DNA from: Jiella endophytica
GTDB taxonomy: Bacteria; Pseudomonadota; Alphaproteobacteria; Rhizobiales; Rhizobiaceae
DNA length: 64,000 nt
Reading direction: 5' to 3'
NCBI RefSeq assembly: GCF_004519335.1
Contig: NZ_SOZD01000002.1
Coordinates: 434,001-498,000 of the forward strand
The translations under genes were made by a program, and so were the position numbers. Numbering within the stretch: position 1 is the stretch's first letter; every line of letters starts with the position of its first letter. The notes under the pieces are model-generated. The model was not told where the DNA came from and did no database searches. It saw only the letters and a list, made by a program, of their open reading frames with translations. Of this stretch, positions 1-64,000 are shown piece after piece.

Positions 1-386
1 GTCACGTCCTGCAGGCGATCCGCGAGAACGAGAACCGGGCGATCTCGCTCGGCTACCGGGTGGAGCGCTACAAGCTCGGGGCCTTCGTGATGTCGGCGAC
101 GATCGCCGGCCTTGCCGGTTCCACCAAGGCGATCGTCCTGCAGATCGCCACCCTCACCGACGTCGCCTGGCAGATGTCCGGCGAGGTGGTGCTGATGACG
201 CTGCTCGGCGGCATGGGGACGATCTTCGGCCCGGCGGTCGGAGCGGCACTGGTGGTGACGATGCAGAACTATTTCGCCACCTCGGACGTGCCTGTCACGG
301 TCATCGTCGGGGTGATTTTCGTGCTCTGCGTGCTCCTGTTCCGCCGGGGCATCGTCGGCGAGGCGATCCGCTTTTTGAAGCGGTAG
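1..386 (+). CDS. livM: Branched-chain amino acid ABC transporter permease LivM, C-terminal part
   Basis: The gene enters from the left edge, so only the last ~128 codons are present. The frame is open from base 3 and reads through QAIRENENRAISLGYRV, the permease EAA-like loop that contacts the ATPase in LivH/LivM proteins. Two or three hydrophobic segments follow, with GGMGTIFGPAVGAAL, a typical LivM glycine-rich helix, and a basic C-terminus. LivM and LivH together form the inner-membrane channel for leucine, isoleucine, valine or related substrates such as urea or amides. The real start and partner genes lie outside the window, so the substrate cannot be assigned. A GTG at 60 is internal and not a start. 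Confidence 0.88.
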   Translation, partial: HVLQAIRENENRAISLGYRVERYKLGAFVMSATIAGLAGSTKAIVLQIATLTDVAWQMSGEVVLMTLLGGMGTIFGPAVGAALVVTMQNYFATSDVPVTVIVGVIFVLCVLLFRRGIVGEAIRFLKR

Positions 387-401
387 GGCGACGCGGGAGA
401 A

Positions 402-962
402 TCAGCCGAGCGCGGCCGTCATCCAGAAGCTGTGGGAATAGGCGTAGAGGCCGGCAGCGCCGAGCGCGATGCCATAGGGCACGCCGCTGTCCTTCTCCAT
501 CAGCCGGTCGACGAAAGCGACGCGCGTTACCGGCAGCATCTGGCTGCGGGCGAAAAGCAGGCCGATGGTCAGGCCACCGCCGATCAGCGCGGCGACGAGG
601 AGATACTCCGCCATCAGCATGGTCGGGCCGAGCCAGAGCCCGGTTGCGGCGATGAGCTTGGCATCGCCGCCGCCCATCCAGCCCGCCGCGAACATCGCGA
701 AAGTGATGCAGAGGCAGACAAGGCCGACAAGGACGTGGCCGCCGAGCACCTGCCAGGGAAGGCCGACGAGCAGCGCCGCCGGGATAAAGGCCAGCGTCAG
801 CACGATCATCGCCCGGTTCTCGATCCTCATTTCCAGAAGATCGGTCAGCGCGCTGTAGATCATCGCGAAAGGAAACACGGTGAGCAAAAGTGCTGTGGTG
901 AGCATGGCGGATCCCTTCGGCAGCGGCGCCTGACTGGCGGCAGTCGCGATCAGCCCAATCAT
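402..962 (-). CDS. cpaA: Prepilin peptidase CpaA/TadV (A24 family)
   Basis: An integral-membrane aspartic peptidase of 186 aa, the usual size of the short CpaA/TadV group that lacks the N-terminal methyltransferase domain. The two expected catalytic aspartates are visible: Asp41 in SALTDLLEMRIENR after the first helix, and Asp100 in WMGGGDAKL, the family's GxGD motif. About five hydrophobic helices are present. It should cleave the leader of the Flp pilin encoded just upstream on the same strand (1200-1370) and probably of the TadE-like proteins. Translation may begin at the internal ATG at 905 (MLTTALLLTVF), which would put the first helix at the N-terminus. Confidence 0.88.
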   Translation of the reverse strand: MIGLIATAASQAPLPKGSAMLTTALLLTVFPFAMIYSALTDLLEMRIENRAMIVLTLAFIPAALLVGLPWQVLGGHVLVGLVCLCITFAMFAAGWMGGGDAKLIAATGLWLGPTMLMAEYLLVAALIGGGLTIGLLFARSQMLPVTRVAFVDRLMEKDSGVPYGIALGAAGLYAYSHSFWMTAALG

Positions 963-1117
963 CGGCGTAAATGGTGTGCCGATGGTTTAGATTTTTCTCG
1001 GAAATTGTCCGATTCGTCGCATCGATGGGCCCGTGCCGAGCGAATCGGTGCGCTCATCTCGGCACCGATGCCGTCGAATGATCGAGGAACCGCCGCGGCG
1101 GGCCTCAAACGTGATCG

Positions 1118-1144
1118 GGGCGGCCGGCATTCAGCCGACCGCCC
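1118..1144 (-). terminator. Hairpin downstream of the Flp pilin gene
   Basis: On the minus strand an 11-bp GC-rich stem (1134-1144 with 1118-1128, one G-T wobble) closes a 5-base loop, 56 bases after the pilin stop codon. It is followed only by a short T run (GTTTG) some distance away. It could end or attenuate the pilin transcript before cpaA, which would make pilin more abundant than peptidase. Confidence 0.4.
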
Positions 1145-1199
1145 GCAAATCTCTTCGTTGAGCGTTGCCGGGGCTCGGATGCCCGCGGCGCAGCCGGTC

Positions 1200-1370
1200 T
1201 TAGTTGACCTGCATCTTGTCGCCGATCGAGGTGAACGCCGAGAGGATCTTCGGCGAAAGAACCGCGAAAGCCGCGATCAGAGCAACGGCCATGATGCCGG
1301 CGATGAGGCCGTACTCGATGGCGGTGGCACCCGATTCGTTCTTGGCGAAACGCGCGATGAGCTTGGACAT
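1200..1370 (-). CDS. flp: Flp/Fap-type pilin subunit (class IVb)
   Basis: A 56-residue major pilin of a Tad (tight adherence) system. The protein begins MSKLIARFAKNESGATAIEY and has the class IVb prepilin signature: a short basic leader ending in Gly14, then ATAIEY with Glu at mature position 5 (G/ATAIEYG) and Tyr at +6, followed by a hydrophobic stretch (LIAGIMAVALIAAFAVL). It ends with a short polar tail, as Flp pilins do. The ATG is preceded by AAGGAGTCCTC, a strong ribosome binding site. The leader peptidase CpaA is encoded downstream on the same strand. The secretin and ATPase genes (cpaB-F) are not in this window. Confidence 0.93.
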   Translation of the reverse strand: MSKLIARFAKNESGATAIEYGLIAGIMAVALIAAFAVLSPKILSAFTSIGDKMQVN

Positions 1371-1715
1371 GAGGACTCCTTGACAATCTCGTGTAGCGCT
1401 CCCGTCGACTGTCCCGTCGATCGGATGTCGCCAAGCTATGCGGGTCCTGTTTCAAAGCACTTAAACTATGTGGTTGATTTTTACTTATTCCGGCCGGCCG
1501 CTCGCCGGACCGCGTTCTTCACCGTCCGGCAGCTTCCCGATCGGAGTTCGAAAGACACCGAAGAATGCCGCTGCGGAAATCGGAAAGTTCTGCTTATTAG
1601 TGGGGTTTATCACGAGTTTTCGGCAAAGCGCCCCGGAAGATTAACGCTTCGTTCAGCCTGATCAGCGAGAGTTACGGTCAAACCCGGCAGCAATCCCGAA
1701 ATTGTGGATCTCCCC
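1371..1715. promoter_or_regulatory. Divergent intergenic region between pilin and CpaC-N-like genes
   Basis: This 345-base non-coding stretch must hold the leftward promoter for flp-cpaA and the rightward promoter for the gene at 1716. Bases about 1455-1490 are notably AT-rich against the surrounding GC-rich DNA, as expected for a promoter. I do not see a convincing paired -35/-10 or a long operator. Confidence 0.4.
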
Positions 1716-2177
1716 ATGGCCCTCCGCTCGACCCTTGCCATATTTGCCGCCCTCTTCGTCGCGGCGATAGCGCAAGGCGGCGCCGAAGCGGCGATGATTT
1801 CGGTGCAACTCGACCAGGCCAAGGTCATCGAACTCGACAAGCCGGCCTCGACGGTGATCGTCGGCAATCCGGCGATCGTCGACGTCCAGGTCTTGTCATC
1901 GAACCGCCTTGTCCTCACCGGCAAGAGCAACGGCATCACCAACATGGTGATCCTCGACGAAGACGGTCATCCCTATGTCGATGAGCAGGTCTCCGTGCAG
2001 ACATTCGAGGACCACACCGTGCGGGTCTACCGGCAGGCCAGCCGGGCGACCTATGCCTGCACGCCGAAATGCGTGCCGACGATCACCGTTGGTGACGACG
2101 CGGAAAACTTCGGCGTGACGGTCCAGCAGCAGACCCAGCGCCAGAGCTTCGTCGACGAGGCCGCCAGCAACCAGTAA
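1716..2177 (+). CDS. Short pilus-assembly protein with a CpaC/RcpA N-terminal-type domain
   Basis: About 153 aa from the ATG at 1716; a GTG at 1704 is the alternative start. An N-terminal signal peptide (STLAIFAALFVAAIAQGGAEA) precedes one domain of the T2SS/T3SS pilus N-terminal type (PF13629). Recognisable parts are VQLDQAKVIELDKPASTVIVGNPAIVDVQ, split here as VIELDKPASTVIVGNPAI and VDVQVLSSNRLVLTGK, then GITNMVILD. In full-length CpaC secretins this domain is followed by BON and secretin domains, which are absent here. The protein is probably periplasmic and may assist the Tad secretin. Two cysteines near the C-terminus (ACTPKC) could form a disulfide. It lies upstream of the TadE genes in the same direction. 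Confidence 0.8.
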   Translation: MALRSTLAIFAALFVAAIAQGGAEAAMISVQLDQAKVIELDKPASTVIVGNPAIVDVQVLSSNRLVLTGKSNGITNMVILDEDGHPYVDEQVSVQTFEDHTVRVYRQASRATYACTPKCVPTITVGDDAENFGVTVQQQTQRQSFVDEAASNQ

Positions 2178-2323
2178 CACCGCCGGCGATCGGTCAGAGA
2201 CAAATCTCCTGATCAGTCAGGCGTCTGTGGTGGCCTCGCATGGCAAAGCCGCAATCTTCTCCCGCGACGTAACGTTTTTCTAAGGCATCGCGACGATCAT
2301 CCACCAACGCCGCACTCGTAGAA

Positions 2324-2896
2324 ATGTGGAACGTGAAGATGGAATCAGCCGCCAGGGCACACAGGCCCGCCGCCGACCTCCGGCGGACCGGACGACTCCT
2401 CCCGTTTATCCGCAATCGCGACGGTGCGACGACTGTCGAACTCGCCCTCCTCGCCGTGCCGTTCTTCGTCTTGATGATGGTCCTGATCGAGACTTCGACG
2501 ATCTTCTTCGCCGAACTCGTCATGGATCGGGCGGTCGCCAAGGTCGGCCGCGAAGTGCGGACCGGCCAGATCACCAGCGCCGGCCTCAGCAAGGAGGACT
2601 TCAAGAAGAAGCTCTGCGACGAGGTCGACTTCCTCTTCACCTGCGCCAAGCTGCAGGTCGACCTGAAGACCTACGCGTCCTTCGGCGTCGTGCCGACCAG
2701 CGTCCCGGTGAAGAACGGCGACATCGATTCCAGCGGCTTTTCCTACAGCACGCCCTCCGGCGAGGTAATCACCTCACTGAAGGCCTATTACAAATGGCCG
2801 CTCTACGTCGACGTGCTGCGCGAGATGGCGACGGGGATGAGCGACCACTCCTTCGTGGTCGTCGGCAGTGCGGCCTTCATGACGGAGCCCTACTGA
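2324..2896 (+). CDS. tadE: TadE-family pseudopilin (Tad pilus assembly)
   Basis: 190 aa. After a basic N-terminus the sequence reads RDGATTVELALLAVPFFVLMM, the TadE/TadF pattern: a charged leader, a Glu after Thr-Val, then one long hydrophobic helix. The rest is a small extracytoplasmic domain with two cysteines (LCDEVDFLFTC) that could pair. TadE-like proteins are processed by the prepilin peptidase and act as minor pilins needed for Flp fibre assembly. A second ATG at 2339 (MESAARAH) is an equally plausible start. The stop overlaps the next start by one base (TGATG at 2894-2898), so the two genes are translationally coupled. Confidence 0.88.
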   Translation: MWNVKMESAARAHRPAADLRRTGRLLPFIRNRDGATTVELALLAVPFFVLMMVLIETSTIFFAELVMDRAVAKVGREVRTGQITSAGLSKEDFKKKLCDEVDFLFTCAKLQVDLKTYASFGVVPTSVPVKNGDIDSSGFSYSTPSGEVITSLKAYYKWPLYVDVLREMATGMSDHSFVVVGSAAFMTEPY

Positions 2897-3486
2897 TGCG
2901 CGGCTGGAGCGACAGGATTCACCGCACGATCGAGGAGCTGTGTCGCGCTCCCATAAGACTGGCGCGCGACCGCCGCGGCGCGGCCGCGGTGGAATTTGCC
3001 CTCGTCGTGCCGTTCATGACGATCATCTACATGGCCGGTTCCGACACCGCCATCGCCGTCTCGATCAACCGCAAGATCCACAATGCGGCGGGCACCATCG
3101 GCGACCTCGTCGGCCAGGTCGAAGCGACCACGCCGAGCCAGCTCGACGGGCTGTTCGACGTCACCTCGTCGTTGATGCAGCCTTATGACGCATCGGGCAT
3201 CTTCCTGCGTGTCACCCAGGTGAAGATCGACGCCAACGGCAAGGCTACGGTCAACTGGACCCGCTCGCGCAACACGATGGTCGGCACGACGGCGCTCCAT
3301 GCCGGCGACAAATACACCCTGCCGAGCCAGTTCTCGGCGGAGAAAAGCGCCTCCATCATCGTCGCCGAGGCCTATTATTCATACGAGGCGCTCGGCGGTT
3401 TCGGCCTGATCGGCCCGATCGTCATGGGCGAGACCAGCTACCACACGCCGCGACTTGGCAGCGAAGTCGTCTGCAACGGCTGCTGA
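2896..3486 (+). CDS. Second TadE-like minor pilin
   Basis: 196 aa, translationally coupled to the previous gene. The N-terminal region [20 protein letters not shown] has the TadE-like motif (basic stretch, AxVEFAL, single transmembrane helix). The extracellular part ends in SEVVCNGC, a C-terminal cysteine pair. It has no TadG-length von Willebrand domain, so TadE/TadF-like is a better label than TadG. It lies 115 bases upstream of deoB, the arrangement also known from other Rhizobiales, but the two systems have no obvious shared function. Confidence 0.86.
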
Positions 3487-3601
3487 TCGGCGCGACGAGC
3501 GGACATCGGACTGTCATTTTCCGCCGTCGATCCCACTTGCTTGTGAAGGCGGAGCCCGCTTCAAGGCGGGGCTTCGACGGGCCAGGCGGCGGGAGGTGGA
3601 C

Positions 3602-4798
3602 ATGGCGCGGGCGGTCATCATGGTGCTCGATTCCTTCGGCATCGGCGCCGCACCGGATGCCGAGGATTTCGGCGACGACGGTGCCGACACCTTCGGCCAT
3701 ATCCTCGAAGCCTGCCGCTCGGGCCGCGCAGATCGCGCAGGCCTGCGGAACGGACCCTTGCACCTTCCCAATCTCGAGCGGCTCGGCCTTTTCGCCGCCG
3801 CCGGCCGCGGCGATTCCCCTGTCAGGCCGGACGGCGTCTGGGGCTCGGCCCGGGAAATCTCCCGCGGCAAGGACACGCCCTCTGGCCACTGGGAGATCGC
3901 CGGCGTGCCGGTCGCCTTCGACTGGGGCTATTTTCCCCACGAGGTGCCGACCTTTCCGCCCGAACTCGTCCGGCAGATCGTCGATGATAGCGGCATCCCC
4001 GGCATTCTCGGCGACAGGCACGCCTCAGGCACCGAGATCATCCGCGACCTCGGCGAGGAGAGCCTCGCGACCGGCAAGCCGATCCTCTACACCTCCTCCG
4101 ACAGCGTGCTGCAGATCGCCGCGCACGAAGCGCATTTCGGCCTCGACCGGCTCTACGAACTCTGCACCGTCGCCCGCCGCCACGTCGATCCGCTCAATAT
4201 CGGCCGGGTGATCGCCCGGCCGTTCATCGGCGACAGCGCCGAGAGCTTCACCCGCACTGCCAATCGCCGCGACTATTCGGTGCCGCCGCCGCAGCCGACG
4301 CTGCTCGAACGCGCCGTCGAGGCCGGTCGGACTGTCCACGCCGTCGGCAAGACCGCCGACATCTTCGCCCATCGCGGCATCTCGCGGGTGCTGAAGGGCG
4401 ACGGCAACATGGCGCTGTTCGACCGGATGCTCGAAGCCCTCTCAGAGGCTTCGAGCGGCGACCTCGTCTTCGTCAATTTCGTCGATTTCGACATGATCTA
4501 CGGTCACCGCCGCGACGTTGCCGGCTATGCCGCCGCTCTCGAAGCCTTCGATGCGCGGCTGCCGGAACTGGAGGCCGCGATGCGCCCCGGCGACATCGCC
4601 ATCGCGACAGCCGACCATGGCTGCGACCCGACCTTCAGGGGCTCCGACCACACCCGCGAGATCGTCCCCGTCCTCGGCTTCGGGCCGGATGTCGAGCCGA
4701 AGCCGATCGGCCGGCGCGAGACCTTCGCCGACATCGGCGCCAGTGTCGCCGCCCATCTCGGCATTGCCGCGGCTGGAGCCGGGCGGAGCTTCCTGTGA
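3602..4798 (+). CDS. deoB: Phosphopentomutase
   Basis: 398 aa, normal length for DeoB. It interconverts (deoxy)ribose 1-phosphate and 5-phosphate using two Mn ions, linking nucleoside phosphorolysis to central metabolism. Visible alkaline-phosphatase-superfamily motifs are [18 protein letters not shown] (metal-binding Asp), [11 protein letters not shown], and near the C-terminus TADHGCDPT and GSDHTRE (metal-binding Asp/His). The ATG at 3602 follows GGGAGGTGGAC, a good ribosome binding site. The 3' end overlaps the start of the adenosine deaminase gene (GTGA at 4795-4798), so the genes form a nucleoside-salvage operon. Confidence 0.97.
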
Positions 4799-5823
4799 GG
4801 GGCGTGCCGCGACAAGGCACCCCACGGATGCCGCTTGCCGAACTCCACTGCCATATCGAGGGCGCGGCGCCGCCCGCCCTCGTCGCGCGGCTTGCGGGCA
4901 AACACGGCATCGACGTCTCCGGCATCATCCGGGACGGCGCCTATGTCTGGCACGATTTCACCAGTTTCATCGCCGCCTATGACCACGCCTCGACGGTGTT
5001 CAAAAGCGAGGAGGACTACGCCGATCTCGCCTTTGCCCATCTGACCGGCCTTGCCGCGGAGGGTGCGCTCTATGCGGAGTTCTTCATCTCGCCGGATCAC
5101 GCGCAGGCCGGCGGCACCGAGCCCGAGATCTACGCCCGCGGCCTTGCCGCCGGGATCGCAAGGGCCAAACGGGAGAGCGGCATCGAGGCACGGATGATCG
5201 TCGTCGGGGTGCGCCATCTCGGGCCGGAGGCCGTCGAAGCCGCCGCCCGCTTTGCCACAGGTCCCGGCCGGCCGCTGATCACCGGCTTCAACCTTGCCGG
5301 CGACGAGCGCATCCATCACCCGAAGGACTTCGCCAGGGCCTTCGACATCGCCCGCGATGCCGGCCTCGGCCTCACCGCCCATGCCGGGGAACTCTGCGGG
5401 CCGGAAAGCGTCCGCGCTGCCATCGAGTGGCTGAAGCCGAGCCGAATCGGCCACGGCGTCAGGTCCATCGAGGATCCGGCGCTGGTTGCCGAGATCGTCG
5501 AAAACGACATCGTCCTCGAGGTCTGCCCGGGGTCGAACCTTGCCCTCGACGTCTATCCGGACATCGCCTCCCATCCCCTGAAGAAGCTGGTCGAGGCCGG
5601 CGTCAAGGCGACGCTCGGCGCCGACGACCCGCCGTTCTTCCACACCGATCTTGCCCGCGAATACCGCCTCGCCGCCGAAAACGGCCTCGGCGATGGCGAG
5701 CGGATCGCCCTCACCCGCAACGCGCTGGAAGCCGCCTTCGTCGAGGAGGACGTCCGTTACGCGCTCCTCAACCGTTTCCAGATCGCCGCTCTGTCCCTTG
5801 GCGCGCCGGCGACATCGGACTAG
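4795..5823 (+). CDS. add: Adenosine deaminase
   Basis: 342 aa from GTG at 4795, which overlaps the deoB stop and is preceded by GGAG at a 6-base spacing. The ATG at 4828 ([13 protein letters not shown]) is the alternative. The zinc-dependent amidohydrolase motifs are all visible: ELHCHIEGA near the N-terminus, LTAHAGE (catalytic Glu), RIGHGVRS, and GADDPPFF (tandem Asp). It deaminates adenosine, or possibly deoxyadenosine, to inosine. Adenine deaminases of the same superfamily share these motifs, so substrate is inferred from the deoB and upp neighbours. There are 62 bases to upp. Confidence 0.92.
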
Positions 5824-5885
5824 ACCGGAAGCAACGCTCGCGGCAGAGGTCGCGGCAAGATCGGCCAACAAGAAGAGAGGGCACC

Positions 5886-6515
5886 ATGGAGGGCGTCACC
5901 GTCATCGATCATCCGCTGGTCCAGCACAAGCTGACGATCATGCGCGACAAGGAAACCTCGACGGCGAGCTTTCGCCGGCTCCTGCGGGAGATCTCGACGC
6001 TGCTCTGCTACGAGGTGACGCGCAATCTCGATCTGACCACGGTTGAGATCGAGACGCCGATGGCGACCATCGATGCGCCGACCCTCGAAGGCAAGAAACT
6101 GGTGTTCGCCTCGATCCTAAGGGCCGGCAATGGCCTGCTCGAAGGCATGCTCGATCTCGTGCCGGCGGCCCGCGTCGCCCATATCGGCATCTACCGGGAC
6201 CACGAGACGCTGCAGCCGGTCGAGTATTATTTCAAGGCGCCGGAGAACCTCGCCGACCGCCTCGTCATCGTCGTCGATCCGATGCTGGCGACGGCGAACT
6301 CCGCCATCGCGGCGATCGAGAAGCTGAAGGAGCGCGGCGCCCGCAACATCCGCTTCCTCTGCCTCCTCGCCGCGCCGGAGGGGATCGAGCGGTTCCGTGC
6401 CGGCCATCCGGACGTCCCGGTCTTCACCGCCTCGATCGACAGCCATCTCAACGAGAAGGGCTATATCGTCCCTGGCCTCGGCGATGCCGGCGACCGGATG
6501 TACGGCACCAAATAG
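5886..6515 (+). CDS. upp: Uracil phosphoribosyltransferase
   Basis: 209 aa, standard length. It makes UMP from uracil and PRPP. The PRPP-binding loop is [14 protein letters not shown] and the uracil-binding C-terminus is [13 protein letters not shown], both typical of bacterial Upp. The N-terminal [17 protein letters not shown] is also diagnostic. A purine-rich AAGAAGAGAGGG precedes the ATG. This is the last gene of the deoB-add-upp salvage operon, and it is followed by a gene on the opposite strand. Confidence 0.97.
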
Positions 6516-6672
6516 GACGCCGCCGCATGGCTTGGCTCCAGCGCGCCGCGTCCCAGCCCGAGGGCCCCGTCAGCGGTGGCGGTGCGGACATCGGGACCGG
6601 TTGCCGGGCGTCAACGAAAGACAAGCGTCGGCCGTGGGCAAATCGCTGGCGCCGCTTCGGACGCACGGCGCT

Positions 6673-8667
6673 CTACGAGACCGACTTCAGCCGCGGCCCC
6701 GGCGCCTTGGCCGGCCCGGGCATCGGCCATGCCTCCGGCACGACCGTCAGCTCGGCCATCTCGCCGGCCGGCCGCCGCGGCGTCGCGACGCCGCCCCAGC
6801 CGTTCTTTTCGATGAACAGTGCGGTCTGCAGCGCGCTCATCGGCCGGGCGAAGAGATAGCCCTGGCCGAAGTCGCAGCCGGCAGCGCCGACGAGGGACAG
6901 GAGTTCCTCGGTCTCGATCCCTTCTGCGACCACCGTCGCCGAGATCTCTTTGGCAAGCGCGCAGATGGCGCGGACGATGGCGGCGCTCTTGCCCTCTTCG
7001 TTCATCGTCGACACGAAGGACTTGTCGATCTTGATCTTGTCGAAGCGATATTGCTGCAGATAGCCCATCGACGCGTAGCCGGTACCGAAGTCGTCGAGGG
7101 CGATGCCGACACCGAGGCGGCGCAGATCGTCGAGGATCTTGCCGGCATTGGCGTTCTTGATCAGCGCCGTCTCGGTGATTTCGAGGATCAGCCGGCTCGC
7201 CGGAACGCCGTTGCGCTTGAGCGTCTCGCGGACCATCCTGACGAAGGATTTCTCCGAGAGCTGCAGCGCCGAGACATTCACCGAAACCGTCAGCTGGGCC
7301 GGCCAGTTGGCGGCGATCGACAAAGCCCGGTCGAGGACGAAACGGCCGATCTCGATGATCGCGCCGCTCTCCTCGGCAAGCGGGATGAAGAGGTCTGGCG
7401 GGATCCGGCCGAGTTCGGGATGCTGCCAGCGCAGGAGTGCCTCGAAGCTGTGCGCCCGCAATTCGCCGACGTCGACGATCGGCTGGAATGCCAGGTCGAA
7501 CTCGTTGCGCTGGCTCGCATGAAGAATGTCGCGCTGCAGCCGGCGGCGGAATTCGAGATCGCGGCGGAAATCCTCGCTCGCGGTGACGATGCAGGCGCCG
7601 CCGGCCTTCTTGGCGGCATACATCGCTGAATCGGCATCGATGAGCAGGGCCTCGAGCTGCCGCTCGCCGTTGCTTGCCGCAATGCCGACGCTCAATGTCG
7701 GTCGCCGGTCGTCGGCAAGGCCGAGATCCTGCTGGCCGAACCGCCGCGTCACGAGGGCCGCTGCTTCGCTCGCCCGTTCCAGCGCCCCGCGGCCGGTGAA
7801 CATCAGGGCGAACTCGTCGCCGCCGATTCTTGCCACCTTGTCGCGCCGTCCGACGGCCCCTCGGAAGATCGCCCCAAGCCCGATCAAAAGGCGGTCGCCG
7901 GACTGGTGGCCGCAACTGTCGTTGATCTCCTTGAAGAGATCGACATCGACGATCGCGACGGCGATCTCGTTCGCGCCGACGGCGCGCTGCGGCCATTGCC
8001 GGAAGGAGGCGCGGTTCGGCAGTCCGGTCAAGGGATCGGTCAGCGCCCGGCGGCGGAAATGCAGCTTCTGCTGGATCAGGACGACGACGAGCAGGAGACC
8101 GATGCCGCAGAGCAGCCGCAGATGCAGGCCGAGATCGGCGAGCGAATCCGACAGCCGCTGGCGCCAGCCCGCGACGATGTCGCCCTGGACGGCATTGGCG
8201 ACGGTCGCAAGCCGGGAGATGGACCTTGCGACCTCGTCGAGACGGGCGACGGCGTGCCCCGCCGATGCCGGGTCGGCAATTGTCGGCAGCATCGCCTCGA
8301 TCTCATCACAGGCCTGGCTGAGATCGTCCCGCGCGGCGACCGCGTCGCGGAACGGCCGCCCGGTGATCGTCACCGGCAGCGTGTCGAGCCGCGTGCGCAG
8401 GATGTCGAAATCGGTGGCGATCTGAGCCTGCGTCGCCCGCCCGGCAGCATATCCTTCGATGGACCGGGCGAGCCGCTCCGTCTCGAGCTGCGCCCGTGCA
8501 TAGTCGAAGGTCGCGTTGTAGGAGGACGCGTCGAGCAGGCCGCGATGATAGTTGTCGGTCTGGACCGAGGTCTCCATGGCGAGAAACGCCAGCGCGGCCG
8601 TCGCCGCCAGAAGCGCGGCGACGAACCAGCGGGCACCCCGTGACTGGCCGCTTCCGCTTGACGTCAT
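6673..8667 (-). CDS. Membrane GGDEF-EAL protein (cyclic-di-GMP turnover)
   Basis: 664 aa. Two membrane helices (about residues 12-30 and 181-200) flank a ~150-residue periplasmic, mostly helical sensor region. A GGDEF domain with an intact GGDEF signature at 282-286 follows, then an EAL domain with EALLRW at 409. The autoinhibitory I-site (RxxD, five residues before GGDEF) is not kept: the residues are GRRD, so Arg is replaced by Gly. Both catalytic signatures look functional, so the protein could make or break cyclic di-GMP. Its start overlaps the stop of the upstream gene (ATGA, 8664-8667), which argues that the upstream exported protein is its sensory partner. Confidence 0.93.
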   Translation of the reverse strand: MTSSGSGQSRGARWFVAALLAATAALAFLAMETSVQTDNYHRGLLDASSYNATFDYARAQLETERLARSIEGYAAGRATQAQIATDFDILRTRLDTLPVTITGRPFRDAVAARDDLSQACDEIEAMLPTIADPASAGHAVARLDEVARSISRLATVANAVQGDIVAGWRQRLSDSLADLGLHLRLLCGIGLLLVVVLIQQKLHFRRRALTDPLTGLPNRASFRQWPQRAVGANEIAVAIVDVDLFKEINDSCGHQSGDRLLIGLGAIFRGAVGRRDKVARIGGDEFALMFTGRGALERASEAAALVTRRFGQQDLGLADDRRPTLSVGIAASNGERQLEALLIDADSAMYAAKKAGGACIVTASEDFRRDLEFRRRLQRDILHASQRNEFDLAFQPIVDVGELRAHSFEALLRWQHPELGRIPPDLFIPLAEESGAIIEIGRFVLDRALSIAANWPAQLTVSVNVSALQLSEKSFVRMVRETLKRNGVPASRLILEITETALIKNANAGKILDDLRRLGVGIALDDFGTGYASMGYLQQYRFDKIKIDKSFVSTMNEEGKSAAIVRAICALAKEISATVVAEGIETEELLSLVGAAGCDFGQGYLFARPMSALQTALFIEKNGWGGVATPRRPAGEMAELTVVPEAWPMPGPAKAPGPRLKSVS

Positions 8668-9161
8668 TGCAGGTCGATCTCGATAAGCTGCCAGACCGCG
8701 CGGCTGTAGAACTGCTGGGAATGCAGCCGCCGGTCCGAATCGAAGGGGAACATCATGAAGACCGGTCCCTTGCGCGCCGTCGGGAGGAAATCGCCGTCCT
8801 CCTTGATGGCCAGGATCGCTCCGCCATCGACGAGGAGCGCGACGTCGGCGAGGACCAGATAGTCGTTCAATGCGAGCAGCCGAAGCTGCGTGGCGTTTGC
8901 GCCGACATGGGCGAGGAAGTCCGCAAGCAGCGGTCCCTCATAGGAGGTCGGACCGTCGTTCCAGGGGGTCTTGGTCTCGAAGGCCGTCTGCGGCATCGCC
9001 GCAAGGTCCATCCGGCTGAAGCTCGCGAGCGGCGCCCCACCCCGCATGACCTTCAGAACCGGCAGCGCCGGATCGTCGAGATCCACCGCGGCATGGCCGA
9101 CATTCGCCGAAAGAAACGTCAGCGCGCAGCCGCTGATGAAAGTCCGCCGTGAGATCGCCAT
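8664..9161 (-). CDS. Exported protein with sulfite-oxidase/molybdopterin-binding fold, cysteine-free
   Basis: 165 aa from the ATG at 9161; an upstream ATG at 9194 would add 11 residues. The N-terminus MAISRRTFISGCALTFLSANVGHA looks like a Tat signal (split here: SRRTFI then a hydrophobic core and AxA cleavage site). The mature part resembles short 'molybdopterin-dependent oxidoreductase' domain proteins (PF00174-like: TPWNDGPTSYEGPLLADFLAHVG). The mature region has no cysteine, so the Mo-ligating Cys of true sulfite oxidases is missing. I infer a non-catalytic ligand-binding or redox-sensing role, passing a signal to the GGDEF-EAL protein whose start it overlaps by four bases. Confidence 0.75.
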   Translation of the reverse strand: MAISRRTFISGCALTFLSANVGHAAVDLDDPALPVLKVMRGGAPLASFSRMDLAAMPQTAFETKTPWNDGPTSYEGPLLADFLAHVGANATQLRLLALNDYLVLADVALLVDGGAILAIKEDGDFLPTARKGPVFMMFPFDSDRRLHSQQFYSRAVWQLIEIDLQ

Positions 9162-9526
9162 AGCCTTCGAAGCCTCCTGCCGTTCGTGCCGCACCGGCGC
9201 TCAGGATTAACTGCGAAGGATTGACAATCCATTCCGCACATCACTTTCGGGAAAGACTATATCTCGTCGTCGTTAATCATTTTCTTTCCGACCTAAAGTG
9301 CTTTTCATCGGTTTTTCTAAGATCTCCTGACAGATCATCGAAGTCAGTCTTGCAGATAGTCAGTGATCGCATGGCAAGGTTCGGCTCGCGACGGGTCGGA
9401 CCGCAGCCACCCGATCCCCCGCGCCGGACGATTTCCGCCAGCCGCCGGGCGCAAATCGCTCTGGCGGTTTCACTCTCCCGGCATCGGTCGGAAAGACCTG
9501 CCATTCAACCTGAGGAGAGACCCGTC
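9162..9526. promoter_or_regulatory. Intergenic region, AT-rich, with promoters of both flanking genes
   Basis: 365 bases with no credible coding sequence. The part from about 9240 to 9360 is much richer in A and T than its surroundings and lies between divergent genes. The right end holds the 34-base block that is repeated upstream of the next paralogue (see 9457-9490). Confidence 0.4.
9457..9490 (+). repeat. 34-bp direct repeat, copy 1, upstream of small secreted protein gene
   Basis: Identical over 34 bases to 10133-10166. It starts CGCTCTGGCGGTTTCACTCT and ends CGGCATCGGTCG. Both copies end 36-39 bases before the ATG of a small secreted protein, so the element probably carries the promoter or 5' leader and was duplicated together with the gene. 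Confidence 0.8.
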
Positions 9527-9748
9527 ATGATCCGCAACGCCATCATCGCCGCCGCCACCGTCGTCACCGCCGCCGCCGCCCTCGCCGCTCCGGCCAGCGC
9601 CAACGGTTACAGGTCCTACGACAGCTACGACTACGACACCGTCCGCTACGAAAAGGTCTGCCACATCGAGAAGCGCAAGGTCTTCGCCGGCTACGACGAG
9701 TGCGGCAACAAGCTGTGGGTCTGGAAGCGCGTCCGCTCCTGCCACTGA
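9527..9748 (+). CDS. Small secreted protein, KRVRxC family, paralogue 1
   Basis: 73 aa. MIRNAIIAAATVVTAAAAL continues into a clear signal peptide with a cleavage site around APASA-NG. The mature ~47 residues are Tyr/Asp-rich, then carry a motif shared by four genes in this window: C-x6-V-x2-G-Y-x3-G-x2-L-W-x-W-K-R-V-R-x-C, ending in His. The two outer cysteines, 28 residues apart counted inclusively, could form a disulfide around a beta-hairpin. A third Cys (YDECGNK) occurs in this copy and the next. GAGGAGAGA precedes the ATG. The gene is monocistronic, with a terminator after it. Function is unknown. Confidence 0.85.
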   Translation: MIRNAIIAAATVVTAAAALAAPASANGYRSYDSYDYDTVRYEKVCHIEKRKVFAGYDECGNKLWVWKRVRSCH

Positions 9749-9844
9749 GCCGCCGTCCCGGGCCGATCCGGCCCGAACACGCCCGAACCCTCCCCCGCTG
9801 TCCGGCCGCCAACGCCCCTGGCTCCCCCTCCGGACAGTTTCAGG

Positions 9845-9875
9845 AAAACCGCCCCGTCCTCCCCGGGGCGGTTTT
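9845..9875 (+). terminator. Rho-independent terminator after paralogue 1
   Basis: A perfect 11-bp stem (AAAACCGCCCC at 9845-9855 with GGGGCGGTTTT at 9865-9875) has a 9-base loop and ends in a T run. It lies 97 bases after the stop codon. Confidence 0.85.
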
Positions 9876-10132
9876 CTCCGTTTCAAGCGTGCCAGTCTCG
9901 TAGGCTGCGACCGGGCGACAAGCCGGCGCGGTCGTTCACCCGCCGAAGTCCCGTCTTCGGGTCGCCGCTGCAGGCAATGTCCGGCCGGGAAGCCGCGCTC
10001 CCGTGCCCGGCGGATGCTTTCGCGCAGCCGGCCAAGAGGATTTTCCAACGCCCGGCGCCGCGCGTCTTGCGGGGCCGAAGCCTCGCCTCTGCCGGTCCCG
10101 GAGAACTTTTTTCGATCGGCCGGCGCGAAAAC

Positions 10133-10166
10133 CGCTCTGGCGGTTTCACTCTCCCGGCATCGGTCG
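10133..10166 (+). repeat. 34-bp direct repeat, copy 2, upstream of paralogue 2
   Basis: Exact copy of 9457-9490, placed at almost the same distance from the following ATG. The ~300 bases before each copy (9750-10130 for this one) show no coding sequence that I recognise. Confidence 0.8.
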
Positions 10167-10205
10167 AACGGACCAGCACCCCTCAGAACCCGAAGAGAGA
10201 GACCC

Positions 10206-10424
10206 ATGATCCGCAACACCATCATCGCCGCCGCCACCATCGCCGCCGCCGCTGCCGCCCTCGCCGCGCCGGCCAGCGCCAAGAGCTGGCACAAGCCGCA
10301 TTACGGCTATGACAGCGTCCGCTACGAGAAGGTCTGCCACATCGAGAAGCGCAAGGTCTTCGCCGGCTACGATGAGTGCGGCAACAAGCTCTGGGTCTGG
10401 AAGCGCGTCCGCTCCTGCCACTAA
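10206..10424 (+). CDS. Small secreted protein, KRVRxC family, paralogue 2
   Basis: 72 aa, a tandem duplicate of the gene at 9527. The signal peptide is MIRNTIIAAATIAAAAAAL followed by APASA-KS. From VRYEKVC to the final RVRSCH the two proteins are identical, while the short linker after the signal peptide differs (KSWHKPHYGYDS here, NGYRSYDSYDYDT there). So the C-terminal disulfide-type module is under strong constraint and the linker is not. GAGAGAGA precedes the ATG. It has its own upstream repeat and its own terminator. Confidence 0.85.
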   Translation: MIRNTIIAAATIAAAAAALAAPASAKSWHKPHYGYDSVRYEKVCHIEKRKVFAGYDECGNKLWVWKRVRSCH

Positions 10425-10485
10425 GGCCCCCTCACCTTCAGCCTTCCGGCGCCCCTCCCCGCCGGACGGCGTGAAGGCGCCCGAC

Positions 10486-10516
10486 AAAACCGCCCCGCTT
10501 CGCCGGGGCGGTTTTT
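10486..10516 (+). terminator. Rho-independent terminator after paralogue 2
   Basis: A perfect 12-bp stem (AAAACCGCCCCG, 10486-10497, with CGGGGCGGTTTT, 10504-10515) has a 6-base loop and a run of five T. It is nearly the same structure as the terminator at 9845, which supports a tandem duplication of the whole unit. Confidence 0.88.
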
Positions 10517-10595
10517 CGTTGCTGAATCAGCGACAAAGCCTCCTGGCGGGACATCGACCCAGGCAGAAAATCGCACTGCCGCTACGTCATAAAGT

Positions 10596-10620
10596 GGAAC
10601 GGAGTGCGCCATCGCCTGTT
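10596..10620 (+). promoter_or_regulatory. Possible EcfG-type (general stress sigma) promoter
   Basis: GGAAC at 10596-10600, a 17-base spacer, then GTT at 10618-10620, 43 bases before the DUF992 start. This resembles the alphaproteobacterial EcfG consensus GGAAC-N16/17-CGTT, but the base before GTT is T rather than C. It is a pattern match only. Confidence 0.3.
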
Positions 10621-10663
10621 TGCCTCACCCGAAGCGGACAATCGCTGAAGTGAGGTGAAATCA

Positions 10664-11221
10664 ATGAAAACCCTTCCGACCACCCTGGCGCTCGCAGCGG
10701 CGACGGCTCTCTCCCTCCCGATCTTCGCCGGGCCTGCCTCGGCAGCCGTCAACGTCGGCACCCTCGGCTGCCACAGCAAGGGCACAACCGGCTTCATCAT
10801 CGGCTCTTCGGACGATCTCGTCTGCGAGTTCACGCCGGCCGGCGGCGGCCAGACCGAGGTCTATGCGGGAACCCTCGACACCTTCGGCCTCGACGTCGGT
10901 GTGACCGGGCGCACCGTGATGACCTGGGCCGTGGTCATGCCCGACGGCAACGCCTATCAGCAGAGCGCGCTTTCCGGCACCTATGTCGGCGCTCGCGCCG
11001 ATGCCTCGGCGATCGTCGGTGGCGGCGCCAAGCTGCTCGTCGGCGGCGCGAACGACAGCTTCACCCTGCAGCCGCTCAGCGTACAGGCGCAGGAGGGCAT
11101 CAACGCCGCACTGGGCGTTTCGAAGCTGACCCTCGAGCCCGGCCAGGCGGTTCCGGCGGTCAAGACGCCGGTGGCCGTACCGGCCGAGCCGGTGGCGCCC
11201 GGCGTGGTTCGCCCCGAATAA
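10664..11221 (+). CDS. Exported DUF992 protein
   Basis: 185 aa from the ATG at 10664, preceded by GTGAGGTGAAATCA; a GTG at 10655 is in frame but overlaps the ribosome binding site. A signal peptide (TLPTTLALAAATALSLPIF, cleaved near GPASA) precedes a DUF992 domain. Recognisable elements are VGTLGCHSKGTTGFIIGSS, LVCEFTPAGGGQTEVYAG and FGLDVGVTGRTVMTWAV. Two conserved cysteines (LGC and LVC) could form a disulfide. A Pro/Val/Ala-rich tail follows. DUF992 proteins are common in Rhizobiales and have no assigned function. Confidence 0.85.
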   Translation: MKTLPTTLALAAATALSLPIFAGPASAAVNVGTLGCHSKGTTGFIIGSSDDLVCEFTPAGGGQTEVYAGTLDTFGLDVGVTGRTVMTWAVVMPDGNAYQQSALSGTYVGARADASAIVGGGAKLLVGGANDSFTLQPLSVQAQEGINAALGVSKLTLEPGQAVPAVKTPVAVPAEPVAPGVVRPE

Positions 11222-11394
11222 AGCGCGTCACATCGACGAGCGAACCCATGACGACGGGCGGCGACAGCCGCCCGTTTTCTTGTCCGGACGGGCGCGGCAT
11301 CGCGGCAGCACGTTCGGAAAATACGCGATGCTTGGGATTCAATTCAAAAATCCGCTATCGATTCGAAGACATACCGAATCGACAAGGGGAAATC

Positions 11395-12012
11395 ATGACC
11401 ATCCGCGTGCACAAGGGCGACCTTCCCGACCTTTCCCGCTACACCGGTCCCGTCGCCATCGACACCGAGACCCTCGGCCTCGACACGCGGCGCGACAGGC
11501 TGTGCGTCGTCCAGCTGTCGCCCGGCGACGGCACCGCGGACATCGTCCAGATCGCCAAGGGCCAGCGCGAGGCGCCGAACATCGCGGCGCTGCTGAAGGA
11601 CGCCTCCAAGACCAAGATCTTCCACTATGCCCGCTTCGACGTCGCGGCGCTCTATCACACCTTCGGCGCGATGACCCAGGGCATCTTCTGCACCAAGATC
11701 GCCTCGCGGCTCACCCGCACCTATACCGATCGCCATGGGCTGAAGGATCTTGCCCGCGAACTCATCGGCGTCGACCTCTCCAAGCAGCAGCAGTCCTCCG
11801 ACTGGGCCGCCGAAACGCTGTCGCCGGCGCAGGTGGAATATGCCGCCTCCGACGTCCTCTATCTCCACGACATCATGGGCGTCCTCTACAAGCGCCTCGA
11901 CCGCGAGGACCGCATGGACCTTGCCAAGGCCTGCTTTGCCTTCCTGCCGACCCGCGTGAAGCTCGACCTCGCCGGCTGGGGAGACGAGGACATCTTCTCC
12001 CATTCCGCCTGA
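11395..12012 (+). CDS. rnd: Ribonuclease D-type 3'-5' exonuclease, HRDC-less short form
   Basis: 205 aa, only the DEDD exonuclease domain. The acidic residues expected for two-metal catalysis are visible: AIDTETLGL (Exo I, DxE), YARFDVAAL (Exo II, Asp), and YAASDVLYL (Exo III, Tyr-x3-Asp). Gammaproteobacterial RNase D is about 370 aa with two HRDC domains; the ~205-aa form without HRDC is common in Alphaproteobacteria. The likely role is 3' processing of tRNA or other stable RNA. AAGGGGAAATC precedes the ATG. No functional partner is adjacent. Confidence 0.9.
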   Translation: MTIRVHKGDLPDLSRYTGPVAIDTETLGLDTRRDRLCVVQLSPGDGTADIVQIAKGQREAPNIAALLKDASKTKIFHYARFDVAALYHTFGAMTQGIFCTKIASRLTRTYTDRHGLKDLARELIGVDLSKQQQSSDWAAETLSPAQVEYAASDVLYLHDIMGVLYKRLDREDRMDLAKACFAFLPTRVKLDLAGWGDEDIFSHSA

Positions 12013-12035
12013 CCGCCATCGTTGAACGATGGTGG
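12013..12035 (+). terminator. Hairpin immediately after rnd stop codon
   Basis: A 10-bp stem with one G-T wobble (12013-12022 with 12026-12035) closes a 3-base TGA loop, starting right at the rnd stop. There is no T tract, so it may stabilise the 3' end rather than terminate transcription. Confidence 0.35.
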
Positions 12036-12197
12036 ATCCCGTCAGGTGAAGCGGGCCGGCGGCGTTGTCGAAGCGTTGACCGAAACTGGCGAATATGCGC
12101 GTTGCGTCACCGCATGTCGCAAACCGGATGTCGCAGAGCGCCGAGAAGCCCCACATGCGGGGCCGATCGCAACTCTCTTCGACCCAAGGCCAGCACC

Positions 12198-12305
12198 ATG
12201 ATCAACCGCATCCTCACCAGCGAAGCCGCCCAGACCGTCGCCGTCACCGGGCTCCTGTCCGCCGCACTCGCGGTCGCCGTCGGCTTCCTGCATCTCGTCG
12301 CCTGA
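12198..12305 (+). CDS. Possible 35-aa single-helix membrane protein
   Basis: ATG at 12198 opens a 35-codon frame, MINRILTSEAAQTVAVTGLL, followed by a continuous hydrophobic stretch ending FLHLVA. The composition (short polar N-terminus, one helix of about 20 residues) suits a small inner-membrane protein. The ribosome binding site is weak (AAGGCCAGCACC). It stands alone between rnd and the convergent phosphoesterase gene. It could be a chance frame. Confidence 0.4.
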   Translation: MINRILTSEAAQTVAVTGLLSAALAVAVGFLHLVA

Positions 12306-12363
12306 AACGCCGGGATCCCGGCCGGCGATCGTCGCTGACGTCACCGGTCGGGCACTCAAAGGC

Positions 12364-13194
12364 TCAGACCGATATCTGGCGGAGCGCCGCATCAGGCGCC
12401 CGCCGCCCCCGCCACTGCTTCGGATAGCCGAAGGAAACCTCCTCGAACCGCACGCCATCGATCAGCCGGCTCGACGGCATGTGAAGATGGCCCGACACCA
12501 CCACCGACGCATTGAAGCGGCGGTGCCAGTCCTCAGTCCGCTTCGTCCCGCACCAGAGCGAGAAACGCGGGATGCGCGGCGGCTTTGCCAGCGCTTCGCG
12601 CAGCGGCCAGTGATTGACGAGAATGCGCGGAACGGTCTCGTCCCCAAGCGCCTCAAGCCGCGCCAGAGTCTCCTCGCAGCGGGCTTCGCACCACGCCGAG
12701 CGGCTCGAAAAGGGCGCCGGCGCCAGAAACTGTTCGTCGGCGCAGCGAACGCCGCCCTCGCTCGCCCAGGCCAGCGCGTCGGCCTTGGCCACCTCCGGCG
12801 GGCGGAAGCTGTAGTCGTAGAGCAGGAACATCGGCACCAGCCGCGCCTCTCGCCCCTCCACCACGATCAGCGGATAGTCGTCCTCCGGGGTCAGCACGCC
12901 GTATTCGCGGCAGAGGTCGACGAAGGCGAGATAGCGCTCCGCGCCGCGCAGCACCGGCACGCCTGGCTCGGCGTCGCGCTCGGCGACCGCCCAGAGCTCG
13001 TGATTGCCGGGGACCCAGACGAGCTGCCGGAACTTCGGCAACAGCGCCTCGAAGGCGAGGCGCATGTGGTTGAAGGTCTCGCCGACGTCGCCGGCAAGGA
13101 TCAGCCAGTCGTCCGGGCGCGGCTCGATTTCGGCCAGCGCCTCGCGATTGGCCGCAAAGCCGAGATGAAGGTCTGCGACGGCGAAAAGTCTCAC
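12364..13194 (-). CDS. Metallophosphoesterase, coupled to phosphopantetheinyl transferase
   Basis: 276 aa, calcineurin-like. All metal-site blocks are present: VADLHLG (Asp8, His10), LAGDVGETF (Asp36), VPGNHELW (Asn64, His65), a later NHWPL, and SGHLHMPSS near the C-terminus. Its start overlaps the stop of the phosphopantetheinyl transferase gene by four bases (ATGA, 13191-13194). In Mycobacterium tuberculosis the metallophosphoesterase PptH (Rv2795c), adjacent to pptT, removes 4'-phosphopantetheine from carrier proteins. By context this enzyme may do the same. That is inference: the family also includes many other phosphodiesterases. Confidence 0.88.
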   Translation of the reverse strand: MRLFAVADLHLGFAANREALAEIEPRPDDWLILAGDVGETFNHMRLAFEALLPKFRQLVWVPGNHELWAVAERDAEPGVPVLRGAERYLAFVDLCREYGVLTPEDDYPLIVVEGREARLVPMFLLYDYSFRPPEVAKADALAWASEGGVRCADEQFLAPAPFSSRSAWCEARCEETLARLEALGDETVPRILVNHWPLREALAKPPRIPRFSLWCGTKRTEDWHRRFNASVVVSGHLHMPSSRLIDGVRFEEVSFGYPKQWRGRRAPDAALRQISV

Positions 13195-13991
13195 GATGCG
13201 GCCGGCCCTTCGGCCCGCGCGAGGACCGCGGCGAACTCGCCGGCCTCGGAAATTTCACTCGATCCCGGCACGCCGCGCAGGAAGGTCACGGTGATCTCCG
13301 GCACATCGGAGGCGACCGCCAAGGCCAGCCTGTGCCTTTCGCCGATCCGCCGTCTGAGGAACCGCCAGCGTGCAGGATCGTCCGGGCAGCTTGCTTCGAA
13401 GCGGATGCTCGGCGCCTCGCCCGCAATGTCGTAGGCAAAGCCGTCGAGCGGCAGCGCCAGCCCCATGCCCCGCGCCTTGATATAGGCTTCGCCCAAAGTC
13501 CAGAAGGCAAAGAAACGCTCGGTCAGCTCCTCGCCCTCGGCCGCCCGCACATAGGCCGTCTCGTCGGCGGCGAAATAGCGCTCGCAGAGGTCCACAAGGC
13601 GGCTCTGGCGGTCGATCCACTCGACATCGACGCCGAGGTCGCAGTCCCGTCCGACGGCAAGCGCGACGAGGCCGCGGGTGTGGGAGAGGTTGAAGACGAG
13701 CCCGGGCGCGTGGGGCTGCAATCCGGTTGCGATCGACGGCCGCCCGTAGCGATTGGGCTCGAAGCGCCAGTCTGCCGGAGCGACAGGGGCGTGGCGCGAC
13801 AGAGCGGTGCGAACGAGCGCCCGGCCGGTCAGATATTCCTGCCGCGCAGCCTCGACCTTGTAGCGCTCGTAGCGGGCCCGTTCGCTCCCGTCGAGGAGCT
13901 GAAGCCAGGCGGCAGCATGGGTTTCACAGGCCGCGGGATCGGCGAGATAGACGTCGATCCGGGACGGCTGAATGATGGACGGATGCTGCAT
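13191..13991 (-). CDS. 4'-phosphopantetheinyl transferase, Sfp type
   Basis: 266 aa, the usual Sfp-type length. It transfers 4'-phosphopantetheine from CoA to a serine of acyl, peptidyl or aryl carrier proteins. Visible motifs are LVFNLSHTRGLVALAV, GVDVEWIDR (metal-binding Asp122 and Glu124), and FWTLGEAYIKARGMGL (Glu168, Lys172). The usual motif is WxxKEAxxK; here the first Lys is Gly167. No NRPS or PKS genes occur in the window, so the target carrier protein is unknown. It overlaps the metallophosphoesterase downstream by four bases and lies 117 bases downstream of ubiA on the same strand. Confidence 0.92.
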   Translation of the reverse strand: MQHPSIIQPSRIDVYLADPAACETHAAAWLQLLDGSERARYERYKVEAARQEYLTGRALVRTALSRHAPVAPADWRFEPNRYGRPSIATGLQPHAPGLVFNLSHTRGLVALAVGRDCDLGVDVEWIDRQSRLVDLCERYFAADETAYVRAAEGEELTERFFAFWTLGEAYIKARGMGLALPLDGFAYDIAGEAPSIRFEASCPDDPARWRFLRRRIGERHRLALAVASDVPEITVTFLRGVPGSSEISEAGEFAAVLARAEGPAAS

Positions 13992-14108
13992 GAAACCGAA
14001 AGGCGCCTGGCGGTCGGGTCGGGAGATTTGGCATCTGGGATCGCCCGGCGGACATTGCCACCCCGGTTCGCCGACCCCGCTGCGCCCGGTGCCGGCAAGG
14101 CGCCGCGC

Positions 14109-15116
14109 CTAGCCGCCGTAGACCGGCATCGACAGCGACCAGAGCGCCGAGAAAATCAGGCCGAAGAAGATGATCCAGCCGAACACCGTGTTCGACTTGA
14201 ACAGAGCGAGACACTGGTCGGGATCGTCGATGTCGAGGCTCGAGATCTGCCAGATCATCTGCACGGCGCCGATGGCGAGGCCCGCATAGGCCGGCCAGGA
14301 CGGGCCACCCGCCGCGCCCATGCCGGACGCCGCGAAGGCGGCGAAGAACAGGGCGATCGTTCCGAGATAGAGGATCGCGAGCGCCTCGCGGGTGCGGTTG
14401 CCGAACAGCCGCGCCGTCGAACGGACGCCGACGAGGGCGTCGTCCTCCTTGTCCTGATGTGCGTAGATCGTGTCGTAGCCGATCGTCCAGAGGATCGCGC
14501 CGGCATAAAGCAGCACCGGCGCCAGGGCCAGCGAGCCCCAATGGACGGCCCAGCCCATCAGCGCGCCATAGGAGAAGGCAAGGCCGAGGCCGAGCTGCGG
14601 CCAGTCGGTGACCCGCTTCAGGAACGGGTAGATCGCCACCGTGGCGAGCGACAGGATGCCGAGCAGCACGGCGAAGGGATTGAACTGGATCAGCACGAGG
14701 AAGCCGACGAGCGCCTGGGCGACGAGGAACAGCTTCGCCTGCAGGCGACTGACCCGGCCTGAGGGCAGCGGGCGCGAGCGGGTCCGCGCCACCTTGTCGT
14801 CGATGTCCTGGTCGACGAGGTCGTTATAGGTGCAGCCGGCGCCGCGCATGGCGATGGCGCCGATGAGGAACAGCAGGAGGTTCCAGAGACTCGGGAGGCC
14901 GGTATGGACGGCGCTCGGGGCCACCGCCTGCGGCGCCAGCGCGGCGGACCACCAGCACGGCCACAGAAGCAGCTGCCAGCCGATCGGCCGGTCCCAGCGC
15001 GCCAGCTGCGCATAGGGCCAGATGGCCCGCGGCAGCATCCGGTACACCCAATTGTAGACCGGTGCGTCGGTGACGCGGTCGGAGGTCTCGGCCAGGCTGG
15101 ATTTGAGATTCGCCAT
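14109..15116 (-). CDS. ubiA: 4-hydroxybenzoate polyprenyltransferase
   Basis: 335 aa with about eight or nine membrane helices. It prenylates 4-hydroxybenzoate, the first membrane step of ubiquinone synthesis. Both Mg-diphosphate motifs of the UbiA superfamily are visible: CTYNDLVDQDID (NDxxDxxxD) and GYDTIYAHQDKEDD (the second Asp-rich loop), plus TRSRPLPSGRVS between them. An N-terminal extension of about 30 residues is longer than in E. coli UbiA, as usual in Rhizobiales. Transcription is away from purD; the 160-base gap must hold both promoters. Confidence 0.95.
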   Translation of the reverse strand: MANLKSSLAETSDRVTDAPVYNWVYRMLPRAIWPYAQLARWDRPIGWQLLLWPCWWSAALAPQAVAPSAVHTGLPSLWNLLLFLIGAIAMRGAGCTYNDLVDQDIDDKVARTRSRPLPSGRVSRLQAKLFLVAQALVGFLVLIQFNPFAVLLGILSLATVAIYPFLKRVTDWPQLGLGLAFSYGALMGWAVHWGSLALAPVLLYAGAILWTIGYDTIYAHQDKEDDALVGVRSTARLFGNRTREALAILYLGTIALFFAAFAASGMGAAGGPSWPAYAGLAIGAVQMIWQISSLDIDDPDQCLALFKSNTVFGWIIFFGLIFSALWSLSMPVYGG

Positions 15117-15283
15117 GGCGACAGAGTGAGTGCATCATTGCTGCAGTCAAGTGAAAATCGCGTCGCAATTCCCGTTTCGCCGAGTTTTTGGCGTTTTGCC
15201 GTGCTTGACCGGACCCGGTCGGTCCCCCTATCGCCTCTGCGACGAGAAAAACCGCCAAAGGCGCAGCGCGCAAGGGAATGCGA

Positions 15284-16555
15284 ATGAATGTCCTTCTGAT
15301 CGGTTCGGGCGGCCGCGAACACGCACTGGCCTGGAAGATCAGCCAGTCGCCGATGCTTCAGCGGCTCTATGCGGCGCCCGGCAATCCCGGCATCGCCGAA
15401 TGCGCCGAACTGGTGTCGCTGGACGAGACCGACCATGCTGCTGTCGTCGCATTCTGCCGCGACAAGGACGTCGGCCTCGTCGTCGTCGGCCCCGAGGCGC
15501 CGCTGGTCGCGGGAATCGCCGATTCCTTGAACGAGGCGGGCATTGCCGTCTTCGGCCCCTCCGCGTCCGCGGCAAGGCTGGAAGGCTCGAAAGGCTTCAC
15601 CAAGGACCTCTGCTCGCGCCACGACATTCCGACGGCCCGGTACAAGCGCTTTTCCGACGTCGCCGCCGCGAAGGCCTATCTCGATGAAACCGGCTTTCCG
15701 ATCGTCATCAAGGCCGACGGGCTGGCCGCCGGCAAGGGCGTGACGATCGCGGCGAACCGCGCCGAGGCGATGGCGGCGGTCGACAGCTGCTTCGAGGGCG
15801 CCTTCGGCGGGCCGGGCGCCGAGATCGTCATCGAGGAATTCCTCGAGGGCGAGGAGGCGAGCCTCTTCTGCCTCTGCGACGGCGAGCGGGCGCTGGTCTT
15901 CGGCACCGCCCAGGACCACAAGCGCGCCTTCGACAAGGATCGCGGGCCGAACACCGGCGGCATGGGCGCCTATTCGCCGGCCCTGGCGATGAGCGAGCGC
16001 CTCGTCGAACGGGCGATGCGGGAGATCGTCGAGCCGACGCTGAAGGGCATGGCCGAGATCGGCGCGCCGTTCACCGGCGTCCTCTATGCCGGGCTGATGC
16101 TGACCGAGACCGGCCCGAAGCTCATCGAATACAACGTCCGCTTCGGCGACCCTGAGTCGCAGGTCCTGATGATGCGGCTCGAGAGCGACCCCCTGCCCGT
16201 CTTCCTCGCCGCTGCCAAGGGCGATCTCGCCGGCATATCGGTCGACTGGTCGCGCGAGCGGGCGCTGACGGTGGTGATGGCCTCTGAAGGCTATCCCGGC
16301 TCCTACGAAAAAGGCACCGCGATCACCCATCTGCCGGCGGACGACGAGACCATGCGCATCTTCCATGCCGGCACCGCCCGCGACGGCGACCGGCTGGTCG
16401 CCAATGGCGGCCGGGTGCTCAACGTCACGGCCCGCGGGACGAGCGTGCGCGAAGCGGCGAGCCGCGCCTATGCGGCGGTCGAAAAGGTCGGCTGGGAGAA
16501 AGGCTTCTTCCGTTCGGACATCGGCCACCGGGCGATCATGGTCGAAGACGCCTGA
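15284..16555 (+). CDS. purD: Phosphoribosylamine-glycine ligase (GAR synthetase)
   Basis: 423 aa, ATP-grasp enzyme of de novo purine synthesis; it joins glycine to phosphoribosylamine. The start [17 protein letters not shown] is the family N-terminus. I chose ATG 15284 rather than 15278 because AAGGGA lies 6 bases upstream of it. GRDxxR-type and ATP-grasp motifs follow: [29 protein letters not shown], and [10 protein letters not shown] then [12 protein letters not shown]. The sequence looks complete and ordinary. Confidence 0.97.
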
Positions 16556-16606
16556 AGCACGAAGGCCGCTCGGGCTGGGTGGCGGAAGATCGGACGGGAG
16601 CGCGGC

Positions 16607-17122
16607 TCAGCGCTTGCCGCGCCAGGCATAGGCGATCTTGCGGAGCTTCGTCTTGTTGAAGCACTCCTCGCCCTCGGCGAGCGGCACCCCGCCCATCCGC
16701 TCGTAAAAGCCGGTCGCCAGCGTGTTGTCGGCGAGCGCCCACACCGCATGGCTGCCGAGATCGCGTTCGCGCAGCAGCTTCTGCGCGGCCGAAAAAAGGC
16801 GCCGGCCGAGGCCGACGCCTTGATAGGTGGGCTTCAGATAGAGTTCGTAGATCTCTCCGGAGACGGCCAGCGCCTCCGTCCGGTTCCGCCCCATCGTCGC
16901 ATAGCCGACCGTCTCGCCGCAGAAATCGACGACCAGGATGCCTGCGCCGCTCTGCACGGCCCGGACCCACCATCCGGCATGGCGGCGGGCGACGATCGAG
17001 TTCAGACAGGCGTGGGGAATGATGCCGGCATAGGCGCCGCGCCATGCCGCTTCGTGGACGCTCGCAAGGGCGGTGGCGTCCTTCTGTTCGGCGAAACGAA
17101 TGGCGGTCGTGATTGTCGGCAT
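16607..17122 (-). CDS. GNAT-family N-acetyltransferase
   Basis: 171 aa, one GNAT domain. The acetyl-CoA pyrophosphate loop is LKPTYQGVGLGRRLF (Q/RxxGxG/A), preceded by the strand GEIYELYL and followed by ALADNTLATGFYERMGG. The substrate is not predictable; the distant resemblance is to RimI-like protein or small-molecule acetyltransferases. The C-terminus is basic (KLRKIAYAWRGKR). It converges with purD, with 51 bases between stop codons. Confidence 0.87.
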   Translation of the reverse strand: MPTITTAIRFAEQKDATALASVHEAAWRGAYAGIIPHACLNSIVARRHAGWWVRAVQSGAGILVVDFCGETVGYATMGRNRTEALAVSGEIYELYLKPTYQGVGLGRRLFSAAQKLLRERDLGSHAVWALADNTLATGFYERMGGVPLAEGEECFNKTKLRKIAYAWRGKR

Positions 17123-17251
17123 CGCTCGTCAACACATGACGAGCGGAATCGATCCATGGTTTGCGAAAAATTTTTCCGCCGATGTGAGTTATTGTCACAA
17201 ACGCAGGGAAATCACCGACTTCTGCGCATCTTCCAGCCTTGGCGCAGGACG

Positions 17252-17632
17252 CTAGCGACGGCCGAGCACGCCTTCAGCCAGCGCTTTCTGGATGCCGGCG
17301 ATGTTCGAGCGGCGGGAAAGCTCGCGGGTCAGCGGCGGCTGGCCGCTCATCCAGATGGTCATCTCGGAATCGGCGTCGAACGTTCCCGCCGTTTCGATCG
17401 AGAATGTCGTGATCGCCCGGTAGGGAATCGACAGGATCGTCCGCTTTCGCCCGGTCATTCCCTGCTTGTCGACGATGATCAGCCTGAGGTCGGTGAAGAC
17501 CAGCATGTCGCGCACGACCATGAAGGCGAGCACGATCTCCTCGCCCTCGATCATGATCGGCGCGAGTTCCGCGTGGACCGTTTCCACATCGACATCGCTG
17601 GTGAGGCCCATCAGGCCGGAGAGAAGTCCCAT
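17252..17632 (-). CDS. Bacterial PH-domain protein (PF08000 type)
   Basis: 126 aa, cytoplasmic, one bacterial pleckstrin-homology domain covering nearly the whole protein. The recognisable core is EEIVLAFMVVRDMLVFTDLR followed by IIVDKQGMTGRKRTILSIPY, the hallmark of the bPH_1 group (a strand, then 'vFTnrRliivDkqG..kk'). There are no transmembrane segments. Structures of this family show ring-shaped oligomers, but its physiological role is unknown. Confidence 0.85.
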   Translation of the reverse strand: MGLLSGLMGLTSDVDVETVHAELAPIMIEGEEIVLAFMVVRDMLVFTDLRLIIVDKQGMTGRKRTILSIPYRAITTFSIETAGTFDADSEMTIWMSGQPPLTRELSRRSNIAGIQKALAEGVLGRR

Positions 17633-17871
17633 CGCCGTTCGTCGCTCCGTTGTTGCCGCATTGCAGGTGGTGCGTCGGACCGATCCCGCAAGCGCAAGAG
17701 ACGGGCAGACCGGCCGGAATGTCCGAAGCTCGGTAAAAAATCCTTTCGGCCTTGATCAGAAAATGAAAGTTCCGATAATTCCGCTCTGGTGGGTACCATC
17801 GCTTCAAAACCGCGGATGCTGACGGCCTCCGCGCGCGTCGTCATGAATGGCGGCGCGGCAGGGAGGACGAT

Positions 17872-19077
17872 GTGAAACACGGCATCCGGCAGCTATTCAT
17901 TCCCGGTCCGACGAACGTGCCCGATCGGGTCCGCCGCGCCATGAACGTGCCGATGGAGGATCAGCGGTCGCCCGACCTGCCCGACCTCACCCTCGGGCTG
18001 TTTCGCGACCTGAAGCGCGCCTTCAGGAACGACGGCGGGCGGGTGTTCATGTTTCCCTCCTCCGGCACCGGTTCCTGGGAAGCGGCGATCCAGAACACCC
18101 TTGCACCGGGTGACAGGGTCCTGATGGCGCGTTTCGGCCAGTTCTCCCATCTCTGGGTCGAGATGGCGCAGCGGCTGGGGCTCGACGTCACCGCGATCGA
18201 CGTCGAATGGGGCAAGGGCGTTCCGCTCGATGCCTATGAACAGGCGATCGGGGCCGACCACGGCCACGAGATCCGCGCCGTCTTCGTCACCCATAACGAG
18301 ACCGCCACCGGCGTCACCTCCGACATCGCCGGCGTGCGCAAGTTGCTCGATGCCCATTCCCACCCGGCGCTGCTCTTCGTCGACGGCGTCTCCTCCATCG
18401 CCTCGATCGACTTTCGCCAGGACGAGTGGGGCGTCGACCTCGCCGTCGCGGGTTCCCAGAAGGGCTTCATGCTGCCGGCGGGCCTTTCCTTCCTCTCGGT
18501 TTCCGAGAAGGCCCTTGCCGCCAGCAGGGACAACCGGCCGAAGCTGCCGCGATCCTATTTCCTCTTTGCCGACCAGATCGCGATGAACGATCAGGGCTAT
18601 TTTCCCTATACGCCGCCGACGCAGTTCTTCCACGGGTTGAGGGCGTCGCTCGACATGCTGTTCGAGGAGGGGCTCGACAACGTCTTTGCCCGCCACCACC
18701 GGCTCGCCGAAGGGATCAGACGCGGCGTCAGGGGGCTCGGTCTCGACCTCGTCGCGGCAGGACCCGAATGGTATTCCGACACCGTCTCGGCGATCTTCGT
18801 TCCCGAGGGCGTCGATGCCAACCAGGTGCTGAAGATCGCCTATGAGCGCTACGCCACGTCCTTCGGCGGCGGGCTGGCGCGGCTGAACGGCAGGGTCTTC
18901 CGGATCGGCCATCTCGGCGATCTCAACGAGGTGATGTGCCTCGGCGCCCTTGCCGCGGCCGAAATCTCGCTCGCCGATGCCGGCGCGAAGATCACGCCGG
19001 GCGCCGGTGTCGCCGCCGCCCATGACTGGTACCGCAAGGCGAACGCCGGTGCGGACGCGCGGCTCTCTAACGGCTGA
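17872..19077 (+). CDS. Class V aminotransferase, serine/aspartate-glyoxylate type
   Basis: 401 aa from GTG at 17872, which has GGGAGG upstream; an overlapping ATG at 17870 is out of frame. It is a PLP enzyme with Lys197 in AVAGSQKGFMLPAG, the N-terminal LFIPGPTNVP, and substrate-binding blocks FMFPSSGTGSWEAA and THNETATGV. These match serine-glyoxylate aminotransferase and L-aspartate-glyoxylate aminotransferase (BhcA). From memory the sequence reads closer to BhcA (FSHLWVEMAQRLGLDV, YFPYTPPTQFFHGL), but the BhcB-D partners are not here, so I leave the amino donor open. The 3' end overlaps the convergent enoyl-CoA hydratase by 11 bases. Confidence 0.88.
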   Translation: MKHGIRQLFIPGPTNVPDRVRRAMNVPMEDQRSPDLPDLTLGLFRDLKRAFRNDGGRVFMFPSSGTGSWEAAIQNTLAPGDRVLMARFGQFSHLWVEMAQRLGLDVTAIDVEWGKGVPLDAYEQAIGADHGHEIRAVFVTHNETATGVTSDIAGVRKLLDAHSHPALLFVDGVSSIASIDFRQDEWGVDLAVAGSQKGFMLPAGLSFLSVSEKALAASRDNRPKLPRSYFLFADQIAMNDQGYFPYTPPTQFFHGLRASLDMLFEEGLDNVFARHHRLAEGIRRGVRGLGLDLVAAGPEWYSDTVSAIFVPEGVDANQVLKIAYERYATSFGGGLARLNGRVFRIGHLGDLNEVMCLGALAAAEISLADAGAKITPGAGVAAAHDWYRKANAGADARLSNG

Positions 19078-19807
19078 GGAACGCCGCGAAGGCGGCCCGC
19101 GCCTCGTTCGAGCGCAGCCGCTGCGAGAAGATCTCGATCTCCTCATCGAGACGGGCGATGACGTCCTCGCGCCGTCCGCGGAGCAGTTCGCGGGCGATCC
19201 GCAGCGCCTCGGGCGGCTTTGCGGCAAGGCGCCGCGCCGCCTCCTGCGCCTCAGCCTCGGGATCGGCCACCACCTTGTAGACGAGCCCCGCCTCGCGGGC
19301 CGTCTCAGCGTCGAAACCCTCGCCGAGAACCAGGAGCGCAAAGGCCCGCTGGTCGCCCATCATGCGCGGCGCGATCAGGCTGGAGCCCGCCTCGGGGGTG
19401 ACGCCGAGATCGAGAAACGGCGTCCTGAACAGCGACTGCGGGCTCGCAAAGGCAAGGTCGCAATGCATCAGCAGCGTCGTGCCGATGCCGATGGCAAGAC
19501 CATCGACGGCGGCAAGCAGCGGCTTTTCGAAGCCAGCGAGGTGATGCAGAAAGTCCCGCACCTCGCCGGGCAGCGCGCCGCCCTCGGCGATCGCCATGAA
19601 ATCCTTGATGTCGTTGCCGGCCGAAAAGGCGCCCGGCGCCCCTGCAAACACCACCGCGCGGGTCGCCGCGTCGCCGGAGGCGGCCTCCAGCGCCTCGTTC
19701 ATCCCGCGATACATCTCGCGATTGATGGCGTTCTTCTTGTCGGCCCGGTTCATCCGGATGGTGGTGACGCCCTCGCGGGCCGAAATCGAGATCAGGTCCG
19801 TCATCAC
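19067..19807 (-). CDS. Enoyl-CoA hydratase/isomerase family protein
   Basis: 246 aa, single crotonase domain. Oxyanion-hole segments are FSAGNDIKDF (first) and AAVDGLAIGIGTTLLMHCD (second); the region after it is FRTPFLDLGVTPEAGSSLI. The second catalytic Glu region carries PEAGSS. Substrate unassigned; the neighbour suggests acyl-CoA beta-oxidation or degradation of a branched or thio-substituted acyl group. Its start overlaps the stop of the acyl-CoA dehydrogenase gene by four bases (19804-19807), so the two are co-translated. Confidence 0.9.
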   Translation of the reverse strand: MMTDLISISAREGVTTIRMNRADKKNAINREMYRGMNEALEAASGDAATRAVVFAGAPGAFSAGNDIKDFMAIAEGGALPGEVRDFLHHLAGFEKPLLAAVDGLAIGIGTTLLMHCDLAFASPQSLFRTPFLDLGVTPEAGSSLIAPRMMGDQRAFALLVLGEGFDAETAREAGLVYKVVADPEAEAQEAARRLAAKPPEALRIARELLRGRREDVIARLDEEIEIFSQRLRSNEARAAFAAFLSR

Positions 19808-21606
19808 ATCGCCTCCGCAACGAGAAGATCATGAGCGGCGGCAAGGCTCGCCGCGCCCGACACCACCGTCCGCTTCAGCCCTGCGGTCTCGGGAACGAGG
19901 TTCTCGGCAACGAAGCGGCAGAGCGCGACGCGGCCGGGATCGGCCAATGCCCCCTTGGCGAGCCAGATACCGCTTGCGGTCAGGCCGAAGAGCCTCAGAT
20001 AGGGCGTCGCGCCGGCGAGCGCCGTCTCGGTCTCGCCTGCCTCGAGGCAGCCGAGGAGATAGTCCGTCGCGGCCTCGAGATCGGCGAGTGCCGCATTGAG
20101 AAGAGCGGCGGTTTCGCCGAATTCCGCCGTGTTGCGGCGGGAGAGCTCGGACAGTGTCTCCCTCCATTCCGCAAACAGCGCCGCCACAGCCTCGCCGCCG
20201 GACTGGCCGATCTTGCGGGCAACGAGGTCGATCGCCTGGATGCCGTTGGTGCCTTCGTAGATTGGCGTGATGCGGGCGTTGCGCAGCAGCCTTGCCGCGC
20301 CGGTCTCCTCGACGAAGCCCATGCCGCCATGGACATGGATGCCGAGCGAGGCGACCTCGCAGGCGACGTCGGTGGAAAACGCCTTGGCGACCGGGGTCAA
20401 CAGGTTCGCACGCTCCTGCCAGAACCGCGCCTTGTCGGGGTCGCTTTCGCCATGGGCCCGAGCCCGGTCGATGGCGACGGCGCAGGAGAAGGCGATGGCC
20501 CGCGCGCCGTCGGTGAGGCCCTTCATTGTCAGAAGCGTGCGGGCGATGTCGGGATGGGCGACGATCGGGCTCATGCCGCCAGAGGCCTCGGCGCCCGGCG
20601 CAAGCCGCGTCGCCTTGCCCTGGCGACGCTCGCGGGCATAGGCCAGCGCCTTGTCATAGGCCGCGTCGGCGATGCCGACGCCCTCCATGCCGACCATCAG
20701 CCGGGCATTGTTCATCATCGTGAACATGCAGGCGAGGCCGCGATTCTCCTCGCCGATCAGCCAGCCGATCGCACCGGGCTCCTCGCCTTCGACCGTTCCC
20801 TCGCCGAACAGCATGGTGCAGGTGGGCGAGGCGTGGATGCCGAGCTTGTGCTCGATCGAATGGCAGACGACGTCGTTGCGCTTGCCCGGCGCGCCGCTCT
20901 CGTCGGGCAGGAATTTCGGCACCAGGAAGAGCGAGATGCCCTTCACGCCGGCCGGCGCGTCGGGCAGCCGGGCGAGCACCAGATGGACGATGTTCTCGGT
21001 AAGGTCGTGCTCGCCATAGGTGATGTAGATCTTCTGGCCAAAGATCCGGTAACTGCTGTCGTCCCGCCGCTCGGCGCGGCTTCTCAGCGCGGCGAGGTCC
21101 GAGCCGGCCTGCGGCTCGGTGAGGTTCATCGTTCCCATCCACTCGCCGGACACGAGCTTTTCCAGATAGACCTGCTTGAGCGCGTCCGAGCCGTGCTTGG
21201 TCAGCGCCTCGACCGCGCCGATGGTCAAGAGCGGGCCGAGCGCGAAGGGCATGGAGGCGTGGTTCCACATCTCCGAAACGGCTGCGGCAAGGCCGGTGCC
21301 GAGCTCCTGTCCACCAAATTCGGCGGGGCCGGCGATGGCGTTCCAGCCGCCCGCCGTCCAGTCGCGATAGAGCGCCTTCCAGCCGTCCGGCATGGTCACC
21401 GAACCGTTTGCGAAGCGCGCGCCCTGCTGGTCGCCAATGGCGTCGAGCGGCTGCATCCGCTCGGCGGCGAAGCGGGCCGCCTCTTCGAGCACGGCCTCGA
21501 CGAGATCGGCCTCGAGATCCGGGAAGAGCCCCTCCTCCATCGCCGCATCGAGGCCGGCGATGCGGCGCAGCGTGAATGCAATGTCCTTTACCGGCGGCTG
21601 CGGCAT
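19804..21606 (-). CDS. Acyl-CoA dehydrogenase, long DmdC-like type
   Basis: 600 aa. Besides N-terminal, middle and C-terminal acyl-CoA dehydrogenase domains it has the extra C-terminal region (about residues 470-595) of the DmdC/AidB-like subgroup. Visible motifs are MGTMNLTEPQAGSDLAALR (FAD/acyl contact), KIYITYGEHDL, HGGMGFVEETGAARLLRNAR and ITPIYEGTNGIQAIDL, which holds the catalytic-base Glu of this group. It oxidises acyl-CoA to trans-2-enoyl-CoA, which the coupled hydratase can then hydrate. Members include 3-(methylthio)propanoyl-CoA dehydrogenase, but the substrate here is not determined. It is the first gene of its operon, with a perfect palindrome just upstream. Confidence 0.92.
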   Translation of the reverse strand: MPQPPVKDIAFTLRRIAGLDAAMEEGLFPDLEADLVEAVLEEAARFAAERMQPLDAIGDQQGARFANGSVTMPDGWKALYRDWTAGGWNAIAGPAEFGGQELGTGLAAAVSEMWNHASMPFALGPLLTIGAVEALTKHGSDALKQVYLEKLVSGEWMGTMNLTEPQAGSDLAALRSRAERRDDSSYRIFGQKIYITYGEHDLTENIVHLVLARLPDAPAGVKGISLFLVPKFLPDESGAPGKRNDVVCHSIEHKLGIHASPTCTMLFGEGTVEGEEPGAIGWLIGEENRGLACMFTMMNNARLMVGMEGVGIADAAYDKALAYARERRQGKATRLAPGAEASGGMSPIVAHPDIARTLLTMKGLTDGARAIAFSCAVAIDRARAHGESDPDKARFWQERANLLTPVAKAFSTDVACEVASLGIHVHGGMGFVEETGAARLLRNARITPIYEGTNGIQAIDLVARKIGQSGGEAVAALFAEWRETLSELSRRNTAEFGETAALLNAALADLEAATDYLLGCLEAGETETALAGATPYLRLFGLTASGIWLAKGALADPGRVALCRFVAENLVPETAGLKRTVVSGAASLAAAHDLLVAEAM

Positions 21607-21643
21607 GATATCGTCTCCTCCTCGAAAGACGCGTGCGTATGAC

Positions 21644-21659
21644 GCACTGGCGCCAGTGC
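21644..21659. promoter_or_regulatory. Perfect 16-bp palindrome, candidate operator
   Basis: GCACTGGCGCCAGTGC is a perfect inverted repeat 38 bases upstream of the acyl-CoA dehydrogenase start and 170 bases before the divergent FAH-family gene. A second imperfect dyad (TGCGT-ATG-ACGCA, about 21633-21645) touches it. The location suits a transcription-factor site acting on one or both genes. The regulator is unknown and none is encoded nearby. Confidence 0.45.
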
Positions 21660-21828
21660 TGATCTTCTATATTTCCGGTTCCGGCTACGGCGCCCCTACG
21701 AGGGACAGCTGACTGCCCCCATATGGAACGCGCATACGGGCTGCCCTGTTTATCGACCGATCGGGCAACGGTGACTGAGGCACCAGGCCCCCCGGCGGTG
21801 CCGGCGAAGAACCCCAAGGGAGGTATGG

Positions 21829-22671
21829 ATGCGGCTTGTTCGGTTTGGCGATCGCGGAGCGGAACGCCCGGGGCTCGTCGACGATGCCGGCGGCATCCGG
21901 GATCTCTCGCAGCATGTCGCAGCCCTCGAGGGCGCGGCGCTCGATCCGCAGAACCTTGCGACCCTCGCCGCGATCGACCCCGCATCGCTGCCGAAGGTCG
22001 CAGAGGGCACCCGCCTTTGCAAGCCGATCGACAGGATCGGCAAGATCGTCGGCGTCGGGCCGAACTATTCCGACAGCGCCAGCCTCGCCGGTTTCCGGAT
22101 CAATCCCGAGCCGACGCTGTTCATGAAGGCCGCCACCGCCGCCTGCGGGCCGAACGACGCGATCGAGATCCCCAAGGTGGCCGGCCGGGTCGACTGGGGC
22201 GTCGAACTTGCCGTCGTCATCGGCCGCGTCGCCAAATATGCCAGCGTCGAGGACGGCCAGCGGGCGATCGCCGGCTATTGCCTCGCCAACGACGTGACCG
22301 AGCGCAACTTCCAGCTCCAGCGTGGCGGCCAGTGGACCAAGGGCAAGTCGCACGACACCTTCTGCCCGCTCGGACCTTATCTGGTGACGACGGACGAGCT
22401 GCCCGATCCCGACCAGATCGAGCTCTGGCTCGACGTCAATGGCGAGCGCCAGCAGATCGGCGCGACCGGCGAGATGATCTTCAAGATCCCCTATCTCGTC
22501 TCCTACATCTCGCGCTTCATGCGGCTCGAACCGGGCGACGTGATCCTGACAGGAACGCTCGCCGGCGTCGGCCTCTCCTACGATCCGCCGCGCTTCCTGA
22601 AGCCGGGCGACAGGGTCCGTCTCGGCGGCACGCGGCTCGGCGAGCAGGAGAACCTCTGCGTCCAGATCTGA
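21829..22671 (+). CDS. Fumarylacetoacetate hydrolase family protein
   Basis: 280 aa. An N-terminal ~70-residue cap precedes the FAH fold. Metal-site and core motifs are VDWGVELAVVIGR, IAGYCLANDVTERNFQLQRG, KSHDTFCPLGPYL and ILTGTLAGVGLSYDPP. Such proteins cleave or decarboxylate beta-diketo or 2-keto acids (fumarylpyruvate, acylpyruvates, ureidoglycolate lyase-like, oxaloacetate). The ATG at 21829 has AAGGGAGGT five bases upstream. It is divergent from the acyl-CoA dehydrogenase operon and convergent with the CoA hydrolase, 35 bases apart. The specific substrate cannot be told from sequence. Confidence 0.92.
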   Translation: MRLVRFGDRGAERPGLVDDAGGIRDLSQHVAALEGAALDPQNLATLAAIDPASLPKVAEGTRLCKPIDRIGKIVGVGPNYSDSASLAGFRINPEPTLFMKAATAACGPNDAIEIPKVAGRVDWGVELAVVIGRVAKYASVEDGQRAIAGYCLANDVTERNFQLQRGGQWTKGKSHDTFCPLGPYLVTTDELPDPDQIELWLDVNGERQQIGATGEMIFKIPYLVSYISRFMRLEPGDVILTGTLAGVGLSYDPPRFLKPGDRVRLGGTRLGEQENLCVQI

Positions 22672-22706
22672 CGGCCGTTTCGCCAGGCAAGCGGTCTCCA
22701 AGGCGA

Positions 22707-24596
22707 TCATGACGGCGCCCCGCCGCCATCGCGGCGACGTGGCCCCTCCGCTCCCGACGCTTCCCGCAGCGAGGCAAGCAGAACCGCCCGCATCGCCCGC
22801 TCGGAAAGGCCCGCCGGCGCCTCGAGATTCATGCGGGCCAGCGCTGCAGTTTCGGCCGCTTCAGGCTTCAGTCTCATGCCGCGGACAAGGCGCTTTGCCA
22901 TCAGGGGCCAATTGCCTCTCGCCTCCTTCAGCCGCAGCAGCGCCGGCGCGAGGCGCTGCTCCTCCTCGCTCAGCTCGGTGCCGAAGGGATAGGCGGGCAG
23001 AACGTCGGCGAAAGGCGCGAGTGTCGCCTCGAGCGCTGCCCTCTTGTTCCACCGACGCGGCCGGTGTCCCGGCTCGAGCTTCAGCGCCGCGACGGCCTCG
23101 CCGATCAGCGTTCCCTGGGCCGCCTCGTCGGCGATCCCGACCGTCGCCGCGACGGTGTCCCGGTCGGTGCGGCCGCGAATATCCGCCACGCCATATTCGG
23201 TGACGACGACGTCCTTCATGTGCCGCGGCACGGTGGTGTGGCCATAGGCCCAGCGGATGTTCGACCGCCGGCCGCCATTGCGGGTCGAAGGCAGCATCAG
23301 CACGGACCGCGCGTCCCTCAGGGCGAAGGCCTGGTCGACGAAATTGAACTGGCCGCCGACGCCGGAGACGACATGGCCATCCTCGAGCTGGTCGGAGCAG
23401 ACGTCGCCGAGCGCCGTGGCGATCATCGCGGAGTTGAAGAAGCGGGCGTTGCGGCGGTCGGCAGCGTGGCGGGCGCGCTCCTCGACTGGAAGATCGTTGA
23501 TGAAGGAGATCTCGCGCATGGCGATGGTCTCCTTCAGCTCCGGCTCCATGTCGCGCAGTCGCCGGTAGAAGCCCGACGGGCCGACGAAGAAGCCGGCATG
23601 GAGGATCTTGCCGTCGGAGGCGGGTCTTTTCAGGATGCCGGCATCGATCAGCTGCATCAGCGGATCGACGAACATTTCCGACAGGCCGTAGAGGCCTTCC
23701 TCGAACCGGCCCGTCTCAGGGGTCATGCTCGCCGGCCAGTTGCCGAGCGCTTCCAGCGCGGCGCGAAACCTCTGCGGATCGCGGTGCCTGAGGATCAGCG
23801 CATTGGCGATCGCGTCGCCCATGCCGCCGATGCCGATCTGGATCGTCCCGCCATCCTTGACCAGAGCCGCCGCATAAAGGCCGATCGCGTGCTCGGCGAG
23901 CGAGACGGGCTGCTTCGGCACCGGGAACAGCCGGGCGGTCTCGGCAATCCCGCCTTCGAGGATCATGTCGAAGCGATCCGCAGGCAGCGCCGCGGCACCG
24001 CCCATGAAGGGCATCTCGCGGTTCGCCTCGCCGACGAGAAGGACCTTGCGGCCCTCGCCGCGCAGCCTCTCGAACTCCGGCAGGAGATCGAGAGTCATGT
24101 CGGTGTTGGAGCCGAGGGAATAGTGGCTGCGGTCCGGCGACGGCCCGACGAGCTGGGCGACGACATTCACCCCGCTCGCGACAACGCGGCGGGCGGCGTG
24201 GGTGTAGTTGACCGAGATGTAGTTTTCCTGGGCCGCGCGGTTGTGGAGCAGTGAGCCCGCCTGCAGGAAGAACTCGACAACCTCAACGTTCTTCGGCAGC
24301 GCGCCCTTCCTGCGGGCGTCGACATAGTCGAGCCGGGTGACGCCGTCATAGAGCCGCTCCGCCAGGGGCCCGGCGAAGCGGTCGGCCAGACCGCGGCCGC
24401 CGGAGGGCGGATCGAGGGAAAGCGCGGTGAAGATGGTGAGGTCGATCGACGGATCGTCCTTCGCCAGCCGGTAGAGCGCATTGGCGACGTGATTGCCCTT
24501 GCCGAGGCCGAGCGGCAAGGCGAGCACGACCCTGCGGCCGACCCTTTCGACGATCGCCCGGGCGAGCTGGTTTTCCTCGTCGAAACGCAGAACCAT
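22707..24596 (-). CDS. Acetyl-CoA hydrolase/transferase family protein
   Basis: 629 aa, the longer bacterial form of the family. The C-terminal domain reads GVGGQFNFVDQAFALRDAR, then RRSNIRWAYGHTTVPRHMKD and VVVTEYGVADIRGRTDRD, hallmark sequences of CoA-transferase family I hydrolase/transferases. The N-terminal half includes GIGGMGDAIANALILRHRD. It likely moves CoA between acyl groups or hydrolyses acyl-CoA at the end of a degradation pathway. Its ATG overlaps the fadJ stop by one base (24596), so it is the last gene of the fadE-thiolase-fadJ operon. Confidence 0.88.
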   Translation of the reverse strand: MVLRFDEENQLARAIVERVGRRVVLALPLGLGKGNHVANALYRLAKDDPSIDLTIFTALSLDPPSGGRGLADRFAGPLAERLYDGVTRLDYVDARRKGALPKNVEVVEFFLQAGSLLHNRAAQENYISVNYTHAARRVVASGVNVVAQLVGPSPDRSHYSLGSNTDMTLDLLPEFERLRGEGRKVLLVGEANREMPFMGGAAALPADRFDMILEGGIAETARLFPVPKQPVSLAEHAIGLYAAALVKDGGTIQIGIGGMGDAIANALILRHRDPQRFRAALEALGNWPASMTPETGRFEEGLYGLSEMFVDPLMQLIDAGILKRPASDGKILHAGFFVGPSGFYRRLRDMEPELKETIAMREISFINDLPVEERARHAADRRNARFFNSAMIATALGDVCSDQLEDGHVVSGVGGQFNFVDQAFALRDARSVLMLPSTRNGGRRSNIRWAYGHTTVPRHMKDVVVTEYGVADIRGRTDRDTVAATVGIADEAAQGTLIGEAVAALKLEPGHRPRRWNKRAALEATLAPFADVLPAYPFGTELSEEEQRLAPALLRLKEARGNWPLMAKRLVRGMRLKPEAAETAALARMNLEAPAGLSERAMRAVLLASLREASGAEGPRRRDGGGAPS

Positions 24597-26683
24597 CAGC
24601 CCTTGAGCTTCTCCCAGCCCGGATGCGGGTGAAAGCGCGGGCCGTATTTTGCCGACAGCTCCTCCATGCGGGCGACGATCGCCTCGACGCCGCGCTGGCG
24701 GGCATAATGCACCGGGCCGCCGCGGAAGGGCGCAAAGCCGGTGCCGAAGATCATCGCGCCGTCGACGACCTCCTCATCGGTGATGACGCCCTCGCCGATG
24801 CAGGAGACGACGGCGTTGAGCATCGGCAGGATCAGCCGATCGAGCATTTCGGCGTCGCCCGAGGCCGAGGTCTCGGCCTTCTTCGGCTTGCCGTCGTCGT
24901 CATAGTCGTAGAGGCCGCGGCCAGTCTTGCGGCCGAGCCGCTTCTCCTCGACCATCTTCGTCAGCCAGGCGGGCGCAGCCGGCAGCGCATCCTCGCCGAG
25001 CCGCTCACGCAGCGAGGTCGCGACGTCGAGTGCGATGTCGAGGCCGACCTGGTCGGTCAGTTCGATCGGCCCCATTGGCATGCCGAATTCCTCGGCGCAG
25101 GCATCGATGCGCTCCTTCTCGACGCCTTCGTCGAGCAGGACCAGCGCTTCGGCCATATACGGCGTCAGCGCCCGGTTGACGAGGAAGCCCGGCGCCGAGG
25201 CGACCGGAGCCGGCAGCCGCGAAATCTCGGCGGCAAAAGCCGTCGCGCGGCGCTCGGTCTCCGGCGAGATCTGCCCGTGTCGGACAATCTCGACGAGCTG
25301 CATGCGCGAGACCGGATTGAAGAAATGCAGGCCGACGAAGCGCGAGGGGTCCGAAAGGCCCGAAGCCAGATCTTCGAGCGGCAGGGCCGAGGTGTTGGTG
25401 GCGAGCAGCGCGCCTTCCTTCAGCTTTGGCTCGATGCCGGCATAGATCTTGTGCTTGAGCTCGATCTTCTCCGGCGCCGCCTCGATGACGAGATCGGCAT
25501 GGGCGATGCCGAGGCCCTCCGGGTCCGGGATCAGCCGGTCGAGCGCGTCGCGGATTTTCAGAGGATCCTTGAGCACGGCCTTGAACATCTTGGCCGCCTT
25601 GGCGACGGCCTTGCCGATCGCCTCGACCTGGATGTCGCCGAGTGTGACGCGGATACCCTGCGCGGCAGCCCATGCGGCAATGTCGCCGCCCATGGCACCG
25701 GCGCCGATGACGTGGAGATGCTCGACGGCGGACTCGCCTTCCTTCAGCCCCTTCATCTTCTCGCGCAGGAAGAAGACGCGGACGAGGTTCTTCGACGTCT
25801 CCGTCTCGATCAGCTCGGCGAAGGACCGGATCTCCGCCCGCTGCATGGCCTTGCCGTCGCCGCCATGCTCTTCCCAGAGATCGATCAGCTTGAAGGGCGC
25901 CGGATAATGCTCCTGCCGCGCCTTCTCCGCCGTCTTCTTGCGCATCTGCCGGGCGGCGAACTGGCGGGCCGGCCTGAAGCCCATTGCCTTGCCGCCGAAA
26001 GATTTCGGCTTGCGGGAGAGATCGCCGGAAACCGCCGCCTCCACCGCTGCCGCGACATGGCGCTCCTCCACGACCGCGTCGACGAGGCCGATGGATTTCG
26101 CCCGCTTCGCCGGCATCGAGCGACCGGTGAGCATCATCGTCATCGCCTCGATCGGATCGGCGACGGCGGTTGCGCGGAAGGTTCCGCCGAGGCCCGGGTG
26201 AAGGCCGAGCATCACCTCGGGAAAGCCGAGCGAGGCATTGGTGACGGCGATCCGCCGGTCGCAGGCGAGCGCGAGTTCGAGGCCGGCGCCGAGGCAGTGG
26301 CCGTGGATCACCGCGATTGTCCGGCAGGAGAGCTTCGCCAGACGGTCGAGCACCTGGTGGCCCTGTTCGAGCGCGGCCTTGATCTCGGCCGTCGAGGCGC
26401 CGACGAACTGGTTGATATCGGCACCGGCGGCAAATCCTGCCGCCTTGCCCGAACGGATGACGATGGCAGCCGGCTTTTCCGTCTCGAGGCGCTCGATATG
26501 GCCCGCGAGTTCCTCCAGAACCGGCCGGTCGATGGTGTTGACGCGCTTGTCGGTCCGGTCGAGCACCATCCAGACGACGTTGTTGGCGTCCCTGGATATC
26601 CGAAAATGTCCGCTCGGTTCGGCATCGCGCGCCGGTCCGAGTTCCAGAGCGCGCTCGGAAAGTGCGTTCAGCATCCTGCCCAT
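24596..26683 (-). CDS. fadJ: Fused enoyl-CoA hydratase / 3-hydroxyacyl-CoA dehydrogenase (FadJ/FadB-like)
   Basis: 695 aa, the multifunctional beta-oxidation alpha subunit. Residues about 28-215 form the hydratase: [15 protein letters not shown] and [17 protein letters not shown] contain Glu136 and Glu156, matching the two catalytic acids of FadB. Residues about 322-690 form the NAD-dependent dehydrogenase: [15 protein letters not shown] (dinucleotide loop), [29 protein letters not shown] (catalytic His) and [15 protein letters not shown]. It lies downstream of the thiolase after a small terminator-like hairpin and is coupled to the CoA hydrolase gene. Confidence 0.95.
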
Positions 26684-26721
26684 GTCGTCCGATTCCGTCC
26701 GCTTTTCTTGGTTCTCGTCGC

Positions 26722-26744
26722 AAAACGCAGCCCGAAGGGCTGCG
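26722..26744 (-). terminator. Intercistronic hairpin between thiolase and fadJ
   Basis: On the minus strand an 8-bp stem (CGCAGCCC/GGGCTGCG) with a TTC loop is followed by TTTT, 13 bases after the thiolase stop and 39 bases before fadJ. It looks like a weak intrinsic terminator and could lower fadJ and CoA-hydrolase expression relative to fadE and thiolase. Confidence 0.5.
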
Positions 26745-26756
26745 TGGCCGCCGACG

Positions 26757-28043
26757 TCAGGCGGCTTCGAGCAGCATTGCCCCGCCGAGGCCGCCGCCGA
26801 TGCATTGGGTGGCGATGCCGCGCTTCTTGCCGAGACGCTTCAGCGCGTTGGCAAGATGCAGGGTGATCCGGTTGCCGGAGGTGCCGACCGGATGGCCGAG
26901 GGCGATCGCCCCGCCGTCGACGTTCAGCTTGTCGCGCTCAATCTGCCCGCCACGCCCCTCGAGACCGAGCACGCCGTCGGCGACCTCCGGCTGGTCGAGC
27001 GCAGCGACACAGGAGAGTACCTGCGCCGCGAAGGCCTCGTTCAGCTCCCACAGGTCGACGTCGGCGACCGCCATGTCCTGACGCCTGAGGATCGGCGCGA
27101 CCGAGGTAACCGGGCCGAGGCCCATGATCGACGGGTCGAGCCCGCCCCAATCGGAATCGACGATCCTGGCGAGTGGCGTCAGGCCGTATTTCTCCACCGC
27201 CGCCTCGGAGGCGAGGATGGTCCAGGAGGCCCCGTCGGTGATCTGCGAGGAGTTGCCCGGCGTGACCTTGCCGTAGGGCCGCTCGAAGGCCGGCCTCAGC
27301 TTGGCGAGATCCTGCACCGTGGTGTTCGGCCGGATGCCGTCGTCATGGTCGTAGACGGTGCCGTCCCTAGCGATCGCCGGGAGCATCTCCTCCTTCAGCC
27401 TGCCGTTCTTCGTCGCCTCGCCGAGCCTGCGATGGCTCTCGATGGCATAGGCGTCCGCATCGCGGCGGGAGACATTGAAGAGATGCGCCAGCTTTTCGGC
27501 CGTCTGGCCCATGTTGAGATCGGTGATCGGGTCGGTCAGGCCGCGTTCGAGGCCGATGACCGGCTTCAGATAGCCGGGCTTCAGCTGCGCAAACACCTTC
27601 GCCCGCTCGCCCACCGACTTTGCCCGGTTGAGCGCCGCGAACCATTCGACTGCACCGCTGGACAGGACCAGCGGCGAATGGCTGAGCGCCTCGGTACCAC
27701 CGGCCAGCACGATCTCGTGGGTGCCCCGCTCGATGTAGCGGAAGGCAGTATCGATTGACTGCATGCCGGAGCCGCAATTGATCTGCACCGTGAAGGCCGG
27801 GATCTCGTCGGAGAGGCCGAGACGCAGGGACGCGACCCGCGCCGGGTTCATCTCGTCGGCGACGACGTTGACACAGCCGAGCACGACGAGATCGATCGCC
27901 GAGACCGGAAAGCCCTGCCGCAGGAGCAGCGGCCGACCGCACTGGACGGCGAGATCGACGGGGGTAAAGGGGCCTGGACGCCCGCGCGCCTTGATGAAGG
28001 GCGTGCGGGCGCCGTCGACCAAATAGACAGGTTGTGAATTCAC
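26757..28043 (-). CDS. Acetyl-CoA C-acyltransferase (thiolase), FadI/FadA-like
   Basis: 428 aa starting at GTG 28043, which overlaps the fadE stop (GTGA, 28040-28043); the open frame continues much further upstream but that part lies inside fadE. Cys90 in [14 protein letters not shown] is the nucleophile, and [26 protein letters not shown] and [10 protein letters not shown] are the other catalytic blocks. It carries out the last thiolytic step of beta-oxidation, releasing acetyl-CoA, together with the FadJ-like protein encoded downstream. Confidence 0.94.
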
Positions 28044-30316
28044 TCGGCGGCCTCGCGCGGATGCATGGCGTCGACGCCGGCCTTGCGCTGCGAGGCGTGC
28101 TGGTCGGCGATGGGCGAAACGTCGTGCGCCTCGTAGGCGTCGACTGCGACCACCTTGGCGACCGCCTCCTTCACCGTCATCAGGCGCCCGTATTCCTCCT
28201 CGGTGATAACGCCCGCATCGCGCGCGACAAGCGGATCCTTGATTTTCTTTTCGCGCATCTTCTTCTCGATCGGCGCAGCGTCGCAGACGCGCTCGAAGGC
28301 GGTCTCGAGATCCTTCACCGGATGCGAGGCATGGCGCTCGCCGAGATAGAGATCCGGAGTCAGCCGATCGCGCTGCGAGGACGGCCGCATCATGATCGCC
28401 GCCACCTCGCTGGTCAGCTCGTCCGAAGGCTCCTGATAGGGAACGCCGATCGGGAAGGCGAGGAAGCGGACGAGGCCCGCCGCCCAGCGGGCCGGCAGAT
28501 TGTCGAGCACGCCGTTGAAGGCGATGCCGAGCCGGCAGTAGCCCTTCTCCATGATGTATTCGATCAGCGGCTTGTCGGCCTCCGGCCGGCCCTCGACCTC
28601 GAAGCGCTTCAGCACCGCACCGAGGAGATAAAGCTCCGCCAGGATGTCGCCGAGACGCGCCGACAGCATCTCCTTGCGCTTCAGCGCACCGCCGAGGGTC
28701 AGGAGCGACAGGTCGGACAGAAGCGAGAAAGCCGCGGCATAGCGCGACAGCTGGCGCCAGTGGCCGGTGAAGGCGGCATCCTTCGGCGCCGGCGCCGCGA
28801 GGCCGCCGGTCCAGCCGCGGGCGAAACTGCGCCAGGCGGTCTTCATCGAATGGCCGACATGGGCCCAGAACTGCTTGTCGAACTCGGCGAGGCCGCGATC
28901 CTTGTCCTCGTCGGACAGAGCCAGCATCTCCTTCAGCATGTAGGGATGGGCTCGGATGGCACCCTGGCCGAAGATCATCAGATTGCGGGTGAGGATGTTG
29001 GCGCCCTCGACGGTGATGCCGATCGGCACCGACTGGTACATCGGCGCGAGATAGTTCTTCTCGCCCTCGATGATCCCCTTGCCGCCATGGATGTCCATTG
29101 CCCGCTCGACGCATTCGCGCATGCGGTAGGTGGCGTGCGCCTTCATGATCGCAGAAAGCACCGAGGGCTTGTGGCCCTCGTCGAGGGCGGCGACCGTCAG
29201 CCGCCGCGCGGCGTCAATCAGATAGGCGTTGGCGACGATCTCGGCGAGCGGCTGCTGGATGCCCTCGAACATACCGATCGGCACGCCGAACTGGGTGCGC
29301 ACCCTTGCATAGGCGCCGGTGACGCGAGCGCAGTAAGCCGCAGCCGCGGCCGACTGGGAGGGCAGCGAGATCGAGCGACCGGCCGCCAGCGCCGTCATCA
29401 GCATGGTCCAGCCCTGGCCGATCTGCTTCGGCCCGCCGAGGATCCAGTCGAGCGGGATGAAGACGTCCTTGCCGGTCAGCGGGCCGTTCTGGAAATAGGT
29501 GTGCAGCGGGATGTGGCGCTCGCCATGGCTGACGCCTCTGGTCGCGGTCGGCAACAGCGCGACGGTGATGCCGAGATCCTCGCCCTTGCCGAGATGGTTC
29601 TCGGGATCGAGCATCTTGAAGGCGAGGCCCATCACGGTCGCGACCGGACCGAGGGTGATGTAGCGCTTGTGGAAGTTCAGCCGGATGCCGAGGACTTCCT
29701 TGCCGTTGTGCTCACCGTATTCGACGACGCCGGTATCGGTCATCGCCGCGGCGTCGGAGCCGGCATCCGGTGAGGTGAGGCCAAAGCAGGGAATCTCGCG
29801 GCCGTCGGCAAGGCGTGGCAGCCAGTAGTCCTGCTGCTCGCGGGTGCCGAAATGCAGCATCAGTTCGCCGGGGCCGAGCGAGTTCGGCACCATGACGGTG
29901 ACGCCGGCGACGACGGACACCGACGAGACCTTGCGGACGATCTCCGAATGGGCGGTGTTGGAAAAGCCGAGGCCGCCGTAGCGCTTCGGGATGATCATGC
30001 CGAAGAACTTCTTCTCCCGCAGGAAATTCCACACCTCTTCCGGCAGGTCATGGGTCTCGGAGGAGATCTTCCAGTCGTCGATCATCCCGCAGAGCTCGTT
30101 GACCGGGCCGTCCATGAAGGCCTGCTCTTCGGGCGAGAGCCGCGCCGGCGGCGTCGCGATCAGCGCGTCCCAATCCGGATTGCCGGAAAACAGCTGGCCA
30201 TCCCACCAGACGGTTCCGGCACCGATGGCCTCTTCCTCGGTCTTGGAAATGGCCGGCATGACGCCCTTGGCCCATTTGAAGATCGGGCGGGTGATCTTGT
30301 CCTTGCGAAACGACAT
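28040..30316 (-). CDS. fadE: Long-type acyl-CoA dehydrogenase FadE
   Basis: 758 aa, similar in size to E. coli FadE (814 aa). The acyl-CoA dehydrogenase core is in the first two thirds: FGMIIPKRYGGLGFS, CFGLTSPDAGSDAAAM (substrate/FAD contact), HGERHIPLHTYFQNGP, CVERAMDIHGGKGIIEG and GITVEGANILTRNL. The last ~280 residues are the FadE-specific C-terminal domain (DUF1974-like), with YGRLMTVKEAVAKVVAVD near the end. It catalyses the first oxidation of fatty acyl-CoA. It leads the operon fadE-thiolase-fadJ-CoA hydrolase. A palindromic operator candidate lies about 83 bases upstream of its start. Confidence 0.95.
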   Translation of the reverse strand: MSFRKDKITRPIFKWAKGVMPAISKTEEEAIGAGTVWWDGQLFSGNPDWDALIATPPARLSPEEQAFMDGPVNELCGMIDDWKISSETHDLPEEVWNFLREKKFFGMIIPKRYGGLGFSNTAHSEIVRKVSSVSVVAGVTVMVPNSLGPGELMLHFGTREQQDYWLPRLADGREIPCFGLTSPDAGSDAAAMTDTGVVEYGEHNGKEVLGIRLNFHKRYITLGPVATVMGLAFKMLDPENHLGKGEDLGITVALLPTATRGVSHGERHIPLHTYFQNGPLTGKDVFIPLDWILGGPKQIGQGWTMLMTALAAGRSISLPSQSAAAAAYCARVTGAYARVRTQFGVPIGMFEGIQQPLAEIVANAYLIDAARRLTVAALDEGHKPSVLSAIMKAHATYRMRECVERAMDIHGGKGIIEGEKNYLAPMYQSVPIGITVEGANILTRNLMIFGQGAIRAHPYMLKEMLALSDEDKDRGLAEFDKQFWAHVGHSMKTAWRSFARGWTGGLAAPAPKDAAFTGHWRQLSRYAAAFSLLSDLSLLTLGGALKRKEMLSARLGDILAELYLLGAVLKRFEVEGRPEADKPLIEYIMEKGYCRLGIAFNGVLDNLPARWAAGLVRFLAFPIGVPYQEPSDELTSEVAAIMMRPSSQRDRLTPDLYLGERHASHPVKDLETAFERVCDAAPIEKKMREKKIKDPLVARDAGVITEEEYGRLMTVKEAVAKVVAVDAYEAHDVSPIADQHASQRKAGVDAMHPREAAE

Positions 30317-30708
30317 GGAACGGCTCCCTTTCGGCTCCTGCCGGGGCTAATGGCTGAACAGCCTCCCGGGTTTCGACTCTGCGACGCACATAGCGAACTT
30401 TTACGTAAACGTCAAAACCTTCGACCGACGGATGCGCCCCCGGGGGCACCGTCGCTGCCCCTGGAGAATACGCTTGCCAAGGCCGGCAAGGAATCCCCGA
30501 CAGCTGCGATGACGGGCGGTGCGACGAAACGGCCGCGGGTCAGCGCTTGTCGTCCGCAAGCCACTGCGAGACCTGAGCCGCAGCGGGAAATGCCAGGGGA
30601 CCGCCCGCAGCACGAGTGGTTTTGCGCCAGCGCGCGCACTAAATCGTGACGACGAAACGGGCGTCCCCGACGCGCCTTTTCCTCCCAATTTCCTGGAGTT
30701 TCTTCCCC
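30317..30708. promoter_or_regulatory. Divergent intergenic region between fadE and GST
   Basis: 392 bases without a credible gene. It holds the fadE promoter, the palindrome at 30399-30416 and the promoter of the GST gene. Short frames on both strands here have no recognisable similarity and no ribosome binding site. Confidence 0.5.
30399..30416. promoter_or_regulatory. TTTTACGT-AA-ACGTCAAA inverted repeat, candidate acyl-CoA-degradation operator
   Basis: Two 8-base half-sites (TTTTACGT and ACGTCAAA, seven of eight positions symmetric) flank AA. The layout TTTnACGT-N2-ACGTnAAA resembles operators reported for MerR-family LiuR-type regulators of fatty-acid and branched-chain amino acid catabolism. 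It lies about 83-100 bases upstream of the fadE start, a fitting position for control of the whole operon. No MerR or TetR gene is adjacent. The match to LiuR is from memory. Confidence 0.5.
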
Positions 30709-31368
30709 GTGCTGACCGTCCACCACCTCAACAATTCCCGCTCCCAGCGCGTGCTCTGGCTGCTGGAGGAACTCGGCGCGCCCTATGAGGTGAAGCACTA
30801 TCAGCGGGGCAAGGACCTGCAGGCGCCGAAGGAACTGCGGCAGATCCATCCGCTCGGCAAGTCGCCGGTGATCACCGACGGGGAGACGACCATCGCCGAG
30901 ACGGGGGCGATCGTCGAATACATCCTTGCACGGCATGGCGAGGGCCGGCTGATGCCGCCGGAAGGCAGCGACGACTACTGGACCGTCCGGCATTTCCTCC
31001 ACTACGCCGAGGGCTCGGCGATGCCGCCCTTGTTCCTGATGCTGGTCCTGCAGATGATCCCGGACAGGGCGCCGTTCTTCGCCAAGCCGATCCTGAAGAC
31101 GGCGATGGAGAAGGTCGACGAATTGCTGGTCAAGCCGCAGATGGCTCTGCACATCGACCACTGGGAGCGTGCGATCGGCGAGACCGGCTGGTTCGCCGGC
31201 CCGGACCTCACCGTCGCCGACATCATGATGAGTTTTCCGGTCGAGACTGCCGCCCAGCGCTTCGGCTACGAATATCATCCGCGGTTGCGGGACTTCCTTC
31301 TGCGCATTCACGAGCGGCCGGCCTATCGCCGCGGCCTGAAGCGTGGAGGGCCCTACGCCTATGCCTGA
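30709..31368 (+). CDS. Glutathione S-transferase family protein
   Basis: 219 aa from GTG 30709 (MLTVHHLNNSRSQRVLWLLE), with TGGAG upstream; the frame is open to 30646 but that extension has no fold. The thioredoxin-like N-domain contains NSRSQRVLWLLEELG, HPLGKSPVITDG (cis-Pro) and ETGAIVEYIL (Ser/Thr-Asp-like glutathione contact). The all-helical C-domain follows, with GPDLTVADIMM as the N-capping/hydrophobic staple region. It groups with Gtt1-like or stringent-starvation-like GSTs by pattern. The catalytic Ser of the 'NNSRSQR' loop is present. The role is detoxification or unknown. Confidence 0.9.
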   Translation: MLTVHHLNNSRSQRVLWLLEELGAPYEVKHYQRGKDLQAPKELRQIHPLGKSPVITDGETTIAETGAIVEYILARHGEGRLMPPEGSDDYWTVRHFLHYAEGSAMPPLFLMLVLQMIPDRAPFFAKPILKTAMEKVDELLVKPQMALHIDHWERAIGETGWFAGPDLTVADIMMSFPVETAAQRFGYEYHPRLRDFLLRIHERPAYRRGLKRGGPYAYA

Positions 31369-31484
31369 GGAGCCGGCGCGGCGACAGGCCGGGCGGGCGG
31401 AGAGATTGCGGCATACCGGGCGAATGTCGGAAGATCGGTCCATCCACGCGGATTCACGGATGAAGGGCTAGGGAAGGTGAAGCG

Positions 31485-31516
31485 TCGTCATCCCGGCCAA
31501 CCAGCCGGGATGACGA
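31485..31516. repeat. REP-like perfect inverted repeat
   Basis: A 13-bp perfect stem (TCGTCATCCCGGC with GCCGGGATGACGA) closes a 6-base CAACCA loop in the gap between the GST and flavin-reductase genes. There is no T run on either strand. The 'GTCATCCCGGC' arm is of the kind seen in dispersed intergenic palindromes of Alphaproteobacteria. I see only this copy in the window. Confidence 0.6.
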
Positions 31517-31612
31517 ACCGACCACGCCATCGCCCCTGCCCGCCACTAGCCGAGCTTTCGGTCGGCGGCTATCATTCCCGGCGCGGACTGAAGCAGCGCG
31601 CGAGGGCGACCC

Positions 31613-32203
31613 ATGGCTCTGAAATTCCTGGTCTTCTACGGCTCCTATCGCCGCGACCGCATGGGTATCCGCCTCGCCGACTTCGTCACACGCGGTTTGA
31701 AGCAGCGCGGCGCCGATTGCGAGCTGATCGATGCGAAAGCCCTCGACCTGCCAATGCTCGACCGGATGTACAAGGAATACGCCCCGGGCACCGCGCCGGC
31801 GGCGCTCGAGACCCTCGCCGGGAAGATCAAGGCGGCGGACGGCTTCGTCTTCGTCACCGGCGAATACAATTGGGGCATGCAACCGGGCCTGAAGAACCTC
31901 ACCGATCATTTCCTGGAGGAATGGTTCTGGCGGCCGGCGGCGATCGCCAGCTATTCCGCCGGACGCTTTTCCGGCGTCCGGGCGGCCCTTGCGTGGCACG
32001 GCACCCTGTCGGAAATGGGCATGGTGGTGATTTCCTCGGCGCTCTCGGTGGGTGGCATCGGCGGCGCGCTGGACGAGGCGGGCCAGCCGACGGGCCCCTC
32101 CGGCGCATCTGTCGAAAAGGCGTTTCCGCGCTTTGCCGAGGACCTCGAATGGTGGGCCGAAGCTGCCAGCGCCCAGAAGGCCAGGACACCGCCGCCTTAT
32201 TGA
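31613..32203 (+). CDS. NADPH-dependent FMN reductase family protein
   Basis: 196 aa, flavodoxin-like fold. LVFYGSYRRDRMGIRLADFV is the FMN-phosphate loop, and DGFVFVTGEYNWGMQPGLKN is the conserved xPEYN/GxxPGxLKN segment, here with GEYN. It probably reduces FMN, quinones or azo compounds with NAD(P)H. It is a single gene with a modest ribosome binding site (GCGAGGGCGACC). Confidence 0.9.
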   Translation: MALKFLVFYGSYRRDRMGIRLADFVTRGLKQRGADCELIDAKALDLPMLDRMYKEYAPGTAPAALETLAGKIKAADGFVFVTGEYNWGMQPGLKNLTDHFLEEWFWRPAAIASYSAGRFSGVRAALAWHGTLSEMGMVVISSALSVGGIGGALDEAGQPTGPSGASVEKAFPRFAEDLEWWAEAASAQKARTPPPY

Positions 32204-32227
32204 ACCGCACGGGGCGGCGTCGGTCGC

Positions 32228-32255
32228 GAGATGGCGAGATGGCGAGATGGCGAGA
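32228..32255 (+). repeat. Short tandem repeat, 8-bp unit x3.5
   Basis: GAGATGGC is repeated three full times and once in part, just after the flavin-reductase stop codon. It is non-coding in both flanking frames. It could vary in copy number by slippage. Confidence 0.8.
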
Positions 32256-32321
32256 AGGGGTGCACGACAGTCCGCATGGCGTTAGGATGACGTAACGTCA
32301 TCATTCACCCGCGACCGGCCC

Positions 32322-33350
32322 ATGCGACCTCTCGTCCTTGTCCTCTGCCTCCTGACGACGACCTCGCCCGCGATGGAGTTTCATGTCGAGGGCGAGACCA
32401 TCCGCGCCACCGGCCCGATCGAAAAGGGCGACGCTAAAACGTTCACGGCCAGGCTCGCACCGCTGATCGACTCGCCGCTCTGGACCCTCGCCTTTTCCTC
32501 CCCCGGCGGCAATCTCATCGAGGGAATGCGGCTCGGCGAGGCGATCCACGCGACCTATGCCGGGACGCTGGTCGAGGCCGGCCAAAGCTGCCTCAGCGCC
32601 TGCGCCATCGCCTTTCTCGGCGGGCGATCCTTCGGCACATATGCCCATGGCGTTCGCCGGGAGATCGAGCCTGGAGCGCGGCTCGGCTATCACGGCTTCT
32701 TTTCCGGCCGGAATGATCAGGTCGAGCTGGTCAACGAGGTGCTTGACCAGTCGCGCCTCGTCAATGCGCTGCTCCTCGACTACGCGACAAGGATGCGCGA
32801 GGTCGATGGCGGGCTCCTGTCGAAGCTGCTGACGACGGCGCCTGCCGAGATGGAGATGATTGACACGCCGGCCGAGCTATCCGGCCTCGGCATCGCACTT
32901 GTTGGCGAGCCGCTGCCTTTGCCGCAGGACTGGGCGAAAACGGCATGCCGGAATGCCGTGCGAACAATGATCGGCGCTTTCGCCGACGCCGGGCCGCTGA
33001 TCGGCGGCGATGAAGCTCCGATCGCCGACCCGGAAGGCCTCCAGAGGCAGATGCTGGACGACCGCTATCCGCCAGCAGGCGGCAGTGAGGCCGCGCGGGC
33101 GGCGCTGGCGGGGCTCGCCCCAGGCGACGCCATCGAACTGGTGGCCGGCGAGGCGATCTTCATCGAGCCCGAAAACCCGACCATGCGGGTGCCACTGAAC
33201 CATGGCGGCGGCTTTCTCGGGGATGCCTGCTATACAACTTCGGATGGCAGCTCCGTCACCACCCTGATCGTCAACGGCATCGACCGCACCGTGACACTGC
33301 AACGTGGCGATCCGCTTTCAGCCCACGATCCCGACCGGCCGCTCTGGTAG
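32322..33350 (+). CDS. Periplasmic ClpP/crotonase-fold protein (COG3904-like), possible serine protease
   Basis: 342 aa with a short signal peptide (PLVLVLCLLTTTSPA). The N-terminal ~150 residues have the pattern of COG3904 'predicted periplasmic' ClpP-like proteins: LAFSSPGGNLIEGMRLG (oxyanion Gly-Gly), GQSCLSACAIAFLGG (candidate nucleophile Ser92), and GARLGYHGFFSGR (candidate His124). The remaining half has no domain I know. Cys90 and Cys94 flank Ser92 and may pair. It is a stand-alone gene between flavin reductase and LysE. Protease activity is inference from the fold and Ser/His spacing. Confidence 0.7.
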   Translation: MRPLVLVLCLLTTTSPAMEFHVEGETIRATGPIEKGDAKTFTARLAPLIDSPLWTLAFSSPGGNLIEGMRLGEAIHATYAGTLVEAGQSCLSACAIAFLGGRSFGTYAHGVRREIEPGARLGYHGFFSGRNDQVELVNEVLDQSRLVNALLLDYATRMREVDGGLLSKLLTTAPAEMEMIDTPAELSGLGIALVGEPLPLPQDWAKTACRNAVRTMIGAFADAGPLIGGDEAPIADPEGLQRQMLDDRYPPAGGSEAARAALAGLAPGDAIELVAGEAIFIEPENPTMRVPLNHGGGFLGDACYTTSDGSSVTTLIVNGIDRTVTLQRGDPLSAHDPDRPLW

Positions 33351-33384
33351 CCTGCAAGCCTCGAGGTGGAGACAGGCTTGTCTG

Positions 33385-34029
33385 TCACCGCCCCTGGGTC
33401 ATCAGGATCTTCACGGCGAAGACCGAGAACACGCTGGCGAAGATCCAGTCGACCGTGCGGGTGATCTTCGGCCGCCGCCTCAGCGCCGCCGACAGCTTGT
33501 CCGCCGCGAAGATCATCGCCAGCGAAAAGGGTGTCGCGAAGACGATGAAATAAAGGCCGAGGAAGAACAGCTTCTGGCCGGCATGCGGATCTCCGGCATC
33601 GACGAATTGCGGCAGGAAGGTCACGAAGAACAGGATGATCTTCGGGTTCGACAGGTTGATGCCGATCCCCGTCAGCCAGTTGGCCTTCAGGGTCGGCGCC
33701 TTTTTCTCGCCTTTCGCATCCAGCTTGAAGGTCGAGCCGGAGCGGATCGCCTGGATGGCGAGAAAGATCAGATAGCCTGCGCCGCCGATCTTCAGGACGA
33801 GGAATGCCTCCGGTGAGGCAGCGATCAGCGCCGACAGGCCGACGGCCGCCAGCGTCGTATGGATCAGCGAACCGGTGGACGCGCCGGCGAAGGCGGCAAT
33901 CCCCGCGGCCCGTCCGCCGGCGAGCGTGCGGCCGAGAAACAGCGTCATGTCCGGGCCAGGCGTGATGGTCAGCACGAAACAGGCGAGCGAGAAGGCAAGA
34001 AGCGTCGAGAGGTCGGGAATGAAGGTCAT
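33385..34029 (-). CDS. LysE/RhtB family amino-acid exporter
   Basis: 214 aa from the ATG at 34029 (MTFIPDLSTLLAFS); an upstream ATG at 34056 is less likely. About six hydrophobic helices. The first helix ends in TITPGPDMTLFLGRTLAGG, the family motif 'PGP', followed by AGISAFAGASTG-type loop AGIAAFAGASTGSLIH, and SNPKIILFFVTFLPQF is the fourth/fifth helix signature. It exports amino acids or homoserine-lactone-like compounds by proton antiport; the substrate is unknown. It is convergent with the ClpP-like gene. Confidence 0.92.
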   Translation of the reverse strand: MTFIPDLSTLLAFSLACFVLTITPGPDMTLFLGRTLAGGRAAGIAAFAGASTGSLIHTTLAAVGLSALIAASPEAFLVLKIGGAGYLIFLAIQAIRSGSTFKLDAKGEKKAPTLKANWLTGIGINLSNPKIILFFVTFLPQFVDAGDPHAGQKLFFLGLYFIVFATPFSLAMIFAADKLSAALRRRPKITRTVDWIFASVFSVFAVKILMTQGR

Positions 34030-34193
34030 CGGAATACCCGTTGCGAATGCCGCCATGAATAGGCGTCCTCGTGGCGCGACGCCACCTGCTTTTCGGTCCG
34101 CGCCGATCCGTGCGACGCCTTGTTCCCTTCGCCGGAGCTTTTGTGTAGACCGCCGTCAAACGAACATCTCCAGAGCGAGCAGACACGAGAGCC

Positions 34194-35414
<1,221 letters not shown>

Positions 35415-35884
35415 GCCAAGACCCATCTGCCCGGTTGGCATGACGCTCTAAACGCATCGGCAAAGTCCCTGACACGGGCTCGGCCGAAGCCTTGATTGTC
35501 GCCTTTCAAACGCCCGACCCGCGGCGCCGGAACCCCCGCTTGCTGGCGCTCGACGCCCTTCCGTTTTTGGCCAGAAGTCAATTGACACGAAGCAACGCTA
35601 GGTTACTTTAAGTGAGGCAGCCTGCCCTGGCTTCTCATCGGCGCATTCGGCTTGTAGCCTGTGGCCACCAGTCGGAGACGTCTCTGATGCGCCATCCTGG
35701 CGGCAGTTGGTAAGGGTGCGCAACGCCAAACGACTTCGGGTTGAGCCGCACAATGTCGAGCACCGCACAATTTCCTGTACCATCTTCGTCAGATCCTGCA
35801 CCGCAGCTTTCGGGCACAGGGGCGCAGTTGGACAGCGTCGGAAGCCTGACACAAGAAGCGTCAACAGACGCGGTGCGAATTCCG
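35415..35884. other. Low-GC intergenic region at the left edge of the glycan island
   Basis: 470 bases with no clear gene before the conserved start of the next protein. The GC content is visibly lower and the frames more broken than in the flanking core genes. Part of it (from 35753 or 35741) is an open in-frame extension of the next gene with weak coding character. Confidence 0.5.
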
Positions 35885-36817
35885 ATGAAGACACTCCTCG
35901 TCGCCTCGATCAAGGATGAGGGTCCATGGCTCGTCGAATGGATCGCCTATCATCGCGCCATTGGCTTCAGCGATATTCTGATCTGCCAGAACGACTCCAC
36001 GGACGGCACGGATGCCCTGTTGTCGAGGCTGAGCGATATCGGGGAGATCACCTATATCGACAACTCCGGATGCAACGGACGGCCGCAACTGTCCGCCTAC
36101 CGCAAGGCGTATGAGTCGGATCTCTACCGGTCGGCCGACTGGTGCCTGTGCATCGACAGCGACGAATACTTCGTCCCGCACGAACGTGAGGGAGTGGACG
36201 ACTTCCTGCAGACATATACCGAGATGGATGCCATCGCCGTCAACTGGCTCAATTTCGGATCTGCAGGAAACGACGTGTGGCAGCCAGGCCTTCTCATGGA
36301 CCGCTTCACGCGATGCGCCGCGCCCGACTGCCGGACAAACTTTCATTTCAAGAGTTTCCACAGGATCGGCGCCGGGTTCAGCGGCTTCGGGCCGCATCGT
36401 CCCTGGGGAGACCCGAGGGATCGCTACGTCTATGCGGATGGAACGATCGTTCCTTACCATGTCCAGGAAGCCGGTCTGCCCGACTATATCAATCACAGCC
36501 GGGCGCAGATCAACCACTACTCGGTCCGAAGCCGCGAAGAATTCCACAGAAAACAGGCCCGAGGCGACGGGTTCGTCGAAACACGCGTCTACAATCCTAA
36601 AAAGTTTCAAATCCTCAACAAGAACGACTCGCGCAATCTCAGCATCAAACGTTTCCACAAGCGGACACTCGATCAATTGTTTCGCCTGATGTCCGATCGG
36701 GATCTGCCGTGGCTGCACTACAAGAGCTGCATGCACCATTTCAAATCCTACGCGGCCTCACTGCTCATTCTCATGACGAATGTCTTTGTCGAATTCCCGG
36801 TCTACGACTTCGTTTGA
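35885..36817 (+). CDS. GT2-like glycosyltransferase (Glyco_tranf_2_4 type)
   Basis: 310 aa from ATG 35885, the start of the conserved domain (MKTLLVASIKDEGPWLVEW). Upstream in-frame starts at 35753 (ATG) and 35741 (GTG) would add 44-48 low-complexity residues. Motifs are YHRAIGFSDILICQNDSTDG (nucleotide-sugar site), DWCLCIDSDEYFVP with the metal-binding DSDE, INHYSVRSREEFHRKQARGD, and a basic C-terminal part. The family adds sugars to surface glycans; donor and acceptor are unknown. It is the first gene of a lower-GC island and is convergent with the GT61 gene, two bases apart. Confidence 0.82.
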   Translation: MKTLLVASIKDEGPWLVEWIAYHRAIGFSDILICQNDSTDGTDALLSRLSDIGEITYIDNSGCNGRPQLSAYRKAYESDLYRSADWCLCIDSDEYFVPHEREGVDDFLQTYTEMDAIAVNWLNFGSAGNDVWQPGLLMDRFTRCAAPDCRTNFHFKSFHRIGAGFSGFGPHRPWGDPRDRYVYADGTIVPYHVQEAGLPDYINHSRAQINHYSVRSREEFHRKQARGDGFVETRVYNPKKFQILNKNDSRNLSIKRFHKRTLDQLFRLMSDRDLPWLHYKSCMHHFKSYAASLLILMTNVFVEFPVYDFV

Positions 36818-36819
36818 CC

Positions 36820-37968
36820 TCACTTCTGATAGGTGATTTTCCCGCCCTTCTCTTCGAAGACCCGGGTCCATTCCCTCATATAGCTTTCCCGTTCTTGGAC
36901 GAGGCTTTTGGCGCTTATTTCACGGTCCCTCGCTAGAAACCGCGATTTTTTCAAGTATTCCTGACAGGATAACGTATCGATCAGATACGGGCCTCGCAGG
37001 CCGCCATGCAGAGGCAGCGGATTGAGCTGCGCGTAGATGTAGTAACTGTCGAAAGCATTCAAGGCACTGTCGATCGACGGGAACGTGTTGCTGATCGAGT
37101 TCGTTCGGGAAATATAAGCTACCCGACGGGCTTTCCGACTATAGACGATGTTGTGCATCGCCGAACCAACCAGCCCGACGATTTCACGCGCTCCAGCAAA
37201 CGCGGCGATTTGCTGGCGAAGTGAGATGCGGGCCGGATCCACCGCCACATAGCCCTCCTCCTGGAGGAGTTCCTGGAGCGTGCCTTCGCCAACGGCGGGC
37301 GCCACCCCCTCACCCCTGAGGACAAATATTCGCTCGGCGCTGTTCCTGGCCTCACACATTTCCGCAAGACGTTGAAACGGCGCGATGAACGCCCGACTGA
37401 CCCAGCCTCGCTCCACGGCCGAGACGTCAGGCACGATCAGAGATCCAGCTCGGACGCCCTTCTTGCCGCGAACAAAAACCGGCCTGATCCCAAGCAGACC
37501 GAAGAACTCCTCGGCAAAAGTCGGAACCTTCATCCCCATCATCTGGAAAACGACAGGACCCTTGTAGTTGTTTTCGACCACCCACCAGAGCCGCGTCGTC
37601 GTTTCGATGACGAAATGGCCGAAATGACTGAAGAAATAACCTCCATAGACCGCTTCGTCGTAGCTCTCCGAAAAATCGAAGGAGGACAATGCGTCGACTT
37701 CCGAGACAAGGTTATGGAGCTTGCCTCCCCACCCTCTTTGCAGTTCCGAACCTGGAACGAGCTTTCGGTCGCGGTAAACACCACCCGTCAATCGCAACGG
37801 ACCAATCGAGAGGACCTTTGCCGGCGGGATCAGGCAATCAGAATAGCGCTGGCTGGTGGGTGGGCCGCCCAACCGCTCCTTGAGCATGCTTGCTCGTTCC
37901 AAGGGCGTAGCGTTTCCCAGGACGTGTCGCATGCCACGCTTGCCCCTCCAGGAAATTATCTTAAACAA
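36820..37968 (-). CDS. GT61-like glycosyltransferase (DUF563)
   Basis: 382 aa. The central and C-terminal parts have the bacterial GT61 pattern: GGYFFSHFGHFVIETTTRLW, then ERIFVLRGEGVAP, FAGAREIVGLVGSAMHNIVY (family signature 'iigphGaal.n'-like), and RRVAYISRT. GT61 enzymes transfer pentoses or hexoses to glycans in eukaryotes; bacterial members are found in capsule and exopolysaccharide clusters. No transmembrane segment. The ATG at 37968 lacks a strong ribosome binding site. It points the same way as the next two genes but is separated from them by 118 bases. Confidence 0.8.
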   Translation of the reverse strand: MFKIISWRGKRGMRHVLGNATPLERASMLKERLGGPPTSQRYSDCLIPPAKVLSIGPLRLTGGVYRDRKLVPGSELQRGWGGKLHNLVSEVDALSSFDFSESYDEAVYGGYFFSHFGHFVIETTTRLWWVVENNYKGPVVFQMMGMKVPTFAEEFFGLLGIRPVFVRGKKGVRAGSLIVPDVSAVERGWVSRAFIAPFQRLAEMCEARNSAERIFVLRGEGVAPAVGEGTLQELLQEEGYVAVDPARISLRQQIAAFAGAREIVGLVGSAMHNIVYSRKARRVAYISRTNSISNTFPSIDSALNAFDSYYIYAQLNPLPLHGGLRGPYLIDTLSCQEYLKKSRFLARDREISAKSLVQERESYMREWTRVFEEKGGKITYQK

Positions 37969-38086
37969 TCGACAGGCGGCTATCGAAAGACTTGTGCCGG
38001 CGAGGTATGCGGAGTCAGATTACCTAGAGGACTCTCAAGCGCCGTGGGCAAGGTGGACCAACTGCAGCCTACTTTGCAACCGGTAA

Positions 38087-38740
38087 TCAGAGCGCTTCTG
38101 TAATGACCGTACGGCGCTTACCCTGCGGGGCGCGTTCGAAGACGATCACGCTATCATATATTGAGATCGACTTGGTCGAACGGGTGAATTGCGACACAGG
38201 AACCTGCCCCGCCGTGTGAGGCGCGTTGATCTCGTCGAGCTTGTCCTTCACGAATTCCATGAAAGAACCCTCGGCTTTCAGGCCGCCTCCATATTTCGGC
38301 ATGTAGCAGGTGTGCGTATCTTCGACCAAGTAGACCCCTGTCGGATTCAGGTGGTGATACAGATGGTCGAAACTGGCTCGCATATGCGCCATCCGATGGC
38401 TGCCATCGTCAATGACGATGTCGGGAGCCCCGTATTTGTCGAGTATCGTCTTGAGGAAATCGGGATCGGCCTGGCTACCGATCTGGACGTCGATACCCTC
38501 GGCCTCGTGTTGCTTGCATTCCGGGTTGATATCCAGTCCCACGACACGGCAGTCACGGCCGAAATATTCTCGCCACATCGCCAGCGATCCACCGCCGAAG
38601 ACGCCGATTTCGATCACCAGCGGGGCCTTGCCTCGGAAGCGCTCGAAGTGCCGCTCATAAACATCGAAGTAGTGGAACCACTTGTGTAGCCGCTTGCCGC
38701 CATTGTTCAGAAAATACCGATGCAGAAACCCTGATGACAC
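38087..38740 (-). CDS. Class I SAM-dependent methyltransferase (CmcI/Methyltransf_24-like)
   Basis: 217 aa. PLVIEIGVFGGGSLAMWREY is the SAM-binding motif I, RVVGLDINPECKQHE is the acidic motif II loop, and DIVIDDGSHRMAHMRASFDH is typical of the CmcI/rhamnosyl O-methyltransferase type found in polysaccharide and antibiotic loci. GVYLVEDTHTCY follows. A likely job is O-methylation of a sugar in the local glycan, but the acceptor is unknown. It is probably in one transcript with the GT61 gene and the sulfotransferase. Confidence 0.88.
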   Translation of the reverse strand: MSSGFLHRYFLNNGGKRLHKWFHYFDVYERHFERFRGKAPLVIEIGVFGGGSLAMWREYFGRDCRVVGLDINPECKQHEAEGIDVQIGSQADPDFLKTILDKYGAPDIVIDDGSHRMAHMRASFDHLYHHLNPTGVYLVEDTHTCYMPKYGGGLKAEGSFMEFVKDKLDEINAPHTAGQVPVSQFTRSTKSISIYDSVIVFERAPQGKRRTVITEAL

Positions 38741-38938
38741 GGTGATGCGCTCCCTCCTCCGACAGATCCCTGGGCCGCTGTGCGAGCGCCCGGTCGGCAG
38801 CGCTCACCGGGGTACCAGCGGCGGGCAGCCGCCGTCCCTCCGCAATCCGCTGCCTGCGGGGCCTCGCGATATCTGCGATGTCCTGGAACCTTGCCATTCG
38901 CGTCACGCCCGAATGATGCAAATTCCGGCCGACTATGT

Positions 38939-39550
38939 TCAGACGTCCTTGTAGACGCCGGGCGCCAGAAACTCGACGACCCACTCGTCATCCTGCGGAT
39001 AATCGCAGCCGACGAATTCGACCATCTCCGCGAGCAATGATTTCGGGTGGAGGATGGCTTTCTCGTAGGAGACCATCATCACCGGCGCATCGCAATAGAG
39101 CGAGAACATGACGTTGCGTTGCTGCTGAACCGCAACGTCGGCGACCGCGGATTTCGCCTGGCGCGAATGCCAGCGCATGTGTCCCTTGGTCGTTGCGACG
39201 ATGTCTCGCGTGACGATGACATAGTGCGGATTGCGGAGCCGCGGCGCAAGGAAAGGCAGATAGTTTGCGGCGTTCGGGTCTTTCCAGCCCCACACGTCGT
39301 GTTCCGCGTCGCGCTTCTTGATGGTTTCCAGGCGCTGGGGATTGGGCCGACCGACCATGTCCTTGTCTTCGTGATTGTTCGGGACCTCATGGCCCATGAA
39401 GATGCCCAGCTTGCGCATGACGCCACCGATCGCGCTGGTCCCGCCCCGCGGCACACCAAAGCACACGAAGGTTTTTTGGCTCGCGGACTTTCGGCCCGGT
39501 CTGACGCCCCAGACAAGCGAAGTCGAGACGCGCGATTTCTGGTCTAGCAT
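38939..39550 (-). CDS. Sulfotransferase-family protein
   Basis: 203 aa from ATG 39550 (MLDQKSRVSTS); the frame is open to 39718 but the extension is low-quality. CFGVPRGGTSAIGGVMRKLG is a PAPS-binding 5' phosphosulfate loop (GxPRGGTS), and RNPHYVIVTRDIVATTKGHM with a following MMVSYEKAI gives the 3' phosphate-binding region. Sulfotransferases in glycan islands add sulfate to sugars. There are no adjacent PAPS-synthesis genes in the window. The gene sits upstream of the methyltransferase on the same strand, with 198 bases between. Confidence 0.82.
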   Translation of the reverse strand: MLDQKSRVSTSLVWGVRPGRKSASQKTFVCFGVPRGGTSAIGGVMRKLGIFMGHEVPNNHEDKDMVGRPNPQRLETIKKRDAEHDVWGWKDPNAANYLPFLAPRLRNPHYVIVTRDIVATTKGHMRWHSRQAKSAVADVAVQQQRNVMFSLYCDAPVMMVSYEKAILHPKSLLAEMVEFVGCDYPQDDEWVVEFLAPGVYKDV

Positions 39551-40255
39551 TTTCCACTCGCAGGAAGCTGGTGCAAAGGATTGATGCGCCTTGTTGACAG
39601 GTCGAAAGAAGCGGCCGAGCGCTCGACACCCGAATAAGCGTCGGACGTCAGGCGGGTTTGCCTTGGGGAAGGGCGAACAGTCAAACTCTCTCAGATTGAA
39701 TCGCCATCGCCGCGGCATCTTCGCGGGGCGACCGTGATTGGGGTGAGATCGACAGGTAGGAGGAAGCGCTGGTCAGGGTGTCAAGGCGGGTGACGCAAAC
39801 GGACATGCGATTCCGGCAATGATTTGGCATTGCAGTAGAATTCAGATACCCGTCGTCGCACTGCAACCAAATCCATTCTGCAAGGATGTCTTCCTTCCGC
39901 GGCCAACCTTCTCATAGCCAAGACCGGCAACCCTCGGTCACGGCGAGGCGGAAAAATCGAAACCGCTTGCGATAGCGCGTTTGAGGCGAGCTCGAATGTC
40001 GCGACACCTTCTGCTCACCGCGCGACGTTCGGCCTTTGATTTTGCTCACCCAGCATCTTATTTCGCCAACGCCAGATCAGGTCCCGGCTTGTGCAGCGGC
40101 TTTGCCCGATGCGCCCTCTGACGTGCTTGGCGCGAGGATGGAACTGTCGAACCCCTTCGATCGTGATAGGGTTCTCAAGTTGGCGGGCATCCGATGAGGA
40201 CTGGCGACGCCGGCTTCTCGCCACGCCAGATGCCGCTGAACAGGACAAGACGTCG
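39551..40255. other. Long low-GC intergenic region inside the glycan island
   Basis: 705 bases between the divergent sulfotransferase and the unknown gene at 40256. Open frames here (for example 39681-39866 and 40015-40248 on the minus strand) have no recognisable motif, poor codon use and no ribosome binding sites. It is either a large promoter region or decayed sequence from an earlier insertion. I see no terminal repeats. Confidence 0.5.
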
Positions 40256-41305
40256 ATGCTGTTTCTAGTCTCCGGAATGCCCTCGGCTTACAGCCGCTTC
40301 GGGTTCATGACGGTGAGAGCGATCGCTCAGGCAGTCCACGGCGGGATCGATGCGATGCAGTTCGCGCGCCTGGAGAAGTTCTACCAGGCCTACAAAAATC
40401 GGAAAAAGGACGGTTTCGTCGCCTTCATCAATCCGGGCGACCAGCGGATCCCGAAGCTCCTTCAACAGACGCAATCGAAGGTCGTCCTGTTCGACGATGA
40501 TCTCTCGCATGCCGTAGCGACCGTGATGGCACGGCAGAAGAAGGAATTCCGATCGGCCATGCGGGTCGCGATCATGGCGTCGACAAACGTTGCGATCTTC
40601 AGCAGAATGACCAGCGCGGTCGTCTATCCGCAGCCCGGGCCGAACGCCCTGCTCCTGCCTTTCATCCAATCCCTAGCCTGGTTTCACGGCGTCGAGCCGG
40701 ACAGCGAGCTGGTGGAGAAGGTCCGCGTTTTCCTCGACCTCGGCGCCATCACGCCGCGCACCACCATCCGCGAGGCCTTGCGCAGCTATTCCTCCGAGTT
40801 CGACGACGTCGACGGCATTCTCGACGGGCTGGACGCCCAGGAACTCGAAATCCTGCAGACATTGCGGCAGTCCTATCCCGGCTGTCTGAACCCTGAAAGC
40901 CGCGTGCCGATGCGGTGGCCGGCACGTGCCCTGTTCGACCCGATCCACCGCGACATGCCGTTGGAAACGCCGATCCAGATGCTGGGTAAGGCCCGCATGC
41001 TGGCGAGCGGCCCGGCCTACCACCTGCCCCCGGGCGAGTGGATCGCGCAGGTCGTGATCGAGGTGAACGGCAACTTTTCGCAGAACAAGCTTTCGATGCA
41101 GATCCTCGAGGACAAGAAGGTGCGCGGCGAACTCGATCTCGACCTTCCCGCTAAAGGCCGCCTCGCCTTGACCCAGGCCTTTGTCGTCGAGGACCCGTCC
41201 AAACAGATCTCCTTCGCCTTCGAGATGAAGGAAGGCGCGATCGAGGGCGAGTTCTCGGTCGAGTCGCTTCAGCTACGCAATATCCGACAGATCGAGGCGA
41301 TCTGA
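40256..41305 (+). CDS. Unrecognised protein of the glycan island
   Basis: 349 aa from ATG 40256 (MLFLVSGMPSAYSRFGFMTV); the open frame extends to 40091 but without coding character. I do not recognise the family. The N-terminus LVSGMPSAYSRFG resembles a nucleotide-binding strand-loop without a clear Walker pattern; FINPGDQRIPKLLQQTQSK and VVLFDDDLSHAVATVMARQ follow. The last ~100 residues look like a beta-rich domain (GPAYHLPPGEWIAQVVIEVN, then DKKVRGELDLDLPAKGR). No signal peptide or membrane helix. A role in glycan modification or chain-length control is possible from context only. It could belong to an unassigned sulfotransferase-like group. Confidence 0.7.
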   Translation: MLFLVSGMPSAYSRFGFMTVRAIAQAVHGGIDAMQFARLEKFYQAYKNRKKDGFVAFINPGDQRIPKLLQQTQSKVVLFDDDLSHAVATVMARQKKEFRSAMRVAIMASTNVAIFSRMTSAVVYPQPGPNALLLPFIQSLAWFHGVEPDSELVEKVRVFLDLGAITPRTTIREALRSYSSEFDDVDGILDGLDAQELEILQTLRQSYPGCLNPESRVPMRWPARALFDPIHRDMPLETPIQMLGKARMLASGPAYHLPPGEWIAQVVIEVNGNFSQNKLSMQILEDKKVRGELDLDLPAKGRLALTQAFVVEDPSKQISFAFEMKEGAIEGEFSVESLQLRNIRQIEAI

Positions 41306-41353
41306 TCCATCGGCCGGGGCAAGGGCTGCGCCCTCCCCGGCCATCCAGGCATC

Positions 41354-43138
41354 CTATTCCGCCGGCTGCGGCTCGGCTTCAGAAACCGGTTCGCCGCGGT
41401 TGAAGGCCATGCCGGCAATCACCAAGGCGAGCCAGACGAGCGCCAGGATCGGCCAGATTCCCCCATAGATGATCGCCATGCCGATGAGCCCGGCCTGGAC
41501 GACGTAATAGGTCATGGTGATCAGCGTCATGCGGATAACCTCGCCCTCGCGATCGGTGAGGCCGGCGACGGCGGAGGCGGCAACGACGTTGTGGACGCAG
41601 ATCATGTTGCCTGCGGCGCCGCCCACCGCCTGCAGCGTCACGACGATCATCGCCCCGGCGGCGCCGAGGCCGATCTGCTCGGCGGCGGAGAACTGGAACA
41701 GCGAGAACATCATGTTGGACACGGTGTTCGAGCCGGCGATGAAGGCGCCGAGTGCGCCGATCAGCGGCGCGAACAGCGGCCAGGCCGTGCCGGCGACGCT
41801 CGAGACGCCCTCGGCAAGCACCAGCGGCATCGATTCCAGCGGCCCCTTGCCGGTGTTGAGGAACACCTGGACCATCGGCACCGCCAGAAGCAGGGCGGGC
41901 GCTGCGGCAACCATGGTGCGGCCGGAATTCGCCCAGGCCCTGGCATAGGCCGAGCCGCTCATCCGGTAGATCGCCACCGAGATCAGCGAGGCGAGGATGA
42001 GGACGGCGCCCGGCGAATAGAGAAGCTGCGCCTTCACCTCGATGCCCGAACCGAAGAGGTCGGAAAGGGCGATGGTCGTCGACGGCGACGTGAGCCAGGC
42101 CTTGAGCGGCGCGATCGTGCGGGTGAGGACGAGGAGAAGGGCGATGATCAGATATGGCGACCAGGCGCGCAGCAGCGAGATGCGGGCGCCCTCGCCGCCG
42201 GTGACGGCCTCGGCATCGCCAGTCTTCAAAGTGCCGTACCAGTTGTCGTTCCAGCCGGCGCGGGGCGGAAAGTCGAAGCGGTCCTTCGGCAGGAACAGGC
42301 CCGCCCGTGCTGCCGGAACGACGATCAGAAGCCCGATGAGGCCGCCGACGAGCGAGGGAAACTCCGGCCCGAGGAGCCAGGCGACGAGATAATAGGGAAG
42401 CGTGAAGGCGACGCCGGCGAAGAGTGCGAACTTCCACACCCGAAAACCTTCCCGGAAGGAGCGGTTGGCGCCGAAGAAGCGGGTGAGCATGCCGACCATC
42501 AGCAGCGGAATGACAAAGCCGATCAGCGCATGGACCATCGCGACATTGGCCGCGACGCCATAGACATAGTCGATTAGCGAGGTCGGGGCGATCGCCTGGG
42601 TGACGCCCTCGTTGCCGGAAAGGCCGGTGTTGACGCCGACCAGCATCGGGGTTCCGACGGCACCGAAGGAGACCGGCGTCGACTGGATGATCAGCGTGAC
42701 GAGCACGGCGGCCATCGCCGGGAAACCGATGGCGACGAGCAGCGGCGCGGCGACCGCAGCGGGCGTTCCGAAGCCGGACGCCCCCTCGATCATCGAGCCG
42801 AACAGCCAGGCGATGATGATCGCCTGGATGCGGCGGTCGGGCGAGAGATCGGTAAAGCCCTGGCGGATCGCCCGGATCGCGCCGCTCTCGTGGACGGTCT
42901 GCAGGACGAGGATGGCGCCGAAGATGATGAAGAGCAGGGTCAGCGCTGTGACGAGGCCGTTGACCGTCGCGCCGGCGACAGTGGCGGCCGACTGGCCCCA
43001 GACCGTCAGGGCGATGGCGACGGTGGCGAGATAGGCGACGAGCATCGCCAGTTTCGCCGACAGCCGCATGATCACCAGAAGCACGAAAACGATCGCGACC
43101 GGCAGCAATGCCAGCGTGAACAAGAGACCCTGACCCAT
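41354..43138 (-). CDS. lldP: L-lactate permease (LctP/LldP family)
   Basis: 594 aa, about 12-14 hydrophobic helices, from ATG 43138 ([20 protein letters not shown]). Family motifs are [55 protein letters not shown] and [21 protein letters not shown]. These match L-lactate permease; glycolate permease GlcA is very similar, so glycolate is also possible. The inner-membrane symporter brings in a 2-hydroxy acid with a proton. No lactate dehydrogenase gene is adjacent. AT-rich sequence upstream (43180-43240) suits a promoter. Confidence 0.93.
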
Positions 43139-43441
43139 TTTTCGATTCCTCCCCCGGATCGGTTGCGGTGCAACCGAAAGCCTCGGAGAGATGATAGGAA
43201 AATGAGAAGGTCTACAAGGCTTACATCGCAAGACTTACTGAAAAAACCGTGACTTCGCCGTGGGAAGCTGTCGAAGCGCGGGCGTCGCGTAGCCGAGTTT
43301 CCGCGCGAAACCTGCCAAAGATGCGCGGGGCAGATCGAAAATGCCGCGAGGCACGTCGGCGATCCGCGAAAAAAGCAAGGGGGGGCCGTCCATCAGCGCG
43401 CCGCCCCTCTCGTCATTCAATCGTTCTATCGGCCTTATGCC
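43139..43441. other. Intergenic region between lactate permease and chemoreceptor genes
   Basis: 303 bases. It contains the leftward lactate-permease promoter region and the 3' flank of the chemoreceptor gene. A run of six A and a G-rich block near 43370-43390 could be part of a terminator for the chemoreceptor on the minus strand, but the pairing is weak. Confidence 0.35.
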
Positions 43442-45391
43442 TCAGAACTCCTCCCAACTGTCATCGGCCGCGGCCGGCTTTCTTGCCGCGCCGCCGGTGC
43501 CCGTGGTCTTCATCTGGGCCACCGGCTTGGAGGCCGCTTTCGGCCGGGCGGGCGTCGCCGCAGCCGGGCGCGGTGCCGGCTGGCTGGCTCGGCCTGTTGC
43601 GGCATTGGCGGCACTCTTCACCTTGAAGCGCGCAATGGTCTGGGAAAGGCTGTCGGTCTCGGCCGACAGAGTCTGCGCGGCGGCAGTCGACTCTTCCACC
43701 ATGGCGGCGTTCTGCTGGGTCACCTTGTCCATCTGGTCGGCAGCGCCCGAGACCTCGCGAAGACCGGTCGCCTGCTCGCGGGCCGAATCGGCGATCTTCG
43801 CCACCACCTCTGCCATGCCGGCAACTTCCGCGACGATCTCGTCCAGCGACTTGCCCGAGGCCGTCACCAGCCCGACGCCCTTCTCGACATGTTCAGACGA
43901 GGCGTTGATCAGCGACTTGATCTCCTTCGCCGCCTCGGCCGAGCGCTGGGCCAGCGCCCGGACTTCCTGCGCCACCACCGCGAATCCCTTGCCGGCCTCG
44001 CCGGCCCGCGCCGCCTCGACGCCCGCATTGAGGGCGAGGAGGTTGGTCTGGAAGGCGATCTCGTCGATGACGCCGATGATCTGATTGATCTGCTGCGACG
44101 ACGCCTCGATGGCATTCATCGCGGTGACCGCCTCGGCGACGATCTCGCCGCCCTTCTCGGCCTTCTGCCGTGCCGAATTGGCCGTCTTGCGGGCTTCGTT
44201 GGCGCCGTCGGCGGTGCCATTGACGGCACTCGAAACCTGGCTGAGGGCGGCGACGGTCTCTTCGAGGCTTGCCGCCTGCTGCTCGGTGCGATGGGCGAGA
44301 TCGTTGGAGGCCACCGTGATCTCGTTGAGGCCGGTGCGGATGGTGCCGACGGTGCCGATCACCCGGCCGATGGCAGCTTCCAACTCCTCGACCGACGCAT
44401 TGAACTTCGCCTTGATCGGCTCGAATTCCGCCGCGACCTTGCCGCTCATGCGGACCGTCAGGTCGCCGGAGGACAGCCGGTCGAAGCTCGCATCGACGAC
44501 GCCCATGAACTCCCGCAGGTCCTCGGCCTTGGCGTTGTCGAGATCGGCCTGGCGCTGCTTGGCATCGGCTTCGGAAACGCGGGCTGCCTCCGCATCGGTC
44601 TCCAGCCGGTCACGCTCGATCGCCTGCTCCTTGAACACCTGCACCGCGCCGGCCATCTCGCCGATCTCGTCCTTGCGGCCGACCGCCGGAACCTCGACGG
44701 ACTTGTCGCCGGAGGCGAGCCGCCGCATCGCCGCGGTCATCCGGTTGATCGGGGTCGAGATCGAACGGGCGATCGGCACCGCGCAGCCGATCAGCACCGC
44801 GAGGATCAGGCCCGCCCAGGCGGCTCCCTCATAGACCTTGCCCATGAACTGCGAGGAGAGGTCGTCGACATAGACGCCTGTCGCGACCGTCCAGCCCCAG
44901 GGAGCGAAGAGCTGCGAATAGGACATCTTGCGCTGGATCTTGCCGTTTTCGTCGCCGAGCCGGCGCAGGAAGTAATTGGTGTAGCCACCACCGTTGCGGG
45001 CCTTCTCGATCATCTCCCGGACCTGATACTTGCCGGTGACGTCCTGCGCGTCCCAGGAGGGCTGGCCCTCGCGCTTGGGGTCCGGATGCATGACGCGGGT
45101 GCCCTTGTCGTCATACATGAACAGGTAGTCGTTGTTGCCGTAACGGACCGGACGCACCGCGTTCTTGGCCTGCTTCTCGGCTTCCTCGCGGCTGAGCTCG
45201 CCCGACTGCACCCGCTCCTCGAACCCGGCGAGGATGGAGGTCGCAGCGTCCACCTGCGACTTGATCAGCTGCTCGCGATCCTTTCAGATCGTCTGGTTCA
45301 GCGAATAGAGCTGCAGCGACATCGCTGCGATGCTCACCAGCGCCGCGACGGCGATCAGCGCGTACAACTTGCGGGTAATCGAGAAATTCAT
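43442..45391 (-). pseudogene. Methyl-accepting chemotaxis protein interrupted by an in-frame TGA
   Basis: From ATG 45391 the frame reads MNFSITRKLYALIAVAALVS, a first membrane helix, then TGA at codon 36 (45284-45286), then continues in frame for 613 codons without another stop. After the TGA come a periplasmic single-Cache domain ([42 protein letters not shown]), a second helix, HAMP, and the signalling hairpin with [21 protein letters not shown]. It ends in DSWEEF, a CheR/CheB-docking type tail. Translation could restart at GTG 45253, giving a 603-aa protein without the first helix and signal anchor. TGA may be a recent nonsense mutation (for example from TGG), a readthrough site, or a base-call error. 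Confidence 0.88.
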
Positions 45392-46067
45392 GAGATGCCG
45401 GTCCTGTTTGCAATGCATCGGGGGCGGGATTCCGCTTCGAACATCGCCGGCAAAGTCAAATAAATGCTTAAGTCGCCAACATCTTCATTCATACATCAAT
45501 AGTATATTTCGATACGCTGACAAGAAGACAATCATCGAACGGAATTTTGTTTGCTGAACTTATAGGATTTCAGAGAGATGATGTCTGTCACTGAGAACGG
45601 CGGGCAGAGCAGGGAAATCATCGACGATCGGCGCCGATCGCACGACGGGTCGGAGCACGACGGATCAAAAAAACGAATGGGACCGATGAAAGGGGGCCAA
45701 TTGGCCCGGCGCATGCGGCAGCAAACGAGCGATGCGTCCTTCGAGACGCCAGCGGCATCGGCCCAGAAATCGGAATCGATCTTCCAAAAAGAACGATGCG
45801 TAAATGTAATCAGAGACGGCGTTATCGGCGCGCGTCAATCAACGCGCAGCGTTGCAGAGGCCGCGTCATGGCTCTGGGGGCCGCGCGTTCCGTCGGCCGA
45901 CAGTGGTTTCGATCTTCGGGCCGACGCTGCCAGCAATGCAATGCAGCAGCGGTTGCTTGGGGAACCGCGGGACCCAACGTCCGGGTCAGGTCTACCGGAC
46001 AATCCTTCGGTCGCGGCCGAGCGGCCGCACCGGGGACATCATGGGCATGCTTTGACGAGTGCGGCGA
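45392..46067. other. Low-GC intergenic region upstream of the interrupted chemoreceptor gene
   Basis: 676 bases. The part from 45440 to 45580 is strongly AT-rich. I find no convincing gene. A 213-codon plus-strand frame (45578-46219) runs antisense through the DUF3563 gene and has arginine/serine-rich composition, so I regard it as non-coding. Confidence 0.5.
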
Positions 46068-46226
46068 TCAGTAGATGTTGCGCGGCGAGCGGAACAGGCC
46101 GCTATCGATCTCGCGCTGGCGACGCTCGAGGTCGACGAGCGAAACGGACTGGTCGAGATAGTTACGCTCGCGGTTCTGGCGGCTGTCGGAACCGAGGATC
46201 GACCGGAGCTTCTTGGTGAACTTCAT
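46068..46226 (-). CDS. DUF3563 family small protein
   Basis: 52 aa, MKFTKKLRSILGSDSRQNRE and then RNYLDQSVSLVDLERRQREI with DSGLFRSPRNIY to the end. The central YLDQSVSLVDLERRQREID block is the DUF3563 signature, a family of very short proteins in Alpha- and Betaproteobacteria. There is no signal peptide; the N-terminus is basic and amphipathic. A strong ribosome binding site (AAGGAGAAAAGCC) precedes the ATG. The function is unknown. It lies upstream of an inverted repeat and is transcribed away from katA's 3' end in the same strand direction. Confidence 0.9.
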   Translation of the reverse strand: MKFTKKLRSILGSDSRQNRERNYLDQSVSLVDLERRQREIDSGLFRSPRNIY

Positions 46227-46263
46227 GGCTTTTCTCCTTGACTGGCCATGAATCTAATATCGA

Positions 46264-46278
46264 TGCTGCATTGCAGCA
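46264..46278. promoter_or_regulatory. TGCTGCA-T-TGCAGCA dyad upstream of DUF3563 gene
   Basis: Perfect 7-base arms around one base, 38 bases upstream of the DUF3563 start. The position and symmetry fit an operator or a promoter-proximal site. The factor is unknown. Confidence 0.4.
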
Positions 46279-46391
46279 ATCGGGCCTGCCGCAACGCTGC
46301 CATGCACCGATCCGTCACCCGCTTCTGGTGATCGCTTAGCGAAATCTCAATCTTTGCCGCGTCGGCGTGCCCCAGACACGGCGCATGAAAC

Positions 46392-46427
46392 GACGAAGGG
46401 CCGGAGCAGATGCCCCGGCCCTTCGTC
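46392..46427 (-). terminator. Strong hairpin downstream of katA
   Basis: A 13-bp perfect stem (GACGAAGGGCCGG with CCGGCCCTTCGTC) closes a 10-base loop, 68 bases after the katA stop. On the minus strand it is followed by GTTTC, not a long T run. It is very stable, so termination or 3'-end protection is likely. Confidence 0.6.
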
Positions 46428-46494
46428 TGCAACTGCCAGCCCGGCCCGCTGCGAAGGCCCTTTCGGGTTTCGCGAAACGGGCCGGCCGAGCCGA

Positions 46495-48054
46495 TTATTC
46501 GGCAGCCTGCGGACGGTTGCCCGCGGCATTGCCTTCGGTCTGCTGCGGCGTCGCGTCGGTGACCGGATGCGAGTTCGGCATGTAGCCGGCCGCCTCGTTG
46601 GCCTCGTTCCATGCCGCGCGCACGCCGGCCTCGTAGTCCGGATGCACCTGCTTCAGATGGCCGAACCAGCGCTCGGCGATCATCGAGGGAATGCCGGCCA
46701 TGGCGCCGCCCATGTTCTTGTAGAGGCGCTGGCGCTGCTCTTCGTCCATGACCTTCATCACCAGCGCGCGCGGCTGGCTGTAGTCGTCATAGCCGACGCG
46801 ATGGTCGTAGCGGGCCGCATCGCCGGAGATCCGCAGCGCCGGTTCCTGAGCCGTGCGATCCTCGACCGCTGCGCCCTGATCGCCATAGGAGTTCGGCTCG
46901 TAATAGGCGTTCTCGTTGCCGGTGCGGACGCCGCCATAGACGTTCATGGTGCCGTCCTTGTGGTAGTTCAGCACCTCGACGCGCGGCCGATTGACCGGGA
47001 TCGTCTCGTAATGGGTGCCGAGGCGGTAGCGGTGCGCGTCGGCATAGGAGAAGATCCGCCCCTGCAGCATCTTGTCCGGCGACCAGGAAATGCCCGGCAC
47101 GATGTTCGACGGCGAGAAGGCGGCGTTCTCGATCTCGGCGAAATAGTTGTCCGGATTGCGGTTCAGCTCGAAATAGCCGACGTCGATCATCGGGAACTGG
47201 TCGTGCGGCCAGACCTTGGTCAGGTCGAACGGATTGAAGTCGCACTTCTCGGCGTCGAGTTCCGGCATGATCTGGATCTGGAACTTCCAGCGCGGATACT
47301 GGCCGCTCTCGATCGTGTTGAACAGCCGCTCCTGATAGCCCTCGCGCGTCTTGCCGATGATCTCCTCGGCCTCGGCATTGGTGTAGAAGTCGTGGCCCTG
47401 CTGGGTCTTGAAGTGGAACTTCACCCAGTAGCGTTCGCCGGCGTCGTTCCACAGCGAGAAGGTGTGCGAGCCGTAGCCGTTCATGTGCATCGGCGACTGC
47501 GGCAGGCCGCGGTCCGACATCAGGATCGTCACCTGGTGCAGGCTCTCCGGCGACAGCGACCAGAAGTCGAACATCGCCGTTGGCGAGCGCATGTTGGTCT
47601 TCGGATGGCGCTTCTGGGTGTGAATGAAGTCCGGGAACTTGTAGGGATCGCGGACGAAGAACACCGGCGTGTTGTTGCCGACGAGGTCCCAGTTGCCGTC
47701 CTCGGTGTAGAACTTCAGCGCAAAGCCGCGCACGTCACGCTCGTGGTCGGCGGCACCCAGCTCGCCGGCGACCGTCGAGAATCGCGCCAGCATCGGCGTC
47801 TCGGCGCCCGGCTGCAGGCACTTCGCCTTGGTGTAGCGGGAGATGTCCTCGGTGACGACCAGCTTGCCGTGGGCGCCCCAGCCCTTGGCGTGAACGGTGC
47901 GCTCGGGGATGCGCTCGCGGTTCTGATGCGCCAGCTTCTCGATCAGCTGATAGTCCTGCAGGAGGAGCGGACCGCGCTCGCCGGCGGAGATCGAATCCTG
48001 ATTGTTCGGCCACGGCGCGCCGGCCGTCGTGCGTAGGGTGTTGCGATCAGCCAT
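46495..48054 (-). CDS. katA: Haem catalase KatA (monofunctional)
   Basis: 519 aa from ATG 48054 ([15 protein letters not shown]). The distal haem His55 is in [15 protein letters not shown]; the conserved Asn is in [20 protein letters not shown]; and the proximal Tyr region is [15 protein letters not shown]. It matches small-subunit clade-3 catalases. It disproportionates hydrogen peroxide. It is divergent from oxyR across a 138-base gap, the standard rhizobial arrangement, so OxyR control is highly likely. A C-terminal Gln/Ala-rich tail ([18 protein letters not shown]) is longer than usual. Confidence 0.96.
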
Positions 48055-48192
48055 CAAAGGCCTCCCTCGTCTTCGAGTGCGGCCCGGCGCGATGCGCGGA
48101 CCTTGGAAAAGTTCCAGCCCTTTATGTAGGAACGACCCGATCAGCTCCAATCGTATTTCTTCCTGTTGGCAATCGGGATAACTTATCGGGCC
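48055..48192. promoter_or_regulatory. katA-oxyR divergent regulatory region
   Basis: 138 bases between the two starts. It contains the palindrome GATAA-C-TTATC at 48177-48187, which sits a few bases before the oxyR ATG and could be an autoregulatory half of an OxyR site. A full four-element OxyR site (ATAG-N7-CTAT repeated) is not evident by eye. Confidence 0.5.
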
Positions 48193-49173
48193 ATGTTCAC
48201 CCTTCGCCAGATCCGCTATTTCCAGGCCCTTGCAGAAGCCCGCCACTTCGGCCGCGCGGCCAAGCGCCTCAATATCAGCCAGCCCGCACTTTCAGGCCAG
48301 ATCGCCCAGATGGAGGCGGAGATGCAGGCGGCGCTGTTCCGGCGCGAGCCGTCCGGCGTCTATCTGACCGCCGACGGCGAACTCGTCGCCGAGCGGGTGC
48401 GGCGCATCCTAGCCGAGGTGCGTGAACTCGAAAGTCTTGCCGAAAGGAGCGCCAGCCTCCTCGGCCGGCGCCTCCGGGTCGGCATGATCGCCACCGTCGC
48501 GCCCTATCTCCTGCCGCGGCTGCTGCCGGACCTTTCGGCGGCCTTTCCCGGGCTCGAATGCCAGGTGCGCGAGAGCATCACCGAAAGGCTGCTCGCAGAC
48601 CTTCGCTCCGGCGAGATCGACTGCGCGGTGGTCGCCCTGCCGCTGCCGAGCGAGGAGATGGAGGCCATCGAGACGATCACGCTGTTCGAGGATCCGTTTC
48701 TCCTCGCCGTGCCGGCCGGCGAGGCGGCCAGCCTGCCGAACCCGGTCCCCCCCGAGGCACTTCCCCGCCATCGGATGATCCTTCTCGAGGAAGGCCACTG
48801 CCTGCGCACCCAGGCGCTCGACGTCTGCCGGACGGCGGGCGACCATGAATTTGCAAGCCTCGGCGCAACCAGCCTGACGACGATCCTGCGGATGGTGGCG
48901 GGCGGCCTCGGCGCGACGCTCATCCCGGCGATGGCGGTGTCCGACGAGGCACCGGCGGAGGGCATCGTCGTCCTGCCGCTGGCAAGGCCGGTGCCCTCGC
49001 GCCGGCTCGTGCTGGCCTTCCGGCCGACATCGGTGCGCCGCGGCGACTTCGAGACCTTTGCCGATATCCTCTGCCGCTCGATGCGCCGGATAGAAGGCAC
49101 GCACACCGAGGGAACCGCCAAAAGCCGCAGGAATTCCAGGCCTTCGTCTCACGGCAGGGTGAAGTCGGATTGA
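48193..49173 (+). CDS. oxyR: Hydrogen-peroxide-sensing LysR regulator OxyR
   Basis: 326 aa from ATG 48193. The N-terminal winged helix-turn-helix is [20 protein letters not shown] with [13 protein letters not shown] as recognition segment. The effector domain contains [16 protein letters not shown]: Cys203 and Cys212 are nine residues apart, as Cys199 and Cys208 are in E. coli OxyR, so the redox switch is intact. A serine/arginine-rich C-terminal extension of ~20 residues is non-standard. It is divergent from katA, its expected main target. Confidence 0.95.
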
Positions 49174-49292
49174 CCTTGGCCGCCCTCTTGCCCGCCGCAG
49201 AGCGCCCCATATCGAGGCAGAGGACAGGGCCGTCACCGCCACGCCGGAGCTCCGGCACGCGGTCCTGGCGATCCGCCATTCGAGGAAGCAAG

Positions 49293-50438
49293 ATGATCAA
49301 GCCTTCACGCCTTTCGGCAATCGCCGCGCCGCTCGCCGGTGCCCTTTTCGCCGCTTTGCCGGCGGCGGCACAGTCGACCGTCGAAAGTTCGGCGGGCTCC
49401 GCCATCCGGGTCGAGCCGGTCGCCGAATTCGACGAGCCCTGGGCGATGACCTTCCTGCCCGACGGCTCGATGCTGGTCACCGAGCAGGCCGGCACCCTGT
49501 TGCACGTCAGCGCCGACGGCAGCGGCAAGACCCCGGTCGCCGGCGTTCCCGCCGTCGCCTATGGCGGCCAGGGCGGCCTCGGCGACGTAGTGCTGCATCC
49601 CGACTTTGCCGAAAACGGCCTCGTCTATCTCTCATTCGCCGAGGCCGGCGAAGGCGGCCAGGGTGCGGCGGTCGCCCGCGGCAAGCTCGTCACCAGCGGA
49701 GAGCGGCCGCAGATCGAGGGGCTAAAGGTGATCTGGCGCCAGCAGCCGAAGGTCTCCGGCGAGGGCCACTATTCCCATCGCCTCGCCTTTTCGCCGGACG
49801 GCATGCTGTTCGTCACCTCCGGCGAACGCCAGAAGAAGCAGCCGGCCCAACGCATGGACAGCAATCTCGGCAAGGTGATCCGGCTGCATGACGACGGCGC
49901 GGTTCCGGGCGACAACCCGTTCCAGGACGACGGCGAGCTCGCCAGACAATTCTGGACCGTCGGCCACCGCAACATGCTTGGCATCGCCTTCGACGCCGAC
50001 GGCAAGCTCTGGGTCCACGAAATGGGCCCGCGCGGCGGCGACGAGCTGAACCTCATCGAGCGGGGCGACAACTATGGCTGGCCGGTCGTCTCGAACGGCA
50101 TCAACTACGACGGCAGCCCTATCCCCGATCACGACGCCCGGCCGGAGTTCAACGCGCCGGAAGTGTCATGGACGCCAGTCATCGCGCCGGCCGGCTTCGT
50201 CATTTACGACGGCGAAACCTTCCCCAACTGGAAGGGCGACGGCTTCATCGGCGGCCTGAGGAGCCAGGCGCTCGTCCATGTCAGCCTCGACGGCGACAGC
50301 GCCAGCGAGATCGAGCGCTTCGACATGGGAAGCCGCATCCGCGAGGTCGAACAGGGGCCGGACGGGGCGCTCTGGCTGCTCGAGGACGGCTCGGGCGGCC
50401 GGCTCCTGAAGCTGACGCCGGCCGAAGCCGACGGCTGA
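49293..50438 (+). CDS. PQQ-dependent aldose sugar dehydrogenase family protein (periplasmic)
   Basis: 381 aa with a signal peptide ([20 protein letters not shown], cut near AAA-QS). The rest is a soluble glucose dehydrogenase / YliI-like beta-propeller: [52 protein letters not shown] (His of the PQQ site), [35 protein letters not shown]. It would oxidise aldoses in the periplasm with PQQ. No pqq genes are in the window. It starts 120 bases after oxyR in the same direction. Confidence 0.9.
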
Positions 50439-50491
50439 GCCAGGCGTCGAGAACGGGGAGACGGCGCCGGAACGGGCGCCGCCCCTCGCGT

Positions 50492-51991
50492 TTAGTTACC
50501 CGGATAGTTCGGGCTTTCGCGGGTGATCGTCACGTCGTGAGGGTGGCTTTCGCGAAGGCCGGCATTGGAGATACGGATGAAGCGCGCCTTCGTCCGCAGT
50601 TCCTCGAGATTGGCCGCGCCGACATAGCCCATCGCCGCCTTCAGGCCGCCGGCGAGCTGGTGCAGCACCGCCGCCACCTGGCCCTTGTAGGCGACCTGCC
50701 CCTCGATGCCCTCGGGAACGAGCTTCAGCGTGTCCCGCACCTCGGCCTGGAAGTAGCGATCGGCCGAGCCGCGGGCCATGGCGCCGACCGAGCCCATGCC
50801 GCGATAGGCTTTGAAGGACCGGCCCTGGTGCAGATAGATCTCGCCGGGGCTCTCGTCGGTGCCGGCGAGCAGCGAGCCGACCATGGCGGCCGAGGCTCCC
50901 GCCGCCAGCGCCTTGGCGATGTCGCCGGAAAACTTGATGCCGCCATCGGCGACGATCGGGATGCCGGCTTTGTCGGCGGCTTCCGCCGCGCTCATGATCG
51001 CCGAAAGCTGCGGCATGCCGACGCCGGCGACGACGCGGGTGGTGCAGATCGACCCCGGTCCGATGCCGACCTTGACGCCATCGGCGCCGGCGTCGATCAG
51101 CGCCTTGGTGCCGTCGGCCGTCGCCACGTTGCCGGCGATGATCTGAACGTTGTTGGAGATCCGCCGCGCCCGCGCCACCGCGTCGAGCACGCGCTGGGAA
51201 TGGCCGTGGGCGGTGTCGATGACGAGGAGATCGACACCGGCGTCGATCAGCCGCTCGGCCCGCTCGAAGCCGTCGTCGCCGACCGAGGTCGCCGCCGCCG
51301 CCAGGAGGCGGCCCTGGAGGTCCTTGGCGGCATTCGGATTGAGCTGCGACTTCTCGATATCCTTGACGGTGATCAGGCCGATGCACTGGTCGTCGGCGTC
51401 GACCACCACCAGCTTCTCGATCCGGTGCTGGTGCAACAGGCGCTTGGCCTCTTCCTGATCGACCGATTCGCGCACCGTGACGAGGCCGCGCTTGGTCATC
51501 AGCTCGGCGATCGGCTGGCGGTCGTCGGTGGCAAAGCGCACGTCGCGATTGGTCAGGATACCGACGAGGCGGCCGCGGGTCTGGCCGCCGGCGCCGCCGT
51601 TCTCGACCACCGGAATGCCCGAGATGTGATGGGCTGCCATCAGCGCCCGGGCGTCGCCGAGGGTCGCGTCCGGCCCGATGGTCACCGGATTGACCACCAT
51701 GCCGCTCTCGAACTTCTTGACCTGCCGGACCTCCTCGGCCTGCTCGGTCGGCGTCAGGTTGCGATGGATGACGCCGATGCCGCCGGCCTGGGCCATGGCG
51801 ATGGCGAGCCGCGATTCGGTGACGGTGTCCATCGCCGCCGAAATGATCGGCAGGTTGAGCTCCAGAGTCCGGGTGATCCTGGTGCGGATGCTGGTCTGGT
51901 TCGGCATGACTTCCGAGTGGCCGGGCTGCAGGAGCACGTCGTCGAAGGTGAGCGCCGTCGCGCCGGTCGGGGTTTCGATGATCTCGGCCAT
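50492..51991 (-). CDS. guaB: Inosine-5'-monophosphate dehydrogenase
   Basis: 499 aa from ATG 51991 ([20 protein letters not shown]). It oxidises IMP to XMP, the committed step to GMP. The catalytic loop is [17 protein letters not shown] with the nucleophilic Cys; [19 protein letters not shown] and [13 protein letters not shown] are the substrate/K+ site; two CBS domains occupy about residues 95-215. The flap [18 protein letters not shown] is intact. Convergent with the sugar dehydrogenase. Confidence 0.97.
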
Positions 51992-52282
51992 GCCATGCCT
52001 CCGGGGAAAGGCGGCGCTTTCGCAGCGCGTCAAAAGGGATGGCAAGGGCTGCTACCACGCGATCATGACAATGGGAAGCAGGCCGTCGCGAGAAGTCGCC
52101 ACGAAGAGGTCGTACGACGGGCAGGAACGGCGCGCCCTCCGGCGACACAGCGTTCGACGATCGATCCCCGAGCCCGTCCCTGCTGGCCACCGGCGGCAGC
52201 TTCTGGCAATCAGGCGCCAACGTCACAGGCCCGGCGCGCCGGTCCGAGAGGGTCGCCGCGGCGGGCGTCAGGAAGACAGGCC

Positions 52283-53134
<852 letters not shown>

Positions 53135-53156
53135 CGGAAACGAGGTTTGGGAAGAG

Positions 53157-53232
53157 TGGTGCCCAGGGGTGGAATCGAACCACCGACACTGCGATTTTCA
53201 GTCGCATGCTCTACCAACTGAGCTACCTGGGC
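53157..53232 (-). tRNA. tRNA-Phe (anticodon GAA)
   Basis: 76 nt on the minus strand: acceptor stem GCCCAGG/CCTGGGC with discriminator A, D-arm TAGCTCAGTTGGTAGAGCA, anticodon stem TGCGA/TCGCA around loop CTGAAAA (anticodon GAA), and T-arm GGTGGTTCGATTCCACC. The 3' CCA is genome-encoded. It sits between purU and the HAD gene with no integrase next to it. Confidence 0.98.
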
Positions 53233-53455
53233 GCCGCCGCCGGGGATCGCTTACAGCGCTCTGCAAGACCGTTCCGGCGGGAGTGGCGGCCTTATAGAAA
53301 AGCTCGCCGCGCCTGTCCAGCGGCAATCCTCCTCGCCGGCAGGAGTTTTGCGATTTCGTGATAGGCGCATGCCTCTCATGCGGCAGGCGGGCATGGAAGG
53401 GCCGGCCGCAAAGGCTATTTCCGCTGCTGCCAGCCCTTTTCAATCGGAGGCCTCG

Positions 53456-54127
53456 ATGCGCCAGCGACCCGCCTTCCTGTTCGACCTCGACGGCACGCTG
53501 GTCGATAGCGTCTATCAGCATGTCCTCTCCTGGAAGGACGCCCTCGACGCCGAGGGCATCACGCTCTCGGTCTGGCGCATCCACCGCAAGATCGGCATGA
53601 GCGGCGGGCTGTTCACCAACCAGCTGCTGCGCGAGATCGGCGAGGAGATCACCGAGGAAAAGCGCGAGCGGCTGCGCCAGGCCCATGCCGAGGCCTACAG
53701 GACCCATTCCAAGAGCGTCGTGCCGCTGCCCGGCGCCCGCGAACTCCTCGATACGCTGACGCGGGAGAAACTCGCCTGGGCGATCGCGACCTCGGGGCGG
53801 ATGGAAACGGCGAAGCACAATCTCGACCGCCTGGGCGTCGATCCGGACCAGGTGCCAGTCGTGACCCGCGACGCCGTCACCTTTGCCAAGCCCGAGCCGG
53901 ACCTCTTCATCGCCGCGGCGGAACGGCTCGGCGTGCCGACGGAAGGGGCAATGGTCGTCGGCGATTCGATCTGGGACATGCTGGCGGCCCAGCGCTGCCG
54001 GGCGCTCGGCGTCGGGCTGCTCTCAGGCGGCTACGGCGGCGAGGAGCTGGAGCGGGCCGGCGCCTTCCGCGTCTACGAAGACCCGGCCGGCATGCTCGAC
54101 CATCTCGACGAGGTCGGCGGCCGCTGA
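53456..54127 (+). CDS. HAD-superfamily phosphatase (phosphoglycolate-phosphatase-like)
   Basis: 223 aa from ATG 53456, preceded by CGGAGG. Motif I is FLFDLDGTLVDS (nucleophile Asp and acid Asp), motif II ATSGRMET, the Lys of motif III in FAKPEPDLF, and motif IV VVGDSIWDMLAAQRC. The helical cap (subtype C1) spans about residues 18-85. It acts on a small phosphorylated substrate that cannot be named from the sequence. Single gene. Confidence 0.9.
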   Translation: MRQRPAFLFDLDGTLVDSVYQHVLSWKDALDAEGITLSVWRIHRKIGMSGGLFTNQLLREIGEEITEEKRERLRQAHAEAYRTHSKSVVPLPGARELLDTLTREKLAWAIATSGRMETAKHNLDRLGVDPDQVPVVTRDAVTFAKPEPDLFIAAAERLGVPTEGAMVVGDSIWDMLAAQRCRALGVGLLSGGYGGEELERAGAFRVYEDPAGMLDHLDEVGGR

Positions 54128-54216
54128 GGCTCCGCTACGGTCGGGAGAAGCAAACCCTCGCCGGGTAGCCATCGATCCGTTCGCGTTCCGCCGGCGATCG
54201 CTTGCGTCTCGTCCGA

Positions 54217-55212
54217 TCAGGCGACGCCGAGGCGCAGCAGATCGTGCAGATGAACGATGCCGACCGGCCGGCCTTCGCGCACCACCATCACGGCGGTGAT
54301 GTTGCGGGTGTTGATCATCTCCAGCGCCGCGACGGCGAGCGTATCGGGCCGGATGGTCTTCGGATCGGCGGTCATCACCTGATCGACGGTGCGGGCGAGC
54401 AGCCCGGGGTCGAGATGGCGACGAAGGTCGCCGTCGGTGATGATGCCCTTCAGGCGGCCATCCTCGCCGATCACGCCGACGCAGCCAAAGCCCTTGCGCG
54501 ACATGGTGATGATCGCCTCGGACATCATCGTGCCTGAGGCGACCAGCGGCATCGCCTCGCCGGTATGCATGATGTCGGCGACGTGCTTCAGGCTGGCGCC
54601 CAGCTGGCCGCCGGGATGAAAGACATGGAAGTCGTCCGGGGTGAAGCCGCGGCGCTCCAGCAGCGCAACGGCGAGCGCGTCGCCCATCACCAGCTGCATG
54701 GTCGAGGACGAGGTCGGCGCGAGGCCGAGCGGGCAGGCCTCGACCACCCGCGGCAGGATGAGCGTCACGTCCGCCTCGCGGGCGAGCGTCGAATTCGGCC
54801 GCGAGGTGACTGCGACGAGCGGAATGCGGAAGCGCCGGGAATAGGCGACGATGCCGTGGAGCTCGGCGGTCTCGCCGGACCAGGACATGGCGAGGATCGC
54901 GTCCTCCCGGCCGATCATGCCGAGATCGCCGTGATTGGCCTCGGAAGGGTGGACGAAGAAGGACGGCGTGCCGGTGGAGGCGAAGGTCGCCGCGATCTTC
55001 GAGCCGATATGGCCGCTCTTGCCGACGCCGGTGACGATCAGCCGGCCGCCGACCCCCGCGATGATATCGAGCGCCGCCTCGAAGCTCGCCGCCATGTCGG
55101 TCTTGATCAGCGCCGCCAGTGCCTTCAGAGCCTCGATCTCGGTGTCGATCGTGTGGGCTGCGGAACGCGAGCCGGCATGGTCGCTCGCGGTGGCACTCTT
55201 GGCTACGGACAT
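54217..55212 (-). CDS. kdsD: Arabinose-5-phosphate isomerase (KpsF/GutQ/KdsD family)
   Basis: 331 aa from ATG 55212 (MSVAKSATASDHAG); the frame is open to 55281. A SIS sugar-isomerase domain is followed by two CBS domains. SIS motifs are VTGVGKSGHIGSKIAATFAS, MSWSGETAELHGIV and GLAPTSSSTMQLVMGDA; the active-site His is probably in HPSEANHGDLGMI. It converts ribulose 5-phosphate to arabinose 5-phosphate, the precursor of Kdo for lipopolysaccharide. It converges with the HAD gene and is divergent from the porin-like gene. Confidence 0.95.
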   Translation of the reverse strand: MSVAKSATASDHAGSRSAAHTIDTEIEALKALAALIKTDMAASFEAALDIIAGVGGRLIVTGVGKSGHIGSKIAATFASTGTPSFFVHPSEANHGDLGMIGREDAILAMSWSGETAELHGIVAYSRRFRIPLVAVTSRPNSTLAREADVTLILPRVVEACPLGLAPTSSSTMQLVMGDALAVALLERRGFTPDDFHVFHPGGQLGASLKHVADIMHTGEAMPLVASGTMMSEAIITMSRKGFGCVGVIGEDGRLKGIITDGDLRRHLDPGLLARTVDQVMTADPKTIRPDTLAVAALEMINTRNITAVMVVREGRPVGIVHLHDLLRLGVA

Positions 55213-55463
55213 CGCATTCTTCTCTTCTTGGCCGACACCCGAAGCTTCAGCGGCCAGGGGCATCCGACGATCATCATCCAAATGGCTATCGGCGGCAAAC
55301 GTGACCGCATCGGGACGCTTGCGGCATTCCTGTTTCGCGCAACCACCGGCAGCTAGCTTCTCCGCGAATCAGTGTCCGATTTGCAACAATCGGTCAATGC
55401 CGCTGAAACTCCTGCCGGCTGGCGAAGCCGGCGCGAAACCGACTTGCCGGGCGAAGTGCGACG

Positions 55464-57224
55464 ATGGGCCAGATGACGGGATGGATCGTGCCGCTGACGC
55501 TGCTCTGCGCGGCGTGGCTCGGCCTGTCCGCGTCACCCGGCGCCGCGCAGGACGCCGCCGATGCCCGCGGGCTGCGGCGAAGCATCGATGCGACAAGCGA
55601 CGCGAGCCGCCTCGGCGATCCTGATGCCGACCTCATCGAGGCGCTCGGGGCATATGACCAGCAGACCCTCGTCGCCCCCGACGAGAAGGGCAAGGACCCC
55701 TCGAAGCTCCGCCAGATCGGCGATCCGGCTGATGCCGACGGCGAGGAAGACGATGCCCCGGAAAAGCCCGCCGCCACGAAGGCTCCGCGGCGAAATTTCG
55801 ATCTCTCGGCCGGCCCGTCCGAGCCGTTCGACGACAACGGTCCGTCCCGCCCCGCCGGGCGCTCCGATCCGACGGCGCCCTTCGCAGCGACCGGCGATCC
55901 GGAGATGGACGGGGCGGAACCGGTCGATGACGAGACCCGAGCGCGCGCGAAGAAGAACGGCGAGGACAGCCTGCCCGAACAGGCCAATCCGACCCTCGGC
56001 GCAGGGATTGCGGACGAGACGCGGGCGGCCCAGTCGATGCTTCGCAGCAATCGCGCCGTCGAGACGATCGACCGCCTGCGCCGGCTGAGCCGCAGCGAGG
56101 CCGACGATCCCTTCGCGCCGGTCGGAACACGGGTCGGGACATTCATCCTCTATCCCGAACTGATCCAGACCATCGGCGTCTCCAACAATCTCGACAATGA
56201 CGCCAAGGCGACCAAGGGCGCCTTCAGCGAGACGATCCTGTCGTCGCGGCTCGTCTCGGACTGGTCGAGCAACGAGGCGGAGTTCAATTCACGCCTCGCC
56301 TATCGGCGCAATTTCGCCGGGGATACGCCGGAGGATCCGAGCGCCGCGCTCGACGGGCGGCTGCGCCTCGATCTTTCGCGCGATACGGTGGCGACGCTGC
56401 GCGGCGCGATCGACTACAGCCGCGAGGACTATTCGGACGTCCTCGACGACAACGCCCTCTCCGGCCGGGCGGACGTCCTTTCCGGCTCGATCGCCGCCGA
56501 GCTTTCCCACGATTTCCACCCGGTAACGGTCGCCGGCACGCTGACCGCGGCGCGCAAATCCTATTTCAGCCTGCCCGACGGCAGCGTCGACGAGGACTAT
56601 ACGACGCTGACGGCGGCGCTACGCACCGGCTACGACCTTTCCCCGGCGATCCAGCCATTCGTCGAGGCGAGCTTCGGCCGGCGGATCTTCGACGTCGCAG
56701 CTCCGGCCGAGCGCGACGGGCCGTCACGGGACGCCTGGCTGCCGGCGCTGCGGGCCGGCGTCGCCGTCGATCTTCGGGAAAAGCTGAAAGGCGAGATCGC
56801 CGTCGGCTACGCCTGGAACGTTCCCGACGATGACGCGGCGGAGACGACTGCCTCGCCGACGCTCGACGCAAGCCTCGTCTGGTCGCCGCAGCGTGGCACC
56901 GACGTGACGCTTGCCGGCCGGACCTCCTTCGAGCCGGAACTCACCGGCCTTTCGTCGACGACCAATTACGAAACCTCGCTCGCCATCGCTCATTCGCTGA
57001 ACGCCCGCACCACGCTGACCGCCGCCGCGACGCTCGGCTACGAGGATTCGACCATCGAGAACGAGGACAAGCTCTTACTGTCCGGTGAGGCCGGCTTCAC
57101 CTACTGGCTGAACCGGCAGTTCGCCCTGACGGGCTCCTACGAGCACCGCCGGTCCTTCGCCGTCTTGCCGGACGACCGCTACAGCGCCGACACGGTGAAG
57201 CTCGGCGTCACGCTGCAGCGCTGA
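55464..57224 (+). CDS. Outer-membrane beta-barrel protein, putative porin (BBP2 type) with long acidic N-terminal region
   Basis: 586 aa. A signal peptide (IVPLTLLCAAWLGLSASPGA) is followed by a ~190-residue acidic, Pro/Asp/Glu-rich region of low complexity, then an OmpA-free beta-barrel of about 350 residues. Barrel features are alternating hydrophobic strands such as VGTFILYPELIQTIGVSNNL, SRLAYRRNFAG, RTTLTAAATLGYEDS and FALTGSYEHRRSF. This matches putative beta-barrel porin 2 (PF10082). The final residues LGVTLQR lack the usual C-terminal Phe. The role (surface transport or polysaccharide export) is not known. Confidence 0.78.
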   Translation: MGQMTGWIVPLTLLCAAWLGLSASPGAAQDAADARGLRRSIDATSDASRLGDPDADLIEALGAYDQQTLVAPDEKGKDPSKLRQIGDPADADGEEDDAPEKPAATKAPRRNFDLSAGPSEPFDDNGPSRPAGRSDPTAPFAATGDPEMDGAEPVDDETRARAKKNGEDSLPEQANPTLGAGIADETRAAQSMLRSNRAVETIDRLRRLSRSEADDPFAPVGTRVGTFILYPELIQTIGVSNNLDNDAKATKGAFSETILSSRLVSDWSSNEAEFNSRLAYRRNFAGDTPEDPSAALDGRLRLDLSRDTVATLRGAIDYSREDYSDVLDDNALSGRADVLSGSIAAELSHDFHPVTVAGTLTAARKSYFSLPDGSVDEDYTTLTAALRTGYDLSPAIQPFVEASFGRRIFDVAAPAERDGPSRDAWLPALRAGVAVDLREKLKGEIAVGYAWNVPDDDAAETTASPTLDASLVWSPQRGTDVTLAGRTSFEPELTGLSSTTNYETSLAIAHSLNARTTLTAAATLGYEDSTIENEDKLLLSGEAGFTYWLNRQFALTGSYEHRRSFAVLPDDRYSADTVKLGVTLQR

Positions 57225-57245
57225 GAGCGGGGCTCCCCGAAAGGC

Positions 57246-58133
57246 CTATTCGGCCGGCTTCACCGTCTGCATCAGCCGTTCCATGTTGCCGATGACCTTG
57301 TCCCGGATGTCGGGGCGATAGAGCGCGAAGGCGACATTCGCCTCGATGAAGCCTTCCTTGGAACCGCAGTCGAAGGTGCGGCCGGTGAAGGGATAGGCGG
57401 CGAAGTCCTGGCTCTCGGCGAGCTTCAGCATGCCGTCGGTGAGCTGGATCTCGTTGCCGGCGCCCTTTTCCTGGGTGGCGAGAATGTCGAAGATTTCCGG
57501 CTGCAGGATGTAGCGGCCGGAGATCGAATAGTTCGACGGCGCATCCTCGGGCTTCGGCTTTTCGACCATGCCGGTGATCCTGAAGCCGTTGCCGACGTCG
57601 CCGCCCTTGCCGACGATACCGTATTTGTTGGTCTCCTGGGGGTCGCACTCCTCGACCGAGATGACGTTGCCGCCGGTCTTTTCGTAGAGCGCCACCATCT
57701 CGGCGAGACATCCCTTCTCGGCCTGCATGATCATGTCAGGCAGCAGGATGGCGAAAGGCTCGTTGCCGACGAGGTCACGGGCGCACCAGATGGCATGGCC
57801 GAGGCCGAGCGGCGCCTGCTGGCGGGTGAAGCTCGCCGTGCCGGGCTTCGGCTGCAGGTCGTCGAGCAACTGCAGTTCGGCAGTCTTGCCGCGCTCGGCA
57901 AGGGTGTTGGAGAGCTCGACCTGAATGTCGAAATAGTCCTCGATGACGCCCTTGTTGCGGCCCGTCACGAAGATCAGATGGTCGATGCCGGCTTCCTGCG
58001 CCTCGTCGACCACGTACTGGATGACCGGCCGGTCGACGACCGTCAGCATCTCCTTCGGGATCGCCTTGGTGGCGGGCAGGAACCGCGTGCCAAGTCCGGC
58101 CACGGGAAAGACGGCTTTGCGGACCTTCTTCAT
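57246..58133 (-). CDS. galU: UTP-glucose-1-phosphate uridylyltransferase
   Basis: 295 aa. It makes UDP-glucose for lipopolysaccharide, exopolysaccharide and cyclic glucan. [20 protein letters not shown] is the nucleotide-binding loop; [35 protein letters not shown] and [20 protein letters not shown] are typical GalU segments with the catalytic Lys in VEKPKP. Convergent with the porin-like gene; the stop codons are 21 bases apart. Confidence 0.97.
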
Positions 58134-58441
58134 CGACAGGCTTCTCCAAGTCTCGAGCGACCCTGCGGGCCGTTAGGGCCATCAAAATTTTGCGCGGGCG
58201 CGCAAAGTCAACAGGCGCCTGCGTCAAAACCGCCGATCCGCTGGAAGAACGGCCAGGCATTCGCTGCTCGCAAGCATTGGGGGCTTCCCTCCGGACCGGC
58301 CGGCACGGGAGGCGGGTGATGCGGCGGACATCCGCCCGCGTCGAACGGCTGCCCCGCCGCAGGATGGTAAACATCCCGTTTACGACTTTGCTGCAGAATC
58401 GCCTTTCTCTTGTTGAACCATGCCAAGCCGAGAGGGACCCC
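58134..58441. promoter_or_regulatory. Divergent intergenic region galU / lytic transglycosylase
   Basis: 308 bases with no gene that I can support. It must carry promoters for both neighbours. AT-rich stretches lie at 58140-58200 and 58365-58415. A purine-rich GAGAGGGA just before 58442 is the ribosome binding site of the transglycosylase gene. Confidence 0.45.
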
Positions 58442-59674
58442 ATGAGCACTGCAAGGACGATGACCAACCTCACCCGCCTGGCTGCCGGATTCTGCGCGTT
58501 TCTGATGGTGGTCGCAGCGTCCTTGCCGGCGCGCGCCGATGCCGGCTTCGTGCGCTGGATCCAGAGCTTCGAAAACGTCGCCGCGAAGGCGGGCGTCTCG
58601 CGCGAGGTCTACCGCGCCGCATTTGCCGGCATCACCGAACCGGACCCCGAGGTAATCGAGAAGGCCCGCTACCAGCCGGAATTCCGCGACAAGGTCTGGG
58701 ACTACATCGACAATCGCGTCAACGAGGAGCAGGTGGCCAAGGGCCGCTCGGCCAGGGCGCAGCTTTCCACCTGGCTCGACCGGATCGAGAAGCGTTTCGG
58801 CGTCGACCGCGACGTGCTCTTGGCGATCTGGTCGATGGAGACGAATTACGGGCAGATCCTGCAGCGCCAGGATGTCATGCGCTCCCTGCCCCGCTCGCTG
58901 GCGACGCTCGCCTATCTCGACAAGTCGCGGGCGACATTCGCCCGCCAGCAGCTGATCGCGGCGCTGAAGATCGCCCAGTCCGGGGACATCAAGGTGAACG
59001 AGCTGATCAGCTCCTGGGCCGGCGCCATGGGCCACACCCAGTTCATCCCGACGAGCTATCTCGCCTACAAGGTCGACATGGACGGCGACGGCCACGCCAA
59101 TATATGGGAATCGGTCCCCGACGCCCTCGCCACCGCTGCCAACCTCCTGCACCGCAACGGCTGGCAGTCCGGCCGCACGTGGGGCTACGAGGTGATCGTG
59201 CCGGACAAGTATCGCGGCAAGCTCGAGCGCGACAACCGCAGCATCGCCCAGTGGGCAAGTCTCGGCTTCCGCCGCGCCAACGGCCGTGCCTTTCCGGACG
59301 GCAGCGAGCGGGCGAATCTCGTGCGGCTTGCCGGCGACAACGGGCCGGCCTTTCTGATGACCAAGAACTTCTTCGTCATCAAGCGCTACAACAATGCTGA
59401 CAAATACGCCCTCGCCGTCGGCCTTCTCGCCGACCAGATCGGCGGCTATTCCGGCCTCGTCGTCGACTGGCCGCGGGGCTACAAGCCGCTGTCGATGGAC
59501 GAGCGCTACGAGCTGCAGAAGCATCTCTCGCGCTTCGGCCTCTATGACGGCAAGATCGACGGCAAGATCGGATCGGGATCGAAAGCGGCGATCATGGCGT
59601 TGCAGCAACAGGCCGGCATGCCTCAGGACGGAAACGCATCGAAGGCACTACTCGAATTCCTTCGCAAGCGTTAA
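58442..59674 (+). CDS. Lytic murein transglycosylase (MltB/SLT family 3) with peptidoglycan-binding domain
   Basis: 410 aa with a signal peptide (LAAGFCAFLMVVAASLPARA). The SLT domain (about residues 35-340) contains AIWSMETNYGQ with catalytic Glu133, AGAMGHTQFIPTSYLAYKVD and ADKYALAVGLLADQIGG. A C-terminal peptidoglycan-binding type-1 domain (about 352-408: LQKHLSRFGLYDGKIDGKIG) follows. It cleaves glycan strands to form 1,6-anhydro muropeptides for envelope remodelling. There is no lipobox, so it is probably soluble in the periplasm. It is 71 bases upstream of the SGNH gene on the same strand. Confidence 0.93.
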   Translation: MSTARTMTNLTRLAAGFCAFLMVVAASLPARADAGFVRWIQSFENVAAKAGVSREVYRAAFAGITEPDPEVIEKARYQPEFRDKVWDYIDNRVNEEQVAKGRSARAQLSTWLDRIEKRFGVDRDVLLAIWSMETNYGQILQRQDVMRSLPRSLATLAYLDKSRATFARQQLIAALKIAQSGDIKVNELISSWAGAMGHTQFIPTSYLAYKVDMDGDGHANIWESVPDALATAANLLHRNGWQSGRTWGYEVIVPDKYRGKLERDNRSIAQWASLGFRRANGRAFPDGSERANLVRLAGDNGPAFLMTKNFFVIKRYNNADKYALAVGLLADQIGGYSGLVVDWPRGYKPLSMDERYELQKHLSRFGLYDGKIDGKIGSGSKAAIMALQQQAGMPQDGNASKALLEFLRKR

Positions 59675-59745
59675 CAATCGAGCAGAGAGGCATCGGCGAC
59701 GGGTTGAGGGTCCCGCGGCTTTCATCGATGGGATCTTCTGACGGA

Positions 59746-61143
59746 ATGGGGCGCATGGCAGAGCCTGGCAAGAGTATAACGGCAATCGGGCGCAAGGTCG
59801 CGGCGACCTTCGTCATGCTGCTTGCCTCGTTCGGCCTGACACTGGTCTTCGTGGCGGCCCAGCCATCCGCCGCGGCGGCGCAGGAGCGGCCGCGCACCAT
59901 CCTCGACATGCTGTTCGGCAACGGCCTCGAGCGACGGCGCCCCTATCGCATCGACCGCCGCTACACGATCACCGATCCCGAGCCGCAGCGGCGCGCCCCC
60001 CGGCGCAGCCAGCGCAAGTCGCGCTCGGGCGATTCTCAGCCTCGCCAGAACGCCGCATCGGCCACGCCGGCCCCCGAGCCGACCGAGAAGGCCGAGGACG
60101 CCAAGACCATCCTCGTCGTCGGCGACTTCCTCGCGGCCTCCCTCGCCAAAGGCCTGAAGGACGCCTATGCCGAGAACGCGATGGCCGTCGTCGAGGCGAA
60201 GACCAGCGGATCCTCCGGCCTCGTGCGCCAGGATCACTACGACTGGAGCAAGGAGCTTGGCCCACTCATCGACGAGGCCAAGCCCGCCGTCGTGGTGATG
60301 ATGATCGGCGCCAACGACCGCCAGCCCTTCTACCAGACGTCCGGGACGCTGGCGCTCCGCTCGCCCGAATGGAATGCCGAATACGAACGCCGGGTGGGCA
60401 AGATCGCCGACATCGTCCAGACGCACGGCGTGCCGCTGATCTGGGTCGGCGCGGTGCCGTTCAAGTTCGACCGGATGAGCGAGGACATGGTCTATTTCAA
60501 CGACCTCTATCGCCAGGCGGCACAGAAGGTCTCCGGCGACTATGTCGACGTCTGGGACGGTTTCGTCGACGAGGACGACGGCTTCATCTACAGCGGTCCC
60601 GGCGTCGACGGCCAGACCGTCCAGTTGCGCAGCTCCGACGGCATCACCATGACCGATGCCGGAGACGACAAGCTTGCTTTCTTCGCCAAGAAGGCGATCG
60701 ACCGCTACGTGGCGACCGACGCGCCGCGGCTTTCGGGCGGCGGGGCCGACGGCATCCAGCTTCCGCCGATCGCCAATGCCGCGACCGCCGTGCGCTCGCC
60801 GCCGGTGTCGCTCGACGATCCCTCGCTCGATGGCGGCGAGGCGCTGCTCGGCGGCGGCTCGACCGCAGTGGGGCTGACGCTGGAGGCATCGCCCCGCGAC
60901 AAGCTCGTCCTTACCGGCACGGGCACCGGCAATGTCGACGGGCGGGCGGACGACTTTGCCTGGAACGACAAGGCGAGCGCCATAGCCACGGACGACAAGC
61001 CGGTCGCCTATCGCGGCTCGATCGACCTCAACAAGGTCCGCAAGGAACAGGGCATCAAGCCGCTGCCGAAGATGCCGTCGATCCTCGACGCCATCATGGA
61101 CGACTGGTCGAAGGACGACCAGGAAGCCAAAGGCGGGAAATAG
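59746..61143 (+). CDS. DUF459 SGNH-hydrolase-like protein with GDF in place of GDS
   Basis: 465 aa from ATG 59746; starts at 59728, 59755 and a TTG at 59704 are also possible. A membrane helix (about 20-38) anchors it, a basic Arg-rich linker follows, then the SGNH-type domain. [16 protein letters not shown] is block I, but the nucleophile position reads GDF, with Phe instead of Ser. [14 protein letters not shown] (block III, Asn-Asp) and the later [12 protein letters not shown] region are present. The C-terminal ~130 residues are low-complexity. It may bind or modify glycan rather than hydrolyse ester bonds, or use another Ser. Coupling to the transglycosylase suggests cell-wall work. Confidence 0.82.
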
Positions 61144-61201
61144 CCAAAAGCGCCCGGGAGCGCGCGAACCGCCCGCTCCCTCATGGAACAACCCGCAGCT
61201 G

Positions 61202-62656
61202 TCAGCGCGGCAGCGTCGTCGCGCCCATCAGGTCGAGATCGATCGCCCGGGCCGCCTGGCGTCCCTCGCGGATCGCCCAGACCACCAGCGACTGGCCCCG
61301 GCGCGCGTCGCCCGCCGCATAGACCTTTTCCATCGACGTCAGATAGTGCTGGTCGTCGGCATCGATCGAGACATTGCCGCGGCGGTCGGCGCGGGTCTTC
61401 ACCGCGTTGCCGGTGCCGCCGAGGAACCCGTCCTTCAGCGGCCCGGCAAAGCCGATGGCGATGAAGGCAAGGTCGGCCTTGATGACGAATTCGGTACCCG
61501 GCAGCGGCTTGCGGGCTTCGTCGACCTCGGCGCATTTCACGCCGGTGAGGATCCCATCCTCGCCAATGAATTCCAGCGTGGCGATCTGGAATTCCCGCAC
61601 CGCGCCCTCGGCCTGGCTGGAGGAGGTGCGCATCTTCGTCGCCCAGTAGGGCCAGACGGTCAGCTTGTCCTCGGTCTGCGGCGGCTGCGGGCGGATGTCG
61701 AGCTGGGTGACCTTCACTGCGCCCTGGCGGAACGCCGTGCCGACGCAGTCGGAGGCGGTGTCGCCGCCGCCGACGACGACGACATGCTTGCCGCCGGCCC
61801 AGATCTCCTCGGCCGGCCAGCCGGCGCTCTGGATGCCTTCGCCGCCGACCCGCCGGTTCTGCTGGACGAGATAGGGCATCGCGTCGTGGACGCCGGTGAG
61901 GCCGTCGTGGGGGATGCCGCTGTCGCGCGGGGTTTCAGAACCGCCGCAGAACAGCACTGCGTTATGGGTGTCGACGAGTTCGGAAACCGGCCGGTCGACG
62001 CCGACATTGACGCCGCAATGGAAGGTCACGCCCTCCTGGCGCATCTGGTCGATCCGCTTGTCGATCCAGTGCTTCTCCATCTTGAAGTCGGGAATGCCGT
62101 AGCGCATCAGGCCACCGAGCCGCGTCTCGCGCTCATAGACATGGACGTCGTGTCCGGCGCGGCCGAGCTGCTGGGCGGCGGCGAGACCCGCCGGCCCCGA
62201 GCCGATCACCGCGACGCGCTTGCCGCTCTTCGTGGCGGCCGGCTGCGGCCGGATCAGGCCGAGCTTGTACGCCTTGTCGGCGATCGCCTGCTCGACCGTC
62301 TTGATGGCAACCGGCGTGTCCTCGAGATTGAGCGTGCAGGCTTCCTCGCAGGGCGCCGGGCAGATGCGGCCGGTGAATTCCGGGAAGTTGTTGGTCGAGT
62401 GGAGATTGCGGATCGCCGTCTCCCAGTCGCCCTGATAGACGAGGTCGTTCCAGTCCGGGATCTGGTTGTGGATCGGGCAGCCCGTCGGACCGTGGCAATA
62501 GGGGATGCCGCAATCCATGCAGCGGGCCGCCTGCTTGCCGACCTCCTCGTCTGACATCGGCAGGGTGAACTCGCGGAAGTGGCGAATCCGGTCGGAGGCC
62601 GGCTGATACTTGTGCGTCTGCCGATCGATCTCGAGAAAACCGGTCACCTTGCCCAT
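61202..62656 (-). CDS. gltD: Glutamate synthase (NADPH) small subunit
   Basis: 484 aa. It passes electrons from NADPH through FAD and Fe-S clusters to the large subunit that makes glutamate. N-terminal cysteines [17 protein letters not shown] and [12 protein letters not shown] bind two 4Fe-4S clusters. [20 protein letters not shown] is the FAD site and [20 protein letters not shown] the NADPH site. The C-terminal [20 protein letters not shown] is conserved. The large subunit gltB would be upstream on this strand but does not lie within the window; the next genes to the right are small unrelated ones. Confidence 0.97.
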
Positions 62657-62953
62657 TCACACCCCCACCCTCGCCGCATCGACGGCGCGGCTCTTTCTGC
62701 CGTGGCTCATGGTCCGCACGCATTGGCATGCTGCGGCGCGGAACATACTAGCCGGCTTGTGTTCGTTAGGACAGGCGTACTGCCCCATTTGCCGTTTCTC
62801 GGCAAGCCCTCCCCCCACGGAAGGCCGCAGGCGCGAGACGCTCGTTGCAAGCCGCCGGTCCCGGCCGTGATGCGCAGAGCCGGCGTCAAGGGACCGTCAA
62901 GGCAGGGTCGAGGCGTCGCAGATGTAGATGGCCGTCCCCGCCTGAATGCCAGA
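62657..62953. other. Intergenic region upstream of gltD
   Basis: About 300 bases (to the terminator at 62954). No gene recognised. It must contain the gltD promoter, since the next gene to the right ends in a terminator. Confidence 0.4.
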
Positions 62954-62984
62954 AACCTCCGATCTGGGTTACAGACCGGAGGTT
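62954..62984 (-). terminator. Terminator after paralogue 3
   Basis: An 8-bp stem (AACCTCCG with CGGAGGTT), one mismatch, then a further 4 bp, around a 5-base loop. On the minus strand TTTC follows. It lies 28 bases after the stop of the 63013 gene. Confidence 0.7.
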
Positions 62985-63012
62985 CCGATTGCAATGCGGC
63001 GAGGTGCGGCGG

Positions 63013-63219
63013 TCAGGAGCAGACCTTGACGCGCTTCCAGCGATAGACCGGCTTGCCGTGATTGTCGTAGCCGACCACGACCTGCTGCCGTACCCAGTAA
63101 CAGTTGGTGGAGCTGGTGAAACTGTAGTTCGGCCAGAAATACTGGGCCTTGGCGCCGGAGGCCGAAGTGGTAGCGGCGACGGCGATGGTGGCAAAGGCGA
63201 TGGCGGTGTTGCGGATCAT
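63013..63219 (-). CDS. Small secreted protein, KRVRxC family, paralogue 3
   Basis: 68 aa. MIRNTAIAFATIAVAATTSA plus SGAKA-QY is a signal peptide. The C-terminal module has the same spacing as the genes at 9527 and 10206: C-x6-V-x2-G-Y-x3-G-x2-V-Y-x-W-K-R-V-K-x-C, then a final Ser. The linker is short and aromatic/Ser-rich (YFWPNYSFTSSTN). The third cysteine of paralogues 1 and 2 is replaced by His (YDNHGKP). AAGGACCCGACC before the ATG is a fair ribosome binding site. It has its own terminator and transcribes toward gltD. Confidence 0.85.
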   Translation of the reverse strand: MIRNTAIAFATIAVAATTSASGAKAQYFWPNYSFTSSTNCYWVRQQVVVGYDNHGKPVYRWKRVKVCS

Positions 63220-63408
63220 GGTCGGGTCCTTGTCCAGGGTGCGGAAGTGGCTGGCATTTTCGGATCGGGGCGCCGGCGGCTCGTCTCGTCCGCCGATGAG
63301 TTGACCCTAGGGATGGTCCCGGTCCGGCTCAGTGATCCGCGTCACAGGCACTCACCGAGGCAGTCCGAATGACGACGAGCGCCCTTCCCGGCCGACGCGC
63401 CATCACAC

Positions 63409-63440
63409 AAAAACCCCCGGGCCACGATCGGGCCCGGGGG
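63409..63440 (-). terminator. Rho-independent terminator after paralogue 4
   Basis: A 10-bp all-GC stem (CCCCCGGGCC with GGCCCGGGGG, 63414-63423 with 63431-63440) with a 7-base loop, followed on the minus strand by TTTTT. It lies 29 bases after the stop codon. Confidence 0.88.
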
Positions 63441-63468
63441 CTGACGATTGTCATCTGCAGGGATCGGA

Positions 63469-63705
63469 TCAGAAGCAGATCCGGACGCGCTTGAACTTGT
63501 AGATCGGCTTGCCGAAGTGGCTGTAGCCGATGAAGACCTTGCGGGTCACGAACTTGCAGTGGCTGTAGCCGAAGCCGTTGTTGACGATGATGACGCGCTT
63601 GTTGAAGCCGTGGTTGTGCTTGAAGCCGTGGGCCTGGGCGGCACCGATGGAGCCGACGGCGACGACGGCGGTGGTGGTCAGTGCGATGAGAGCCTTGCGG
63701 ATCAT
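63469..63705 (-). CDS. Small secreted protein, KRVRxC family, paralogue 4
   Basis: 78 aa. MIRKALIALTTTAVVAVGSI and GAAQA-HG form a signal peptide. The mature part begins with a His/Lys/Asn-rich stretch (FKHNHGFNKR), then VIIVNNGFGYSH, then the family module C-x6-V-x2-G-Y-x3-G-x2-I-Y-x-F-K-R-V-R-x-C, ending in Phe. Only the two module cysteines are present. GGAACGATACC precedes the ATG. The gene is monocistronic, with a strong terminator. Function unknown; a His-rich N-terminal stretch in this copy could bind metal. Confidence 0.85.
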   Translation of the reverse strand: MIRKALIALTTTAVVAVGSIGAAQAHGFKHNHGFNKRVIIVNNGFGYSHCKFVTRKVFIGYSHFGKPIYKFKRVRICF

Positions 63706-63942
63706 GGTATCGTTCCTTTCGAGTTCCAGGGCCTTTTCTCGAGCCCTGTGGGTCGGGGTTGACGACGGCCTTTTCTGCCCGCCGATGAGATGACCCTACC
63801 GACGCCGCGGTCCGGCCTCAGTGACCTGCGTCACTCAAGTGTCGAGTGGCGAAAAGGAGGTGCGGCGCGGTTCGTCGTGACTCCGTATCGCCGAGGTACT
63901 ATGCTCGCCTGAGCAAAGGCGGATTTGCCGGAAAGGGACGTC

Positions 63943-64000
63943 ATGACGGTCGAGGTCAGGCCGACGGAGAAGGTGGCAGCGCTGGAGCGCTGCATGGTGT
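63943..64000 (+). CDS. Start of an unidentified gene, cut by the window edge
   Basis: ATG 63943 preceded by GGAAAGGGACGTC opens a frame, MTVEVRPTEKVAALERCMV, still open at the end. Nineteen residues are too few to name a family. Confidence rests only on the ribosome binding site and the reading direction. Confidence 0.5.
   Translation, partial: MTVEVRPTEKVAALERCMV

Follow-up and report, generated by a model that had tools for sequence, protein, structure and literature searches.

Many small exported proteins of alphaproteobacteria belong to no described family and offer no handle on their function. The window analysed here, a stretch of 64,000 nucleotides from Jiella endophytica (G000:C21:434001-498000), raises this problem at four genes that had been proposed, from the letters of the DNA, to form a four-member family of small secreted proteins with a common two-cysteine module. 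We asked whether such a family exists, how its genes are controlled and what its products might do. All four genes are present as reading frames (Table 1), and by eye each encodes an N-terminal hydrophobic stretch with an AxA-type end, a variable linker and the C-terminal module, so that export is predicted.

Table 1. Features of the family, its promoters and its neighbouring regulator (window coordinates)
Feature	Position	Strand	Basis and remarks
Clade-A upstream element GCTCTGGNNNTTYCACTC, gene 9527	9458..9475	+	Exact match, control 0
Clade-A small exported protein 1 (predicted export)	9527..9748	+	ORF, alignment; 73 aa, three Cys
C-x26-C module of protein 1 (Cys45 to Cys72)	9659..9742	+	Alignment; AlphaFold hairpin
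Clade-A upstream element, gene 10206	10134..10151	+	Exact match, control 0
Clade-A small exported protein 2 (predicted export)	10206..10424	+	ORF, alignment, profile; 72 aa, three Cys
C-x26-C module of protein 2	10335..10418	+	Alignment
Clade-B small exported protein 3 (predicted export)	63013..63219	-	ORF, alignment, profile; 68 aa, two Cys
C-x26-C module of protein 3	63019..63102	-	Alignment; AlphaFold hairpin
Predicted 5′ end and 5′ hairpin, protein 3 mRNA	63274..63297	-	Predicted start 63297; MFE -12.3 kcal/mol, z -0.25
Putative CRP-type site TGTGACGCGGATCACTG and TAGGGT -10 of protein 3	63304..63346	-	Pattern; centre at -41.5
Clade-B small exported protein 4 (predicted export)	63469..63705	-	ORF, alignment, profile; 78 aa, two Cys
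C-x26-C module of protein 4	63475..63558	-	Alignment
Predicted 5′ end and 5′ hairpin, protein 4 mRNA	63763..63786	-	Predicted start 63786; MFE -11.2 kcal/mol, z -0.74
Putative CRP-type site AGTGACGCAGGTCACTG and TAGGGT -10 of protein 4	63793..63835	-	Pattern search
Start of divergent Crp-family regulator	63943..64000, to about 64647	+	234 aa from ATG, or from TTG 63925

A family of two clades in the Jiella/Aurantimonas group

A profile built from the four window proteins was used to search the 5.25 Mb genome, which proved to carry six copies rather than the four first counted. The 9527 protein, itself among the sequences that built the profile, scored E 1.7e-39. The two additional copies form a second tandem pair on a different contig (G000:C22:158450, E 6.8e-38; G000:C22:159127, E 4.8e-38). 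Because the profile recovers these two sequences, which had no part in its training, together with relatives in other genomes, the shared module is not a product of chance similarity.

The survey covered 61 genomes, including that of J. endophytica, and a match with E < 1e-17 was taken as strong. Within the genus, eight of the nine other genomes gave such matches, G002 being the exception; of a further 27 from the GTDB family to which the genus belongs, two did so (G030 and G035, best E 8.2e-22 and 2.9e-27). The 24 genomes from other families gave no strong match, the best having an E value of 1.5e-4. Matches at E ≤ 1, mostly weak, occurred in 42 of the 61 genomes. Among these genomes strong matches are confined to the Jiella/Aurantimonas group. 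When named genomes were scanned with a clade-A alignment, 15 loci came back, under the names Jiella, Aurantimonas or Fulvimarina. The strict C-x26-C form does not extend over the order: among 397 of its genomes, a profile of the module alone matched six at E ≤ 0.01. Two of these belong to the genus, and the matches in the other four are weak or cover only part of the module.

We retained 36 distinct members (E ≤ 1e-14), 35 of them full-length; the other one, truncated at the end of a contig, does not enter the module counts. An IQ-TREE tree built from the 35 splits into groups of 18 and 17 members at a branch supported at 97/96. Clade A includes the 9527 and 10206 genes and the second tandem pair of this genome, and clade B includes the 63013 and 63469 genes. 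The family thus comprises two clades and, as described below, two promoter types. The four clade-A modules of this genome are identical in protein and carry 0-2 synonymous differences, which points to recent copying or gene conversion. Within each clade the module has a pN/pS of about 1.2. We set aside positive selection as its cause, the synonymous differences being too few (pS 0.12 and 0.27), and read the ratio as probable codon constraint or recent copying.

The C-x26-C module and its predicted fold

The four window proteins align with 18 invariant columns. The module extends over 28 residues from cysteine to cysteine, and the C-x26-C spacing is kept in all 35 full-length members. The identical spacing claimed for the four proteins is thus exact, whereas the full residue pattern written around it fits just 15 of the 35 full-length relatives. 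Likewise, two cysteines is the right number for the clade-B pair, but the 9527 and 10206 proteins carry a third one, which lies in the turn (DECG); it is present in 16 of 18 full-length clade-A members and in none of the 17 clade-B members. Linkers were said to differ strongly; they do so mainly between the two pairs, whereas the 9527 and 10206 proteins are 82% identical overall and have identical modules. Throughout the family the linkers are variable and of free length, and they are often rich in Gly, His and Tyr.

The original prediction also suggested a disulfide-closed β-hairpin with a basic KRV(R/K) face used for binding. AlphaFold was run on the 9527 and 63013 proteins with 17 sequences, and both models contain the hairpin, with strands at residues 45-56 and 62-72 in the 9527 protein and at 40-51 and 57-67 in the 63013 protein. 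Mean pLDDT values of blocks are about 80-93 across the module and lower elsewhere, and pTM is 0.34-0.35 for the two models. Strand one exceeds strand two by a single residue, and the terminal cysteines lie at the strand ends, as closure by a disulfide would need. Judging from the strand limits, a bulge in the first strand would allow these cysteines to come face to face, and we infer a disulfide between the first and last cysteine of the module. Strand residues are conserved across both clades. The basic character is general, with a charge of at least +2 at pH 7 in 34 of 36 mature chains (cut by script at the AxA site; the other two are near neutral), but the KRV string is not fixed.

Arenicin, protegrin and thanatin are β-hairpin antimicrobial peptides that are short, cationic and closed by disulfides. 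The Jiella proteins would resemble them in a short cationic hairpin, predicted in two proteins, and in a putative disulfide. They differ in their longer ring, in being bacterial and chromosomally encoded, and in having no sequence match in the PDB; a profile search of solved structures gave nothing better than E 0.61.

That no function is assigned to this module was upheld by the family libraries, none of which gave a credible match (Pfam and NCBIfam; PHROGs and PADLOC for the four window proteins). With the 35 members as queries, the best E values were 6.1e-4 in Pfam (DUF1218) and 2.8e-4 in NCBIfam (HxsA4), neither of them credible. For the four window proteins all Pfam and NCBIfam matches fell under the curated cut-offs and were confined to residues 3-55, and PHROGs and PADLOC returned nothing. 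We rejected DUF1218, DUF3551, DUF4148, mini_HHHH, TMP_2 and Cry1Ac domain VII, which matched weakly and in residues 3-55 only, and took a 'Shiga B subunit' match of 13 bits, against a cut-off of 175, as a signal-peptide artefact. A phage or plasmid origin was also rejected: tblastn of the 9527 protein against phages gave no match, and the 63469 protein and a relative of the short form gave none against plasmids. Literature searches on the small-protein family found no paper about it.

A CRP-type promoter and a 5′ leader in clade B

Every one of the 17 clade-B genes is preceded by the sequence [AT]GTGA-N7-CAC[TA]G, followed after 20 nt by a -10-like hexamer. A first expression for the site caught 16 genes and was widened to take in the seventeenth. 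The hexamer is TAGGGT or TAGGTT in most cases, TAGGGC in one gene of locus L072 and TACCTT in L074. With the hexamer placed at positions -12 to -7, the TGTGA-N6-TCACT palindrome is centred at -41.5, which we take to be the class II position of CRP, overlapping the -35 region, as at E. coli class II promoters. The Jiella site shares this placement before the predicted start; it differs in its TAGGGT-like -10 hexamer, and its start is predicted from sequence geometry. None of the 19 clade-A genes has the CRP-type arrangement within 260 nt upstream.

In the J. endophytica genome the box-plus-hexamer pattern occurs twice, before the 63013 and 63469 genes (control 0). A TAGGNT form of the pattern, which misses the 63469 gene (its site starts with A) and the TAGGGC gene, occurs 15 times in 10 genomes of the group (reversed-pattern control 0), and 12 of these sites precede family members, covering 12 of the 14 clade-B genes that these genomes carry. 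Another two, both in G006 (L157 and L159), stand before exported proteins of 102 aa, nearly identical to each other, that have a Gly-rich hydrophobic stretch and end in C-x23-C; these have the clade-B promoter and 5′ leader and were missed by the protein profile. The remaining site (L156, G004:C38:49797) precedes a repeat-rich protein, RTX-like by eye, and lacks the ATCGG leader.

The predicted transcripts begin alike. The string ATCGG starts 6-8 nt past the hexamer in 17 of 19 leaders (the 17 of clade B and those of L157 and L159), and when the first 34 nt from that point are folded the minimum-energy structure is a hairpin starting at nt 2-4 in all 19, one of them in a different register, a count made with no shuffle control. 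For nine leaders folded with shuffles, z ranged from -0.25 to -3.85, the two window copies being the weakest (-0.25 and -0.74). With a longer leader some copies take other folds. The predicted RNA hairpin recurs across the group, and the window copies taken alone do not make a convincing case for it.

A neighbouring Crp-family regulator

Divergent from the 63469 gene is a Crp-family gene that runs past the end of the window (G000:C21:497943-498647). Counting this locus, homologues that are 62-82% identical were found in the fetched flanks of nine of 13 clade-B loci, divergently oriented in seven and upstream on the same strand in two. The fetched flanks of the other four loci (L067, L069, L073 and L074) hold no such regulator. 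L067 and L069 come from genomes that have the regulator next to a different clade-B locus, and in G035, the genome of L073 and L074, none was seen. In seven genomes the clade-B genes lie between the regulator and a gene that is gltD-like by eye. Beside the clade-B pair of L065 (G001) the Crp-family gene is split over two overlapping frames (L065:3466-4169), and is either interrupted or affected by an assembly error.

The protein has cNMP_binding and Crp HTH domains, with PF00027 (1.2e-22), PF13545 (4.4e-15) and PF00325 (4.6e-5) all matched over their cut-offs, and with 95.7 bits falls far under the cut-off of 266 of the NCBIfam CRP equivalog NF008732. Its best solved match is 7pza (E 2e-33), an entry named in a paper on the structure of Clr, a cAMP/cGMP receptor of Sinorhizobium meliloti (PMC10127613). 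Alignment with 7pza shows a common PRSADA stretch and gives the recognition helix as R-E-N-V-N-R. That paper gives RE(T/M)VGR for the main Crp cluster, with which the Jiella helix has R, E, V and R in common but not T/M and G, and GTNNCNNNNGNNAC as the core of the Clr site (PMC10127613). This core is matched exactly by 11 of the 17 clade-B sites and missed by six, among them that of the 63013 gene.

The genome as a whole holds seven matches over cut-off to class III cyclase and six to HTH_Crp_2, and other Crp-family proteins of the genome could bind the clade-B site. The layout and the site suggest that clade B may be activated by the adjacent regulator, and this activation would depend on cAMP or cGMP.

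A different upstream element in clade A

The clade-A genes stand under another element. GCTCTGGCGGTTTCACTC lies upstream of all four clade-A genes of the genome, and, allowing up to two substitutions, the element precedes 18 of the 19 clade-A genes, that of L013 being the one without it. Up to three substitutions still gave none within 160 nt of the 17 clade-B genes. The 18-bp GCTCTGGNNNTTYCACTC occurs exactly at seven places in the genome (control 0) and with one mismatch at 14; the latter list may hold chance sites, because the control gives four. Exact copies were found in five of the 10 genomes of the genus, 16 in all.

Outside the family the GCTCTGGNNNTTYCACTC element precedes a caspase-like and an OmpA-like protein, an 81-aa protein and two types of exported protein, one Gly/Tyr-rich and one of 148 aa; these two types have it in more than one species when one-mismatch sites are counted. 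Exact or one-mismatch copies stand before mostly exported or envelope proteins at L080, L081, L082, L104 and L105, and further such loci are L110, L127, L128, L129 and L131. Among the one-mismatch sites are some within long open frames or ahead of proteins that show no evident signal (L125, L126).

The element fits no sigma-factor consensus known to us, and a literature text search with part of it found no paper. ChvI/BvrR was considered as the clade-A regulator and rejected, the Caulobacter ChvI consensus TTGC-N3-GCAA (PMC9731502) being unlike the element; the portion consulted of the BvrR paper does not print the letters of its motif (PMC9491525).

Clade-A genes occupy mostly two conserved chromosomal places. 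That of the window lies, by eye, between a pair of GGDEF/EAL and molybdopterin-type genes and a DUF992-like/RNase D-like pair, and the second lies beside a large PAN/alpha-2-macroglobulin gene (Pfam) and a gene that is LacI-like by eye. Copies at L045, L055 and L056 sit elsewhere. The PAN and bacterial alpha-2-macroglobulin protein (L057:2-4309, minus strand) is the divergent neighbour of the C22 pair and has relatives at eight loci. At L042 and L059 (G004) the flanks of the two places are swapped, as if copies had recombined, perhaps at rearrangement breakpoints.

A model for clade-B control and its alternatives

The two clades, their two promoter types and the regulator beside clade B are new, and the regulation of clade B, which was not visible to the original prediction, gives the best handle on the function of this unannotated family. 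As a whole, we think it fairly probable that these are exported, disulfide-closed and mostly cationic hairpins, and that clade B is induced by the neighbouring Crp protein of the cyclic-nucleotide type. Each precursor would carry a signal peptide with an AxA-type site, then a variable linker and a two-stranded C-terminal β-hairpin of 28 residues, mostly cationic and with aromatic residues, which a disulfide between the first and last cysteine would close. The Crp regulator, usually encoded next door, would bind the TGTGA-N6-TCACT-like site overlapping the -35 region and activate transcription in the class II manner, and the clade-B mRNA would begin with a short hairpin. Clade A would supply similar proteins, using another promoter element that it shares with other, mostly exported, proteins. 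The recurring regulator-target pair and the exact promoter geometry make the signal for clade B testable, and a Jiella module worked out in this way could help to explain the output of cyclic-nucleotide signalling in the order.

The most speculative step concerns what the hairpin does. Our guess, which may well be wrong, is that the mature protein remains periplasmic or at the cell surface and there attaches to an anionic polymer of the envelope, such as LPS, exopolysaccharide or peptidoglycan, so that cyclic-nucleotide signalling would remodel the envelope.

A rather unlikely alternative is that the proteins are structural or stress-shielding components of the envelope, a matrix or spacer with no specific partner, in which the module serves only for stability in the oxidising periplasm. 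Linkers of free length rich in Gly, His and Tyr would suit such a role, as would the sharing of the clade-A element with OmpA-like, caspase-like and Gly/Tyr-rich exported proteins, but the invariant cysteine spacing and the strand residues conserved over two clades suggest more than a generic spacer.

The pairing of a Crp-type receptor with an exported protein recalls Clr and smc02178 of S. meliloti, the best characterised case of such logic known to us. We know of no legume symbiosis in the Jiella group, and this counts against a further and unlikely reading, in which the Jiella proteins are the counterpart of the Clr-smc02178 axis in signalling or host interaction. Among solved structures, that of Clr is closest to the neighbouring regulator, and in S. 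meliloti this Crp-like cAMP receptor induces smc02178, a periplasmic protein of unknown function encoded near clr, which limits secondary infection of the legume host (PMC5498481). In both systems a Crp-type regulator lies near an exported protein of unknown function, the regulation being reported in S. meliloti (PMC5498481) and predicted in Jiella, and the Clr core fits 11 of the 17 clade-B sites. The helices differ, with R-P-K-V-N-R in Clr and R-E-N-V-N-R in the Jiella regulator, and so do the boxes, which are TGTGA or close to it in Jiella, whereas the site of smc02178 was first described as TGTT-N8-AACA (PMC5498481). The likeness to smc02178 is one of layout, and clade A is under another promoter.

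That the proteins are secreted β-hairpin bacteriocins of arenicin- or protegrin-like shape that kill competitors is improbable, for although the hairpin is predicted to be cationic and aromatic and the family is multicopy with diversified linkers, many copies occupy conserved positions where certain neighbours recur, none of which (some were searched against Pfam) looks by eye like an immunity or peptide-export gene, and solved structures offer no close match.

Possible shorter relatives in the order

A profile of four shorter relatives with C-x21-C (A8), which contains the cysteines, was run against 297 genomes of the order and gave matches in 13 of them (E ≤ 0.001). Of 16 ORFs taken from these loci, 14 (two of them identical) carry a C...C stretch that ends the protein or lies close to its C-terminus, its cysteines separated by 20-25 residues; 11 of the 13 genomes contribute to these 14. 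These Hyphomicrobiales proteins resemble the Jiella family in the signal peptide, the basic strands, a turn that often contains G and an R-V-x-C-type end, and differ in spacing, the Jiella family having 26 residues between the cysteines. In Pfam none of nine short-form proteins matched at 0.01, and NCBIfam gave one match, far under its cut-off. The likeness suggests common descent as a lead and not as proof, given the weak scores and the presence of the cysteines in the profile.

More broadly, and only tentatively, both groups could belong to an order-wide, uncatalogued class of exported cysteine-hairpin proteins whose ring varies with lineage (26 residues in the Jiella group, 20-25 in the others), and part of which in Jiella would act as a secreted signal or envelope effector under second-messenger control through a dedicated neighbouring cyclic-nucleotide receptor, by the logic of Clr and smc02178. 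Two of the 14 short-form proteins are encoded by the J. endophytica genome itself, as tandem small exported proteins outside the C-x26-C family with 20 residues between the cysteines (L170, G000:C11 near 594430).
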